From contig NW_026570419.1 of assembly GCF_019649055.1 (NCBI RefSeq), positions 83,540-147,539 on the forward strand: a DNA stretch of 64,000 nt, given 5' to 3'. Positions 1-64,000 of the stretch are shown in pieces. The translations under genes and the position numbers were made by a program. Under the pieces are notes generated by a model, which searched no databases, had not been told where the DNA came from, and saw nothing but the letters and a program-made list of their open reading frames with translations. Positions within the stretch are counted from its first letter, which is position 1; the number at the start of each line of letters is the position of its first letter. The stretch comes from Paramacrobiotus metropolitanus (Eukaryota; Tardigrada; Eutardigrada; Parachela; Macrobiotidae).

Positions 1-770
1 GGCCAAATGTTTGCACGTAAGGACACTGCGCTGTGCATGTAGCCTCCAGTTCCTGATCATCATACTCATAGATTCACCAGAGTTTACGATCGTGTTTCTC
101 TGTTCTTTCCAAACAGCAGGTGTCTAAAACTTAGAAGCAAACTTCGCGATACTTTTTTAAGCATGCTGCATTTACATACTCGTACCAGTGTAAACACACG
201 AGGACATGACCATGCTCGTACTTATCAAAATACTTCAGTGTTTTTGAGGCGTTCCATAGTTCCATAGTTACCCTTACACACCTACGTATCTGTACATACG
301 CTGCGATAAAGTGTGTACTTGTACCGTACGAGTCCGTATAAACGGCTCAGCATGGATAGAGTAATAATACCAGTTCAGTTTGCCATGATAATACTGTACT
401 GCACTTAATTATAATGAATAAAATAGAATAAAATTATTATAAGAGGCACACCAAGCATGACAGTTTCACATTAAACAAAACGGAGATACCATATTTAAAA
501 CCTTCAAAAGTGCCTCGTCCTACCATGCTTTGAATTTTGAATTGGAATTTTTTCTTCAACAACCGCGGAATTTGACCATTCCTTAATATTACTGTATGTG
601 GACTAAACGTCACCTGATTATCTGTTAATGGCTGTTACATCAATTTTGTCTTGGCATAGTCAGCAGAGAGTACTTAAATTAAACGTACGTGTATAAGAAC
701 ACAATCTTCGAAATGCAAAAATTTTTTCTACTATTTGCAATTTGCATACGCTGTAATAAAACATTTTGAG
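1..770. other. AT-rich flank, no gene recognised
   Basis: No convincing coding exon, RNA gene or repeat is visible. The stretch probably holds the promoter and the signal-peptide exon of the TFD gene whose cysteine-rich exon starts near 771, but no initiator ATG followed by a hydrophobic leader and a donor of matching phase could be identified. Confidence 0.4.
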
Positions 771-1235
771 CTGGTTTGTGCATTGTCTTGCTATTTTTGT
801 GAAAAACGAGATTATTATTATGGCCAGCCAACAAAACAGCACCCCTGTGGTGGTTTCAACGAGCCAACGAATATTTCATACTGGTACAAGCAAACATGCC
901 CTGGGAACTGCATGGAGTACGCCCATGATCCCAACTTCCCTGCGAAAAAGAAGCGCGATGAAAGTGTGCTATATGGGAAAGGCTGTCAAGGAAAAGCCAG
1001 ACCGGAGGATATCCATTATGAAGGGCTAGGCCATCCAGAGTACACAGTAGGATGCCATCAAGCGGGCAATGGACATCAGTATTGCGTTTGCGATACTGAT
1101 TTCTGCAACACTAGGAACGCAACGGAAATAACACTGGTATCGAATAATGTCCGCCCTTGGCTACCAGTTCTTTATGTGACATGGATTATTATTTTGACGC
1201 TGGGGCAATCAGGGAAGTGCCCGACATGTATTTAG
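771..1235 (+). CDS. Ly6/three-finger domain protein (3' exon)
   Basis: Cysteine-rich extracellular protein of the Ly6/uPAR three-finger type, on the plus strand. The exon begins after a likely acceptor (ttttgag, ending at 770) and opens with SCYFCEK, the paired cysteines typical of the first finger. It ends with the family signature CVCDTDFCN, after which a hydrophobic stretch (about PWLPVLYVTWIIILTL) could be a GPI-attachment signal or membrane helix. The stop codon is at 1233-1235 and AATAAA lies at 1286-1291. No ATG precedes the exon in frame, so a 5' exon with the signal peptide is missing from this model. Family members bind receptors or act as adhesion or modulatory proteins at the cell surface; the partner here is unknown. 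Confidence 0.7.
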   Translation: MVCALSCYFCEKRDYYYGQPTKQHPCGGFNEPTNISYWYKQTCPGNCMEYAHDPNFPAKKKRDESVLYGKGCQGKARPEDIHYEGLGHPEYTVGCHQAGNGHQYCVCDTDFCNTRNATEITLVSNNVRPWLPVLYVTWIIILTLGQSGKCPTCI

Positions 1236-1289
1236 ATAGGTTTTAATTACTGTTGTAAATCTAGCGGTTTTACTTCATTCAACATAATA

Positions 1290-1571
1290 AAATCCGCCAC
1301 CCCTGGCAGAGGCAGACGGGTGTCTAGGCAGAGATGTTCGACAAAGAACAGCGAAGCCAAGGTAGTACCGCAGCCACCTCGATCTGTGAAAGCCTTGTTG
1401 AGCAAAACGGCCATCACGGTCCAGATTGTTGTCTCTCATTTTCAAAAAGTACAGGAAGATGCTCGCATCTACCTTCTGACGGTCGAGGCGCTAAGTTCGT
1501 TTGGAGTGGCTTTTGCTGAGCTGATTGATTTTGCCAACCGAAAGATCCGTGAAATTACAGAGAAACCTTGA
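1290..1571 (+). pseudogene. Retroelement polyprotein C-terminus remnant
   Basis: Decayed plus-strand piece of the non-LTR retroelement family seen better at 39.3 and 51.1 kb. One frame retains the terminal helix-rich segment: the VEAL..FG....ELI..ANRKIREITE pattern aligns with VETLGVFGPAFSELLHFMGRKIRDLTGE at 39.64-39.72 kb. The upstream RPDG/WDVT nuclease-like core is shifted between frames and partly lost. It lies directly 3' of the TFD gene, sharing its downstream flank. Confidence 0.55.
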
Positions 1572-1944
1572 TCTATGACGTTGTTAATACATCGCTAAAG
1601 GCTTGCTGTAGTGAGAGGAAATGCAGGTACATGTTTTGGGTATGCTAAATGCACGTCCCTAGACCACGAATGACACCAATTTAATCAAAGCACTCTGAAC
1701 AACGCCAAGTGATCGGAAGTGTCATAAAATAATTCCGTTCGAATGCACCGAAACTGCTTCTGGCTGTCCTTAATTAATATGGCTATGGTTGCTGTCGATT
1801 AACAGCAGGAGAAAAAAATTAAAACATTGGTTTAAAAGTAATAACAAACCGTCATCCCCACAATTCCACAAAACAGAATAGAAGTTAGAGTACCCGGTCG
1901 CACAATTTCTAAAGTTTTATTTATACTCAACGAAAATGGCTGTA

Positions 1945-4060
1945 TTAGTCTTCCTCCTCCTCTTCTTCATCTTCCTCTTCCTCCTTCTTTTTTTTCTGCT
2001 GATTGCGGTAATACATATAACCGCCCACCGCTCCTCCAATCTGCAGCCCAGTAGATTGCTTTAATACATTCTTGATGGCAGTGCGTAACGATTTTGTGCT
2101 GTTGCGAGAACATAAGAGCAGTACATACTGAAATTTTTTCGCGCTATAATAGCGCTGTATCCTGTTGTCCAGTTGTATATACCGTATTATGTAACTGTAA
2201 TAAACTCACCACAAGCAACCCAGCTGCGATTCCCACGATCATCATTGTGTTGGAAGAGCCTCCACCTGCAGTTCATATGAACCGTCAATGTCTACAGAAT
2301 ATAAGCAACACTCAAATTTTTTTACTGTCAATACAGAACGACGTACCATCGCCAGCCGTTCCGTCGCCCGTGCCATCGCCAGATCCTAAAAACATTTAGC
2401 AGTTGAAGCAACTTTGATAGACAATTCGATAAAACAAACCAGGTGCTTTACCGCTTCCGCCCGCGCTACCACTACCTCCGGTGCCCTTAGAGCCGGCCCC
2501 CTGCCCGCCACTGCCAGTTCCATCTACAATTGCAGTATGATCAATAAAGTAATGTTATAAGCGAAGTTATAGATTTGCACTAATAAAATAATAAAGACAC
2601 AGGCAAAAATTTAAGCAGTTTAACAATTAACAAGTCACTGTGTCAAATTACATTGCGTGTGTCTGATTGTGTGTACACACAGAAATGGCTGCCCAACTGG
2701 AACTACTGTACCTCGTCTCCCATTTAGCAAGCTCTCGTGCATCCAGAATTCGAAATAGCCAGATGCATTAAAAGCTGTACCTAAACTAAGCTAAAGATGG
2801 ATTTTATGTAAGCGTCTTCGGTAGACGCCTACAGTATCCCGTGACGATGGCAGTTTGCCGCATTATACATCGAAGTGGAAAATGCATCTATCGAGCGCGA
2901 ACGAGACTCGACTGGTAAAACCAAGCTATGTTTTCCGCGGCAACAACCGTACACGACCTTTATATGGCCTACGTGTGCTTTGCAGTAGACACGCTCTCGC
3001 CATTACTGCCATTGAAGCAGCATGTACATGCAGCCGCGCTGGGGAGCTAATTAAGTATGAAGCTTAGTATGGGTTGAGTAGGGAGCAGTCATGGAGAAAA
3101 GTTTTCTCATGCAAAACACATCGACGTGACAGCAGTATTCAGATACCTGAGCTGCCATCCGCGCCACCGCCGGTGCCATCCCCACCACCACCGCCCGTCC
3201 CACTTTCACCAACAGCGCTACCGGCTCCACCACTCCCACTGCCACCACCGGCAGCACCGCCACCCGACGTACCTGCGCCACTTCCAGCTGCACCGCTTCC
3301 ACTACTGCCGCTGGAACCTCCACCACTGCCGCTGCCACTCCCACCGCCTCCGCTAGCGCCGGGAATTATCGGGCCCCAATTCGGAGCATCCGTCGGCTTG
3401 TTATTGGGGTCGTAATAAACCGGCTTACCGGCATTATTAATAAACTGCAAAAACAGATGGTGCTATCAGCATTAATGGGGCTGTACTATAGAGATCCTTA
3501 TACAGTATATCTATATTTCACAGATACCTCCTTCTGTATAGAGAAACCGTAATGTTTGACAATCAGTGTGGCTTAGCGTTTCTTCATGCAGACTTTGAAA
3601 TTCCAATAATTATTGGTCGTCAAGTGCTAAACTTTACCTGTTTTTAAGTTGCTATCGTACGCGGGCTTGTATTCGCTGCTTACCCCATAACCTTTACCGC
3701 TGAACAATGTTGATACATCGGGATCAGTTCCAAGGAAGCTGTTACACAAATCAGTCCGGCAGAAACATATCTTGCCATGATTATACGGTGAGATTCCGCA
3801 TACGGAACTGGCACCGGTTGGCCATTTGCGATCGAAGAGATCCAGCAACGGCGAGATAATGTTAGCGCCCCCAGAAACGCATTCTCGTCCCCACTTTCCA
3901 CCTGTCACGCAGTATAAGGTTTTGTTACAGTCAGACCTCAGCGAGATAGTTTTAGTTGAGACTGGCTGGTCACTGGCTTGCTTGCCTGCCACGTCCGGAT
4001 CGGAACGGACGGTGCAAAAGCTGCTCGGTGGGCAGTCCACTTTTTGAATACTGGGAGAGG
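1945..4060 (-). CDS. TFD protein with Gly/Ser stalk, TM helix and acidic tail
   Basis: Minus-strand gene modelled as exons 4060-3684, 3444-3147, 2523-2452, 2385-2347, 2265-2210 and 2127-1945 (stop 1947-1945), plus an unseen 5' signal-peptide exon. The first visible exon has about ten cysteines and the signature CFCRTDLCN. The next three are Gly/Ser-rich (GSGSGGG and TGSGGQG-type runs). The fifth opens the membrane segment (MMIVGIAAGLLV) and the last completes it (YVLLLC), followed by a cytoplasmic tail with KKKK then an E/D run. Most introns are phase 1, so the stalk exons are modular; 3444-3147 starts in phase 0. The end of the first exon is uncertain: the donor at 3683 keeps the frame, but one at 3637 also looks good. 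A minus-strand AATAAA lies at 1921-1916. It looks like a type I surface protein; function unknown. Confidence 0.65.
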
Positions 4061-4655
4061 CTGTAAAAGTTACAATACATACGGTCACGGTAAAAGAACT
4101 TGTGGATTCACCGGATAAAAAAAAACTACCCTAGACTATTTCACATATTCCACTGTTCCGCATTGCACTAACAATTTGAGAAGGAATGAATTGATTAAAA
4201 GAACAATGATTTCCTGCGATTCAAGATGGAAGGACACGTGAAGTTGCCGAAATCGTTGGGGTGTTTTAGTTAATTCGTCCTACAAGAGAACTGAAAAGGA
4301 ATTACCCGTCCGGATTTTAAAAGAACCTGTGTTCTGATTGGCGTTAGCGCGTGCGTGATCCTGTAAGGTACCTGGTACATGACGGAGTTGCTGAAAATTC
4401 AAGACTGTCGATAAACCTGTACAGAGATTTCCGGCGACGCAACGGCATCATAAGTCTTGGCTAAATTGGCTTTATCGAATCAAGGAAGCGGAGGACTGTA
4501 GTCTGTATGTAAGCTGTCTATATTCGAACGCATCTGCAGTTTCCTACAAAAGCTATTTGGGAATTTCTCCCATGTTGTCTAGTGTTGATGAGCAGCAACA
4601 ACCGTTGTATTTCTTCCTTCCCAAATTGTAACCCATTGCTGAACGCTGTGACACC

Positions 4656-4690
4656 AGCCAGAAATAACTTCAGTGAAGTTATTTCTGGCT
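4656..4690. repeat. Perfect 17-bp-arm hairpin
   Basis: Arms of 17 bp (agccagaaataacttca and its exact complement) around a single central base. A further partial copy of the right end (ttattttctggct) follows immediately, suggesting local duplication. Confidence 0.85.
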
Positions 4691-5000
4691 CTGTTATTTT
4701 CTGGCTTTCAAGTTTTGTTGCTTTCAAGTCCAACAAAACTTGCAGACACACTGGTTTCCATCAACTCAATTATACTTAGCCACTCACATGACAATTTGTC
4801 GTTATCGTCGCAGCCCGGTTCACGACCGAAAAGGCAGGAGTAACACTTCTTATTCTGCGCTCTCGCACCTGTTCATTCAACCGAAAATATTTAGTAGATT
4901 TCCAGATGCAGAAGGTGTATTAATAACCCTCAGGCCATATACTCGACCACGCATACGTTTGGATTTTGGTTTGATCCTGGTCGGGTCCGTTCCTCCCCCG

Positions 5001-5161
5001 CCGTAAATTTAAGCGTAAATGATTTTCTACTCTGTGGTCGGGGAAGATCGGATGCTCAAAACATACAGAGCGTAAGCTAAACACACACTATGTACAGATA
5101 CGTTATAGCGTCCCAATCTCCCCGACCAACTATCAGAAAATCATTTACGCCTGCTTTACGG
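5001..5161. repeat. Fold-back element, about 45-bp arms
   Basis: The left arm near 5001-5045 (ccgtaaatttaagcg... gattttct...ggtcgggga) pairs imperfectly with the right arm near 5118-5161 (tccccgacca...agaaaatc...cttacgg type). The spacer is about 70 bp with no coding sense. Consistent with a small non-autonomous fold-back element. Confidence 0.7.
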
Positions 5162-6200
5162 TAAATCTGTCCACCTCGGGGACGTATTATAATTATGAAC
5201 AGACCATGATCCTGGTATGCAGGCCAACAGTCATTAGTAAGTACAAAATAATGATAACATTATACTGACCTCTACGATATACTAGCAAAACAAGAAGCAG
5301 ACATGACGTTTGCACCAAACAATCATGGAGTGCGCAGAGCATAGAGATAGACCATCCTTAACACCATAAATACTTCAAAGGATTGCGGAAGGTTTTGGCT
5401 GACTACGATTTTAAACTACATCCACCATGATCGCGTCTTGGGGATGTAAACAACCGACTCACAGAATTCAAAACGATCCTCGTAATAAGGTGATATGTTA
5501 AATGAAATAAAACTTGATCCAGATAATTCGAATGCGGTACACATCATAATGAAATGTAATAAAAATTACACCAGATACCGTCAGAGCGTAGCTCAAAAAC
5601 GAGCAATTAACAGTAACTTCATCACAATTTTCAGCAGTGTAACACTAAGAATGACGCTTAAAATCGGAAGATGTTCAATAATTATAAAGCGCTGCATACG
5701 TGTACACATACTAATAATGACGGTAAAATTGAGGATGATGGGAAAAAACTCACATTTCGATGCGCTGGGTCTTGCATGCGTGAGTATTCGAATTTACAAA
5801 TAAATACAAATTTACAAAACTTCAATAAAGCACAATGTCTTTTTAACAATACAGTACGTGCGCTTCATGAACCATAAGATGTTATAATATATGAATCGTA
5901 ATAAGCGGGTGAAACCCATGCATGTGCTTGGCTACCAGAAAACGTTGGTTGCTATGCACGTGTTCCATTTCCAATTTCGACGTACAACCAGTATCCGATT
6001 TGTCGTTCAATACTTATTATAATGATTTACAGAGACCTTTTTCGAACTGAAATTTGTATAATCAGAGTTTTTGTTTCAAAACTTTCTTCGAAAGCCATCA
6101 AATAGATCCGGTCCAGTTATACACTCACCGGTCACTAAGGATCATTTTAAATAACTGAATCCACGCAGTTCTTACCCCCGAGCTTGTCTAACTCGCTACC

Positions 6201-6926
6201 ATGTCTAGCGCCAAACTTTCACATATTACCACCCATGCGTTGAACCCCAACGAACCTTTTTACGCTTCCCTTTCCGCAGCAGAGCAGCCATATCTGGCAA
6301 ACCCGCTTGGGACACTTTCTCTGCACATCATCCACACCAAAAGCCTCGACGCACCCACGATCCACCGTCTGTTCCCCGCATCCAGCACTCTGCATTATTA
6401 CGTGCGCGTTGATTTCTTAGATAAATCTTTCTTCACCAAACTCATGCTGGATGTCCCGGCGGACAGCGCCCGCATCGTTGTGGATCATTTAATAACCTTC
6501 CAAATCGAGGATATCGCCGCTCACGACGGCGCGGAGAATCAGATTGTCACCTTTCATTTGATTGCCGTAGACGACGCGGATCCACAGCGTCACATTGTCA
6601 TCGGATCTGTGGAGAAGGAACTGCTGGCTTTTATTCGGGGCATGATTGAGAGTGAGATGGTGCTGTTGACTCGGCCGGCGCGAATGGATCCCGTGAAGGG
6701 TGGATACGAGGGACAGCGTACCATGGGCATTTTGCTGATCAAGTCAGCGTTTAGCTATGGCCGGTTTGGATACGGGTTCTCGAATCAGATTGCGGACGAG
6801 CGGATGGCGCCGTCGGATGCAGTAAAGCACTGCATGTTCCCGAGGTATGATTTCGTGGTAATTGGGGCGTATTCGTTTCGCTTGTCGCACTTCTTTCCCT
6901 TCAGAAATGCACCGTTTTCGTACTAG
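6201..6926 (+). CDS. C2-domain protein, CATSPERT/C2CD6-like
   Basis: Single-exon plus-strand reading frame of 241 residues with a well-placed ATG after a stop-rich leader. Residues about 38-50 (GTLSLHIIHTKSL) look like the first strand of a C2 domain. Residues about 68-170 continue the beta-rich pattern (YYVRVDFLD, FQIEDI, VTFHLIAVDD, HIVIGSVEKELLAFI). Near residue 184 comes FSYGRFGYGFSNQ; I recall a similar F-x-YG-x-FGYG ending after the C2 domain in CATSPERT/C2CD6, the sperm calcium-channel targeting subunit, but could not align it here. C2 domains bind membranes or partner proteins. A decayed inverted copy lies at 12.6 kb, so this gene belongs to a locally duplicated family. The last 40 residues fit the family poorly, so a donor near gcagtaaag (about 6818) with a downstream exon is possible. 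Confidence 0.55.
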   Translation: MSSAKLSHITTHALNPNEPFYASLSAAEQPYLANPLGTLSLHIIHTKSLDAPTIHRLFPASSTLHYYVRVDFLDKSFFTKLMLDVPADSARIVVDHLITFQIEDIAAHDGAENQIVTFHLIAVDDADPQRHIVIGSVEKELLAFIRGMIESEMVLLTRPARMDPVKGGYEGQRTMGILLIKSAFSYGRFGYGFSNQIADERMAPSDAVKHCMFPRYDFVVIGAYSFRLSHFFPFRNAPFSY

Positions 6927-7194
6927 TGCTATCATAATTCGCTTCTACAACTATTTAGAAGATTTTGAGATTCTCCCAAAACCATGTAAACTTGTCAAGA
7001 TAGTTTATAGTTAACATCGTTGACCTTTACATTTCCAAGAAAATCTTGGTTCAGTAACGTACTTAATGGACGTTTTGGGAAAAACTCTCGTCGGTTGCTT
7101 ATGTTTTCTTCTTAATAACATTAGTGTGCTGTTTACCGGCGAAGAATTCATAACCTGGTTCGAAAAGTGCTCTTCCAAAATGTTAGAATGCTTG

Positions 7195-7525
7195 CAGATT
7201 TGCTCCGCCTAGTGATCGGAAGCAAGAATGCGGAAACGTACTGCGATTTGCAGCGCTTCCGCCACCCGCTGATTTGGCCACTGTAACGGATTGCGTCGAA
7301 GTCGGGCATCCAGCATTACGTGCGTTTAGCTCATCGTCTGATCACAATGAAGAGGAGAGCGCCATTCGCGAAGCCGTACCCTGGTTAAATCCTAGTTTGG
7401 AGCGAACAATCGCAGTATCGAAAGACTTCTTGGCTGACAAGATCAAGAAGCTGGGTTCCATGAAAAGCGCCACCAGACAGATGATGTTCCTGCGGGAAAT
7501 GTGTGCGCCTAGCCCAACGGTTTGA
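7195..7525 (+). pseudogene. Broken coding fragment, unknown family
   Basis: Two overlapping frames look coding but are not joined: one from about 7195 (ADLLRLVIGSKNAETYCDLQRF...) ending in a stop near 7286, and one from about 7230 to 7525 (VEVGHPALRAF, then VPWLNPSLERT...DFLADKIKKLG...MMFLREM). The second resembles loosely the W-x-x-P...FLGLRELKG...QLMFKE segment of the uncharacterised gene at 17.4 kb, suggesting a very old paralogue. A frameshift near 7280 or a missed splice explains the break. No function is proposed. Confidence 0.35.
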
Positions 7526-8265
7526 AACGTAAGACTTAGTATACATGTGCGGTTCTGTGAGCCCTTCAAGTACCGCGATGCGCAAGTGCATGTTGCACAG
7601 GAAAATTTAGGAAGATTTCCATTTTCTCACAACTTAAACAACTAAACTGAATTTGTACTCGTACGCAAACAAAGCGCGTCCATGTGACAGCCAATGCGAC
7701 ACATATACAGTAAATGGCGTCAAAACCGAATTTTTGGGTGAAGACAGCAAAATCGGTTCTTTCGTATGATTAGAGAGCAGGCATTGGCCTGCATAAAGGA
7801 GTACATGTCTTTCGTATGATTAAAGAGTATACAAGCTTGTCGAGAAATTATGGGCGCATATAAACAGGAAAAAATTCAAATTTGTGGGTTGCGCACTGTA
7901 TTGTAGTGGCCGTTGCTTTCTGTGCTAACATTGCGCTTTACCTGTACCTTTACGCCCATAGTTTCTCGACTAGCTTTTACATTGGCCTTGTCTTTTAAAA
8001 TTCTGCCCGTCTCTTCCACGAGAAGAGCGAGGAAATGCCTACTGGGGAGGAGTAGTGAATACCACAAGGGTGAATACGATCAGTAGTTCATTTGCAACTG
8101 TCCGCGACGTCCACTATTATTTCAGAAACCGGTGTTACTTATTATTCAAATAATTTTCGCGTTCTTAAAAGCAAATTTTAAAAGAGCGTTTTTATTTCTT
8201 AGGGCGAGCAGTATTTTGCTGCACTTTATCAAATTTCCCCATGCATAACGCAGGACTTCCAAACT
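7526..8265. other. Intergenic, no gene
   Basis: AT-rich sequence with only short frames. A 17-bp direct repeat (ttcgtatgattaaagag type) occurs at about 7759 and 7811; nothing else is recognised. Confidence 0.4.
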
Positions 8266-8269
8266 GCGT

Positions 8270-9530
8270 CTGCGTTCTTCTTCTGCGTTCACTATCCTGG
8301 ACACGTTAGAAATGAATGGCCCCTTACCACGCGCAGCATCTTCCTCGTTCACCTCCACAGCATTTTATTCCCGCCTTCGGAAGGAAGACTCGCGCCATTT
8401 TCCTGGCCCTGTTTTCCGGCATGATGATGATTATCAGACAGCACGCTGGCGCCGTCCGCCACCACTTTCATTTCATAAAGTTCCCGAGTAGCGTAGTGTA
8501 GAATCAATGGATTGTGCTGCTAATCTCGGATCCGCTACGGCGTGTTTCGGTTAACGGTTTATTACTGCTTTGTCAATCCAGTATCCGTCATGTGTTGGTG
8601 TGCTGGCAAAGGTAAATTCGGCGTTGATTAAGATTTCCCACTAGGCGGATGACGGAACGTCATCCGGTGAAATGGCGTGACTATATTCTGTATTTTGTGC
8701 AAAAAGCGGATCAACTTCTACCTGCTTGGCACTGTCCGGCGCTGATTTGATTTTCAGCCCTTCCCAGCACCGCAGTCGATGGATTCAGCAGATTCCATGG
8801 ATGGTGTTGGTGATCAGCTACTGGGCCATCTGCTACTCGGCTTGTTACGGATTCACTAATCTAATCTTCGGCAATCGAGCGGTAGTTCGCTCGTACTGCT
8901 GGCAAATGGAAGCCCTGGTACAGTCCTGGTAGGTAATGGAAGTTCGCTGAAACAGCTTTCGCAGCCGGTGACCAAGGATCATCATCCCGTAAAATGTGGT
9001 TGTATTCAGCATCTTTTATAAAAAGCGGATCAACATTACGTTTTTGGCATTTAATTAAATTTAAAAGTCTTATCTTTGAAGAAAATTACCGGCTTCTTGC
9101 TCTCGATTGTCTGTAACTGTAAACACGAAACTATTATTTGCCAGACTTCTGCAGTGTCAGTGCAGCGACAGTTCTGCAGTGTCGTTTTGGAAGTGCTTGT
9201 AAAATTAAATTAAATTTCATGGAATAAGGGAAATATGGACAGTAAGACCTATAAAAAAATTTAAACTGACATGGATAGGTATGCGTTCTTCACGGTATCT
9301 GCTACAGGTATCCCTGTAGCATAATGTATGTATAGGACTGTGGCTGCAGTACATACTCTCGCGCTAAAATTTTCAATGCTTTATGTGCAAAAACTACCAC
9401 CGTTTGGCTTTTTACACTTTGACCTTACTGGCTTGCTTCCATAACTCAGAAGTAACCTTATCCTTTTAATTCTCGCACACCTAACAAACCATCTGCTAAT
9501 CGTGGCATCCCAGGAAGTAAAACATCTTCG
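8270..9530 (-). pseudogene. Two tandem decayed copies of the 16.5-18.5 kb gene
   Basis: Copy 1 (about 8270-8735) aligns with the last exon of the minus-strand gene at 16.5-17.05 kb. Shared DNA includes gaaatgaatggc, cttcggaagg/gtcggaagg and agcggatcaac. The minus-strand reading VNEEDAARGKGPFISNVS parallels VEDEDVERNEVPFISMVS. Copy 2 (about 8736-9530) restarts inside the same exon (ttccatggatggtgttgg against tttggtggatggtgttga). It runs through the intron and into the preceding exon (about 9350-9530, cgtttggctttt...cgtggcatcccagg type). Frameshifts and stops interrupt both. Because intron sequence is retained, these are DNA-level tandem duplications rather than processed copies. Confidence 0.75.
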
Positions 9531-10425
9531 AGTCGTATCATACAACAGTCAACTAAAAACATTAGTCAACTAAAAATACCTCAACAGGTAAGCAGGCAGA
9601 AAGCGAGCGCCGGAATAACTGCCATATACTGTAATTAGTGAATTTACTGGATTATACTATGTCTGCGATTTTGTGATGAGCTCCATGAGAGCACACCGGT
9701 TCCCTACACCGCATTAGTTATTGCTTTCCTATTTTTCTTGCAGCTGAACCAATTTGCAAATCATTGTACACGAAATGCGCGTTAGGAATCGCTTACTTAC
9801 AATTAAGGCAATTTTACATACAGTTAGGCGTGTAGGTACGAATAATGAGCCTACACAAAGTTAACTGGTGCCTGCTTTAGTCAATTCAACAGCCGACGTG
9901 AGTTTCAACAAAAAGCCATGTTGGCGTTCACAAAAATGTTTCTCTCTTTCTTTATCTATTTTACGCAACGGCTACTGCATTTAAAGACCAGATTATTAAT
10001 TGACATTTGTTACGAGATACAAATAAATAGCAATTACCTAACGGGGATATCTTTGTAAGAAGCAGCGCACATGCTTATAAGTAATTAAGTGACGGTTTAC
10101 CGTACGTTAACATTCACAGACGGCTGCCGCAGCATTAACATATCCTAAATGAAAAATCCATTCCAGTTAACATGGACAGCAGCAGTACCCAAAGATAGTC
10201 TGAGCAATTGTAGCAATTAAGTAAGTACAGCAATTTCGAGCTATTACTAGTGTCTCGTAATTCATTACCCGCGGCAAAAATCTGTATATACTTATTTGTA
10301 ATTAACCGGAATTATACAGACTGTACACATGTAATTCTCCGGAAATAATTTAACCAAAGCAAAAAAATCTGTGTCCGGTACGTAGCTGCTATAGGAGCTG
10401 ACATTAAAAAAGTGGCCGAGTGTTC
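9531..10425. other. Intergenic, no gene
   Basis: AT-rich and stop-rich in all frames. No repeat structure, RNA gene or exon recognised. Confidence 0.4.
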
Positions 10426-10439
10426 GTTCCTGATCCTTG

Positions 10440-10614
10440 TTTGCTCAGAATAATTTCTGTCTGCTTCGAACGCTTTGCGACGAAAGCGGAAACACTACCA
10501 CCCTCCAGCGCAACTATCTGCGTTGACGGAAGAAGTGTCACACCGCTACAGTTATTGAATGCATTGTCGGCAGTAGCGCTACATGTTTACAACAGCTTTC
10601 CGTTTCTTGGTTAA
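10440..10614 (+). CDS. Possible terminal exon upstream of the coiled-coil gene
   Basis: After an acceptor-like tttgctcag (ending 10449) an open frame reads ISVCFERFATKAE, then VDGRSVTPLQLLNALSA, and ends at 10612-10614. It has coding-like composition but no ATG, so it would be a 3' exon of a gene whose earlier exons are not seen. Its stop lies only 34 nt before the ATG of the next plus-strand gene, an arrangement that could be a second close-packed gene pair. It could equally be a chance frame in the 5' leader of that gene. Not recognised. Confidence 0.25.
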
Positions 10615-10648
10615 TCCGCTGATAGCGTCGTGATAAAACCTGATTAAA

Positions 10649-11183
10649 ATGGGGCATCTTCCAGGCCAGGCTTTGGGAAGTGCCGATTTAACAGGCACCG
10701 AAACATTTGGTGAAAGTATTCTGAACGGGATTTACTCGTTTTGTTTTAAAAGCATTGGCAGTGTGACCCCATTAGGGACTATATTGTTGATACTCTTTTT
10801 CATGCAGGCAGTGTGGGTTTTTATTCTGCTGCAAGAGGCTCGTGAAGGTCAGTATTGTTATTGTCTAATTCCTACTAAGTTACTGACCATGAGTTCAGAT
10901 TTGCCTAATGACGCTCATCTTAACGCAATCGGGATTGAACGAACCTTAAACATGATTAACAGTTGAATAGTACTAACAAATTCTATTTAATTTTCCAGAG
11001 GTGCATAAGCTTAAGGTCATGAATCGGGAGTTGGAAGATAAGCTACGAAAAGCATTGGATTTTAACGGTCAAGTGGACAGGGTCTACGACCATTGCACCA
11101 CAACGGGTCCTTCCGTGGTTGCTAACCGTTCCATTTCCTCCGCGGATTCCTTCCCCTCATCGGCTGAGTCGACCGCCCTCTAA
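10649..11183 (+). CDS. Small single-helix membrane protein with coiled coil
   Basis: Two exons, 10649-10847 and 10999-11183, joined in phase 1 (donor gaag|gtcagt, acceptor ttttccag), give 127 residues. Residues about 45-61 form one membrane helix (GTILLILFFMQAVWVFI). It is followed by a charged heptad-like segment crossing the splice junction (LLQEAREEVHKLKVMNRELEDKLRKAL), then a Ser-rich tail. The layout suggests a tail-exposed coiled coil next to a membrane anchor, as in small tethering or scaffolding proteins. No family was recognised. Splice phase and the continuity of the helix into the coil support the two-exon model strongly. Confidence 0.6.
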
Positions 11184-12590
11184 TACCATCATGGAAGTTT
11201 GTTCCTGATTTTTCTGCCGCGACCTATCCTGGTACAACTACGGATGATATCTACTGACGCAGCGGCAACAGTTAAACCATGCCAATAAGGCAGTAACTAC
11301 CTTTACAATGCCGATATCCGACTGTACCGTCGGCTCATGAGTTTATGATCCATGTTCACCACAACGCCATAGCACGCGCTATTCTTTAGTAAGGTCATGC
11401 ATGCTTATTGATTTACTGTGAGTAACTTATCAAAATTGATAGCAACTGATTGTAGAATTAAATTTCGAAATTGTGTCTTTTCGTAGCGCAGCAAACTGCG
11501 TGAAAATTAGTTCTCCTGAAACGTCATAGCGTATTGATGCGCCGCGCAGTCAATGGGGTAGTCTTATACAGTTGCAGTGCATAGTTATATCACACCCATA
11601 CGTGTATCGGTTCCAGACAAACTTTGTCATGGAAGTAAAAAAATCTCGTCCAAACCGCCGCAGCTTGTTCTTTTTGCCCTTGTAGTGGCTTGCCGGTCGA
11701 TAACATGTACGATAATTGGAACTTAATGTGATCGGGATATTTCAAAAAATTGTTGCAAGCAGCTGTCCCTTTTGTAACAACTGATCTTTATTATTTGTCC
11801 ACAACCTCGTGCACCTTATTCCTGACTGTTGTAAACGTTAAGCCCGTTACCTTCCTGCACAAACAAACAAGCCGTTCCTTCCAAAACTGAAGGGTTTTGG
11901 TTCAAATCTTGTAGATTTGTATGTTACCTCAATGCCACTGGCCGAAGTGGACCATCTGCGCAAATCTCTTATCGCTTAGTAGTAGCGCTATGCCGATATA
12001 ACTCTGGTAAAACCGGAATCGGTCTCTAATCAGAATGGTGGAATCCGGTTGACGCCCCACATAATTAGACATACAACGCCGTCCACAGCCATGACTCCCG
12101 CTTATAAACTGAGTTGCATACTTCGAGATCAGCTGGCAGAGCCGGTTCAAAGAAAATCAATATCAGCACTAATGCTTTTAATCGAACTGCAGCTCGGTTG
12201 GAAAGAATATTGTAAGCAAAGGTTGACAATTCACTGCCACTGGAGAATGCCTGCAGCAACCAATGAGTAACGGAAACCGGAGACAAACAAACCGTCAGCT
12301 GGAGAATCGCAATGCAGCTCTCGCGAAACGATCAGCCCATATAACACTGCAGCTGACCGCAGCGTCGCAGCCGCACTTTAGCATGCCGACCGTCTGACCC
12401 ATCTAACAATTGTAAAGTTGTATTTCTTTCGGTTGTTAAATACGAAGCTGTCATCAGTCAGTACACCAGTGAAGTACACCAGTCAGAAGGTCACAACAAC
12501 GGTGTCCAATCGACAGCGGGAAGTACAGTAATTTTTGCCCGGTTGCACGATGGGCACAATAACGCCGGAACAAGCTGATAATATACGGGC
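11184..12590. other. Intergenic, no gene
   Basis: Short overlapping frames on both strands around 11.9-12.3 kb have no recognisable domain, and I treat them as chance. A short direct repeat (agtacaccagt) lies near 12459-12484. Confidence 0.4.
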
Positions 12591-12594
12591 CCAT

Positions 12595-12800
12595 GGTGCG
12601 CTGCCTCTCGTATCCATCCTTGAGATTTAATCGCGTCGACCGGGTTAATAGCACTACCGTACCACTCTCGATAATGCCGCGGATCAGCGCCAACAATGCC
12701 TGCTCCACCGCTCCGATAACAATATGCCGCTGCGGATCAGCCTTGTCCACGGCAGTCAGATAAAAGCTAGCCACCAAAGTTTTCTGGCAGTTGTGGGGTT
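12595..12800 (-). pseudogene. Decayed inverted copy of the C2-domain gene
   Basis: The minus-strand reading contains DKADPQRHIVIGAVEQALLA, IRGIIESGTVVLLTR and DGYERQRTMG. These match DDADPQRHIVIGSVEKELLA, IRGMIESEMVLLTR and GGYEGQRTMG of the gene at 6201-6926. Only about 70 residues survive, and both the C2 core start and the FGYG motif are lost. No start codon, splice context or continuing frame supports a functional gene. Confidence 0.8.
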
Positions 12801-13589
12801 GCACCTGGTAATTCTGCTAGCGTCTGAATTTCCTTACAGAGTAAACCAAGTCAAAAACCATCTTGCTGATTTCATGATCCTGACCTTATAACATTTTACT
12901 GGAAGAAGAAAGTTTTTCTCATCGTCCTACGTTCTTAACATTGCCGTCTGCCGATTTCGCCATTCATTGTGCACACAGTACAACTCTTTACGTTGAATTA
13001 AACGTTTACGCCAGGCTTCCATAAGTATGCACATGTGAAAACGTCGGCAGTGCAAACATATATATTTTTGTACATATATTTACTGTACTTCGCGGAAAAA
13101 ATAGTAGTATTAGATTCTAATTAACAATAAGAAAATAACGCACCTGGGGAAGGCAGAACATCACATTTTGCAAGAGTGTACGCGTACTGCACTTGGATGT
13201 TATTCGGCTTCTGGAGGTGCCCGTAATGCATGTGCCCGTAATGCATGCAAAATCTCTACTTATGCGCATAAGTAGAGATTTTGTGCGAGTGTCCCAGTAA
13301 GTACACCTGTTTCGGTAGGTAAGAAGGTGCATCAATAACAAACCGCACGACGCTTAAAGAAACAGTAACATAAAATATATTTTCCTAATCCTTCTGTGTG
13401 AAACCATTAGATAAACGCAGGCAAGTACCGGTAAGCATTATAAGCAGCAATTGTATTAAAAGGATACGGTAAATACATCCCATAAAAAAACCCTTTGCGG
13501 CACATGTGAAGTTACATTCAGATTTACGCAGAACTTACAAAATGAATACAATACTGAAACTGCATGCGACTGAAATTCACTCATGTGAG
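12801..13589. other. Intergenic, contains a perfect palindrome
   Basis: No coding exon recognised. Contains a tandem 14-bp repeat (tgcccgtaatgcat, about 13218 and 13232) abutting the perfect palindrome at 13248-13283. Confidence 0.4.
13248..13283. repeat. Perfect 36-bp palindrome
   Basis: The half-site caaaatctctacttatgc is followed at once by its exact reverse complement with no spacer. The sequence would form an 18-bp hairpin or cruciform. Confidence 0.9.
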
Positions 13590-14510
13590 TTAGTGCTTTA
13601 AAATTAAATATGCCGATTGCCTTAGCCATTCGTCTAAAAAAGAGTCAATCTGAAACCAGCATTCAATTTGCCCCGCCCACTGAGCTGCTGCCCGGGAAAT
13701 TACTAGGGATGAATAGCAAGAGCAGCTGTCGCTAGTCTGCGTTACGTTGAAACTAAAGGTGGCATTGCTGCCAGGAACGCCGCTTTCGGTTAGTGCGATT
13801 GCTTTCACAGGGTGGTCATCAGGAGCATACAAAATGCCGCGTTTGTGATGATACCAAATGAACCGCTGCATAAACTCCCTCATAGGGCCTTTGGTCCAGT
13901 TAAACTGCGTGTAGCATCGAAACTCAACACTATCATCGGTGCACGCTGTTGTATTGCGCATTGGAGGTTGGAAGACATGTTCTGGTTTATAAACTGGACT
14001 GACAAGGTACTTGGTGCTCGTCTGGATTCCTTTTTCCATCTGTATGCAGTCATACTCTCCAGCGTACAGCTGGATAGCACGCCGTATTGTTAGAGTGAAA
14101 AGTGTCATTGGGGGGTTTGGAAGTTGCAGTAAGCGGGTAACATCCTGGGAAAATTCAAGACTACCAGAATGCGCACTCGCTGTCGAGCAACTGCATAAAA
14201 AACAGAGTGGAAATGCGCATGATTTATTAATAAGATCTTCTGCACTGGACGAAAAGTTTAGGTTCATGTAATGCATCCACGTTGGTAACCCACTTGTCAT
14301 GTTTTGATTAAGAATATCCGAGTCAATGATTAAACACGAAAGCATGAACGAGGTTCCGAACGCCGGTCGAATGACGGTACTGAATTTCTTTAGACGTGTT
14401 TCGAGAGGGAGTTTGTGTAAGGAACTCAAGCTGATTATTTCCTGGTTGCTGTTCTTCAGTGCCACTTTGAATTTCTCCCAGACTAAAAACATGACAGGAA
14501 AATTGATCCT
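13590..14510 (-). CDS. Protein with two immunoglobulin-like domains
   Basis: Minus-strand exon starting after ttgtttgcag (acceptor ending 14511) and ending in a stop at 13592-13590, about 306 residues. Domain 1 has the first Ig cysteine in SFMLSC, a tryptophan in LPTWMHY and the closing Y-x-C in LYAGEYDC. Domain 2 runs from VEFRCY through FIWYHHKRG to WAGQIECWF. Several N-x-S/T sites (for example NATFSF, NTTAC) fit an extracellular protein. No signal peptide or membrane helix is seen here, so a 5' leader exon is probably missing and the product may be secreted. Ig proteins of this kind usually act in adhesion or recognition; the ligand is unknown. Confidence 0.6.
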   Translation of the reverse strand, partial: RINFPVMFLVWEKFKVALKNSNQEIISLSSLHKLPLETRLKKFSTVIRPAFGTSFMLSCLIIDSDILNQNMTSGLPTWMHYMNLNFSSSAEDLINKSCAFPLCFLCSCSTASAHSGSLEFSQDVTRLLQLPNPPMTLFTLTIRRAIQLYAGEYDCIQMEKGIQTSTKYLVSPVYKPEHVFQPPMRNTTACTDDSVEFRCYTQFNWTKGPMREFMQRFIWYHHKRGILYAPDDHPVKAIALTESGVPGSNATFSFNVTQTSDSCSCYSSLVISRAAAQWAGQIECWFQIDSFLDEWLRQSAYLILKH

Positions 14511-14519
14511 CTGCAAACA

Positions 14520-16517
14520 AATACTTAAACTTTTTTAGTAACCAGCTCAGCACAAAATTGCGCATATGTGCTTGAAATCAGTACTTAACCCTTCTTACCG
14601 CTTACAGTTGTAAGTCTGCATTTTACTTTCTGTTGTTCATTACATGCCTTACTGTTCGTTAACACAATGTAATACGTATTATTGTTTCATTGCACTTATG
14701 TCCATACGACCCTCATGATTATCTATAACGTAAACCAAAGGGGTTTATGGAAAGGCAGACGGATAAAGACAGCAGCACCGCAGATCCTGTGCGGACTTGT
14801 GCGTATTCGTATTGGTTATCAATCAGCTTAGCGCAAAAAGAAAAACAACACGCACATGATGCTCACGCTATTAGTCTACAAAAAAATCGAAAACGCACAC
14901 ACTGCTTAATTTGTGGTGGCTATAGCTTCTATTATGAGAAGGCATCAGATAATATCTTCACTCTGGAAGAACTCTTGAAAAACGAAAAGTTCTTATACAG
15001 TATTTCTCTTTCCCCCGCGGCTCAAGTACTCAGCTTACTGTAAGTTTTTGTTCTGAGACCACAGTTACGAATTTAGCTTGTTTGATCATCCTGCTCGTGG
15101 ACATTGCGCAGGCATAGGTCCAAAATTCCGCCGAAAAACTAAAGATTTGCAAAGCATTGGTTGTACCCGCAGCAATGGATACTGTGCTCATTCTAATGGC
15201 CATTTTAACAACGAGAAAAACCGCGCATTTTCATTACACGCCGGCAATTATAACATTAGTGAAATCGATTTTCTGTCCGCAGATTGCAGATGGAATGTGC
15301 TCAAGAATAAACTGAGTTCCAGAATAAGGTGTTCCGAAATTCAGTAAGGGTCAAAGTTATTGTTAGCTTTGTCAACGGTAGCCTATCATTTAATTTGGTT
15401 TGCACGCGAGTCGGAACTGAAAACATTCTGTGACTGACAATTTTTCACTGTAGCGTTATTTCCGGAAACAACCCGCATTGGCGCATTCCAACTTTAAGCA
15501 TTTTACTCTGCTTAAAAGTCTGCTTCATTATGATTAGTCTGTGTAAAGTTTAAGTGCAGACCTCACTCCTGCAGCTCACCCAAGGAAGCGCACTGGATGG
15601 AAGCCACATTCACCCTGGCCATGAATGGGGATTCATCACCTCGGCCACGAGCCAGGGATTCCGAAGAATCGGTTGAATCCCTAATACACTGTATCAGGGA
15701 GTCAGTTGGCTACGAATCAAGTTTCGCACTGCACGTTTGCGCACTTTCGCGTGGTTGAACATGTTCTGACGTTTTCCACGAGACTTCGCGGCCGGCCTGA
15801 AGCTGGGCCCATGACCCAGTTGTAGATGTTTCTCAAGTGAAGTTACTAATCACGTAATAATACTTGTTGTTTGCAGTTTTTGGCAGCTTACGGGTCTTGT
15901 AGTCCACACCAGGCGGATTCCTGTTAACCGAACAAGCTGAACCACTTAAGCTATGGAATACAGTAACCCACATAAACAATCCACAAAATACCCTGGCTAA
16001 GACAATTTTCCACCGAAGATTACAAAATTTAATGGCAATGTTAAAGAAAATGGGCGAACACCGCTCCATATTAAGAAAATAATCAATAATAATGAATCAG
16101 TTATAATTCTGCAAACAGACAAAGCAAAAACGACATTACGCAGCAACGAAAAGCAGGTATTTTATTTTATTGCATAACAAGAACAACAACAAAAGTTCAA
16201 GTTACATGAAATATGTTTTCGATACTTTACAATCAACTTCACATAAGTATATCATGTACTGTATTTACACGATATTAAGGGACAGAGAAATCCCCAGGAC
16301 CGCCCGCACTAGGCGTCGGTTTCTTTGACATCAATGGAGCCGACGCCTAGTGCGGGCGGTCCTGGGGATTTCTCTGTCCCTTAGTATCGTGTAAATACAG
16401 TACACCTGTACAGGCTGTACTGAGTACCACACAGAAAACCATTAGCAATAAGGTAATTTTGCATAACCATCATTTTATTGTGCTGTTAAACTTTTGTACG
16501 TTTTCTACTGCCGGTAT
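14520..16517. other. Intergenic, long hairpin near the right end
   Basis: Frames at 14747-15043 and 15078-15347 on the plus strand are open but resemble nothing I know and lack splice or start support. The only clear structure is the near-perfect inverted repeat at 16256-16403. The signal-peptide exon of the Ig-domain gene could lie here. Confidence 0.4.
16256..16403. repeat. Inverted repeat with 64-bp near-perfect arms
   Basis: The left arm 16256-16319 and right arm 16340-16403 are reverse complements except about one base (atattaag against the complement of cttagtat), with a 20-bp spacer. The GC-rich centre of the arms (aggaccgcccgcactaggcg) contrasts with the AT-rich surroundings. Near-identity implies recent formation or selection for pairing. 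It could be a MITE-like element or a hairpin RNA source, lying 115 bp beyond the 3' end of the minus-strand gene. Confidence 0.9.
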
Positions 16518-18510
16518 TCAAATTTCCGGCTCCTTCGCTTTGTCCACTGCACCGGAAACCATAGAAATGAATGGCACCTCATTACGCTCAACATCTTCGT
16601 CCTCCACTTCCACGGCGTTTAACCCTAACTGTCGGAAGGCTCGCACCAGTTTCCTGGCGTTTTTGTCTGACATTACATGATGATCATCAAACATGGAATA
16701 CAGCACGTTAGCACTTTCCGCCACCGCTTTAATTTTCAAGCGCTTTCCAGTTGCGCAGTGCAGATTTGGTGGATGGTGTTGATAATCGGCTACGGGGTCA
16801 TCTGCTAAGCGGTTTATTACTGCCTCGTCAATCCAATCTCCGTCAATTAGGCCGTCATTCGTTGGAGTGTTGGCAAATAGAAGTTCTGTCCTGCTTGAGT
16901 TTCCGCAGGCGACTGGTGGCAGATCACCCGGTGAAATGACGTGGTTAGATGCTGCGCTGTTTGTGAGGAGCGGATCAACGTTCACACTGTCAGCGTTTTC
17001 CTGTAACAGTGTTTTCGGAACCGAAGATTTCCGACTTCGTGTAGTCGATTCTGTCTGCAACTATAAACACATGATTGTTAATTTTCCATTTAGTGTACCT
17101 GTTTTATACTGCACTGCTGATAGGTTTGGAGTGTTCCTTCGGAAAACGCTTGTAGACTGAGCGAAATTATCAAATGTTATTTTAAACTAAAGATGAAAAA
17201 ATAGGCTGTAAAGGTTGAAAGACTAATGGGCAATGAGTTAGTAATAGCGATAATTACGCGCACCTGGTACAGATACCGCTGCAGTATATTTCGCTCGCGT
17301 TTGAATCTCCAGTGCTTCTTGGCTAAACATCTCCACCGCTTGGCTTTGAACACTTCGTCTGGGCCGGCTTCTTTAAACATCAACTGTTTCGCAGCTGCAC
17401 GGCGCTCTTCTCCCTTTAATTCACGCAAACCCAGAAAATCGTTTGCTAGTTCCAGTGGCGTCCCAGGTGAGCCAAACCACACCTGATCGGGAGTCTCTTC
17501 CTTCAGTAACGCCTGTCGTTGCGCGCGTTTCTCCTCGGACAGTGACCTTTCTACCAGCTTTTCCTTTTTTACAAGTTTCTTTTTTTTCGTTCCTTTTTTC
17601 CTTCTTTTGATTGCCGCTTTTTTGGAGTTGGCTTTTTTCGTGACCTTTTCGTCGGGTCCATGGATTTTGCTGGTATCCTTCCCTTTTGGCGGGATAACGG
17701 TAAAATCATCCTTCGGCAATAACGTATTGCATTTCGCCAGCGTTTCTTCAAGTAGCTTGAAGACGGTATCGGATGTTTGGCTGCATTTTGGACTGGCTGG
17801 GCATGTAACGAAGGCGGCTACCTGACCGTCCAACATCAGCGCTTTGACCGTTACAGGTTGGGCTGCAGATTTGGAAGCGTTCAAATTGGTATCCAAATCG
17901 ATATATTTGGGCCGCTACGCATAAAAAGGTCCGCTACAAACTAACGTTGAAACCGTTTTAATTCATCTGCATTTGCAGTAACGTTGAGTCAAAGTTGACC
18001 TTCGGTAACACTAACCATACCTTATACGCTTTCCGAGCTTCTCCTATCGTTGATTTTCCGTGTACGGGCGCATGGAACGTATTATAATCGTACACCGGGT
18101 CCGTCAGCACCTCGTTGACCTCATTCGTGGCGTCGAATTTAAACAAGCTCGGATCGTCGAACTCCTTTACATTGACGAACCGTCTCTTCTCGACATCGCC
18201 CAGGCCCAACTCCACATTGGTTCTCGCCTCCAAATCGTCCATTATATCTGTGGCTCTCCACGACTCGCGCATGCCCAGGGCCTGCCAGGGACGCTGGGTG
18301 CGCGTCTTCTTCCTCCGGACATACCAGTTGGGATGGACGAAGGAATCCCCGACGATCCATGTGCGTTTCGGTAAGAGCTCGCAAAGACCAAAATCTGTCG
18401 ATGATGAAGTGGTTGAGTCCGCGCTAAGACCATCCAATTTAAAGCGGTGCTGCTGACTTTCTCGGGATGCCAATGCGGACGTGGGAGGCGAGGCGGGCAA
18501 CTCGTTTCCT
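16518..18510 (-). CDS. Uncharacterised basic protein (three exons seen)
   Basis: Minus-strand exons at about 18510-18021, 17914-17264 and 17054-16518 (stop 16520-16518) join in phase 0 (donors aag|gtatgg and cag|gtgcgc). They give about 560 residues. The first exon starts after tgcatcag in phase 1, so a 5' exon is missing. Visible features are W/R-rich motifs early (PKRTWIVGDSFVHPNWYVR), a very basic stretch in exon 2 (about 17.56-17.64 kb, runs of KK and RRKK) that could be a nuclear targeting region, and a conserved-looking W-F-GSPGTPLELANDFLGL block. The last exon is acidic and ends VPFISMVSG.... No known domain recognised. Two decayed tandem copies at 8.3-9.5 kb show the locus has been duplicated. 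Confidence 0.55.
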
Positions 18511-19625
18511 GATGCATAAGCAATGCAACGTTTAATCTAACAGTACAGCGGATGCAAACTTCGAAAACGCTACACATTGCTTTTCTTTGCTCTGATGGTT
18601 AGGGTGTGGCTGTGAACCCTAATGAGTATTCGGTACTGTTAGAAGACTCATCCCGAACAGTAGGAAAAACCCTTTAAGACTCAAGTAAGTAACCATTCAT
18701 CGCTATTCAACACGATAAAAAGCTTGCCACTGCTCGAAATTACAGATTTGCGTCTCGAGTTATCCGAATTGTGATTAATGTGCTCTTACGACAATCGCAC
18801 TTCTGTTGAGGTTGAAAACAAAAACTTATCTGCACCGATACCTTGTGAAATTTGGCGTAGTTTGTCTGGAGCACTTCCGTTACTGCCGAATCTGCGAGAC
18901 ATTTTATTGCGACCAGAATTTTGTAAAAAATTTTGCAACCTGAAACCGTTAACTGCTGAAAATAGTTTACATTACATTTAATAACGGTGCACGCATTCGC
19001 CACATTACTGTAATATTCGTATCAAATGACGATATTCTTCTGGTGTTTTCTTGATGTACAAAGCAGCCACCCTATGTGCTTGCTGGCGGTGAATACTTAT
19101 TTTCATGCAGTAGTTATACCGATGGACTTATATCGCGTTTGAGATTTTCTTGTTCTTGTTTGCCGCGTTCGTGCCTCTTCTTTTATTCGAGTCCAGATTC
19201 TTTTCATTTCGGATACAGTACTCATAATCATTTTTGACTCCCACAAAACATTTAAAGCAGCAGACAGGTTATGGTTTTTTCTTTTTAGTACTAAACTAAA
19301 AAACCTTGTACATATAAAACAAACCTTTTACAATGGTGTTAGTTCACATTAAACATAAAAAATTAAAAACTGCGAGAAACAGTTGCAACATAACACGTTA
19401 TTAACACGAGGATATCAGTGCCGATGCATAATCTTACAAATTATAAGGTCACGGGTGCCGGTCGGTCTCGCTATCAATCCGGTGGCCGAGAATAATTGGT
19501 CAATATCGGCCATGATGACACGGATGCTCCGAAGAACAAGATGGCTAATATACTATTTTTGTTCTTCTTTTCGACAGTCGGTCCGAGGCGAAAGCTTTTC
19601 GTATCCTTTGTAATGCAGATTGCTG
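18511..19625. other. Intergenic, no gene recognised
   Basis: Short frames on both strands (for example around 18740-19003 minus) have no domain. The missing 5' exon of the gene ending at 16518 should lie in or beyond this stretch. Confidence 0.35.
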
Positions 19626-21125
19626 TCAGGTGACATCCATAATCCACCACATTGTTGTTAGCAGGACTGATAAGTCCCACCTCCAGTCTGAAAGGAAAAT
19701 TAAAATTTCCGAAAAGTACTTGCAATAATTCCATATCGGCTCTTAAATTTGTAAGACCTTTCTACGTATATATTATGGTGTTACACATCGACACAATTTT
19801 ATTAAATAAAATTTAGTGACGGTATGTAAGCTATAATATGTCATTACCTCTTTTGGAGGCACACCTTTCTTCCCCAGAAACACGAGCATCAGGACCCGTA
19901 ACGCCCAAGGCGAGATCTTCAGCACTGCCGTCGTCAGGATCTCCATCATTGTCCGCCGCTTCTTCGCCTCCAGCTTGGTCCTCTTCTTTTTAAAAAAATT
20001 GGCTTTCAGCGTTAGCTTCTTGCCTGATGCGTTCAGCAGCACAAATACTTCATACCTGCATCAGGACTGACAGCCTCATACGTAGTGGTCTCTGGTCCGC
20101 CAATCACCTTGAAATCTGTAACAACACCAATTTCGCAGGAAGGACAAATATTAACACGACCGCAAAACTAGCACAAACAGTAAACTGCCCTGTATAGCGG
20201 TTCACTTCCATTGAATATAACTGTAGGTACTGACTTTCGACCAAATGAGTGCGTGACCATCACTATACTTACGCCAGGGAAACATTTGCAATTTGTTACA
20301 GAGGTCCTTTTCACAAAAGCACTTCCATAAACCTTCCTCTTTTTCACAGTAAGGTACAGAATACACTTTATAGCCAGGGGGCACACCACACGAAGAATTC
20401 AGGAACATTTCTATATGGGAGAACGCATCTCTTATGGTTAGGCCGGTGTAATATTATGCAATATGGACATTACGACAATCTACGGTATTACTAATACCGT
20501 ATTAGTGCCTCATTCTAATGTCTAATTATGCCTGTATCCATAAATGCTTGGAATACGCACGGCGTTCGTCCGCTATGAAGAGGCAGTAAAAGCACGATGA
20601 TTTCTCCTGGTCGCAGTTGCCTCCAACATGTTTGTGGTAATCGCACTCAGCACAAGTTATCAATGGCTGAACTGGAGCTGCAAAGATAAAAGCCGTCACA
20701 TAATTACTGAGATCAAGAAATTAGGTACCGTTTTAACTGCTTATGATTCGAATCTATTTTTTACGAAAACTTCTCAACAGGCACATGTGCCATCACTTGG
20801 GACGTCATAAGACATAACTTATCGTTCATCAGCTTCATCGGAAAGCTCATCTTTGAGCTAGTACATAGAAACTTTTTTGACAAAACCCAAAAAAGTTTCT
20901 TTCTGCGGAAACGTTTAATATCGAATAAATCATACAACGGTAGTTTTCATTGGTTGTACATATTGAGGGTGAGGGAAACAGCTAGGCATTTTATTCGTGC
21001 AGTTTCATGAAAAAGCTACCTCGAGCGGCGTTATGAAAATACAGTATTTACCATGCGGTGTTATAAAAATATTTACCAAACAGCAGCGGCAAAACTATCA
21101 CAGCCCGTATTCCGCTTGCGCCCAT
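19626..21125 (-). CDS. Complete six-exon TFD protein with acidic stalk and TM
   Basis: Minus-strand exons 21125-21077, 20677-20561, 20410-20273, 20115-20056, 19985-19848 and 19687-19626 total 564 nt (187 residues). Every junction is phase 1. Exon 1 is a signal peptide (MGASGIRAVIVLPLLF). Exons 2-3 carry the three-finger domain from ITCAEC to WKCFCEKDLCN. Exon 4 is a short linker. Exon 5 is an acidic Gly/Asp/Glu stalk (EEAADNDGDPDDGSAEDL). Exon 6 is a hydrophobic C-terminus (WDLSVLLTTMWWIMDVT) acting as membrane anchor or GPI signal. Weak points are the GTGCGT donor of exon 2 and the unusual acceptor (aaaaag) of exon 5; an alternative exon 5 start gives a basic frame that does not continue. 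Likely a cell-surface protein of unknown partner. Confidence 0.65.
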
Positions 21126-22011
21126 CACAATGGCTTTGTTTCGACAATAATCAGTTAGCACAATAAACAACTGCCATCGGATTGAAAGCGAAGCTTCTCC
21201 AAAGACGCCCGGAATATTACAGTAACAGCTTCAAATAACACATACCACGAGCACATTACAGTTTGCAGCCTTTAGAGCGTGCAAACTTATACACAATAAA
21301 TCGCACTGTGAAAGTATCGATACCAAGATGATGGATAGGACGTATCAAAAGGCCACATAATCAAAAATTTAATAATTATTTACCTTAGTACAGCTTCGTT
21401 CGTGGCCGGAGGCTGTACAAAAGAAATACATTTGTATTGTCCAGTTTTGAGTAAGTACTAGTAATTTGGGTAATCAAGCGCAAACGGAAATTGCAAATAC
21501 AATACCAAAAAAACTTTCTTGTTTTACTACATAATCAGGAAAACCTGGCTGCACAAACACTGCTATTTACTACAGGCTGACAAGGCCGCACCCAGAATCA
21601 CTACTTACCATTCAGTAGTATGCTTTAAAAGCACACCAGTTCGATTAAATACTACGGTTTACATTAGCAATATATTAAAATTTCAGCCTTCGAATTAAAA
21701 TTTAAGCCTTCGAATGCAGTCCGTGTATCGGCATTCTGTTTTGCTAGGCAACCCTAATACAGCGACCCTGGTGAACATCTCTTAAGTAAATATGTACTTA
21801 GTATTATGCTGCGGGTTCGCATAATAACCGCTGTATTTCGATTATCCAAAGTCCGTATTTTTAAATTGAATATCCTTGATCTAGATAAAATAACTGCAGT
21901 AATCTGGAAACAAACTAGTTCCGCTAAGGAGTTTTTTTTGAAAGCAGATCAAGTCTGGATTGTTTAGCTAAGGCGTGCCAGATCTCGGTATGCATCCGAT
22001 AACTGTATTCT
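21126..22011. other. Divergent promoter region
   Basis: No exon recognised. The region separates the minus-strand TFD gene (start 21125) from Sec15 on the plus strand (start 22012), so it should hold two divergent promoters. A local duplication (aaaatttcagccttcgaatt / aaaatttaagccttcgaatg, about 21678-21715) is the only repeat noticed. Confidence 0.4.
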
Positions 22012-25000
22012 ATGGAATCTCGTCCTAATCCCAAGATCTCCATCCAAACCCCATCGGGAACCGAAAGTGTTGCCAACAAAGCTCCCAGCACAGTTCAGTC
22101 CTCTCACAACAGCTTAAGCCGCAGCGTCCAGTCGCACGAGAGACTGTCGTACGTCTTATCTAATATCTGGTCCCGCGAACTATCCGGTGTATCGGGCAAC
22201 TCCAGCATCCAATCCACCAGCAAGAACAGCGTGGATAGTGTGGCGAAAACGCGCAGCCAGTTATCAAAAGCTTCGGTTAAGTCAATAACTTCCGATAAAC
22301 AGCCACCGTTAACCGCTTCCCAGAATCGCTTATCCGTTATCAGGGAAACCCAGATCGACGAACTGTATTCGGAGAAACTCCGGCTTGAGTTAAAGGAGTC
22401 GCAGTCGTACCAGTTTACAAACAACCCGCATCCGCAATTCAGCCGGGAAACCGCGAACTCTGCATTGGAAGAAAGCGCATCCGCGGCGGAATCAGTCTCC
22501 GCTGCACGCACCCGTGAACGGCTTCTCAAACTCCACCAAGCGGAGGTTCAGCATTCGGCTTCGGAGCAGAGCGTTCAATCCGCGACCTCCAGTCCATCAG
22601 CGCCCATGGCGCAGAAATCCTTTCTGCATGGTTTGTTCGGCAAATGGACGAAGCAGAATAATCCCCATTCCGTCAATAGTCTGGAAGCCACGTCCACGTA
22701 TTCGTTGTTGTCGTCCGGCAGTGACACACTCCCGATGTACAGATCAGCCGCATCGGAGCGCTCCGATGTTACGCTGGCGGAGTACCGCGCCATAAAGGTC
22801 AAGAATCTGGATGAGATCTTCGCCAAAGCGGCGCTGTCGTCGGCCAATTTGGCGGCGGGGGATCGGCGCGATAGTGATGCGGCTTTGGCTTTTCCGTCGG
22901 ATATGCCACCGATCTACAATGTTCTGTTGGGGCATTTGGAGAATGATATGGCGCATGACAAATTGGTGCCATTTATATTGAGACGGGTAAGAAAAAGTTG
23001 ATCCTGTGGCTTACCTGACGGAACTTCTGTTACCCTTACACCTACTGTGGCATGGCATATTATGTCCAGTGCATGGAATGTTTTCTATATGTAAAGCATA
23101 GGTATTTGGATTCGTTGAATGGGCTGTACTAAGGGTAAAGCCGTTACATGCAGGTCCACCTGCGAAAGGTTTTGTAATTTCGCAGTTTTTTTAGAACCTT
23201 TTAAATTTTATAAATTCATTCATCAATTCCAACAAGCAACGCCATAACTTCTATCCTGTGTGAAAGCACGTTTATATTGTAAGCATCTTCAATTAGATAG
23301 AGAACATTGATTTATAAGGTCACTTTTTGTATATATGTAGCCGTTTGCATTTGGACCTTCTGCAACCTTGTTCCACCCTTAACTCGCGACCGGATGTTGC
23401 GTACACAATCTGTGATTTCACCAAGGTGCACGCATCATTTGGCTACGTAATGCAGCAACTTGCTCTGTAAAAGGAGATACGAACGAACCTTTGTGAGGGC
23501 TATACCGGGTCACTTCCTAAAGTTTTATTCGCCAGTAATGGCCACCAATTAAAGCTGACTGAGTGCTAGTGTAGCGTGTGGTCATGCAGTAAACAACAGA
23601 TTGCTTACAGGTGCTAACAATTCTGTGCAACATGTGCCATCAGTTCCACGGCTCCGTCAGGTAAGGCCACCAACGGGAACGCGTCTTCCACGGTGTACTT
23701 TCAAGCTGTGCGTTATTCTCCCTAGTTTATGGAATTCGGGCATGAGCGGCAATTTCTGGATCACTTGATGACCCGCATCCGCTCCGACGAAGAAACCATC
23801 CAGCATCTGTGCACCGCTAACGCGTTTGTCTTGACCGAGGCCAGTCGGGACTTTGTCGATCTTAACGACCGCATCGACCAGCTGCGGGAGGACGTGGTGA
23901 CCCTCGATGATCGGGACGTGTATGCCGCGCAGCTGAAGGAGATCCGCTATGCCGAGAAGGAAACCCGGCTGACCAGCTGCGTACTGAGCAATCTGGCCAT
24001 TTTGATGGAGCGCATCAATGCGCTACGGCCGGCATTGCGATCCTTCAGCAAAGCGTTGGAACTCAGCGCCACACCGGTGAAGGCATTGCGGTGCTTATGC
24101 AAAGCCCAGGAGGACACGGTACATCTGTCGCCGCAAATGGGATTTGTGGCGTGGCTGGCAACGACCATTCCGGAGATAAAGTATTCGTTATTGGAGACGT
24201 GCACAAGAGGTAAGCCAGCAGTTTCGCATGCTGTTTCCTTGGCGTATAGGTAGATGTAATACGCGTCAGCACTCGCACTATTCTTTCTGCCTGGGAGTTG
24301 CAATGCTGATGCCGAAGAGCCGTTTAAGTACGTGTATCTGGAAACATGTATGACTAATATCTTTCCGACAGATCTGTGTTCGTGCGAAAATCTCTTCTCA
24401 CGTACAGAAGAGTGAGAAGACTCAGCCTGAATCAGTAATGTACAATTACTCGAAATTGTGCGAGTTTTTAAATCATTGCACAACCCGCTTAATAACAATT
24501 TCTTCGCAATTGAGTATTCAAAGTGCTTAGCCATTTGCGTAAGTACCGGGCCAATCGAATTAAAAATGTCGTTTTCATAGTTATTATTATGTCGGCTAAC
24601 GATGTGCAAGTCTTACCCAGCACCATGAGTTGAATTAACATTCTCTTTCTACAGGAGTGATTTACACGTTGGAAGCGATCAGTCCGAGCAAACCACAAGC
24701 GGGATTGGCCATGTTCCACACCGTATCGCTCTACAGTGGAATCACCGTGGAGCCAGCGGCGTCAGAACTGCCGAAACTACTCAGTGCGCTAAATGGAGCG
24801 AATGCTAAAGAGAGCCTGGAAAAAATGTTGAACTTGCGCCTTCTGAACAACTTCCGTCATATAGTCAAGACACTGGTGGATTATCCCGGGGGAGTGGATA
24901 GCGAATACTTGTTCCACTGTTACGTCACGTACATGGCGGAACGACATGTGCAGATTTTCAAAAACCTAGACGAACACGATGTGACCACCTTGCAGCAGTT

Positions 25001-26954
25001 GCGGTCGTTTGTGCAGAAGGTAAGCTGCATAATCCGGTAATGATCAGCTTGTGCTCAGCATAACAAGCGATACATCGCACTGCAACGGTAGGAATCTAAC
25101 CAATCAGAAACAGCAGTGTTTTTTGCTTTTCGCTTTAACCATTTTTTTAATAATCACAAGGCTAAATCAGAATAGGCATACAAAACAACTGAAATCACAG
25201 GCAGTTATGAAATTGAGGAGCCACAATACGTTCTGAACGTTATTAGCTGAAATTTCTGGAATGATTTTGTTGAAAAAAACTCTGTCCAATCTAACTAAGT
25301 TACCGTTTCAGATTGTAGGGATTTTTGGGATGGAGATGTTCATTGCTTACTACGTAACCGGTATCACTGCCGAGGACTACTACAACGACCTTTGGAAAGA
25401 CGTCTTCCCCAAAGTCCGCACCATTACCGAAGACGCCATCAAGCTAGTCTGCACGGAAAACGATTATAAGGACACCAGGATCCTTTTGCGCATATTTCTG
25501 TCGGCGATGGCCATGCTGCGCTGTGACACCAGCGGGATCTTCTGTCTCCTGGAATCTCTCGCCGGACACTACTGCAAAATCCTCGACCAGACGCTGGGCG
25601 CGGCAATGCACTTATCCCTATCCCGTGACCTTTTCAGCGCCCATATTCTGAGCAGTGTGGAAGCAGAGAAATCCTTCCTCCACGTTTTTGATCCATGGGA
25701 AAAGCATCCCGGCTGCACGAGTAAGGAATTCCCCAAGAAACTCCCGTTCTCCCAGAGCGTTCCGGAGATCTACGGCTTGCTGACCAATTACATTTCCTCG
25801 AACATTGACGTGGATAAAGATCTCGGGTTAAGTGTGGAAGAGTCGTTGGAGCGCGCGGTGGAGATTACCAAGACGGCGTTGACAACGCAGTTGTACGATC
25901 ACCTGCAGGATATCTTCACCAGCGGGTATCTGCTGGTTAAGCAGTACGTGCAAGTATACCAGAACATGACGCAATTGCAGTATTGTTTGCCGCGGCTGGA
26001 ACGGTTTATCGCCAAAGAGTTGTGCGTGCATTTGGAGACCAATCATCCGCTGTTATCGCTACGTTCGGCGAATGTGACCTTTGAAGCGCTTAGACTGGGA
26101 ACCGAGCAGCAGCTGATTGGAGAACTCACGGTAAGCAATTAATCCGATTTAGATAAGCAAAATTTACTTTTCGGTAAAACTTTGAACCTGTTGGAGAGCA
26201 ACGAATTTTTATTTGCGCTTTGCACGCGTCAGATTAACAGTTGTAAGTGTGGTTCCTTGCGTTGTTTCCGCAGGGATACATCCAAGCAGTTTTGCATGAT
26301 AGCGTCACCGATTTAACGATTATACCGGAAGCTCCATCTGAAGAAGCTAACAAGGTTCTCGGTTTCATCAAAGAGTTCTTTGACGACATTAGCCGACTGC
26401 GACCAGAGTTCGCCGAAAAAGCCTTCGCAACGCTGTGGGCCACCATCCCCACGGAACTGGAGACCTTCTGGGTGTACGAGTCAACGGTCGTCAGTCGCGA
26501 GGGACTGCACCAACTGCGCATCGATATCGAGTACTATGAAAAAGTCCTGGGCATGTTTGGGTTCCGAACGGTGAAAGAGAGCGGAGAAAACAAGGAATTC
26601 GACTACCTATTGCAGTTGATCAGTCTGGTCCTGGACGATGACTGGACGAATTACATCAGCAACTTTGGCACGAAGGAGTCCAAGTACACGGTGGTGCCGC
26701 CGGGATCGGCCGTGCGGGTTCTGGCGAAACTAAACGATATCCATCTGGAGGCGTCCAAGTCGAATACGTATATCAGTGTGCGCGGGGAGAAAGAGAAGAA
26801 GCAACGCCGAGAATTAATCTTAATTCAGCTGGATGATTTGGCTACCGTAGGGAAGATTGTACATTTTAAAGTGCCGAAGTCGAAATCGAATTTGTTGTTA
26901 TTGAAGTCAAATACGTCTTTTGATCCTACTGCAAAGGATTCGAAGATAAAATGA
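22012..26954 (+). CDS. EXOC6: Exocyst complex component 6 (Sec15)
   Basis: Five exons, 22012-22986, 23726-24209, 24655-25019, 25312-26130 and 26274-26954, with GT-AG introns in phases 0, 1, 0 and 0, encode about 1107 residues. Sec15 links Rab GTPases on secretory vesicles to the exocyst at the plasma membrane. From about residue 326 the family pattern is followed: ERQFLDHLMTRIRSDEETI, then IVGIFGMEMFIAYYVTG, then KKLPFSQSVPEIY, and near the end DDDWTNYISNFG followed by KYTVVPPGSAVRVLAKLND. Usual length is about 800 residues. The extra ~280 at the N-terminus, in exon 1, are Ser/Gln-rich and probably disordered. An AATAAA lies at 26977-26982. The gene is intact by eye. Confidence 0.9.
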
Positions 26955-26976
26955 TTACAAGCGTTTTAACCGAAAA

Positions 26977-26982
26977 AATAAA
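26977..26982 (+). terminator. Poly(A) signal for Sec15
   Basis: Canonical AATAAA 23 nt after the Sec15 stop codon. Confidence 0.6.
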
Positions 26983-27526
26983 CTGCGTTTGCGCTTATGA
27001 TTATGTTCGCACTGTTCGCACATGAACCTCGTCCGCCAAAGTTAATCGAAACTACTTCCTAATGTTTCATGACACTATGAAAACAATAAGAGACTCAAAT
27101 TAATAATGCTTGCAATACGGTTCAGTTAAGATAAGCCATCAGTTCAAAATTTACTCCGAATGTAACAGATTCTATATCGAACGAGAATAACAGCCGGCAC
27201 AACAGCCGAAGCTGAACCGTTTTTTCAGTTTTCCATGAGACACAGCTTTAAACATTTAAAAGAAACTAAATCAAACTTTCAAAAGCCAAATGACTAAATT
27301 GGTATTAAAAGTTAAAGTAAATTAATTTTGATTAAAGTGTTAAAAAATTAAATAAGCCGAGATTTAATTACACTGTGAATATTTGTTAACCACACTGTAC
27401 AATAGTCTAATTTACGTATTATGAACAATATTTTTCAATTTTCGTCTTTACGTTTCCGTTCTTTGTGCGCATGCGTAAATGGCTTTAACTTGCAAGATTT
27501 GCCCGAAATTCCAGCAATCCAACCGC
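26983..27526. other. Convergent intergenic spacer
   Basis: AT-rich spacer between the converging 3' ends of Sec15 and the minus-strand GPCR. No gene or repeat recognised. Confidence 0.45.
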
Positions 27527-30500
27527 TCATCCCACCGGATCAGGGTGATGCTCATAAGTTCTCAAATTCGATCCCATTCTCTTAATATTCAATTCCTTAG
27601 CCAGCATGCCGGGCAGCCCGACCCGGTTCGCCTTAGCGCGCCTGATCAGTCGCCGGTACCCTTCCTTCGTCGTCCGCAACAGATCCGTCATCCAAAAATA
27701 AATCACCGAATTCGTCGCACTACTCCCGTGCGCCAGAATCAGCCCCATGAAGTTGTACCACTTCGGAAAGGTCACCGAGCTCCGCAGTATAAAAAACAAC
27801 CCCAACGGCATCCACGACAGCAGGAATAGTATGAACACCTTAAACAGCGCCTTGGCCAGTTGGATCTCATCGCGAATGGCCCGCAACTGCATGGGCGGGA
27901 TGATGCCGGGCGCCGTGGGATCGGCGCTGGAGTTCGTGGACGCCCGGCTATGGGACACGAGGATACGGCGCCCGGCGCGGCTGATGCGGATGCGACGGTA
28001 AATCTGCATGTAGGCATAGAAACTGATGTTAATGGGGATGATGACCGCCAGGATGCCGAAGAAGATGGAGTAGGATTGGAGATGCAGTTCGGAGGTGCAG
28101 AGGTTAAGGTCCGCGGTGTAGCCGGTGCGGCCCCAGCCCAGGTAGTTCGGGGCGTGGATGGCGTTGGCGACGATCCACAGGAGAATGATTAGACCGGCCG
28201 TGCGGAGGGGTGTGAAGAGTTTGCTGTGCAGGTTGTGGTGACAGATGCAGATGTACCTACAGTCGAAACAACGTACGGTATACAAAGTGTTTCAAAGTGG
28301 AATTCTTCCTTATATAATGTGGTAGCACGAAAACAAGCATTTTTAATTCACATACAAAACAAATTTTTAACTTGTCGGCCCAATGCGCCATAATTGGGAC
28401 TTGATTATGAATGGTCCATAAACTTATGCCTTTGTAATTGAAAAGCTGTTAGTAGTGTACGTATATGAAAATCAGGAAGCACTGTTATGACATTGTTAGC
28501 TTCGGTTTATGAATGTACCGCTTGTAGGTGCAGCATGCAATTTTTCGTGAATCAATAATTTTCAGTGACCGCCAATTTATTAAGTGTCACCCTGCAACCA
28601 TTGATTTGAATGCACTAACTGTAAGCAGGACACCTTGGGCATCCCCCTTCATAAAGCATGTCATCTGCCGCATCGGTATGATGCCGGTTGCACCACGTTT
28701 GTTATTACTTTTGCCCTTTTCAACATCTCTACATAGAACTTCCCGGCCATTCTCAGCCTTTAATTTTACTTACCGGGACAGTCTCACCGAAGCTGCGCGA
28801 GTAATTAGTGACCAACTAGCCACACTTGGTTAATGAACCGGAATTAAACTTTAATCACATGTCTGCCCTGCTGTACAGAATTAATGACTTGGAAGAGAAT
28901 ACTACTGTATAGAAATTTAGGCTAGTTTTGCATCACAGACGCTATGTGGATGACGCGTCGACCGTCATAAAAGCGAGGCCTAGAAAATTAAGAAAAACTA
29001 AGATACCTAAGAAAACTAATTCGTTTTCATGGGTTTTAGGGCGAATCTATGAAAGTGCGAACCCAAGAAAACTAATTGGTTTTCTTAGACGTCTTAAGAC
29101 AAAACTGAGAAACAAAATCCTGAAGAAAACCAAGACTGTTTAGGAAAACCAAGACGGTTTAGGAAAAAGCTATCTCGACTTTGTCACGGGTCGACCTAAC
29201 GATCGACGAAATAGCGGGTTACCAAAAAGCAGGCTCGCAAAAATGTGAAAGATGACCGTTGTCCCGATAACTCCCGTTCGGCGTATGTGTAACGACCCCG
29301 GAAGTAAGCACACAATCACAAATTTAAGGATGACACATTGACGTGTTTATACTGTACCCCGCTCATCAAATCTGTTGCAAGTTTAAAGTGCCTTTTTATT
29401 GCCAAAATAGCTTGGATTTCAGTAATCTTCTGCCCGCCCCAGATTGTTTTTCGAGCAGTCAGATTTCAAAAGCTATCAATGGCATACCGTCACATATAAA
29501 ATTTTGATCCAACAGATTACCGTATTACGCTGCATGCTAATCTGTTGCATACCGCTGTTGCGATCGCTCCGCGCAAATTGGTTCACGGAAACGCAACCGG
29601 TCATAAGTCTGCCCTGGAGAGTTAAGCAGGAAGAAGGGATTGACATGCACGTAATGATCAGAGGACGTCTTTACCGCTATCTTGATCTGTGCGCGATTCA
29701 CATGCAAGGGCATGTGCTACTGCGAACGAATCCGCACGAGTACAGCAAATTATTAATGCGAATTACGATGTTTGTCGGCAGGACACTGACAATCAACGCC
29801 ATTAAGCCTCCTCAAGAGACGCACTTTGAGTCGTGGTAAATACTATTTACTACGTTTGTAGTAAGCGAGGATAGCACTAATTTCGAAAGGTAAACATTAA
29901 TACTGATCAAAGCAGTATCTACGCAAGTGTTACGTTACGTAAGTGTGAATCAGACGTGATACTTCGACTTAGTATATAGCTACTTTATGGAAAATCCTGG
30001 ATTTAGCAAACACTGATTGTAAGTACACAATAAATAAGAATAATATTTCATAATAACTATTTTTGAATTACTGCCACGATGTTTGATTCGTATGCACAGT
30101 AAATGCGCGCTGTTTTACCAATTTTTAAAAATAATTTCCAAGATAACTGGGTTTATCTCTTCTCTGGAATATATTGATAAAGTTTTGCATGAGACTAAAA
30201 TAATGTAAGGAAAAAAAATGTTGACCGATCAAAGGAACGGTAAAAAGGAAGACTGAAATAATTAGGAATAAGATTAAGTTGCTTTATTTTCGATAGCACT
30301 GTACCTTTCCACACTGATGGCCATGATACACCAGATGGATCCGGCACACGCGGAGGCACAGATACTCCCTTCCAGTTCGCAGAACCACGGGTGCCGCCGG
30401 AACATATCCGGTCCCTTTAGCAATACTGCAAAATGGGTGGGATGACGCTATAGCAATATGTTTGTACGCGATAACGACGCTTTTCGGATGGAAATGACGA

Positions 30501-31215
30501 CATGTGGCTTACCGGCTACGATGACCGGCAGCACGATGGCCGTAATGAGGATGTCGGCAAAGGCCAAATTGCCCACAAAGGCATACTGACAGTGGTGTAA
30601 TTCCAACACCAGGACCAGCGAGATTAACACCTACACACAACGACAACAAGCTGTGCTAAATGAAATGTTATATTTTGCACAAACAACACTTGGACTATCT
30701 GGGTTACAAGATTGCAGTCCAATTTCTTTAAATAAAACGTAGCTGCACGGTTACATTTAATGCACAGTAGTGTGCACGATACGTGAGCAGGGCTTCTGCC
30801 GTCTTGTACTAACTTTAATGAATACCGGAATTTAATTTAGATGGACCTCTTATCAAAAACTACCAGGAGAAATAATTACGCGTTTTAGAATGCAAGAAAT
30901 AATTACTTAAAAACGTTCTAGCTGCAAAGGATGAAGATAAGCGGTTTTATATTGATATCGATAATTAAATCAAAAAATAATATCACCCCAGTAGATTATA
31001 GCGGACAACGTTTTTTCACTTACGAATAAATTCGTTAGAGTGCCAAACGCCGCCAAACTGCTCATAATGCCGATGAAAATCCAGTTAAGTGTGTAGTGTT
31101 CTTCCCATTGACGGTCAAACTGCGCAACATAGACGTCCCAGTTGGTCGCATTGCCCGGTACGGACATGTCCATCGGTACCTTCGCCAACGCCATCAACAC
31201 ACTGGAATTTTCCAT
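27527..31215 (-). CDS. Class A GPCR, melatonin-receptor-like
   Basis: Minus-strand exons 31215-31024, 30630-30513, 30425-30305 and 28256-27527 join in phases 0, 1 and 2 to give 386 residues. The N-terminus has NSS and NAT glycosylation sites, then TM1 (IFIGIMSSLAAFGTLTNLF). TM2 contains NLAFADILITAIVLPVIVAG. TM3 ends MAISVERYICICHH, with ERY in place of DRY. TM4-5 follow (LIILLWIVANAIHAPNYLGW, FFGILAVIIPINISFYAYM). TM6 has LLSWMPLGLFFIL. TM7 ends NSVIYFW, with NSxIY where most class A receptors have NPxxY. The RYICICHH and NSVIY features recall melatonin receptors (NAxIY), but ligand assignment is inference. Intron 3 is about 2 kb and holds repeat DNA. Confidence 0.85.
28950..29190. repeat. 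AGAAAAC(T/C)AAG-type degenerate repeat in GPCR intron 3
   Basis: Many irregular copies of agaaaactaaga / gaaaaccaagac over about 200 bp, flanked by gtcgacc motifs. A related stretch occurs at about 45.04-45.15 kb, so this is a dispersed repeat. An open frame at 29444-29839 (plus strand, same intron) resembles nothing known and is not called as a gene. Confidence 0.6.
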
Positions 31216-33880
31216 CGCATCACTTGTTTTGACCGGACTCTATGAGAAATGTTATCCACTGGAAAACAAGTGACAAGGATTCTCAGGGAACACAAAGCAG
31301 GTTTCTCAATCCCGCAGTCTTTGCTCTGTAAGCTGGCGTGTCGATTATATATCCAGAATATACCAGGCTAATACCGGCTTACTGTATTACAAGACGAGCA
31401 CGGATTTGTACACGGCACTGACGCATTTGATTCTTACACAGCACAACCAGCTTATTTGGCGAGTCTGACTACGCTGCGGGCTGACGTATTGAGGCTCTTC
31501 CCTTATGCTGCTGGGAAGTACAATGATACGAAACTTAATAATATAGCGGTAGTATTTATATCATCCACAAAACCATCAACTTACGCTAAACCTTTCGTGT
31601 TATTTATCGGTCTCCTAAAAATTTCCGCCTGGAGCGTATCTTATACAGTTCCCCCTAGCGCAAAACCTTGCTCCATCTTTGAGTGACCAGACCTTGTGCT
31701 CAGACATACCGTGTGTAAGTAGGAGGTTTCGGCACCATCGCATGCGCTTGGGATGAACGGTCCTAAATGGAAGCTCACCGAGCCAAATTATAATTATTGC
31801 TAACAGCTTTCACGGCCGCACCTTTGCCGACCATAGCAATCTTACATTACCCAGCAGCCGGATGATTGCAGCAAAGGTCGATCGCCACTATATTATAACA
31901 ACAACCAGATTGGCTGTTGTTGTAATATAAGTACAACATGCATAACCGAGCCAGTCACTGGAATAATTAGCAAGGCGGAAATGATAGACGATTATTTCTC
32001 GTTGTGCATGCACGAAAGTTTGATCTGAATTGCTAGTGTCAGGGGTCACCTTGTACTGCTACGGTTTTAATTATCGTATATGAACTTCACTGCCGACTGC
32101 CGCATGGGTGGCGCCATGTATACACATTGCCGTAAATTTATTGTGTAATTTAATATTCCGTTACTTGTACTCGCCGGTATCGTTTTTTTTCGCGGTTAAA
32201 ACAAATCTCTGTGTTGCACCATTGGTTGGGCATACTAAATAACAAGTAAATACTGGAAATTACGTGTATGTCTAAACTGCGCATTTTATTAGGTATAAAA
32301 ATTGTAGTAAATTGGCGCGGATCGAAATGGTTAATTGATATGAAAAGAAAGACTGTTTTTGTATTAAAATAATGATTTAAGGGACATTACACAAATACCG
32401 TTTCTGAATTGTGTATGAACTCTTGTTTCTTTAAAATATGTTTTTAAGACGTGTACAAGTAAAGTTTTGAATAAAAATTATACATCTGTATTGTACTTCC
32501 GTTGTCCGAGCATTTACTGGCCCACGGCAATAGAAATTTTGGTAGAAATAAGAAAGTACCTGTTTTTCATGACAAACAAAACTCTTTTGCGTCAAGAAAT
32601 ATAAATCCATCTGCAGAGTATCAAAACTGCTACTGTCATTCCACGAAATCGGAAAGCAAGCAACGAAACAAATGCATTATTAGTTTATTACGCATAACGT
32701 ATTACTTCGACAGTACACAAATGTACACAAATGAATAAAAATAAAAGTTTAAAAATACATATAACATGTTTTATATGGTCTATAAACTCGATGTAAGGTC
32801 AATTATATCGGTCTTCCGCATTAGCTTCTTTAGTATATGCATTAGCAAATATATGGATCAAAATCATCAAATAGAGGTGCATATAAATAATTTAGGAGGT
32901 ACCTTGAACGTTTACCTTGTACCTGTGCGACTATCTGCTTGAACCGTCGATCAGATGCGTGATAATTAGCAATAGAAACAATTTTCGTGAAATAACTGCT
33001 AATCTACAGACCTGTACAGTGAAAAAATATGAAGATATTCTGTCTCAGGATTATGAGATGGCCCCAGCGTATACAACTGCGGATTCCGCAAATCGAGCTG
33101 ATTTAATTCGAAAATTGCTTTGCTTTCAAAGTAGTAGCAGATAAGTCAACCGGTTCCAACAAATATTATGGAGTAAATGCTCAGGAAACAGTTGATCGAA
33201 ATCATTGAATCGTATTCTAGTCGTGGGAGCGGTCTTTGCACCGGAAAAGTGTTGTAAAACAGTCTAAACGAGTTACATTCAAATACATGAATGGACCATG
33301 ATCCATCATACAGGCATTCTAGATGCAGGTATTAAAACTTTTCCGTAAATACGAGGTATTAACTAATTATACTTCAAACTAATTATACATAACTTATTAA
33401 AATTGGATTTTTACGTGTGCGTGTTTCATAAACTGTACTATATTTGATGCCATCGCGCTAAATTTTCCAATAACGCATGGATAAATTTCTCTAATCAAGG
33501 TCACGGATAAATTTTTCGTACATAAGGGAAGGGGTGAATTCGATAAATTAATTAGATCAATTCAGTTATGTTGAGCACGCCATGATCTGGGAGGTCTGTT
33601 GAGCAGGTCAGGTCATGGAGTGCATGCATTATATAATGGAGCAATGATAACTCTTTGTGCTATGGATTTTTGTTTCTCATACGGCGCACTAAACTAAGCC
33701 ACATTGCTTAAAAAACACCGCAAACAGTAAGTAAGATCGATGAATTACGGTTCATAAATTGGCTATTCTGCCGGAAAGCTGTAACTGTTTCAAGCACCGG
33801 AAGTCCCTGAGTGCCATTTATTTGAAATTCTCGGCCTAAAGGTTTTCATGAAACAAAGATTGTGTTAGAAAGGAGGGTGG
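31216..33880. other. Long AT-rich intergenic stretch, no gene
   Basis: Scattered short frames only. A short imperfect inverted repeat (tattataacaacaacca / ctgttgttgtaatata) lies near 31890-31930. No RNA gene recognised. Confidence 0.4.
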
Positions 33881-33885
33881 TTTTA

Positions 33886-34495
33886 GCACCCTTGCACCCC
33901 CTTTCGACTATTGTCACCCCTTTTTTAACAAAATAAACTATTGACCCTCGCTACCACACGTTCATTTGACTATTGCCACCCCCTTCCGATTTGTTGCTTA
34001 TAATTTTTGCCACCAGGGGCTCTTTTCTAACTTTATTCCTGCCACCACCGGTAAGGAAAGGCGCTAAGCGAAGCTCATAGACACTATGTTGCATCACTTA
34101 TTGTAAGATGCGGCCTCAGGTTTTTGAAATTAAACTTAGCATCTTCAGGGGTTTTTTTTTGCTAATTATAATACGTTCCGCAGCGAATGCGATCGCGAAA
34201 AGTTCAAAATCATGACAATCTCTTTGCTGCTGCACGCGCGGAAAGAAAATTCCAGTGTACTTGCTTCCGGTTGATCTTAAAACTTTCTTTCTCAGTGCTG
34301 CCGACAAACTTTGTCGGCAGCACTGAGAAAGAAACGGACAAAGGTTGTACCGACGGTTTTGCCGGCAGCTCCGAGATATATAATAATGGTTGCCCCTCTT
34401 TCCGCACTAACAGCACCCAATGGTCAGAGAGGATGCTTATTTTAATTAAAAAAAAATGGCGACAATAGTCCAAAGGGGGTGCGCACGGGTGACAA
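33886..34495. mobile_element. Short TIR element, copy 1
   Basis: Termini near 33886-33917 (acccttgcaccccctttcga, then ctattgtcacc) and 34457-34495 (gacaatagtccaaaggggg, then tgcgcacgggtgacaat) are imperfect reverse complements. A sharp 25-bp-arm hairpin sits in the middle (34284-34334). The left half is shared with a second copy at 53.66 kb, including tgttgcttata, ttttgccaccag and aattagcatcttcagg-like blocks. No transposase is present, so it is non-autonomous. Confidence 0.7.
34284..34334. repeat. Perfect 25-bp-arm hairpin
   Basis: tttctttctcagtgctgccg (continuing acaaa) is followed, after one base, by its exact reverse complement. It lies inside the TIR element at 33886-34495. Confidence 0.9.
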
Positions 34496-34726
34496 TGGTC
34501 GGGCCCACTAATTTAGCGACTCTACATTCCATGTTCCCTCTGCCAGTTTTCTACTGTACGTTCTTCTCGAATTCTTCCGTTAAATTGTCTAAATGTGTTT
34601 TCGTTTACTGCTTTTTTTTAATTCATACCTACATCCCGCGTTACAATCAAATGAATTTTCAAAAACGGTTGAAAAACGATAAGTAAAATGAAAAGTTTGG
34701 AAAAAGTAAGATATTCCTAATTTTTA

Positions 34727-34978
34727 TTAAACAACAGCCCTAATTTTGGTAATAATACAAGAATACATATAGCACTTGGCTTCACACACGTGTAATGCCA
34801 ATTCATGACCATTTGCGAACGTTTCACTTGTTGGAATCCCAAACACGTAGCACGTAAAATAGCATAAGGCCACGCCGATCCATTGAGCCGGGAAAAGCGC
34901 GGGCTGTAACTGTGTCGTAAAAGAGCCTGCACCCACAAGGTTCGGTCGCGACGGCGCGGGAGCAGCCGTGTTGTGCAT
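34727..34978 (-). CDS. Hypothetical 83-residue protein
   Basis: Minus-strand frame from an ATG at 34978-34976 to a stop at 34729-34727. It has a Pro/Ala/Ser-rich start, then one hydrophobic segment (WIGVALCYFTCYVFGI), and a later cysteine-rich end (HVCEAKCYMYSCII). It starts 185 bp from the receptor gene on the opposite strand, so the two could share a divergent promoter. No family recognised; it may be the first exon of a larger gene or a chance frame. Confidence 0.3.
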   Translation of the reverse strand: MHNTAAPAPSRPNLVGAGSFTTQLQPALFPAQWIGVALCYFTCYVFGIPTSETFANGHELALHVCEAKCYMYSCIITKIRAVV

Positions 34979-35163
34979 TTCCAGCTTCCTTCTTGTGTTA
35001 CGATTTACTGCGGGATGTTGAGCGTATATAGTGTCCGGGCGCAGTCAGTCCCGACCGGTGAGTTCCAGTACAAATTGTCCACTATCAGCTTTTTCTCGTA
35101 ATAACGATTGCCCCCTTACGTTAAGCCCGTTACAATAGCCCACATTCTGCCCTGACCTTTATC

Positions 35164-38100
35164 ATGTCTGTCAGTCGTATTATATTCTCTATGCTAGTGG
35201 CCAGTGCGCACGCCCTGATTACCGGTGTCGACTGGGCGGATTTCGTTCTTAACGGCACGGTTGATGATGCCCAGTACTGTAGGCAGTATAAATACAATCC
35301 GGTGCTGTTTGTCGTCACCAAGACGTTCTCCCAAACGACGTTGACCATGGCCTTATTTTCTGTTCTGGTATTGCTGTATTTCTGGGGACAGCAGAGGTCA
35401 GTGTACATATATAGGCGTAACCGGGTATTTATTTCGATACACACTAAGCCTTCTATGTCAGATATCTATACTCGTGCTCGTAGTTATATTTTCGACAATT
35501 TTTTTATTATTGTTATGATTTCAAAAACCTTAGATCAGTGTACCGCGCCATACGACGTGATCTGCGTGGTGACAACGCAGCCGACTTCCCATCCGTTGTG
35601 TCACAGCGCCGCCGCCACCCCTGGCTTATGCTGGCGGCGACATTCATTCCCACGGCGATCCTGCTGTTGGCTATGATCCTGCTGGCCATTAGACCGGTCC
35701 TGGTCAATATGACTAACTTCACCGTTCAGCGGTACTTTATTTTCGACATACCCGCCGTGGCGATGGAAACCTGGGCCGCGGTCACGTTACTCATCAATTG
35801 TGCCATTGTCTGTGCCACCTTCACCGCCGTAGCAACGATCTTCTGTCATTTCAACCAGGCAGCACAGGGAATACTGGACGGTCTGCACAGGCTGTCCCCG
35901 CGTCTACCACGCATGTCGGCCGCCGACTTATTACCCGTGGTTAGCCGGTATGAAATGGACCTGCAAGCATTAGGTAGGGTACTCGTAGTAATCGTAAGTG
36001 CACTAAGTTTTCTCATATTTCGACCAGTTTGCGTATATATATACGTACTCGTACATAAGCGTTTAATAAATTGGTTGCCGGTAACTAGTACTACCAATAT
36101 GCGCGCTACTGTAGTAACCGCCCATTGCGTACGACAATACACTTGTAAGTACACAAATTATTATTATAGTCTGGTCTGTCTAGAGTACGTACGGTTTTTC
36201 TCTGGTTTAGTTTGATAACCTATAAAATCTGTGAAAGATCTAGAGAGCTTGCAAGTTGAATTTCGTTAACGATGTCTTTCACTAATAATTTACAGAAACG
36301 ATATTTTCTGGACACTTCTTTACACATAGATGTTTAGAATTTAGAATACGTGGGGGACCCATTGGTGAAAACGTACTAATACGCAATGACCAAAATATCA
36401 GAAAACTGAAGCATCAAGATTTTAACATGAACAATAACTTGCAACAAAAAAATCAAACCTTTTCAAAAAATATAACCGATTATAATTTTAATGATTCAAT
36501 CGCCAACTGAACTGGAAATCTTTTATTCAAAACCTTAAGCTTGAAACGCTTGAAACCAAACGAATGCCGCGAAATGTTTTTTTAATTTTTAGTTTTATTT
36601 CCAGTTAAATCAAAAATGATTTAACATTGTTTCATTGTGGACATTAATATTAGGCGCCTTAGAGGGAGAAATGGAGTCCTGTGTCGGCCTTCCGCTGTTG
36701 TCAATCTGCGCAGCCACCTTCTACTCGTTGGCGTCCACGGTGGCCCAGTTGATGATGGAGAGTGAAACAGCTCGCGAATCATTCTTCTGGGCGCATTTAG
36801 CCGTGCATAATTTATTACACCTGATAATGACCATTACCCTCATCATACTCGTGGATAGAGCGACTTCAAAGGTATGTGTGATTTTTAAAGCAGGAATGAT
36901 CGCAATCACAATAGCCATTTCTTTTATCAACTTGTATGTGGACGCTGTACAGTAGGCACTTACTGCCAGAGGCGTGCGTAATTGTGTACAATAAATAATA
37001 ATTATTATTTTCCCGCTTGCTTGTACGGCTAGCAAGTCGTCAGAAAGTAGGTACGTCATGGAAGTTAAACGGGAGAACAGGCTGTCACCAAGCCACGCCC
37101 CTCTGATCAGCTTAACATTATCATCCACGCGAGCCAAAACGGCGTGCCCGCTGTACGTACGGTCCACTGTAGTCATAGGCCATCTGGCGGGCCTGAGCGT
37201 ACTGCTGGTAGGCCGAATGGGGCTGGTCGTACATCCATTCCGGGGCGCCGTTTTCCTCTCCGTAATAGTTTCCCATTACCCCGTTGTTATAGACCATGAG
37301 CATGACGCACACGGCTAACGAGGCCATCCGCAGCAGCATTGCCATTGCTACGACTAAAAGGGTATCAACTACTGATAAATGATGATTTATTAAACGCAGT
37401 ACTATCCACTCAACTATCTGTATTAAGAAAAAGATCAATATTACGCGCGGCCTCCCCACAGTCTGGAGATCTCTCTAACCAAAAACTTTTAAAAAATTTG
37501 CGTATTTAATAATTTATGTTGCGTGTTGTATCCAGGCAAAATTTTTCAAAGTTTCAAGGTCATCTTGAAACTGGGTTGGATCGTTTGCGGCATCGTGCCG
37601 GCAGGATTCTGATCGGACGTATTCAAAAACAAAAGTCATGTGACGCAGTTCTGGACCACGGCCGATCTAACTGTGGTATCAGAATTTTTTAAAAGTTTTT
37701 GGTTAGAGAGATCTCGACTGTGGGGAGGCCGCGCGTAATCCTGATCATTTTCGTAATAAGATATTTAATAATATAATTATATTAGTCCAACATCATAATC
37801 CACCCGGCTGACGGCAGTAAGGGCTCATTACATACAGGCATCGCCTAGATCTGCTTCCGGCATTCCCCTTCCGACAGCTTCCGACATCCCCCTACATATA
37901 TGTGCGCATGTTTGTGTGTATGTAGGTGGTTGCCGCTTTTGTCTTGTAAAGTACAGTGATGTCATCGCTGGGATATCTTGACCTAATGCTTTTTTTCACA
38001 ATATTAATGTAATCAACCGACAATAACCGCACAGTCTAAACCATTGCCACCACTCCTTTATTCCACTTCCACAGAATGGAAACATTGTGAAGATATCCCG

Positions 38101-39016
38101 GCAAATGCTGGCAGATTCGATCCGGCTACGCCACGATGAGATGTACGGACCGGGCCAGCCAACGGATGACGAACAGGTGGCTATCAGACAGGTGTGTACT
38201 GATTTTTTCAATGTACCGGACATATTTATGTACTTGTTTTCACCGTAGCAGCCGCTGCTTTACTGGCACAAACTCACTACTAGTACGCGCCATAACAGAT
38301 CTAGAATGTCACAATGTAGGAGTCAAAAAGTTAACAATAAATCAGCTACGTAAAGCAATAATTACGCATTTTGCGCAGTACAAGCGCTTCTCTGTTCGAA
38401 GTGAGTCCTGGCAATGCGTGCGCACTGGACGTATACCTCTTGTACACTGTTTATTGATTTCACAAGTCTTTGATTCACTTTGATTGTGTTACAGAGAAGC
38501 AGCCCGGCAAAGAACAGCAGTGTCGCCGCCACCGGAGTGCCGTCGCGGCGTGGTACCGTCTCGGTCATGGAACGGGTAATGACGGCTGCCAAGTGGTATT
38601 GTCCTCAGCAGTTCTACGCGTTTCGGATGGTCACGGTCAAGCGCGTCATGATCTTCACTGTAAAACCAGACCAGCATGGATGCCAGTAAAGCAGTGTGTC
38701 ATTCCAGTGACAAATTGTTAATTATCGTTAATATGATATGTAGTATAAAGTCCGTCATGCATGGTGCGTATAGTAGTGACAGAATGACAGTATAGATACA
38801 TAACATAATATCTATAGACATTATTTTTTGACGCATATTGTGTAATCTACGATTCTCAGTAGTTAGTGATTTTGCAGATTCTCGATCAGCCTAGTCGTGC
38901 TAGCTGCTTTATTCTTTTGGGACCGGAGGGAGGGTTTCGCGGGAGGCGGCTGCCCGGGCCAGACCGGGAACCGGACAGCAGTCCAGTCTAGCAACACGAC
39001 AGCCACGGAATTATAA
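35164..39016 (+). CDS. Multi-pass receptor, gustatory-receptor-like
   Basis: Plus-strand exons 35164-35396, 35534-35973, 36654-36871, 38075-38191, 38495-38685 and 38878-39016, with junction phases 2, 1, 0, 0 and 2, encode 445 residues. Hydrophobic segments in order: IIFSMLVASAHALI, LTMALFSVLVLLYFW, WLMLAATFIPTAILLLAMIL, LLINCAIVCATFTAVATIF, LPLLSICAATFYSLAST, LHLIMTITLIILV and FSISLVVLAALFFW. A long loop follows segment 4. The arrangement, the position of the long inner loop and the late small exons recall invertebrate gustatory/odorant-receptor proteins, ligand-gated channels. The TYxxxxxQF motif typical of the last helix in insect receptors is not visible, so the family call is tentative. 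The reading frame is intact across all junctions, which supports a real gene. Confidence 0.65.
37121..37345 (-). CDS. Small secreted peptide nested antisense in receptor intron 3
   Basis: Minus-strand frame of 74 residues, ATG at 37345-37343, stop 37123-37121, wholly inside intron 3 (36872-38074) of the receptor-like gene. Residues 1 to about 27 form a signal peptide (AMLLRMASLAVCVMLMVY core). The rest is small, polar and Tyr/Gln-rich (ENGAPEWMYDQPHSAYQQYA), ending QRARRFGSRG with dibasic sites, as in neuropeptide or antimicrobial precursors. Upstream in the same frame lies a fold-back repeat arm, so the true 5' end is uncertain. It could be a chance frame, but the leader-like start and the absence of internal stops favour a real short gene. 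Confidence 0.4.
   Translation of the reverse strand: MAMLLRMASLAVCVMLMVYNNGVMGNYYGEENGAPEWMYDQPHSAYQQYAQARQMAYDYSGPYVQRARRFGSRG
37440..37739. repeat. Fold-back element with about 58-bp arms
   Basis: The left arm 37440-37499 (attacgcgcggcctccccac...) and right arm 37683-37739 (...gtggggaggccgcgcgtaat) are near-perfect reverse complements around about 183 bp. It lies in the receptor intron, immediately upstream of the nested peptide frame. Arm ends are GC-rich in an AT-rich intron. Probably a fold-back or MITE-type insertion. Confidence 0.85.
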
Positions 39017-39299
39017 TTTAATTCAACAAAGCATTTTATACCGCATACCCTTCGCGTTATATTAATCATACCTGTATATGTCACATTAACCACAGCTTTT
39101 TACAGTAGAAATGAAAATTAATATGATTGTTACTGGATTTTTTATTTGTGTCGGTTGACTGCAGAAAAACGTTTTATCATTTTTAGACGTTACAATAATT
39201 AAGGATGTTATAATATTTAATAAATAGCGAGCTTTTACAAGATGAAACTCGTAAAATCGGTTGACTCAGCCGACTGTACAGTCTGTACAGTCTGTACTT

Positions 39300-39854
39300 T
39301 TCGTAATATCCTGCAATAAGTCAACCAAAGGACGATGGGCGCGGCACCAAGAAATGAACAGTATTGCTAAAAATTGTTGCGAAAGCGCCGGTTTTCCCTG
39401 TCAACTAGAACCGACCGGCTTATCGAGCAAGGACGGAAAAAGACCCGACGGGATGACGCTGATTCCAGTCCGCCATGGCAAACCACTGGTGTGGGATGTA
39501 ACCAGTTGGTGCACGGTCGCAGACTCTCTTGTCACCGGCAGCTCGAGGAAAGCTGGATACGTGGCTCAGCTCGCAGAAAATGCCAAGCGCCGGACATATT
39601 CATTTGTGGAAAATGGAAACTTTTTTTATCCTTTAGTGATTGAGACGTTGGGAGTATTTGGCCCCGCTTTCAGTGAATTGTTGCATTTCATGGGCCGTAA
39701 AATTCGAGACTTAACTGGAGAAGCGCGTTCTACTGCTTTCATTAAGCAACGTTTTAGTCTCGCCGTTGTAAAAGGAAATGCTACGGCTGTTTTGAGCACG
39801 TTACCTTTTAACCCACGAGAAGATCGAGATTTTGGTTGCTTTTTTAATGTTTAA
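39300..39854 (+). mobile_element. Retroelement polyprotein C-terminus, best-preserved zone
   Basis: Plus-strand open frame ending at 39852-39854, homologous to the 51.1 kb copy. It reads SCNKSTKGRWARHQEMNSI, then GKRPDGMTLIPVRHGKPLVW followed by DVTSWCT, then VIETLGVFGPAF, GRKIRDLTGEARS and a final RFSLAVVKGNATAVLSTLP. I know this region as the downstream part of reverse-transcriptase polyproteins in many invertebrate genomes; the RPDG...WD residues suggest a nuclease-like fold. The 5' part, including the reverse transcriptase, is missing, typical of 5'-truncated non-LTR insertions. Its AT-rich tail (about 39850-39910, tagtgtaccggcgcttgcag) recurs at 45.3 and 60.6 kb. Confidence 0.7.
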
Positions 39855-39910
39855 ATTTTAACTATTAAGTAGTGTACCGGCGCTTGCAGTTATTGTTTTC
39901 GTAATATAGT

Positions 39911-41365
39911 TCGAACATGCATACCATCTAGCTCTGCGCAAGTTCTTTACGAGGCTTAATTGCAGCACATCGCGCTTCGCGCTCGGTACAAATTATATGC
40001 GACTGAGAGATTGCTAAAATGCGGTATTAAATGAGATAGAAATCATTCTCATCTCGACAGTTAAAATTCTACAACCTGTTGCTGTAATCCACAGTTTTGC
40101 GCAATGATACTTGCGGTCGCAACCTAATTTTCCGGTCATTGTGGGTTTCTTTCGTTTACTAAGTTCAGTATGTTTACGTGAGATTTCTCCTTAATCATTT
40201 GCTCTTCCGCGGGGCTATGCTTCCCAATACAACTGTTGGAACTTCAGCTTGTGAAATATTATGAGCTACTGTTCTGGCTTGAAACCTTGCTCAGCATAGC
40301 AATAAATCATTCAAGCGTGCTTCTCAGAAAATAATGGAGTATGTCATTAGTTTTACTTACATGTAAAGCTTGTTCACGGACATCACCACCATCCAATGGA
40401 TTCCCTTACAGCGGAAGGGAAATGTTGGATCTTGATTTTGGTGCCGTAATGAATCAAGCAGAAAACCAGCTGAAAAAAATAAAAACATTTTAGAATTATG
40501 ATCAATTATCTAACTACAGAAAAACTTGATAATCTCTGTATTTGTTGTATCAGATTTCTGGAGTACGCCGCTGCGGCATCATGGTGATAGCACTTAGGTA
40601 CGAGTACCACGATCGCGCGGAATGTAACCGTAATATGTAGGGGCAATTCAGTGAAAACGTGACATGACGCAAATTATTGTGACTGTTTAGCTTCATGGTT
40701 TTCTGCCCTTTTTTTGGATCGGCTCCTTAATTCGTCTTGTAATTATAATACTGATGAAATTGCCGTGCACGACGGCTTATCGGCAAGATAGGGAAAAGCT
40801 TACCGCCCACATGAGATTCAGCTTAGATACAGCAGCTGAGCTCGTCTTCTGTGCTCCGGTTACGTTCACTGAAAATTCAATAAGCGGGGAGATTTAAATC
40901 TGAAGGCATAGTTCGGCCTTACTTCTGGATTCTCGAAAATTATAATACTAGAAGACTGAAACTAAAGCCTTTTAAACCGTCACTCTATATTTATATACCC
41001 ACCTTATGGATCACTTTACGTGTAGTGTCAAAATCGCCATTTAATAAAATCTGAGAATTACCCGCATTTGGATTTCCGGTACCTGTGGCTGCAATACGAA
41101 GTTATTATAAGCACAAATAATTTATTAATATGCGTTCGAACAGCTATTTTGAGGGCATAATTCAGCAAGGCATTATTTTCAGTTATTTATCACTGACGCA
41201 ATAGTGCGTGCCCTGCGGCCGTAGGGGACGTAACTATTGTACCTGAAAAAAATTAAATGTTTGAGTTTTCAAGAACAGTTCTCAAATTTGTGAAAGCCCT
41301 AGCAGTAACAAAACGGCTAAAAATGAAAATTTACAGCATTAAGTAAAATGTCACCCAATTGGCTA
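39911..41365. other. Intergenic, no gene
   Basis: No exon or RNA gene recognised; all frames are broken by stops. Composition is like neighbouring spacer DNA. Confidence 0.4.
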
Positions 41366-41811
41366 AAGGGAAGTGACCCGGTACATGGTACCAAATTCGT
41401 GTACATGCACGAAAACTTTTACTTGCGCGGAGTCCCAAACACTTTTCTGTTTCGGTTTATGACATTCTGTAGCCAGAAGATTTGTATACACTGCCGTGAA
41501 AGCAGTTGGTGCGCGCAACATCCGGTTCGGGAGTTATGGCTGTTAGAAAATTCCAAAAACTTTGAATGCGTTCACTAGGTTTACCAAAAGTCTCATTATG
41601 TACCGATCTCCCTCAAATTTTGCACGTAAATCATAAATGCACATAACCATGAAGATCATTTTTACACCGATCGAGATTTCCATGATTTTTTTCAAATTTT
41701 AAAATGAATTTTAAAATTTTTGAAATTCATTTTAAAATTTGAAAAACATGCTAGAACTGTGGGTCGGTACATGTACACAAATTTGGCACCATGTACCGGG
41801 CCACTTCCCTT
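41366..41811. repeat. Fold-back element with internal AT palindrome
   Basis: The outer left arm (aagggaagtgacccggtaca, then tggtaccaaattcgtgtaca) pairs with the right arm ending 41811 (acaaatttggcaccatgtac, then cgggccacttccctt). A second, AT-rich palindrome occupies about 41693-41745 (ttcaaattttaaaatgaatt and complement). No coding sense. Confidence 0.75.
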
Positions 41812-43646
41812 AAGTTGTTAAGCTTCCCTGTACATTACTTCCCCCACTTTTAAGGGTTGTGTTCTTTCGTCCCTAATCCCGTTTAGCACTGGCTTTAGGT
41901 AAGATACAACCTTCCTCTTAACCAAGGTTGTAGTGACTAACGGGAGGCAAAAACTTTGGCTGCGGTTGGGGACCTCATTAATTTTATCTGGGTATTTGTA
42001 GACGTTACCCCCGGGAGAATTGGGGGCGTGCGCCAATGCGCCTCTCTCGGGGCCTACTCTGCTTTAACCGCAATCAAAGCTGTGTGCAACAGCGGAGAGC
42101 AACAGCTTTTTAGCTCTATAGGTAATATTACGACGTTTAGGTAACATTAGGTAACATTATTAGCTAACGTTTAGGTAACAATAGGTTTAGGTTTATTAGA
42201 AGCGGCTATTTTCATCACGTGACATTACCCTGATCATCATTAGAGCGATATTACAGTTAAGCGTCGGCAACCATTAGAAGCCGGTACTACATATGTACCT
42301 GCCAGTGTTAATAAGTGCTAGCAGATAATACACCGTATTCATGCAAGTCCATGGTGCGGTCCCGGTTGAATATCTCCTTCGATCACGACGAAGTCTAGTG
42401 CAATTGTCCAAACAAGCAGTGACGACACGATTATCTACGTACCAGAAGAGACCGAAATGCCGGAAGATATCAGTTCATGGTGAGAATTTGACGAAAGCTT
42501 CAACGAGGACGAAGGCTTCAACGAGTACGAAAGAACACGTTTCAAATGTTTACAATTGGTCGACTAAACTAGGTGTCAGAGGACCGTATTTTGCGATCCT
42601 GAGATATATGTCCGTGTTAATTATGCCTGCATCCATCACAAATTGTACGGCGCGCAGAAAAGTGGGAAGAGGCCGTTCCTAACTTCCTACATACCCGGCT
42701 GTAAACCGACATTGCAGCACGGACGAAAGAACAACGTTTCATTATTATTCTGACAACCGATCTCCGATACGAACACGGCATTAAGTAAGGTACGAGCGTC
42801 TCCATAATTATAAGTGCGCTGCTGTTAAACCCCAGATCAAGCAGCCATGCCACACAGAAAAAAATGACTTTTTAGATAAAAGAAATAAACCACCGGACCC
42901 ACGAACTTTTCCTTGGCTGCCACATGGTGTTATAACATTGTATAAGAACCAACAACAGCTTGTAAAGGAAGTCGAGTGGACGCGGCAAAAGAAAAATGAG
43001 ATGAATCTTTTTTGCAAAATCCGTTTAGCCTCCGGTTTGAGAGCACTTTCTTTTGCGCATTCAGGTACTTACATCTACAGATTTTTGTAGCGATTCAGTT
43101 TGTTCCATAACTAACGAAATCTTGTATAGAAATGCGACAAGACAACGAGCTCGATTGACAAAACTTGTGATCGAATGAGCTTATCAAATTTATATGCCTG
43201 CCCACTATTAGAAATCTTGCAGGTATAAAATAAATTCATCCAGACTGCTGCCATGTAAAATACGCAGGAAACCAGAATAAAAACTCCTTCGGAACGTTTC
43301 GCACGGAAACCTTACGTAGGAGCGGGATTGATTGGAAATAAATGCGGAAAAAATTAAATCTTTTGATTGCGTCTCTTTGCGAGTCAAAAATTCCAAAGGG
43401 AATCTGACATAAAAATGATAAAATCGACAACTGAGCAGGCAGGATCAGGCTAACCTTTAGCTTGTCATCTTTTCCCCGTTAGAGGATAGACAGATCCAAA
43501 AGCTGAGTGCAGACAGAATCATTCTGACCTTTCAGTAAGAGAGCTGAACACTATACTGTATATACTATATAGATAGACTACGTCTGCCATATATCATATA
43601 TATCTGTAGGCTTGCTGGTTTCAACCGTGCAGCGCCTACGTAAAAT
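41812..43646. other. Intergenic, no gene recognised
   Basis: A cluster of gtttaggtaaca repeats lies at about 42135-42195. Open frames near 41818-42144 and 42341-42682 have no domain, splice or start support. Confidence 0.4.
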
Positions 43647-44456
43647 TTAAATCTTACTAGTTTGGATCCCCATCGTGTTGCAGAGATCGCCAAAGCAGAA
43701 ACATGCTTGACCGCGGTAACCTTCTTGCGGGAAGGGTGCACACGACATATTATAAGGAGTTACAATCCTCTGCCCACATTCTTGAGTGTGGGTTTGGAAT
43801 TCTGTGGCTGCAATTCCACAGTATGTATGATAACTCACAAGCCAGACGACATCTGGGGTTTAAAAAATTTTAGCTTTAATTTAAAATTCAGGTCTGCTGG
43901 AAAAACATTGAAGTTGCTGGCTTTTTCACCTTATCCGGGTGGCAAAAAATTGAATTGACCCAGGAATCAAAATTCTGATAATCTACCATATAATTATCAC
44001 GTAGTGTTAAAAATGTAAGTATTGTCGCAATTTCGCTTGAAGTTTACGCTAGCAAATCATTGCGCCATTGTTAATTGCACTGTTGCATCTTTAAACATCA
44101 TACTGCAGTTTGAAAGTGTTGTGGTAGCGGTACTTACGGGTTGTATGTAATACGGTTCTATGAGCACAATTGTTGGTCATGGAACAATTTTTGGTGATGG
44201 TGTTAAGGCAATTTGTCCTGGACCGATTATAATCTTCAGGAAAGTTTCCGGACGCGTATTGGCATTGGTAACATTCAATGGCTTTTCCTACCATATTCAT
44301 CAAAAATTAAGTTGGCCTTTGGAAAAGTCGTGCAGGTGGTCAGATTCTGTTGCAGGCTTTTGAAACTGGCGTATTACACATTATTGTAGAAGTACCGATC
44401 TTATTGGTAGCGAAAACGAATGTGGCCAGTAAGACCAGTTTCCAATCCACTGTCAT
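43647..44456 (-). CDS. Complete three-exon Ly6/three-finger protein
   Basis: Minus-strand exons 44456-44396, 44287-44138 and 43807-43647 join in phase 1 at both junctions (372 nt, 123 residues). Exon 1 is a signal peptide (MTVDWKLVLLATFVFATNKI). Exon 2 opens the domain with AIECYQCQYASG and further cysteines (TNCL, KNCS, NNCAH). Exon 3 supplies ECGQ, MSCAP and the terminal ACFCFGDLCN signature, ending soon after it. There is no stalk or hydrophobic C-terminus, so the product should be a soluble secreted three-finger protein, unlike the anchored members in this window. The exon 1 donor (GTACTT) is weak, but the phase match and clean leader support it. Target unknown. Confidence 0.7.
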
Positions 44457-44859
44457 CTCGAGCAGGAGTTTCTGGTATCGCAAGAATGAAATTTACTATC
44501 CTGTCGTCTTAGTTCTTCATGGGAAGAACAATTTTAGCAAAGCAGGTGATTTTGCGGCTGGTCGGTTCGAAGCTATTACAATATACTTTTAACAAGCTGG
44601 AAATACCCAAGTAGTTTACAGCAATTATGCTTTTTAGAACACAGGCAAGTTTTATGGGAGTACTTAACAATCTTATCGGTTATTGCACCATTACATGAGT
44701 AAATGTATGAGAAGTATGAGAATCTGTGAGATTATTGCACCATTACATCAGAAAATGTTTTTTTACGCTGTAAAACTCTCAACAACAACAACAACGACAG
44801 CAATCATTACATCCTAGTTACCATAACATTCCATTTGACTAAAGTAGTACGGCAACGAC

Positions 44860-45150
44860 ACCGCGACATTTCGCCGAGGACAACCAGTCGCATGACCTTT
44901 GGTCGCAGACATTTCGCGGCAAGGTAATGTCGCCGCGCGACGTTTCGCCGCGGGACATTTAGTCGACATAACGCTTGACAGCATGCCGCGAGACATTTCG
45001 TCGCCGGGCCGTTAGACTTATTGAAAATGTCCGGAACAACTTAAAAAACTGAGAAAACCTAAGAAAAAATCCAAGAACCCAAAAGAAACTAACTAAGAAA
45101 ATATCGAAAAAATCAAGAAAGTGCGAAGACTAAGAACTATAAAGAAAAAC
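44860..45150. repeat. Degenerate GACATTTCGCCG repeats and AGAAAA-rich tract
   Basis: At about 44865-45005 the motif gacatttcgycg (or its cgacgtttcgccg variant) recurs five or more times at irregular spacing, mixed with tcgcatgacctttggtcg-like blocks. It is followed by an agaaaacctaagaaa tract like that in GPCR intron 3. The two repeat types appear to belong to one dispersed unit. Confidence 0.55.
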
Positions 45151-45299
45151 CGGGTGTTGCACAAGTGGACCTGGTCGACAGAAATTAAGCCATAAAACTG
45201 TATATCTGCAAGTGATCGAGCTTGTTTACATATATTATTTCTATACTTGGATATCTTTCATACTGTACAACCTCATGTGCACTGTGCACACAGTCATTT

Positions 45300-45653
45300 C
45301 ATCTATGTTTAGTTAATTAATTTTTAGTAGGCAACAGCCATCAGAATAACAAAAAATGCAAGCACGTGGGCACCTGCTTCACAGTTAAAATTTATACATT
45401 AAAAATTTAAACAACCACAATCTCGACCTATCGACCCGCGGGTTAAAAGGCAAAATACTTAACGCAGCAGAGGTATTGCCCACATTCGCTTAATGACAGC
45501 CAAACTTAAACGTTGCTTTATAAAAGCAACAGAATGCGCTTCTCCGGCTATTTCACGAATTTTTCGGCCCATAAAATGTACTCGTATGCTTCCGCTAATT
45601 AATTGCAATACAGAGTATATGCCGTAGCCCGACACTGAAATAATTATCAGCAA
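45300..45653 (-). mobile_element. Retroelement 3' end fragment, inverted
   Basis: On the minus strand the fragment reads VHFMGRKIREIAGEAHSVAF, then IKQRLSLAVIK, matching HFMGRKIRDLTGEARSTAFI and KQRFSLAVVK at 39.7 kb, and then becomes frameshifted. Its 3' tail (complement of about 45320-45430) matches the tail at 39.85-39.91 kb. It is 5'-truncated to about 60 codons. Confidence 0.75.
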
Positions 45654-46706
45654 TTACTGTTACCGGGAAGCAGGTACAGGTGCAGAATATACTTATAAAT
45701 GTACAAACGCCAGAATGGAAAGTGGCAAAGACGTTGCGGCGCTCCCCAGATCTAGAGTTGTCCGCTCAACAACAAAGTAAACGAGAACATTTGATTACGT
45801 TTATAACTCAAACCATTGTACTCCATACAATATATCATTTCTCTGATTATATCATACAGTTTGTTTTTCCAAACGACGTTGTGATCGCCGCGGCCAGACA
45901 TATGGCGGGCTGTGCTCAGTTTTGTGCACGTCTGGTGCAGCGTAATGGCATTATTACCAGCCGACCAGAAATCGCAGATGTATTTTTATATAAATGCATG
46001 TAGAGTTCTGTAAAGATGTATCACTGCGCAAAAGCTCATATAACCAACAGTTATCAAAAGCTGCAAAATTCGACTAAATCAAATTGCGACGTAGTTGTGT
46101 ACAAAGCTATTTTTTCCGTTTCGCACCGGCCACCACTTCATATACCCGGACTATACCTTGCAGCGCTGCATTTGCACCTACCGCATAAATTTGAAACCAT
46201 TGTACCAAAACAATAGTATAGGTTCACTGTATTAGTATTATGGTTATATGTCATGGAACGAACTTCAACTGGGCGAAAATTTCCTTGATATCGCGAGCAT
46301 TGTCAACTTTCACAAATAAAACACTTGCAGTAGCAAAATTAATACTGTACAACGAAAAAACTGTTAATGGAATCGGCTGTCCAGCGGTACCTGTCTACCA
46401 CACAACCACCCAGGGAAGGCATCTGCCATCCAGCAGCTCGCGTAACCGAACACCGAAGGCGGTCGAATGTACGCCACACACATCTGTCGAGAATGCAGAC
46501 TGCCAGTCAGTACCCAGTGGAAGAAAGTTGAAACTCTATCTGTGGAACTTTTTACAAACTTTAGTTCGAATAAGTTAATTCTCGAATTATTGACTGGCTG
46601 AGGCTGGTTTCAAATTCCTAGGAATCCCTGTTTCTTTTGCGTGAATTTCCCGCATGTTTGACGGATCCATCCGTGATAGCTCCCATCCACATCCATCTGA
46701 TCTCCA
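45654..46706. other. Intergenic, unexplained open frame at 45680-46003
   Basis: The plus-strand frame 45680-46003 (107 residues, with RPEIADVFLYKCM at its end) is open from an ATG but has no recognisable domain, signal peptide or splice sites. I do not call it as a gene. The rest is stop-rich and leads into the TMEM230 promoter. Confidence 0.35.
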
Positions 46707-48354
46707 ATGAGCAAACCATCCGTGGACGCTGACGCCGTCCGCTTCTCCGCTCCCTCCCACGTTGACACCACCGGACTGCGTCGACGGGAGTTCCAGCGTG
46801 ATCTCCCCACACGCAAGGATTCCGACGATTTCACCGATAACCAGGTAGGTAGGGGGGTGGCTGTCTGGCGTGTTGGGAGGTGCCAATCCCGAGAACGCTG
46901 TGTTGTTTGTGTGCTAATGATGGATGATGCACATGGAGAACCCATTGACAGTCGTTGCTGTTCTGTAGTTCAAGAGCTACTTCTACGATTCCTGCGCGCC
47001 CCCCATCGCTTCCATCTGGAGAGCCGTGATTTTGTTCGTGGTGGGCACGGTGCTGACGGTTGTGGGGTCGTTATTGCTGGCTGGATATTTCGATACCAAG
47101 GTATTGTCTTCGATTTTATTATTTTTATGGTTTCACTTTTTCCCATTCTTGTACCTAGTTTTAACTAAGTAGCCGTGGGTGAATTTCGAATTATTTTGTT
47201 TGGTGAAATTCAAAATTAAATTCCACACTTTTACCAATTAAAAAAATGCCCAATAAACTGTACTACTCCAGAAAATAAAAAAAGTGAATATTTAGTGTTA
47301 TTTACTGAAATCTGGAGCAGCGATTTGATCATTTAACATTCAATTATTTGGTAACTTGTTGTGAAAATTGTTTTTATTTGAAATTAGTTTTGTTAACAGG
47401 ATGTCAGGATATCGCTTGTCAGTTGTTTCGGGTGAGTTTCAGAAAAATATAGGTAGTTCTGTGGAAGTTTTTATTTACAGTATTTATGGTGATATTTTAG
47501 AAAGCCAAAGCCAAAGAAAGAATAGAATTTTTTTTAGCCAAAGTAAGAATAAAAATAATAAATCAGTTCATCGGAAATTTCTTCATGGAGGCTTTCAGTT
47601 TTGCGGGAATGCTTACAGATGTATTAATAATTCTAGAAATCCAAATTGGACTGACAAATGTTTTGATAACATTGAAATTTAAGCTTGTCAGGCATTTTTC
47701 GACAAATTCAAATGTTTGGAAATTTTCAGAGATTTTTTAAACATTCTTTAATTATATGGATGACGCTTTTTGCAATTATGTGTAACTGTTACATGATTTA
47801 CCGCTTCAAAACCCGTAATTGGGATATTATTTGGATAAAGTTGGACGCATTTTGAAAAAGTTGGACGGACTTAGAATACCGTAATTTTCCGAAATGTTAC
47901 AATACACACGCATCGTCTTTGGGTTGCATTTCTTATTCGCTCGGTTTCAGAAGTTGTGAGTATGAACATGAACATTGTAGAGTAATGGCACTGACTTTCA
48001 TAAAACACACTCCTATGAGTTTACTGATGTGTTGGCTGTTACCAAGTTTATACTGAAAATATTTCCAGATTACCTTTACTTTTTATACTTGTATAGATGA
48101 CAGATCTTTTTATTTCTTGTAACCAGTATGTTCAGTAATGCTGAAGTATAATTGATTTTCTGAGTTGTACATGTACTGGAGTTACATGTATATCCGAAAT
48201 TAATTTGGCGTTTTTGTAGTACGCCGATCGGACGTGGCCGGTGCTGACGCTGGGCTTACTGTGCTTCATCCCCGGCGCGTACTACACCCGCATCGCCTAC
48301 TACGCCTACAAGGGCTACGAGGGCTTCAGCTACCAGGACATCCCCAGCGACTGA
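46707..48354 (+). CDS. TMEM230: Transmembrane protein 230
   Basis: Three exons, 46707-46844, 46969-47100 and 48220-48354, all phase 0, encode 134 residues (about 120 in the usual family member). The polar N-terminus is followed by helix 1 in exon 2 ([20 protein letters not shown]) and helix 2 in exon 3 ([17 protein letters not shown]). The family hallmark [19 protein letters not shown] sits at the C-terminus. TMEM230 is a two-pass protein of secretory and recycling vesicles that acts in vesicle trafficking. The stop codon at 48352-48354 is followed after only 12 nt by the ATG of the next frame on the same strand. Confidence 0.9.
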
Positions 48355-48366
48355 TCTCCAAGCAGC

Positions 48367-48636
48367 ATGCCGGCTATCCAGGCGCGATTTGTACCGGCCG
48401 GTCAGGGGGCTGGTGATGCGAGTGCCGCCGGAAACTTGCGTGTGGACATTCCTTTGAGTGAGGGATTGGGCGGGTTGTTGGCGGGGGTGGCGGATGTGAA
48501 GGCGCGGATCAATACGCACCTGACGGAGGTCCTGAACCGGCAGCGGATGGGTGGGGAGCGGGAGACGGTGGGCGAGGAGGCGGAGGAGGGGGAGGACGAA
48601 GTGGAGGAGGACTATTTGGATAAACTGAATAAGTAG
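48367..48636 (+). CDS. GON7-like KEOPS subunit (tentative)
   Basis: Single-exon frame of 89 residues starting 12 nt after the TMEM230 stop. The core NLRVDIPLSEGLGGLLAGVA followed by DVKARINTHLTEVL, then a long acidic tail (EEAEEGEDEVEEDYLDKL), matches what I know of animal GON7: a short protein of about 100 residues with LRV..., GLLSGV..MK and an acidic end. GON7 is a subunit of the KEOPS complex, which makes the t6A modification on tRNA. The sequence is short and disordered, so the call rests on pattern and length only. ctccaagcag just before the ATG would serve as a trans-splice acceptor if the pair is dicistronic. Confidence 0.5.
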   Translation: MPAIQARFVPAGQGAGDASAAGNLRVDIPLSEGLGGLLAGVADVKARINTHLTEVLNRQRMGGERETVGEEAEEGEDEVEEDYLDKLNK

Positions 48637-48902
48637 TGATGCGATTTGTGTTGTTTGATCTGTTTTGTGTTTTTTCCTTGAATTCCAGAAAATTCTGTTT
48701 GTCGGTGTGATGATTTGTGTTTGAAAAATCAATTGAATAGTCTTGTCCACTTTGTGTGGCTTGAAGCTTCGCGCTTTGCGTAGCTTTACATGGCATTTAA
48801 ACTCGCTATTAAAGCACTACTATGACACCAGCTTTAGCAGCCTCAAATTTATACGATTCACGCAGAATGCTGATGGCGGTTGCGCCTCAACTGCGACTAC
48901 TC

Positions 48903-49412
48903 GGTTAAGGAAAATGGCCCGGTATACATGGTATCGAAAATATTATACATACATTTAAACTTTCGCCTTCGCGCACTCCAGATCACTTTTTAGTCATATT
49001 TTATGTCGTTCTAAAGCTAAATAATTTGTAAAATTGTTTTGAAAACCGTTTGCGCGCGCAATACCGGTTGCCGAAATATGGCGAAAGCAGACGAAAAGTT
49101 TCGAGAAAATCGGGTACACGACTATGAAACCAGACTTTTAGTACGTACACGACTATGAATTTGAACTTTTGAACTTTGAACAACGACTTGAATTTGAAAT
49201 TTCCATAAATATTTAGTTCGCCATATTTTTTCGGCAACCGATATTGCGCGCCCAAACGCTTTCCCGAACAAGGTATACAAATTATTTAGCTTGAAAATGG
49301 CATAAAGACGTATTGCAAAACAGTGATTCGGAGTGCGCGAAAGCGAAAGTTTAGTTTAGTGTACTGTATGTATAACATTTTGGACACCATGCATCTGCCC
49401 ATTTTCCTTAAC
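48903..49412. repeat. Large fold-back element, about 180-bp arms
   Basis: The left arm 48903-49083 (gttaaggaaaatgg...ccgaaatatggcg) and right arm about 49219-49412 (cgccatattttttcgg...ccattttccttaac) are diverged reverse complements. The spacer is about 135 bp and itself contains two acgactatgaa copies. No coding capacity. It is the longest inverted repeat in the window and separates the TMEM230/GON7-like pair from the TFD loci. Confidence 0.85.
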
Positions 49413-49618
49413 TGTTCTGCTTTTCAGCCGCAGGCGCTGAGCTTTGTTGACTAGACGACCGCACCATGTTAAGGAGCTCTATCGTGAACTTCGCCAACAG
49501 TGAATCCAACAGATGACCAATTAATATTGACCAACACCGAATCAACATCGCCAACTCAAAAAACAAATGGAATCCTTTGCGACACTTACTATCGGACAAG
49601 TTGTTCGTCCACTTAAAA

Positions 49619-50095
49619 TTACAACTGCAGCAAAAACGCAGAAATTATTATAAAAATAAAGTTTATATTTCTGAATCTAGGACTCAAAGACGCAAGACTA
49701 TCTTTCGGTATGGATCCTGGACGAGTTGTTTTCCACTTATTCCTGGTGGTAAGGATGGTTGTATAATTAGAAGGAAGCTGTGGCCAGTCTTCAGGAAATT
49801 TGTCCAAGGTATTGCAACGATCTGAATTACAAAGGCAGGTGTACGTAACGGCGGTATCCTGAAAGCAAACAGGTGGCGAACAGTTCTGCTGGCCACTGCA
49901 CGTTAGACGTGAGCACCCGGAGAAGAAAAGCCGTGATTCAGAAAATAAAGCATAGCAAACGGGCTCATATCCAGCGCATTCTGTTGTGTCGGAGCAAGAA
50001 GTGGTGGTGCCTCCAGATTCATAGCAGTTCGCGCATGTTAAGGAATGCGCTCCCGAAGCTGACAGCAGAACGATGAAAATTAGGCAAGTTATCAT
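49619..50095 (-). CDS. Single-exon GPI-anchored Ly6/three-finger protein
   Basis: Minus-strand intronless frame of 158 residues from ATG 50095. Residues 1 to about 18 are a signal peptide (MITCLIFIVLLSASGAHS). The mature part starts LTCANCYES and contains 12 cysteines, two more than the usual ten, ending in the signature TCLCNSDRCN. A Ser/Thr/Pro linker with an N-Y-T site precedes a hydrophobic C-terminus (INFIFIIISAFLLQL) with no basic residues after it, as expected for a GPI-attachment signal. Unlike its relatives here, it has no introns, which raises the possibility of an old retrocopy or intron loss. The likely location is the outer face of the plasma membrane. Confidence 0.85.
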   Translation of the reverse strand: MITCLIFIVLLSASGAHSLTCANCYESGGTTTSCSDTTECAGYEPVCYALFSESRLFFSGCSRLTCSGQQNCSPPVCFQDTAVTYTCLCNSDRCNTLDKFPEDWPQLPSNYTTILTTRNKWKTTRPGSIPKDSLASLSPRFRNINFIFIIISAFLLQL

Positions 50096-50813
50096 GGGAA
50101 TTCTTAGTATACCAAGTGTTTATATCTAATACTCAAAAAACTCCAAACAATAACGACAAACGCAGGTTGGTGACCATTGCGACTAACACCACTTTTGGCC
50201 AATGGGATACTAGGGCTTCTCGACCACCGCGACTGGCTTTTATAGTACGGTTTTTACTCAGTAAAAACAAAATATAGAAACCCTTACTCAGCAAAACCGT
50301 TTTTTCTCAGCTTACCAAGGAAGGAATACGAAACATCTTTTTGTACGGTCATACTTTTGTCTTTACAGTCCTAGCAACGCTCGCCTATCCGCAGCAGCAG
50401 ACGGCTGCTTTCAGTACAGTAGTATCCAAATAAAATATCAACTGAAATATTCTCAACAATCAGTTTTCCCGTATCAACTTTGCAGCAGTGTATCTCTGCC
50501 GCTCAATACAACTGGCTTTGAAAACAACGAATAATTTTTTTTATTTTCCCATTACATGCTGTAGCCGATCGCCCCTGTCACAACCTCACAGTCGCGCATC
50601 AACAGAGGTTGGAGCTACCGACAGGTAATTGCTAGTCGACTATCCAGGTGTGTAAGTGAGTAAAATAACGAAAGTTAGCAAATTTTTACGGAGCCATTCC
50701 ACCAGAAAGGGCAGGAAACCGTTTGCATGAGCCTGGCAAAAAGAAGCTGCAAAAACTTCAAGATATTGTTTAGCAACCTGCTCCAGCAATGCAGGTCTAC
50801 GTTACAACAAGAA
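50096..50813. other. Intergenic, no gene
   Basis: No exon recognised. Weak local repeats (cagtaaaaacaaaa / cagcaaaaccg near 50260-50310) only. Confidence 0.4.
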
Positions 50814-51042
50814 CTAACAAAAACTATAAAAAACTAACAATGCTGCAGCGTGCACGTGGAACAGGATCGAAGCTGTTTTCGAAAAGATCCGCCTCCTGAC
50901 AGCTCCCGAATCAATCACGTGTAGAAGGGTTTTGTTGTTACAAAGCGAGGTATCGCAGAGGCAGTACACTTTTTTACAGGAAGCATCCCCACAATCTTGT
51001 TGTCTGTAGCATCCGTTTGCTCTTTTCGCCATATCCGAATAG
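50814..51042 (-). CDS. TFD gene, 3' exon only; upstream part disrupted
   Basis: Minus-strand exon beginning after ccttttcag (acceptor ending 51043) in phase 2 and ending at 50814. It holds the second half of a three-finger domain (NGCYRQQDCGDASC, then YCLCDTSLCNN) and a hydrophobic C-terminus (SILFHVHAAALLVFYSFC) like a GPI signal. The first-finger exon expected just upstream is absent. Instead a truncated retroelement begins at about 51119 on the opposite strand. Either the insertion sits in an intron and the 5' exons lie beyond 51.86 kb, or the gene has been cut in two. I found no matching 5' exon. Confidence 0.5.
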
Positions 51043-51118
51043 CTGAAAAGGACAATAGCAAACAAAATTCTAAAATTATGGTCTTTTGAGATGTTGTATA
51101 CTCGTACTGATATGATAG

Positions 51119-51856
51119 GGTTATGAAAGCAAAGAAAACGGGGCATGGCTGGAAGCGCTCCCAGCAGCATCACTGGGAAATTTCCTGAACGATACCACAC
51201 TCAGAATCGCAGTCGGCCTGCGCCTCGGAGTACCGATCACCACACCACACCGTTGCATCTGCGGTGAATGGGTAGACTCACGAGGATATCATGGCCTAAG
51301 TTGCAAAAAAAGCCGGGGCCGGATGTCCAGACACAGCTGCCTTAATGCCACCTTAAAGCGCGCCTTCGCTTCAGCAGGTATTGAAACGGAACTGGAACCA
51401 CCCGGTATCTGCCTAACCAATGGTATGCGTCCCGACGGAGTGACGTTGGTCCCGTGGGAAAGAGGAAAGATGTTGACCTGGGATGCTACATGTGTGTGCA
51501 CAGTAGCCTTGTCGCACATCGTGGCAACATCGAAACAAGCGGGAGCAGCCGCGGCGCGCGCAGAGCAGGATAAAGTGGCGAAGTATCGTGACATCACACC
51601 GGACTACATGTTCCGCGCAGTAGGCGTCGAAACACTCGGACCTTTGGGACCAGACGCTTCTCGCATGGTCACCGAACTCGGACAGATGATACGCGCAGAA
51701 ACGGGCGAGATACGGGCGATTGAGTATCTGCGCCAGAGGTTCAGCATTGAAATTCAACGCGGGAATGCGGCCTCCGTCATGGGAACAGCACCAGCATCGG
51801 CTAATTTAGATGAGATGTTCAGTATAATCAGACCGTCTATCTCTGTTGTCGGTTGA
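51119..51856 (+). mobile_element. Retroelement polyprotein C-terminus, longest copy
   Basis: Open plus-strand frame ending at 51854-51856. It starts mid-protein with NGAWLEALPAASLG and TLRIAVGLRLG, then the zinc-like HRCICGEW...YHGLSC and SRGRMSRH. These are followed by MRPDGVTLVPWERGKMLTWD, VETLGPLGPDASR and a final RFSIEIQRGNAASVMGTAP. The frame is unbroken for about 245 codons, so this is the youngest-looking copy in the window. The reverse transcriptase is absent (5'-truncated). The first in-frame stop upstream lies at about 51116, near the presumed insertion junction in the minus-strand TFD locus. Confidence 0.75.
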
Positions 51857-53662
51857 GACTGTAGATTACATCTTTATTATGAAAGATTACAGTGTACTAT
51901 GTGTTGAAGTGATGTAGTTGAACAAACGAGTCAAAGGAAGCTATTATAGGGTTATGAAGGTAGCGAGAACATTGTAATCTGTGCGCCCCGAGCATCATTT
52001 TGTACAGATATGTTTCACTGGAACATTCGATATTAATCACGAAAGTGTGGTGCGGTTCACCCTCTCAAAAGCTCAGGCGCTAGGGCGCTGCTTGACCGAG
52101 GCGTAGCAGGACTACATGATAAACGCAGGTCATTTCCGTGCCAGCGCAACAATTATTGTAATAGTTTATTTTGCACAGAACAGCAACGGATTTGTACATT
52201 AGATGTCAACAAGCACTCTGAAAGCCTGTATTACCGGTAGAACCGAGCAGAAGAGATTAAACATTCTGCTTTGGTACGCTTTGCCAATGCGTTGCCAAAG
52301 CTAAAACAGTTTAGAAAATATTCAGAATAGGGTCGACTTCAATAATTATTAACCTAGCCTTAAAAACGTTTCATATGAGACATAATACTGCCGAAAACCA
52401 TATTTGTTGGTCACACCCGTACATTCTGAAAGCTGCTCGATTGAGGTTTCAACCTTTGGTGGCATTGGCGACGCATTCACACTCATTACCAGACAAAGCT
52501 TTCCGGGTGTAAGTCCAGTTGGCAGCATCAACTACCGAGTACCGAAGGAAAAAAATGGGGTGATACAGTTTCAAGCTACATTATAGGTATAACCGTATAC
52601 GGATATTACGGCGGATATTTTTCTGGGTCGGAGGATGGTGTACCAAGTTTTAGTTTAGAAAAAATCGGATGGAAATTTGTTTCAAACAGGCATCTACTGC
52701 GAAACGGATATAAGTTTAGCTTGGTTTTTGCTCGTCAACCGATTATTACCGGTGGCTTGCCGGAAATAAACCAAAATTTTTAGCAACACGTTTTGAAGGT
52801 GCTACTGCCGTCCGGTGCCCAATCATGTTGTGCCAGTGGCTGCTTTCACGCTGAAGAGCATCGCGCACGAGTTTCAAACATACTACAGTAGGAGTGACTT
52901 TTCCGTAAACCAGACTGGTTGGTACAACTTAACCGGGCGGCTGCAGCACATTCGCGTTAGATTTTTTACAGTGTTTTTTACAGTGTGTGATTGCAAGTTG
53001 GCAAAGTTTAAGTATTTATTAGCTAACACACCTCGACTAGTGTAAACCTTGAGGGTGACCCGACATCACTGTGTGTTTTTTTGTGTGTCAGGTGGCGGTG
53101 AACGGTGGACGGAATCCACGAATACTATATTACGGGCCGTGAGTACAGTACTCTGTATATCTAACCACCATGCGCCTGGATAACAGAACATCACACTTTT
53201 CTTTAGCGCTGAACACGCGTCAAAGGAGGACCTTCGCTACGCTAAAAAAACGACCTTTACCTATCAAAATATTTGTTGTTAGCGTTTGCCGAGGCCAGGC
53301 ATCCCTTGTACAGCAGCACACCTGGAAAAGGAAATGTTTTTCAACCACCTTATACCCAGCTTGCAACAGTGTCACACTACCGTCATGTCTCTACCTTAGG
53401 TTAATGGTAAATATTAAATACGTAGGTAGTAGGTACTGTACGAGTACTCGTATTGCAAGTATCGTATCGCATCCTGGCTTTTCCCGAGCTGCGCGTGCAC
53501 TCCCAAACGGAATAAACTTGTGGGGAAGGTGCGGAAGCGACTTTTCACCACCGCTACCGATACCACTACCTAATAAATTGACCGAATAATAAATGATATT
53601 TTTGTTTGGGCTTTTAAGTACTCGTAAAGTTTTGAATATTTAAGTATAATTTTTTTTTATAG
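51857..53662. other. Intergenic, no gene recognised
   Basis: Open frames at 52404-52586, 52815-53045 and 53170-53589 (plus) have no domain, signal peptide or clear splice sites. If the TFD gene ending at 50814 is still intact, its 5' exons should be here; none was identified. Confidence 0.35.
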
Positions 53663-54722
53663 GGTGTGACTATTCTCACCCCCTTCGGCTATCGTCAATC
53701 CCATTTTCGAAACTAAAACGAGCACCCTGTGCGACTATTGTCACTCCCTACCCCACTCTTTTTGGCTGTGGCCTCACCTTTCATCTGTTGCTTATACGTA
53801 ATTTTGCCACCAGCGGCGGTGGTAGGCGGAACCTTTTTTCCATTAGGTTCCGGCATAAGATGAGCATAAGATGGGGGTCGTTTTCTTAAAGTTAAAATTA
53901 GCATCTTCAGGATTCTTCTGCTACTTATTTCTGTCGATATTGCGGTATATTAGGTAAAAAACCGCGTACGTCAGAGTATGACTGTGTAATCCTGGTGAAT
54001 TCCGGTGTCATAGTTTTCTGTTGACCGCATGACTTTCCTGATCAGCGGTGCAAGACTGAGCACGAAGCATTAGTTCTTGGTATGTTATGACGTTTCTTTC
54101 TTCTAAGGCAGTGTTATTCACTCAATTGTCAACTAATAGGTGTTAGTTGATGTTCGTGGTGGTATGACCTTACGGCTGCATAACAAACTCTAAGGTGACG
54201 CTTAACCCCATCAACCTTAATCAAAGTGACCTTTATATAATATAAACTCATTCAAGCTAACAGTGCAACAACATCAAGACTAAGAAAATATTCCATAGAA
54301 AACTTTCCAGACAAAATATTCCATAGCTGCTGGACATGTAAGATGATACTAAACCATTCACAAGAAGTTCCTTCACTCAAGCACTCAACAGTGATTTTTG
54401 ATCCAAAATATGAAGGATGAGAGAACACGCCTCCATCTCAAAAGCAGTCTTAGACAAACCATAAGTCAACATTTTATTGATTGTTTTATAAGAGATCAAA
54501 TTACACTTTAATAGCACATTACTAACTCGCTGATACTTTCTGGCCACTTCCTTCCGTTGCAAACCGCGTACGTCACAGTATGACTGTCCATTCAAACTGT
54601 ACTTCAACCAGTCGTACTCGTGACACAGTTTTACCGAAAGGCTGGGTGTTGGACAAAGTCTTTAACGAAATAGGGGAAGAGGAGCGGCAATAGTCTTAGG
54701 GAGGTGCAGAGGGGGGTGGGGT
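53663..54722. mobile_element. TIR element, copy 2 (longer)
   Basis: The left end (gtgtgactattctcaccccc...gcgactattgtcactcccta) and right end (about 54680-54722, cggcaatagtcttagggagg, then tgcagaggggggtggggtg) are diverged inverted repeats. The first 280 bp align with the copy at 33.9 kb. Inside, a block with cgtacgtcagagtatgactgt near 53967 recurs as cgtacgtcacagtatgactgt near 54568. It is about 450 bp longer than copy 1; no transposase frame is present. Confidence 0.65.
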
Positions 54723-54890
54723 GAAAAAACAATTTCCTGCTTTTTAAACTACTGTTGCGGAAGTTTGTTGATGAGTGCTGTATGCGCCGCGGTGCATGCT
54801 TTCCTGTCCTACTCGTATTAATTTTTGGGATAAATATCTCGGGCTATTGAGCACGCAGAAAACGACGCGCTCGCCCAGGCTGTTGCTTAC

Positions 54891-55055
54891 CAGTCCATTC
54901 CTTATTAGTCTCTCCTTCAGCAATGTCCAAGCATTTCGTGGCACACTTTTCCAGTTGGAAGTCTGTTAGATTCCTGTCGACATGCCCTTTTTTCCCCGGA
55001 ACTTTACATCCGGTTGCTGGATCACTCTGATATTCACAAGCATAGCAATCTATTT
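54891..55055 (-). CDS. TFD gene, 5' half exon only
   Basis: Minus-strand exon from an acceptor tgctcgcag (ending 55056) to a donor g|gtaagc (54890), phase 1 at both ends. It encodes the first part of a three-finger domain: IDCYACEYQSDPATGC, then LEKCATKCLDIAEGE. The exon with the final CxC...CN signature is not found downstream; within 170 bp the sequence becomes the TIR element of 53.66-54.72 kb. The signal-peptide exon is also not identified. Either the remaining exon lies beyond the element or the gene is broken. Confidence 0.5.
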
Positions 55056-57921
55056 CTGCGAGCAACAACAAAATGTAGAAGCGATTTCAGAAACAAGATA
55101 TTTACGATAAAGCATACTTAGAAAATGGTTGCCATTTGACGGATCTTCAATGTAAAAGCCAGTAGTATTGAGTTATCCTATGCTTATTTACCCTGCACCA
55201 CAAAGAAATTGATAACTAAGAAAACTGATTGAAACTGGTCGACTATTTGCGCTTGGATGCTACAACACTAAGATAAGTGTCCACCTTCTGGACGACTGCA
55301 TTACTGTACGTACGATCAGTTTCTGTAGCAGCATATTACGAGTATTATACTTCATGAATGGTGCAAGTTAATATGTACTTATGTGTTGCTTGCTGCATTA
55401 GCGTTTTTCGTTTATCATCTGCTTAATATTTACGAAAAGATAGTATGTACATTAAAACCAGCTAAGCTTCCGCTCAGTGACCTTTCACTAAACGTGAGCC
55501 GCAATTTCAAACATCTGAAAGCAAAATTTAGGCAAAAATGCCTTTTACCAAAATCAAACCAATAATGTTGTACTACTCGCACAAGTAAAACTCTGACTTT
55601 TACGAACTCTATCTCTAAATTCCTGGCCAAGGGCCCAAGGCTCATGGTGGGTAACTGGCAAATTTGAAGTTATTGTGAACCTAGGGAATTTTTTCCATCT
55701 CGTTCTCTTGGCTGCACTGTGGCATCCCCGGAAGGTGCTTCTAGGAAGTCTTCCTCAAGGGCTCAATAGCAATTTTTAGTAATGGTAAGGGAAGTAAGGA
55801 GTATGGTATCATGATCATGAGAAAAGGATGGAAAGCCTAACTTTGCGAATCGCTGTTATCAATCACTATTCACTAGCGAAGTTCTCGAAGGGGTACTTTG
55901 AGCAGCTACTACATGTATTTACCAAAGAGTAGGACGGTGTGGCAGGTGACTCACAGTCACATCAACAGTTGGCGCACAGAACTTTAAAGTTTAATTTATT
56001 CTAATAAGGCGAATGTGTCCTCGATGACCTGCAAAATAATGAAATTACACAATTCCCTAAAACCCTCTCCCTGCATATTTTCTATTCTAGCGTCCACGAG
56101 GTAACTGGTGATTTTTTTATATACTCGGTGCAGAGGAACGCATACCTTTTTGTCCAACCGAAGAAGATATTGTGATTAGTGGGAAGCATAGGATGCTTCG
56201 CCAAAACATGCTTAACGAAATCAATGGCGGTAATGTAATTCACGCACCGAAAGATAACCGCAGCGCATAATGACGCAAAACAAATAACACAACAATTGTC
56301 GTTATTCCATTAGAGTCCTACCCAAAATGATTTCCATAGATACCATAAATGCAGCTCGGACACTCTGGGAAAACTATTGGACTTCCCTTGTGCTAGGAAT
56401 ATGTGCAACGTCTGTTGTTGCCAAAGTAACCTTTGGGATCCGTAATAAGTGGCACTGGAAATAGACTTTTGTTCGTCCGGGACAAGACATAAAGGTACCG
56501 ACACATAATGCGTGTTATGCAAAGAAACAGTTTTGAAACAAACCTTCCACACACTCGCCTTATTTCCCCGACACCTCAGGGCACCACCCGCGCCCCTCAC
56601 GGTGGGTTGACACGATAGTATTGGCATGCGGTGCGTAGAAAATCAGAGCTTTGTGATCCATCCAGTTAAGTTTTGAAGAATCGCAATGAACATTACCTGC
56701 CAAGAATGACTGTTTAAATATTTGTTATTCCGCATGCGGCTTGCCAGTAATCCATTATGCAGATTAAATTACGAAACAGCACAACACACTACTTTAGGAA
56801 AACACTTAGTAAGCTGACTATTATTTCTGTGGTTGTTTACAATCTCAGAAGCAACATCCATCGGTTTTTGATGTCGAATGAACCGTTATGCATCCATGAC
56901 CCAACAGACTTTATTCGTGCTGCGCCAGGTAGAGGAAGTTCAGAGTACAAGGCGCAAAATTTGTAATGAAAATACAGTACACAATGTGCATTTATGTAAT
57001 TAGCCCTGCGAAATAGACTTGCTTTTGTTTCATCTGCAGTGAGTACTGCAGCGACTAGAGGATGCATGTAATACGCTTTTTGGCTTCGTTTATACTCAGA
57101 TTGCAGTTTGCATAATGTAGTAACAACAGGATTGTGAAAAAAAGATGCGATTCTTGAAAGCGTACGTACTCCACATTACAAAAATTAAACATTTTACGTA
57201 CTTAGCTTACGTACTGTTGCAAAGTAAGTCCGGAATAATTCTGCCATCAAATAGTAACTCATCATGTTTCTGCGAAACCGCACCTACAGTATTTCTTATT
57301 TTTTATACAGACTTCGGTCTCCAGAGCGCACCCACAAAAACATTTCGCATCAAGGAACACTGAACCGTGCTTTTACTGCCTCAAGACAGTGAACAATTGA
57401 TAACGCATTACAGTTTTACACATTTTTCAAACGCATAACCATAACTTTACATTGCGGTATAATTATGACTAAATTTGTACGTGCTAATTGGTCAGTTACA
57501 GCTATCTGAGCGTTAGATTGTACAAAACTGTGCCGGTAGCAGTTATTATTGTTAAAATGATAACCGATAAGTATCTGCATATCGTCGAAGTGCATGGCAA
57601 ATCACGTTGTATGGCAGCCGGGGAAGAAATGGGAACACGAGTGTATCGAGCTGTTTGTTTTGCTGCCACTCAACAAGTGAGTGCCGCGGTTAAGTTGCTC
57701 TAGAGCGTTAATGCCTCCCGGCACTTGCTGATCCAATAACCTTGCGGCGAACGGTCTACAAACAAAAGTTTGTTGCATTGCGAAGGTCGCAGTTAAAGGC
57801 AGTTGTTCGCACTGATTACCATTCACGCGAATTATACAAATTTCTTACGGCTGACAGCGAAAAGCGAAAGTAACTGTTACGTGTTTGGTTAGTGTACAGC
57901 AACGGTTCACCATTGTTTTAC
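55056..57921. other. Long intergenic stretch, no gene
   Basis: Frames at 55383-55565, 56310-56627 (minus), 56757-56966 and 57145-57363 are short and show no domain or splice logic. No repeats stand out by eye. Confidence 0.35.
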
Positions 57922-59456
57922 TTACACGACAGTTCTAAGAACTTCCACCCCGAAAACGAGGTTGCGACTGGCCAGATGTTCCGTTGCCTTACAGAAATAG
58001 TACGCCAAACATGTTTGATTCAAGTCCAAAGTGCAGTTGACGAAAGCCATCATGATTGTGTTAAACATGCCGCGGAATTCCGGTCTGACGGCAATTTGAC
58101 CAGGGTCCTTTTTAATGGCACTAATTATGTTGTTCACTAGTCCGTTCTTCTCATCAGCAGCCACCAATTCGAAGGCGAAACTCAGGTACCGCTCGAAATC
58201 CCGGTGCATCTGCGCCACCGAATGCCGGTTTCTTCCAGATAGTTTCGTCAAAGTTCGCAACAATTCCTTCCGTTCCACTGAATCCTTCAGATCGACAGAA
58301 AGGTCATCGCGAAGCGGATCCAAGCTAATGCTATTAACAGTAACCGCAACGCTTCGGTTTCGGTTTTCATCGAAGGTGGTATTAACTGTGATGCGAGTGG
58401 CGTTTCGTTCAAAATAAAATCTCGGAAATTCGACCAGCACCGAGCCATTCAACACTCCGCTGGACACAGGCGGCTGATACTCCAACACCGGGTTCCGCTC
58501 CACCGCCACGATTACCGGTGTCTCTTCCAGCATCGGCGACGCTTTGGGCGCTTCGGCCTGGGTCAACGGGGACCCACGGAAAGTCGAGCGCGGTCCCGGG
58601 AATCCTTGTCCCATACCCATCGGTGGGGAGCTTCCCGGATTCCCAACCGGCGCGGCTCCCGAGGGCACGGGTCCCGGACTGGGGGGCGGTTCTGGCCCGT
58701 AAGACGGTTGGATGCCGGGTGATTCCGAGGGGCCGCTATTAGGCCAAGCGTAAGGATTCATGTAGTTGAAGGACGGCGGGAAGGCCGGATTGGAGCCGGA
58801 GTAGGTGCCGGTTCCTGATCCAAAGGCACCGGGACTGGTTTCTACAGCGTTAGGACCGGCAGCGCTGTACATGGGAAAGGTACTGCTGGGAGACGCAAAA
58901 GACGGCGCGGAGTTGGCGGTGTAGGGAAACATCGGGGAGGTCAGGCTACCGGGACCAGGCGAACCCATACCTATAATCAAAGTGACCTTTAGCGAAGAAA
59001 AGCTGGTAAGCTATAATTTCGTCCAAAATGCACTATTTGAAGACCAGAAAATTTAAAGTACTTATTACAGTAATTGCTGCTAAAAATAGTACTTCTACTT
59101 ACAGAATTGGTAATAGTAGTACAGGTAAGGGTATGAGCACAGTGTGGCAAATCTGCAAAAAAAGGAAATTTTAAATGGAACCACGGCTTTTTATCTTTTT
59201 CAAGGGTCATAGCGTACGCGTTGGACATAGTGCTACTGCCGACATTTGGCATCACTCCTGACGCCGAAAACATCATGGACAGTAACGTGGGATCCAATAG
59301 CCGTCCCTCCATGGCATCGATGGCTTCGTTGATAGAGCGATTAGGCGCCACTTGGCGCTTGTTCCTTTCTCGCACAGCATCTCGACGGATGTACGCTGAT
59401 CCATAACAGAATTCAAAAGAAATACATAATATCACACATATTTTTGATATCCACAT
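57922..59456 (-). CDS. Secreted Pro/Gly/Ser-rich protein
   Basis: Minus-strand exons 59456-59218, 59152-59103 and 58970-57922, with phases 2 and 1, encode 445 residues. A signal peptide (MWISKICVILCISFEFCYG) is followed by a dibasic NKRQ site. The tiny second exon gives a Tyr-rich patch (SYPYLYYYYQFC). A long low-complexity region follows, rich in Pro, Gly, Ser and Tyr (PPPSPGPVPSG, PGSSPPMGMGQGFPGP). The C-terminal 180 residues look folded and helical, with paired cysteines near the end (VNCTLDLNQTCLAYYFCKA). Composition suggests a cuticle, silk-like or matrix protein; no family recognised. The frame through 59.2-59.1 kb without splicing ends out of phase with exon 3, which is why the three-exon model is preferred. 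Confidence 0.6.
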
Positions 59457-60555
59457 TCCACAGCTGACATAAGCAATATCGATAAGCAGTTAACGAATAC
59501 TGCGACTACAGCATAAACCGATGTATTAACATATTAAGAAATATATGGTAAAAATATTAGACTGCTTCTGTAATATTATGAAAATCTGCCGACCGTCAAA
59601 TAACACAGACTGAAAAAGTAGATCACGGTTAGACATGAGGATAATATTATCCAGCAGAATACTCTGCGTATACCGGTTTGAGAATGACACGGGTGTACTT
59701 GTCATAATTATTGGTGTAGCCGCTTCATCGCACAATACAAGCGATTGGAAAAAATTGTTATTAATCCGGTCCTGTTTGCGATAACAATCCGGGCTCAAGT
59801 GGGAAGGAAACACGACGCCTTTTGAGCATGTGGGCGGGTACAATCTGACACCGCTTTGCAGGGTATTGTGCCGCGACTGAGACCTTGTTGGTGACAAAGC
59901 CGGCGTCAGTGGAGCGCAGCGGAGAGTGCCGGGGCGAACGGGTTATCACTGGTCAGCCAGCGTGTGTGGACAGTGTGGTATACAGCAGTGCAGCCTTGCG
60001 CCTTACAATGTGTCAAGGATGGTGTTTGCAATGGTTCATTCAAAATTTTAATAATTCCAGTAGTAATTGAGAACTCGCTGCTCATCGGCGCATGATTGCT
60101 CATCAGTTTATTGCAGCCCAGCGTTGTAAATATTTTGGCTGAAAGCAACTGTGTTATGGTGCTGTTTTTTAAGTACATACTTTTTATCGAATTTTTTTAA
60201 CTCATACTGAGTTTCCAAAATTCCAAATATGATAATCGGCAGTAGCCATTACCAGTTTTTATGGCATATAATATAACGTATCGACGTATTTCACTAAAAT
60301 AAAAAGCCTGGCTTTAACTTCGTTGTTAGGAACAGCACTGCTTGGTGGATTTCCCTTCATACTGCATTAAATTAGCTTAACGCGAATGATTACAAATTTA
60401 CTACGGAAGTCGAACACACTAGTGCCATGATTCCTTTCCCAGTGCACTATGGATTTTCATTCTACTACAGCACTTGTGGTTTCTTTAGCCTACCCTAGCA
60501 ATTTAAAGCCTCGGCCAACTAAAACACAATTAAGCATACTTTGGTTGTTTTTCAG
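59457..60555. other. Intergenic, no gene recognised
   Basis: A minus-strand frame at 59526-59897 and smaller ones nearby have no domain. Otherwise featureless AT-rich DNA, probably including the secreted-protein promoter. Confidence 0.4.
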
Positions 60556-60721
60556 TGTTTAAAATTTTAACAGTAACGTAGTGTGCCTGCGCTTGCACTC
60601 CTTGTTACTTTGACGGCTATTGCCTATTAAAGTGTATAAAACTTTTTAATAGGCAATAGCCATCAAAACAATAAAATGCAGGCGCGGACACACTACTTCA
60701 CAGTTAAAATTTAAGCATTAA
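60556..60721. repeat. Palindrome of two retroelement 3' tails
   Basis: gtttaaaattttaacagtaa...cctgcgcttgcactccttgt, then gacggctattgcctatta, runs into its own diverged reverse complement (taataggcaatagccatc...atgcaggcgcggacacacta, then cttcacagttaaaattt). The centre is near 60640. Each half matches the AT-rich 3' tail of the retroelement copies at 39.85 and 45.3 kb, so this is a head-to-head pair of tails without coding sequence. Confidence 0.75.
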
Positions 60722-61032
60722 AAAAGTGTATTAAGCATACTATGTATAAGTGACACTTGTTGATTTCCCTTTCAAAACCATTAGAAGGGGAAATTGTGCC
60801 GTACGTAGAACTAATGCATTTTTTGCATAATCATAGCGTGCTTATGACATTAATACAATACAATTGCAGACTGTATCTGCACATATTCTGTACAGTGCCA
60901 AACTGAAATAAATTACGTGATTACACACTACACACTTACACAGCACCAACCTTCAGAGGCGGCCCAGTTACCGAGAACATCCGATCTAATAAACCGGAAA
61001 AAATATAACTAGTAAAACATATTATTATGTCT

Positions 61033-61356
61033 GTTATGTCTGTAATACTTATATAGATATGAATAGAAAAATTGGTAGATACGAAGGTCCGCCACGCCCA
61101 CTCTGACCCACCCCAAACGTTTCCGTCATTAAAGCGGCCGCTACTAAATGTGACCTTACATTTGCAAATCTAAAGATTCATTGCGTTCACCCGATTTCGA
61201 GATTTCGATGAACCGGCTGAACCGACTATCAAACCGAAAAACCACCTGCTGATCCTTTTTTCTCGCGTCAAATCAATTTGGGTAGTCGGCAAATACTTTT
61301 TCAAAAGGTCACCCACCAGAGTTATACACTATAAATGGTCACGTGACCACCTAATC
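61033..61356. repeat. Long direct repeat, copy 1
   Basis: About 325 bp starting gttatgtctgtaatacttat, containing ggtccgccacgcccactctg, aatgtgaccttacatttgca and ending actataaatggtcacgtgac. It is repeated with few differences at 63659-63990 and in part at 62146-62254, all in the same orientation. Confidence 0.85.
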
Positions 61357-61614
61357 TATGTTAGGTAAGGTCACCCGGGTGACCTTTACCATTTCTGACT
61401 CAGGAAGAAAAAATAATTGTATCTGTCCATAAAAAAACAACGTTAAAGTTTGAAATTACCGAAACCTATTAAGCCACGCCCACAAACCCAGTTACATAGG
61501 TAACACGCAACCACAAGAAGTGACCGACAACTGTTTCATACTATTTCTCCTCAAGAAAGCGTGGCAAATCAAATAAAACAAGAATCTTTAGCGTTACAAG
61601 TGAATTACTAGGTA

Positions 61615-61990
61615 ACCGACCATATGTCATGGTAACCACTGCAGTAACAGGTACCGTTACAACGGTGGTAGCTGATACTGATATCGTTTTCGTTACCGTT
61701 TTATTAGTTACATTAGTAGCGGGCACCGCTACTAATTTATTAACGAAAACTGGTACTACCGCTATCACTGTAGTAACGGGTACCGTTATTACAGTGGTAA
61801 CGGGCACCGTTACCATGGTGATAACAAGTTACAAACAATGTTTACAGAGCAAACAAATGCTAGCGGCGTCGCAAACTAAGATAACGGCTTTGCAATCACA
61901 GCAGACTGTACGGGAAGTCAAATAGGGGTGCTTTGGACTTGGTTACATATGGTAACCATATATATTACATTGGTAACGCTACCGTTACCA
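61615..61990. repeat. GGTAAC/GTTACC-rich repeat tract
   Basis: Dense GGTACCGTTA, GGTAACGGGTACC and similar palindromic hexamer combinations over about 370 bp. They leave both strands open for about 90 codons (Val/Thr-rich translations). The frames follow from the repeat and are not called as genes. Part of the tract also folds back on itself around 61710. Confidence 0.7.
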
Positions 61991-62145
61991 AAGGTCATGG
62001 GGTCAGATATCGAAATCTTTTATTTTTTTGAACTCAGGAAGAGAAACTGATCAAAATGGTCCATAAAACGGATAGTTTTTGTGCCACCGGGCCATTTTCA
62101 GTTAAACCCCGCCTCCCGACGATCCGGATTGGCCCGGGGGCGTTA

Positions 62146-62254
62146 TTATGTCTGTAATACTTATATAGATCGACAGGGGGGTTGGGTGTTTGATACGAAG
62201 GTCCGCCACGCCCATTCTGACCCACCCCAAAAGTTTCCGTCATTAAAACGGCCG
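62146..62254. repeat. Long direct repeat, partial copy 2
   Basis: Matches the first ~110 bp of the 61033 and 63659 repeats (ttatgtctgtaatacttata through to the cattaaaacggccggtact block), then stops. Confidence 0.8.
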
Positions 62255-62279
62255 GTACTTCGGTTTTTTCGAAAAATGC

Positions 62280-62745
62280 GAATGTACGCATGGGATGGTT
62301 TTCAACCGCTTTGTACTTTTTCGAACAGCGAGGTTTCCAAAACAAATAAAAACTGTGAAATTGGATATAGCTTGGTTTACTTGGGCAGCACTGGGACGTA
62401 CGACTCGGTACCGTTATAACAATAGTGCTCATGAGACTCGAATATACGCATGAGATGATTTTCAACGGTTTTGCACTTTTTTGAACAGCGAAGTTTTCAA
62501 AACGAATAAAAATTGTAAAATTGGACAATGTTTGGTTTGTTGGGTAGTACCGAGACGTACTGCTCGGTACCGTTATAACAATGATGCTCATGAAATTTGG
62601 TTATACGCATGAGACGGTTTTCAACCGCTTTTCACTTTTTGTTTAGCAATGTCTCTAAACTTGATTGAATTTGGAAACTGTTGTATGTCCGAGTTTTTGG
62701 AGTGTGCCGGGACGTAACACTCAGTAACCGTTGTAACGAGCTCGT
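62280..62745. repeat. Three tandem ~160-bp repeats
   Basis: The landmark tacgcatg occurs at 62285, 62445 and 62604 (periods 160 and 159). Each unit contains gattttcaacgg / ggttttcaaccg, gcactttt, aatttgg / aattgga blocks and a gtaccgttataacaat-like end. Unit 3 is the most diverged. Confidence 0.8.
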
Positions 62746-62999
62746 TACCAACATGTTACCTGTGCAAATCTGTCAAATGAATACAAGTAGTTGTTTAATT
62801 TAGATAAAGAAAGTACTTCTCATGTCAGTAATACTGATATACTGCAAAGTACTTCGCTGCATTACTTGATACATAACCACCAAATTGCTTTTATACTAAA
62901 GGAATACTGCTTGGCCAATCGTTGTGTTCAAAACAATAACTCAACTGGAGTGCTCATATTTTTTAATAGAGAACCCAACCGAATAAACGGCTACAGCGT

Positions 63000-63280
63000 A
63001 TGCACTTTGAGATCCCAGGAGATATCACTCGGAAGTTTCAGTACGCATGGGATGCACCAATGATTGAGCGGAACATTGCCATTCTTATGTCTAGTACAAA
63101 AGGAAACAAACGTAACAGGGCTGTCTTGCTGGCTGCACTAAACAAAGACTCTGGAGCCTGGTTGAATGCGTTGCCCGCTCCGTGTCTGGGAACATTCCCA
63201 CAAACGACGATGTGCGAATAGGTATCGCATTGCTGTTTAAAATAAGAAAACCAAAAAACGTAATACTGCCAAAACTATGT
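63000..63280 (+). mobile_element. Retroelement polyprotein fragment, frameshifted
   Basis: Plus-strand reading with YAWDAPMIERNIAILMSST, then SGAWLNALPAPCLGTF, which matches NGAWLEALPAASLGNF at 51.1 kb. A frameshift near 63200 moves the continuation (TNDDVRIGIALLFKI, compare NDTTLRIAVGLRLG) to another frame. It represents the segment between reverse transcriptase and the zinc-like motif. Too decayed to be active. Confidence 0.65.
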
Positions 63281-63658
63281 AGTTTAATTTTGATAACTTT
63301 CGTTGTTTTGTTTAATTGCTGTAATTTTTCTCATTTGTATTCCTTTTGTTTTTTGTCAAAATTCTGTGTTCATTCAAAATTTTACATTGTTCGCAGAATA
63401 AAATGGCAACCAGTTATATTTGGAACCAAAACATATCAACACAGAATTTCAATCGGAAACATGTCCTGTTTTTTCTAGAAATCTGTCGATTACGCATTAA
63501 CACGGAGTAATCATTTAAAGGATAAAATTATATTTTCCCGAACAAATCAATAGAAAATGACTAATGGGCTACCTGCTGACGGTCTACAGTATTACAGACA
63601 ATCGTATGCACCGGAGGTGCATAACTTACGAGGCCACGCTGTCGGCCGCAGTCTACTT

Positions 63659-63990
63659 GTTATGTCTGTAATACTTATATAGATCGAAATGGGTGCTACC
63701 TACCTGATACTAGCGTCCGCCACTCCCACTCTGACCCACCCCAAAAGTTCCCGTCATTGAAGCGGCCGGTACTAAATGTGACCTTACATTTCCAAATCTC
63801 AAGATTCATTGCGTTCATCCAAATTCGAGATTTTGATGAACCGGCTGAACCGACTATCGGACCGAAAGACCACCTGGTGATTCTTTTTTCTCGCGTTAAA
63901 TCATGTTAGGTAGTCGGCAAATACTTTTTTCCAAAAGGTCACCCGCCATAGTTATACACTATAAATGGTCACGTGACTACGGAATCTGTA
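63659..63990. repeat. Long direct repeat, copy 3
   Basis: Near-full match to 61033-61356, in direct orientation 2626 bp downstream, reaching close to the window end. The pair could be long terminal repeats of an element, dispersed repeats, or units of a long tandem array continuing beyond the window. Confidence 0.85.
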
Positions 63991-64000
63991 ATAAGCAAAG

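Follow-up and report, generated by a model that had tools for sequence, protein, structure and literature searches.

How might an open reading frame (ORF) be translated when its start codon lies only 12 nucleotides beyond the stop codon of another gene on the same strand? The question is raised by a locus in a 64-kb stretch of DNA (hereafter the window), eukaryotic judging from its spliced genes, in which a gene for TMEM230 is followed directly by a small ORF that resembles GON7. A preliminary description had placed the two back to back on one strand with a gap of 12 nt, and the spacer (48355-48366, plus strand) is indeed exactly that long. As ways in which the second ORF might be expressed, it had offered first an operon resolved by spliced-leader trans-splicing, and also reinitiation. 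The reading tentatively favoured here, with a rough probability of 0.42, is a single dicistronic mRNA on which the second ORF is reached by leaky scanning.

TMEM230 and the reading frame behind its stop codon

The upstream gene is modelled as three exons spanning 46707-48354 on the plus strand and encoding 134 amino acids, with coding exons at 46707-46844, 46969-47100 and 48220-48354 separated by two phase 0 GT-AG introns, the first (46845-46968) of 124 nt and the second (47101-48219) of 1119 nt and 31% GC. Exon 3 ends in TGA and is devoid of ATG in all frames. The predicted product matches the Pfam family PF05915 (TMEM_230_134) with E = 1.4e-14 and 54.7 bits against a curated cut-off of 26.8, and on the strength of its sequence the first ORF can be regarded as securely identified as TMEM230. 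A PDB sequence search with this protein returned a single match (E = 0.75), and a search of viral contigs gave eight pattern matches with no relatives among them.

Immediately beyond the spacer lies an intronless ORF of 89 amino acids (48367-48636, plus strand), which shares the frame of TMEM230 at an offset of 417 nt, a point absent from the preliminary description. The open frame is by itself weak evidence for a gene: 2.5% of shuffles keep a frame of this length open, and one antisense frame likewise lacks a stop. The codon likelihood of the second ORF is the highest of the six frames and was reached by none of 2000 mononucleotide shuffles, with a score just below zero when taken against the ORF's own base composition (-0.06 bits per codon, compared with a shuffle mean of -0.62). 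GC content at codon positions 1, 2 and 3 is 0.72, 0.42 and 0.74, the last of which compares with 0.81 in TMEM230. The second ORF behaves as coding, and in its choice of codons it is similar to other genes of the window.

The window also holds the exons of a Sec15/EXOC6 exocyst gene (23726-26951, plus strand) and, convergent to it, a rhodopsin-type receptor exon (27530-28291, minus strand), both of which served as coding controls. Five of seven ORFs with a cysteine pattern look Ly6/CD59-like (678-1232 on the plus strand; 3630-4130, 43650-43859, 49622-50119 and 50817-51200 on the minus strand). Of the five, one matches Pfam CD59 weakly (E = 9.2e-05, under the cut-off), and those at 678-1232 and 3630-4130 have no Pfam match at E 0.01. 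The other two candidates were dropped by eye: 30627-30836, and 27775-28188, which represents an alternative frame of the receptor exon. Two plus-strand ORFs (39255-39851 and 51119-51853) appear by eye to be related ends of LINE-type elements and have no Pfam match in searches at E 0.01 and E 1, and a tandem repeat of a 160-nt unit (62279-62640) runs to 2.3 copies with 82% matches.

Identity of the second reading frame

The preliminary description called the second ORF GON7-like and counted a profile search without GON7 homology among the grounds for refuting its reading. Such a search does return a match, to Pfam PF15387 (DUF4611), the sole Pfam family returned for the ORF at E values up to 1, but the match (E = 0.0041, 17.7 bits) stays below the curated cut-off of 32.1. 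DUF4611 is the GON7 family, since human GON7 matches the same model at E = 7.4e-43; the human sequence used is identical to chain D of PDB entry 6gwj over 100 residues. Because the PF15387 score falls under the curated cut-off, the second ORF is named GON7-like here and is not filed as a member of the family. When the acidic tail is removed, the remaining 59 residues match no Pfam family at E 0.1.

In direct comparison with human GON7, pairwise BLASTP gives E = 0.015. The whole-length score of the second ORF is equalled by 3 of 3000 shuffles and the score without the acidic tail by 29 of 3000, the tail-less score being equalled also by two other ORFs among the 818 tested in the window. With human GON7/C14ORF142 (6gwj chain D), the second ORF shares an LRV motif and a GLLxGVAxxK motif in colinear order, an acidic tail and, in the predicted model, two strands and a long helix; it differs in that the sequence similarity is weak and the Pfam score lies below the cut-off. 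The model in question, obtained with AlphaFold2 from the single sequence and of low confidence (mean pLDDT 69.5, pTM 0.36), places strands at residues 5-9 and 23-27 and a helix at 34-63. In C14/GON7 a beta hairpin is followed by a long helix, with some 40 disordered residues preceding the helix (PMC9889334); the model has the same order of elements, without those roughly 40 residues. Foldseek with this model listed eight matches, none of them GON7 (best E = 3.9) and 6gwj not among them, and phmmer with the second ORF against the PDB likewise did not return 6gwj, its one match (E = 1.1) being due to chance.

The name GON7-like is fair, in that motif order, codon usage and a low-confidence model fit it, and is held short of family membership by the sub-threshold profile match. 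In our judgement it is quite likely that the second ORF is GON7, and as such its predicted product would act in the KEOPS complex, where it would be expected to bind LAGE3/Pcc1. A more sceptical reading would make the second ORF no gene at all, but rather the GC-rich 3' UTR of TMEM230, as the DUF4611 score under the curated cut-off, the want of a Pfam match for the 59 residues without the tail and the ease with which frames of this length stay open would allow. Set against the codon usage, which is the best among six frames and unmatched by shuffles, the colinear motifs with their acidic tail, and the predicted fold of two strands and a long helix, it is very improbable.

A proposed shared transcript and the choice of start codon

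Between 48220 and 48807 neither AATAAA nor ATTAAA occurs. The first such signal downstream of either stop codon is ATTAAA at 48808-48813 (plus strand), and a variant, GATAAA, is found at 48619 inside the second ORF. Because the gap is only 12 nt and these poly(A) signals are absent until 48808, past both ORFs, the two are most naturally read as sharing one transcript; given the same spacing, the TMEM230 3' UTR should enter the second ORF, barring cleavage inside the spacer. A stop codon located in the final exon is not expected to trigger exon-junction decay; in the modelled gene TMEM230 terminates in exon 3, its last, and a second ORF placed beyond that stop need not make the message a target of such decay. 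Intron 2 contains both AATAAA and ATTAAA (47215-47562), and an early-ended TMEM230 mRNA without exon 3 is therefore conceivable. About 100 nt past the ATTAAA signal lies a palindromic MITE-like element of about 510 bp (48904-49412), with five arm pairs that are 84-100% complementary.

A further property of the locus, not remarked upon in the preliminary description, concerns the start codons themselves. The spliced TMEM230 ORF (405 nt) and the spacer together make 417 nt without a further ATG in any frame, so that the GON7-like AUG is the next AUG past the TMEM230 start. With the protein held fixed, the probability of finding no further AUG is 0.030 under a within-gene codon shuffle, 0.028 under pooled usage, 0.014 under the usage of the window's other ORFs (749 codons, TMEM230 excluded) and 0.001 under uniform codons, giving a chance of 0.014-0.030 with realistic codon usage. 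In the coding controls, four Pfam-matched stretches of the window that total 1980 nt (few in number, and one of them, Sec15 N-terminal, matching below its cut-off), ATG occurs 10 times in frame and 11 times out of frame, an average of 4.4 per 417 nt. Among 521 overlapping 417-nt segments of the concatenated controls, none is free of ATG and none is free of out-of-frame ATG. Realistic codon usage predicts no more than 2.3-3.4 out-of-frame AUGs for the first ORF, which makes their absence suggestive and not decisive. To our knowledge human TMEM230 has no internal methionine, and the in-frame absence may be family-wide.

By the general eukaryotic rule, C at -3 makes a poor start context and A a better one. 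The TMEM230 start has C at -3 (and A at +4) and the second start has A at -3, so that the first start is weak and the second better by a rule that may not be the host's own consensus. The locus carries the sequence marks of a leaky-scanning bicistron, namely an AUG-free first ORF and a weak first start.

In the leaky-scanning reading, one capped, spliced mRNA would begin upstream of 46707, end at a poly(A) site past 48808 and carry both ORFs. Ribosomes scanning from the cap would mostly initiate at the TMEM230 AUG despite its poor context, and some would bypass it, meet no AUG for 417 nt and initiate at the GON7-like AUG. The intronless second ORF and the absence of AATAAA or ATTAAA between the ORFs are consistent with scanning on a shared mRNA. 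A possible upstream ORF of 18 codons (46654-46710, plus strand), with C at -3 and a TGA that overlaps the TMEM230 ATG, may complicate this picture, and would be used only if transcription begins upstream of 46654. Having finished the upstream ORF, ribosomes could resume scanning through the AUG-free stretch and initiate again at the second ORF, an arrangement that, if true, would add stress control, although this is speculation.

The same dicistronic mRNA might be read differently, with ribosomes terminating at the TMEM230 TGA and reinitiating 12 nt downstream. Reinitiation past an ORF of 134 codons is usually poor, and the junction region is predicted to fold no more stably than shuffled sequence (z = +0.61); a GcvB match returned by Rfam in 46300-49200 (E = 0.7) is taken as chance. 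The spacer is very short, and the lack of competing AUGs near the stop would also aid reinitiation, by an argument made in PMC11892635. The absence of AUGs, however, spans the whole of the first ORF and is better explained by leaky scanning; the preliminary description's suggestion survives as a distinctly unlikely route. The shared frame brings in another, in which the TGA is read through, or skipped by splicing, to yield a TMEM230-GON7-like fusion, there being one TGA and four codons between the ORFs. A shared frame is expected one time in three by chance, the GON7-like ORF starts with an AUG of its own, and TGA with a following T is not among the strong read-through contexts known to us; of the explanations considered, the fusion is the least probable.

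It is also conceivable that a separate mRNA serves the second ORF, made from a promoter in intron 2 or exon 3 or by alternative cis-splicing to the AG that ends at 48365 within the spacer. Intron 2 is long (1119 nt), this AG scores on a par with the gene's real acceptors, no ATG begins from 48187 to the second start, and 114 of 159 Drosophila dicistronic loci (45 + 69) are described as also expressing one or both genes in monocistronic form (PMC4528330). A separate mRNA would nevertheless leave the AUG-free exons 1 and 2 unexplained, and it is rather unlikely.

The AG at 48365 is the one in which the preliminary description saw a splice acceptor, and on which its spliced-leader operon depends. 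It lies two bases 5' of the second ATG and scores 1.19 (89.3rd percentile among the window's AGs), slightly above TMEM230's own two acceptors at 0.70 and 0.91 (percentiles 86.2 and 87.5), on a generic matrix; about one AG in nine, however, scores as high. The leader junction had been placed at about 48385, a position that falls within the second ORF and away from this AG. Very short spacers occur in the operons of some trans-splicing animals, and spliced-leader operons of the gap-free kind, known from nematodes and tunicates, have almost no spacer and an AG directly before the second ATG. The present locus shares the near-zero spacer and the AG just 5' of the second ATG, but differs in that an Rfam scan of the 64-kb window, a small sample, gave no matches of any kind, spliced-leader families included. 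An annelid has been described as being without operons (PMC7854359). Trans-splicing, moreover, does not predict the absence of AUGs from the first ORF, and what endures of the proposal is an acceptor usable by its score, with little specific to commend it; such an operon is unlikely.

The junction has one more peculiarity. A 17-nt near-repeat lies over the TMEM230 start (46697-46713) and again over the TMEM230 stop, reaching to the second start (48351-48367), both on the plus strand, with agreement at 15 of 17 positions (88%). Both copies have TGA TCT CCA in frame shortly 5' of an ATG, and the 11-nt run CTGATCTCCAA, with two occurrences in the window, precedes both starts; runs of at least 11 nt were shared by 25 of 20,000 random ATG pairs, with classes summed and pairs inside repeats kept. 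Because the 11-nt run was noticed post hoc, and three further short direct-repeat families occur within the same 2.5 kb, it is left without an explanation, as is the near-repeat.

Known bicistrons and a possible link to t6A

Leaky scanning is described, with mutational evidence, for Drosophila stoned and Snapin and for green-algal bicistrons, which have AUG-poor first ORFs and weak first starts (PMC11892635). With the Drosophila pair the present locus shares a first ORF deficient in internal AUGs and an off-consensus first start, and it differs in its genes and in its evidence, which there came from reporters and here comes from sequence (PMC11892635). With green-algal TOM22 and REX1S_REX1B it shares a weak first start and few or no AUGs upstream of the second ORF, and the spacer of 12 nt compares with 14 nt at REX1S_REX1B; the algal bicistrons, in contrast, are conserved across algal species, whereas here there is one locus in an animal-like genome (PMC11892635). 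Such marks of leaky scanning are not automatic, because most of the 159 dicistronic pairs in FlyBase are reported not to satisfy what scanning would require (PMC4528330). In the open-licence literature, no report was found of TMEM230 paired with GON7, nor of TMEM230 with any 'cistronic' term, and in the case examined 'cistronic' alongside GON7 refers to cloning constructs. A conceivable GON7 or TMEM230 dicistron at Drosophila CG42497/CG42498 or CG10590 found no support in the literature covered.

The putative identity of the second ORF invites a regulatory speculation. KEOPS makes t6A, and the eukaryotic initiator tRNA is among those that carry it. With the bacterial initiator as the one exception, t6A is described as present on every ANN-decoding tRNA (PMC3695523). 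In yeast, t6A loss is associated with more start-codon bypass and stop read-through (earlier work, summarised in PMC4717488). SUA5/TCS2, which feeds the t6A pathway, came to light because an aberrant upstream AUG was bypassed; loss of SUA5/TCS2 has been connected with leaky scanning as well as read-through of stop codons, and GCN4 translation also rises in mutants of the t6A genes Tcs3, Tcs5 and Tcs8 (PMC4717488; PMC5951830). At the present locus a subunit of the t6A complex might thus lie behind a bypassable start: the GON7-like ORF would be reachable only via bypass of the TMEM230 AUG or read-through of one in-frame TGA, and a fall in t6A would open both routes, yield more GON7-like protein and restore t6A. 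Counter to such a self-correcting circuit, yeast without t6A is reported to have no global translation defect (PMC4717488). The circuit is weakened further in that its direct evidence comes from yeast and the GON7 identity here is uncertain, and we consider it quite improbable.

In our judgement, the way in which animal dicistronic mRNAs are translated has been worked out in few cases, and the locus bears the sequence marks of leaky scanning. If the second ORF is GON7, it would illustrate how a small and weakly conserved subunit can escape annotation behind another gene's stop codon, and, were that identity confirmed, the locus would offer a simple test of whether a tRNA modification regulates its own machinery through the choice of start codon.
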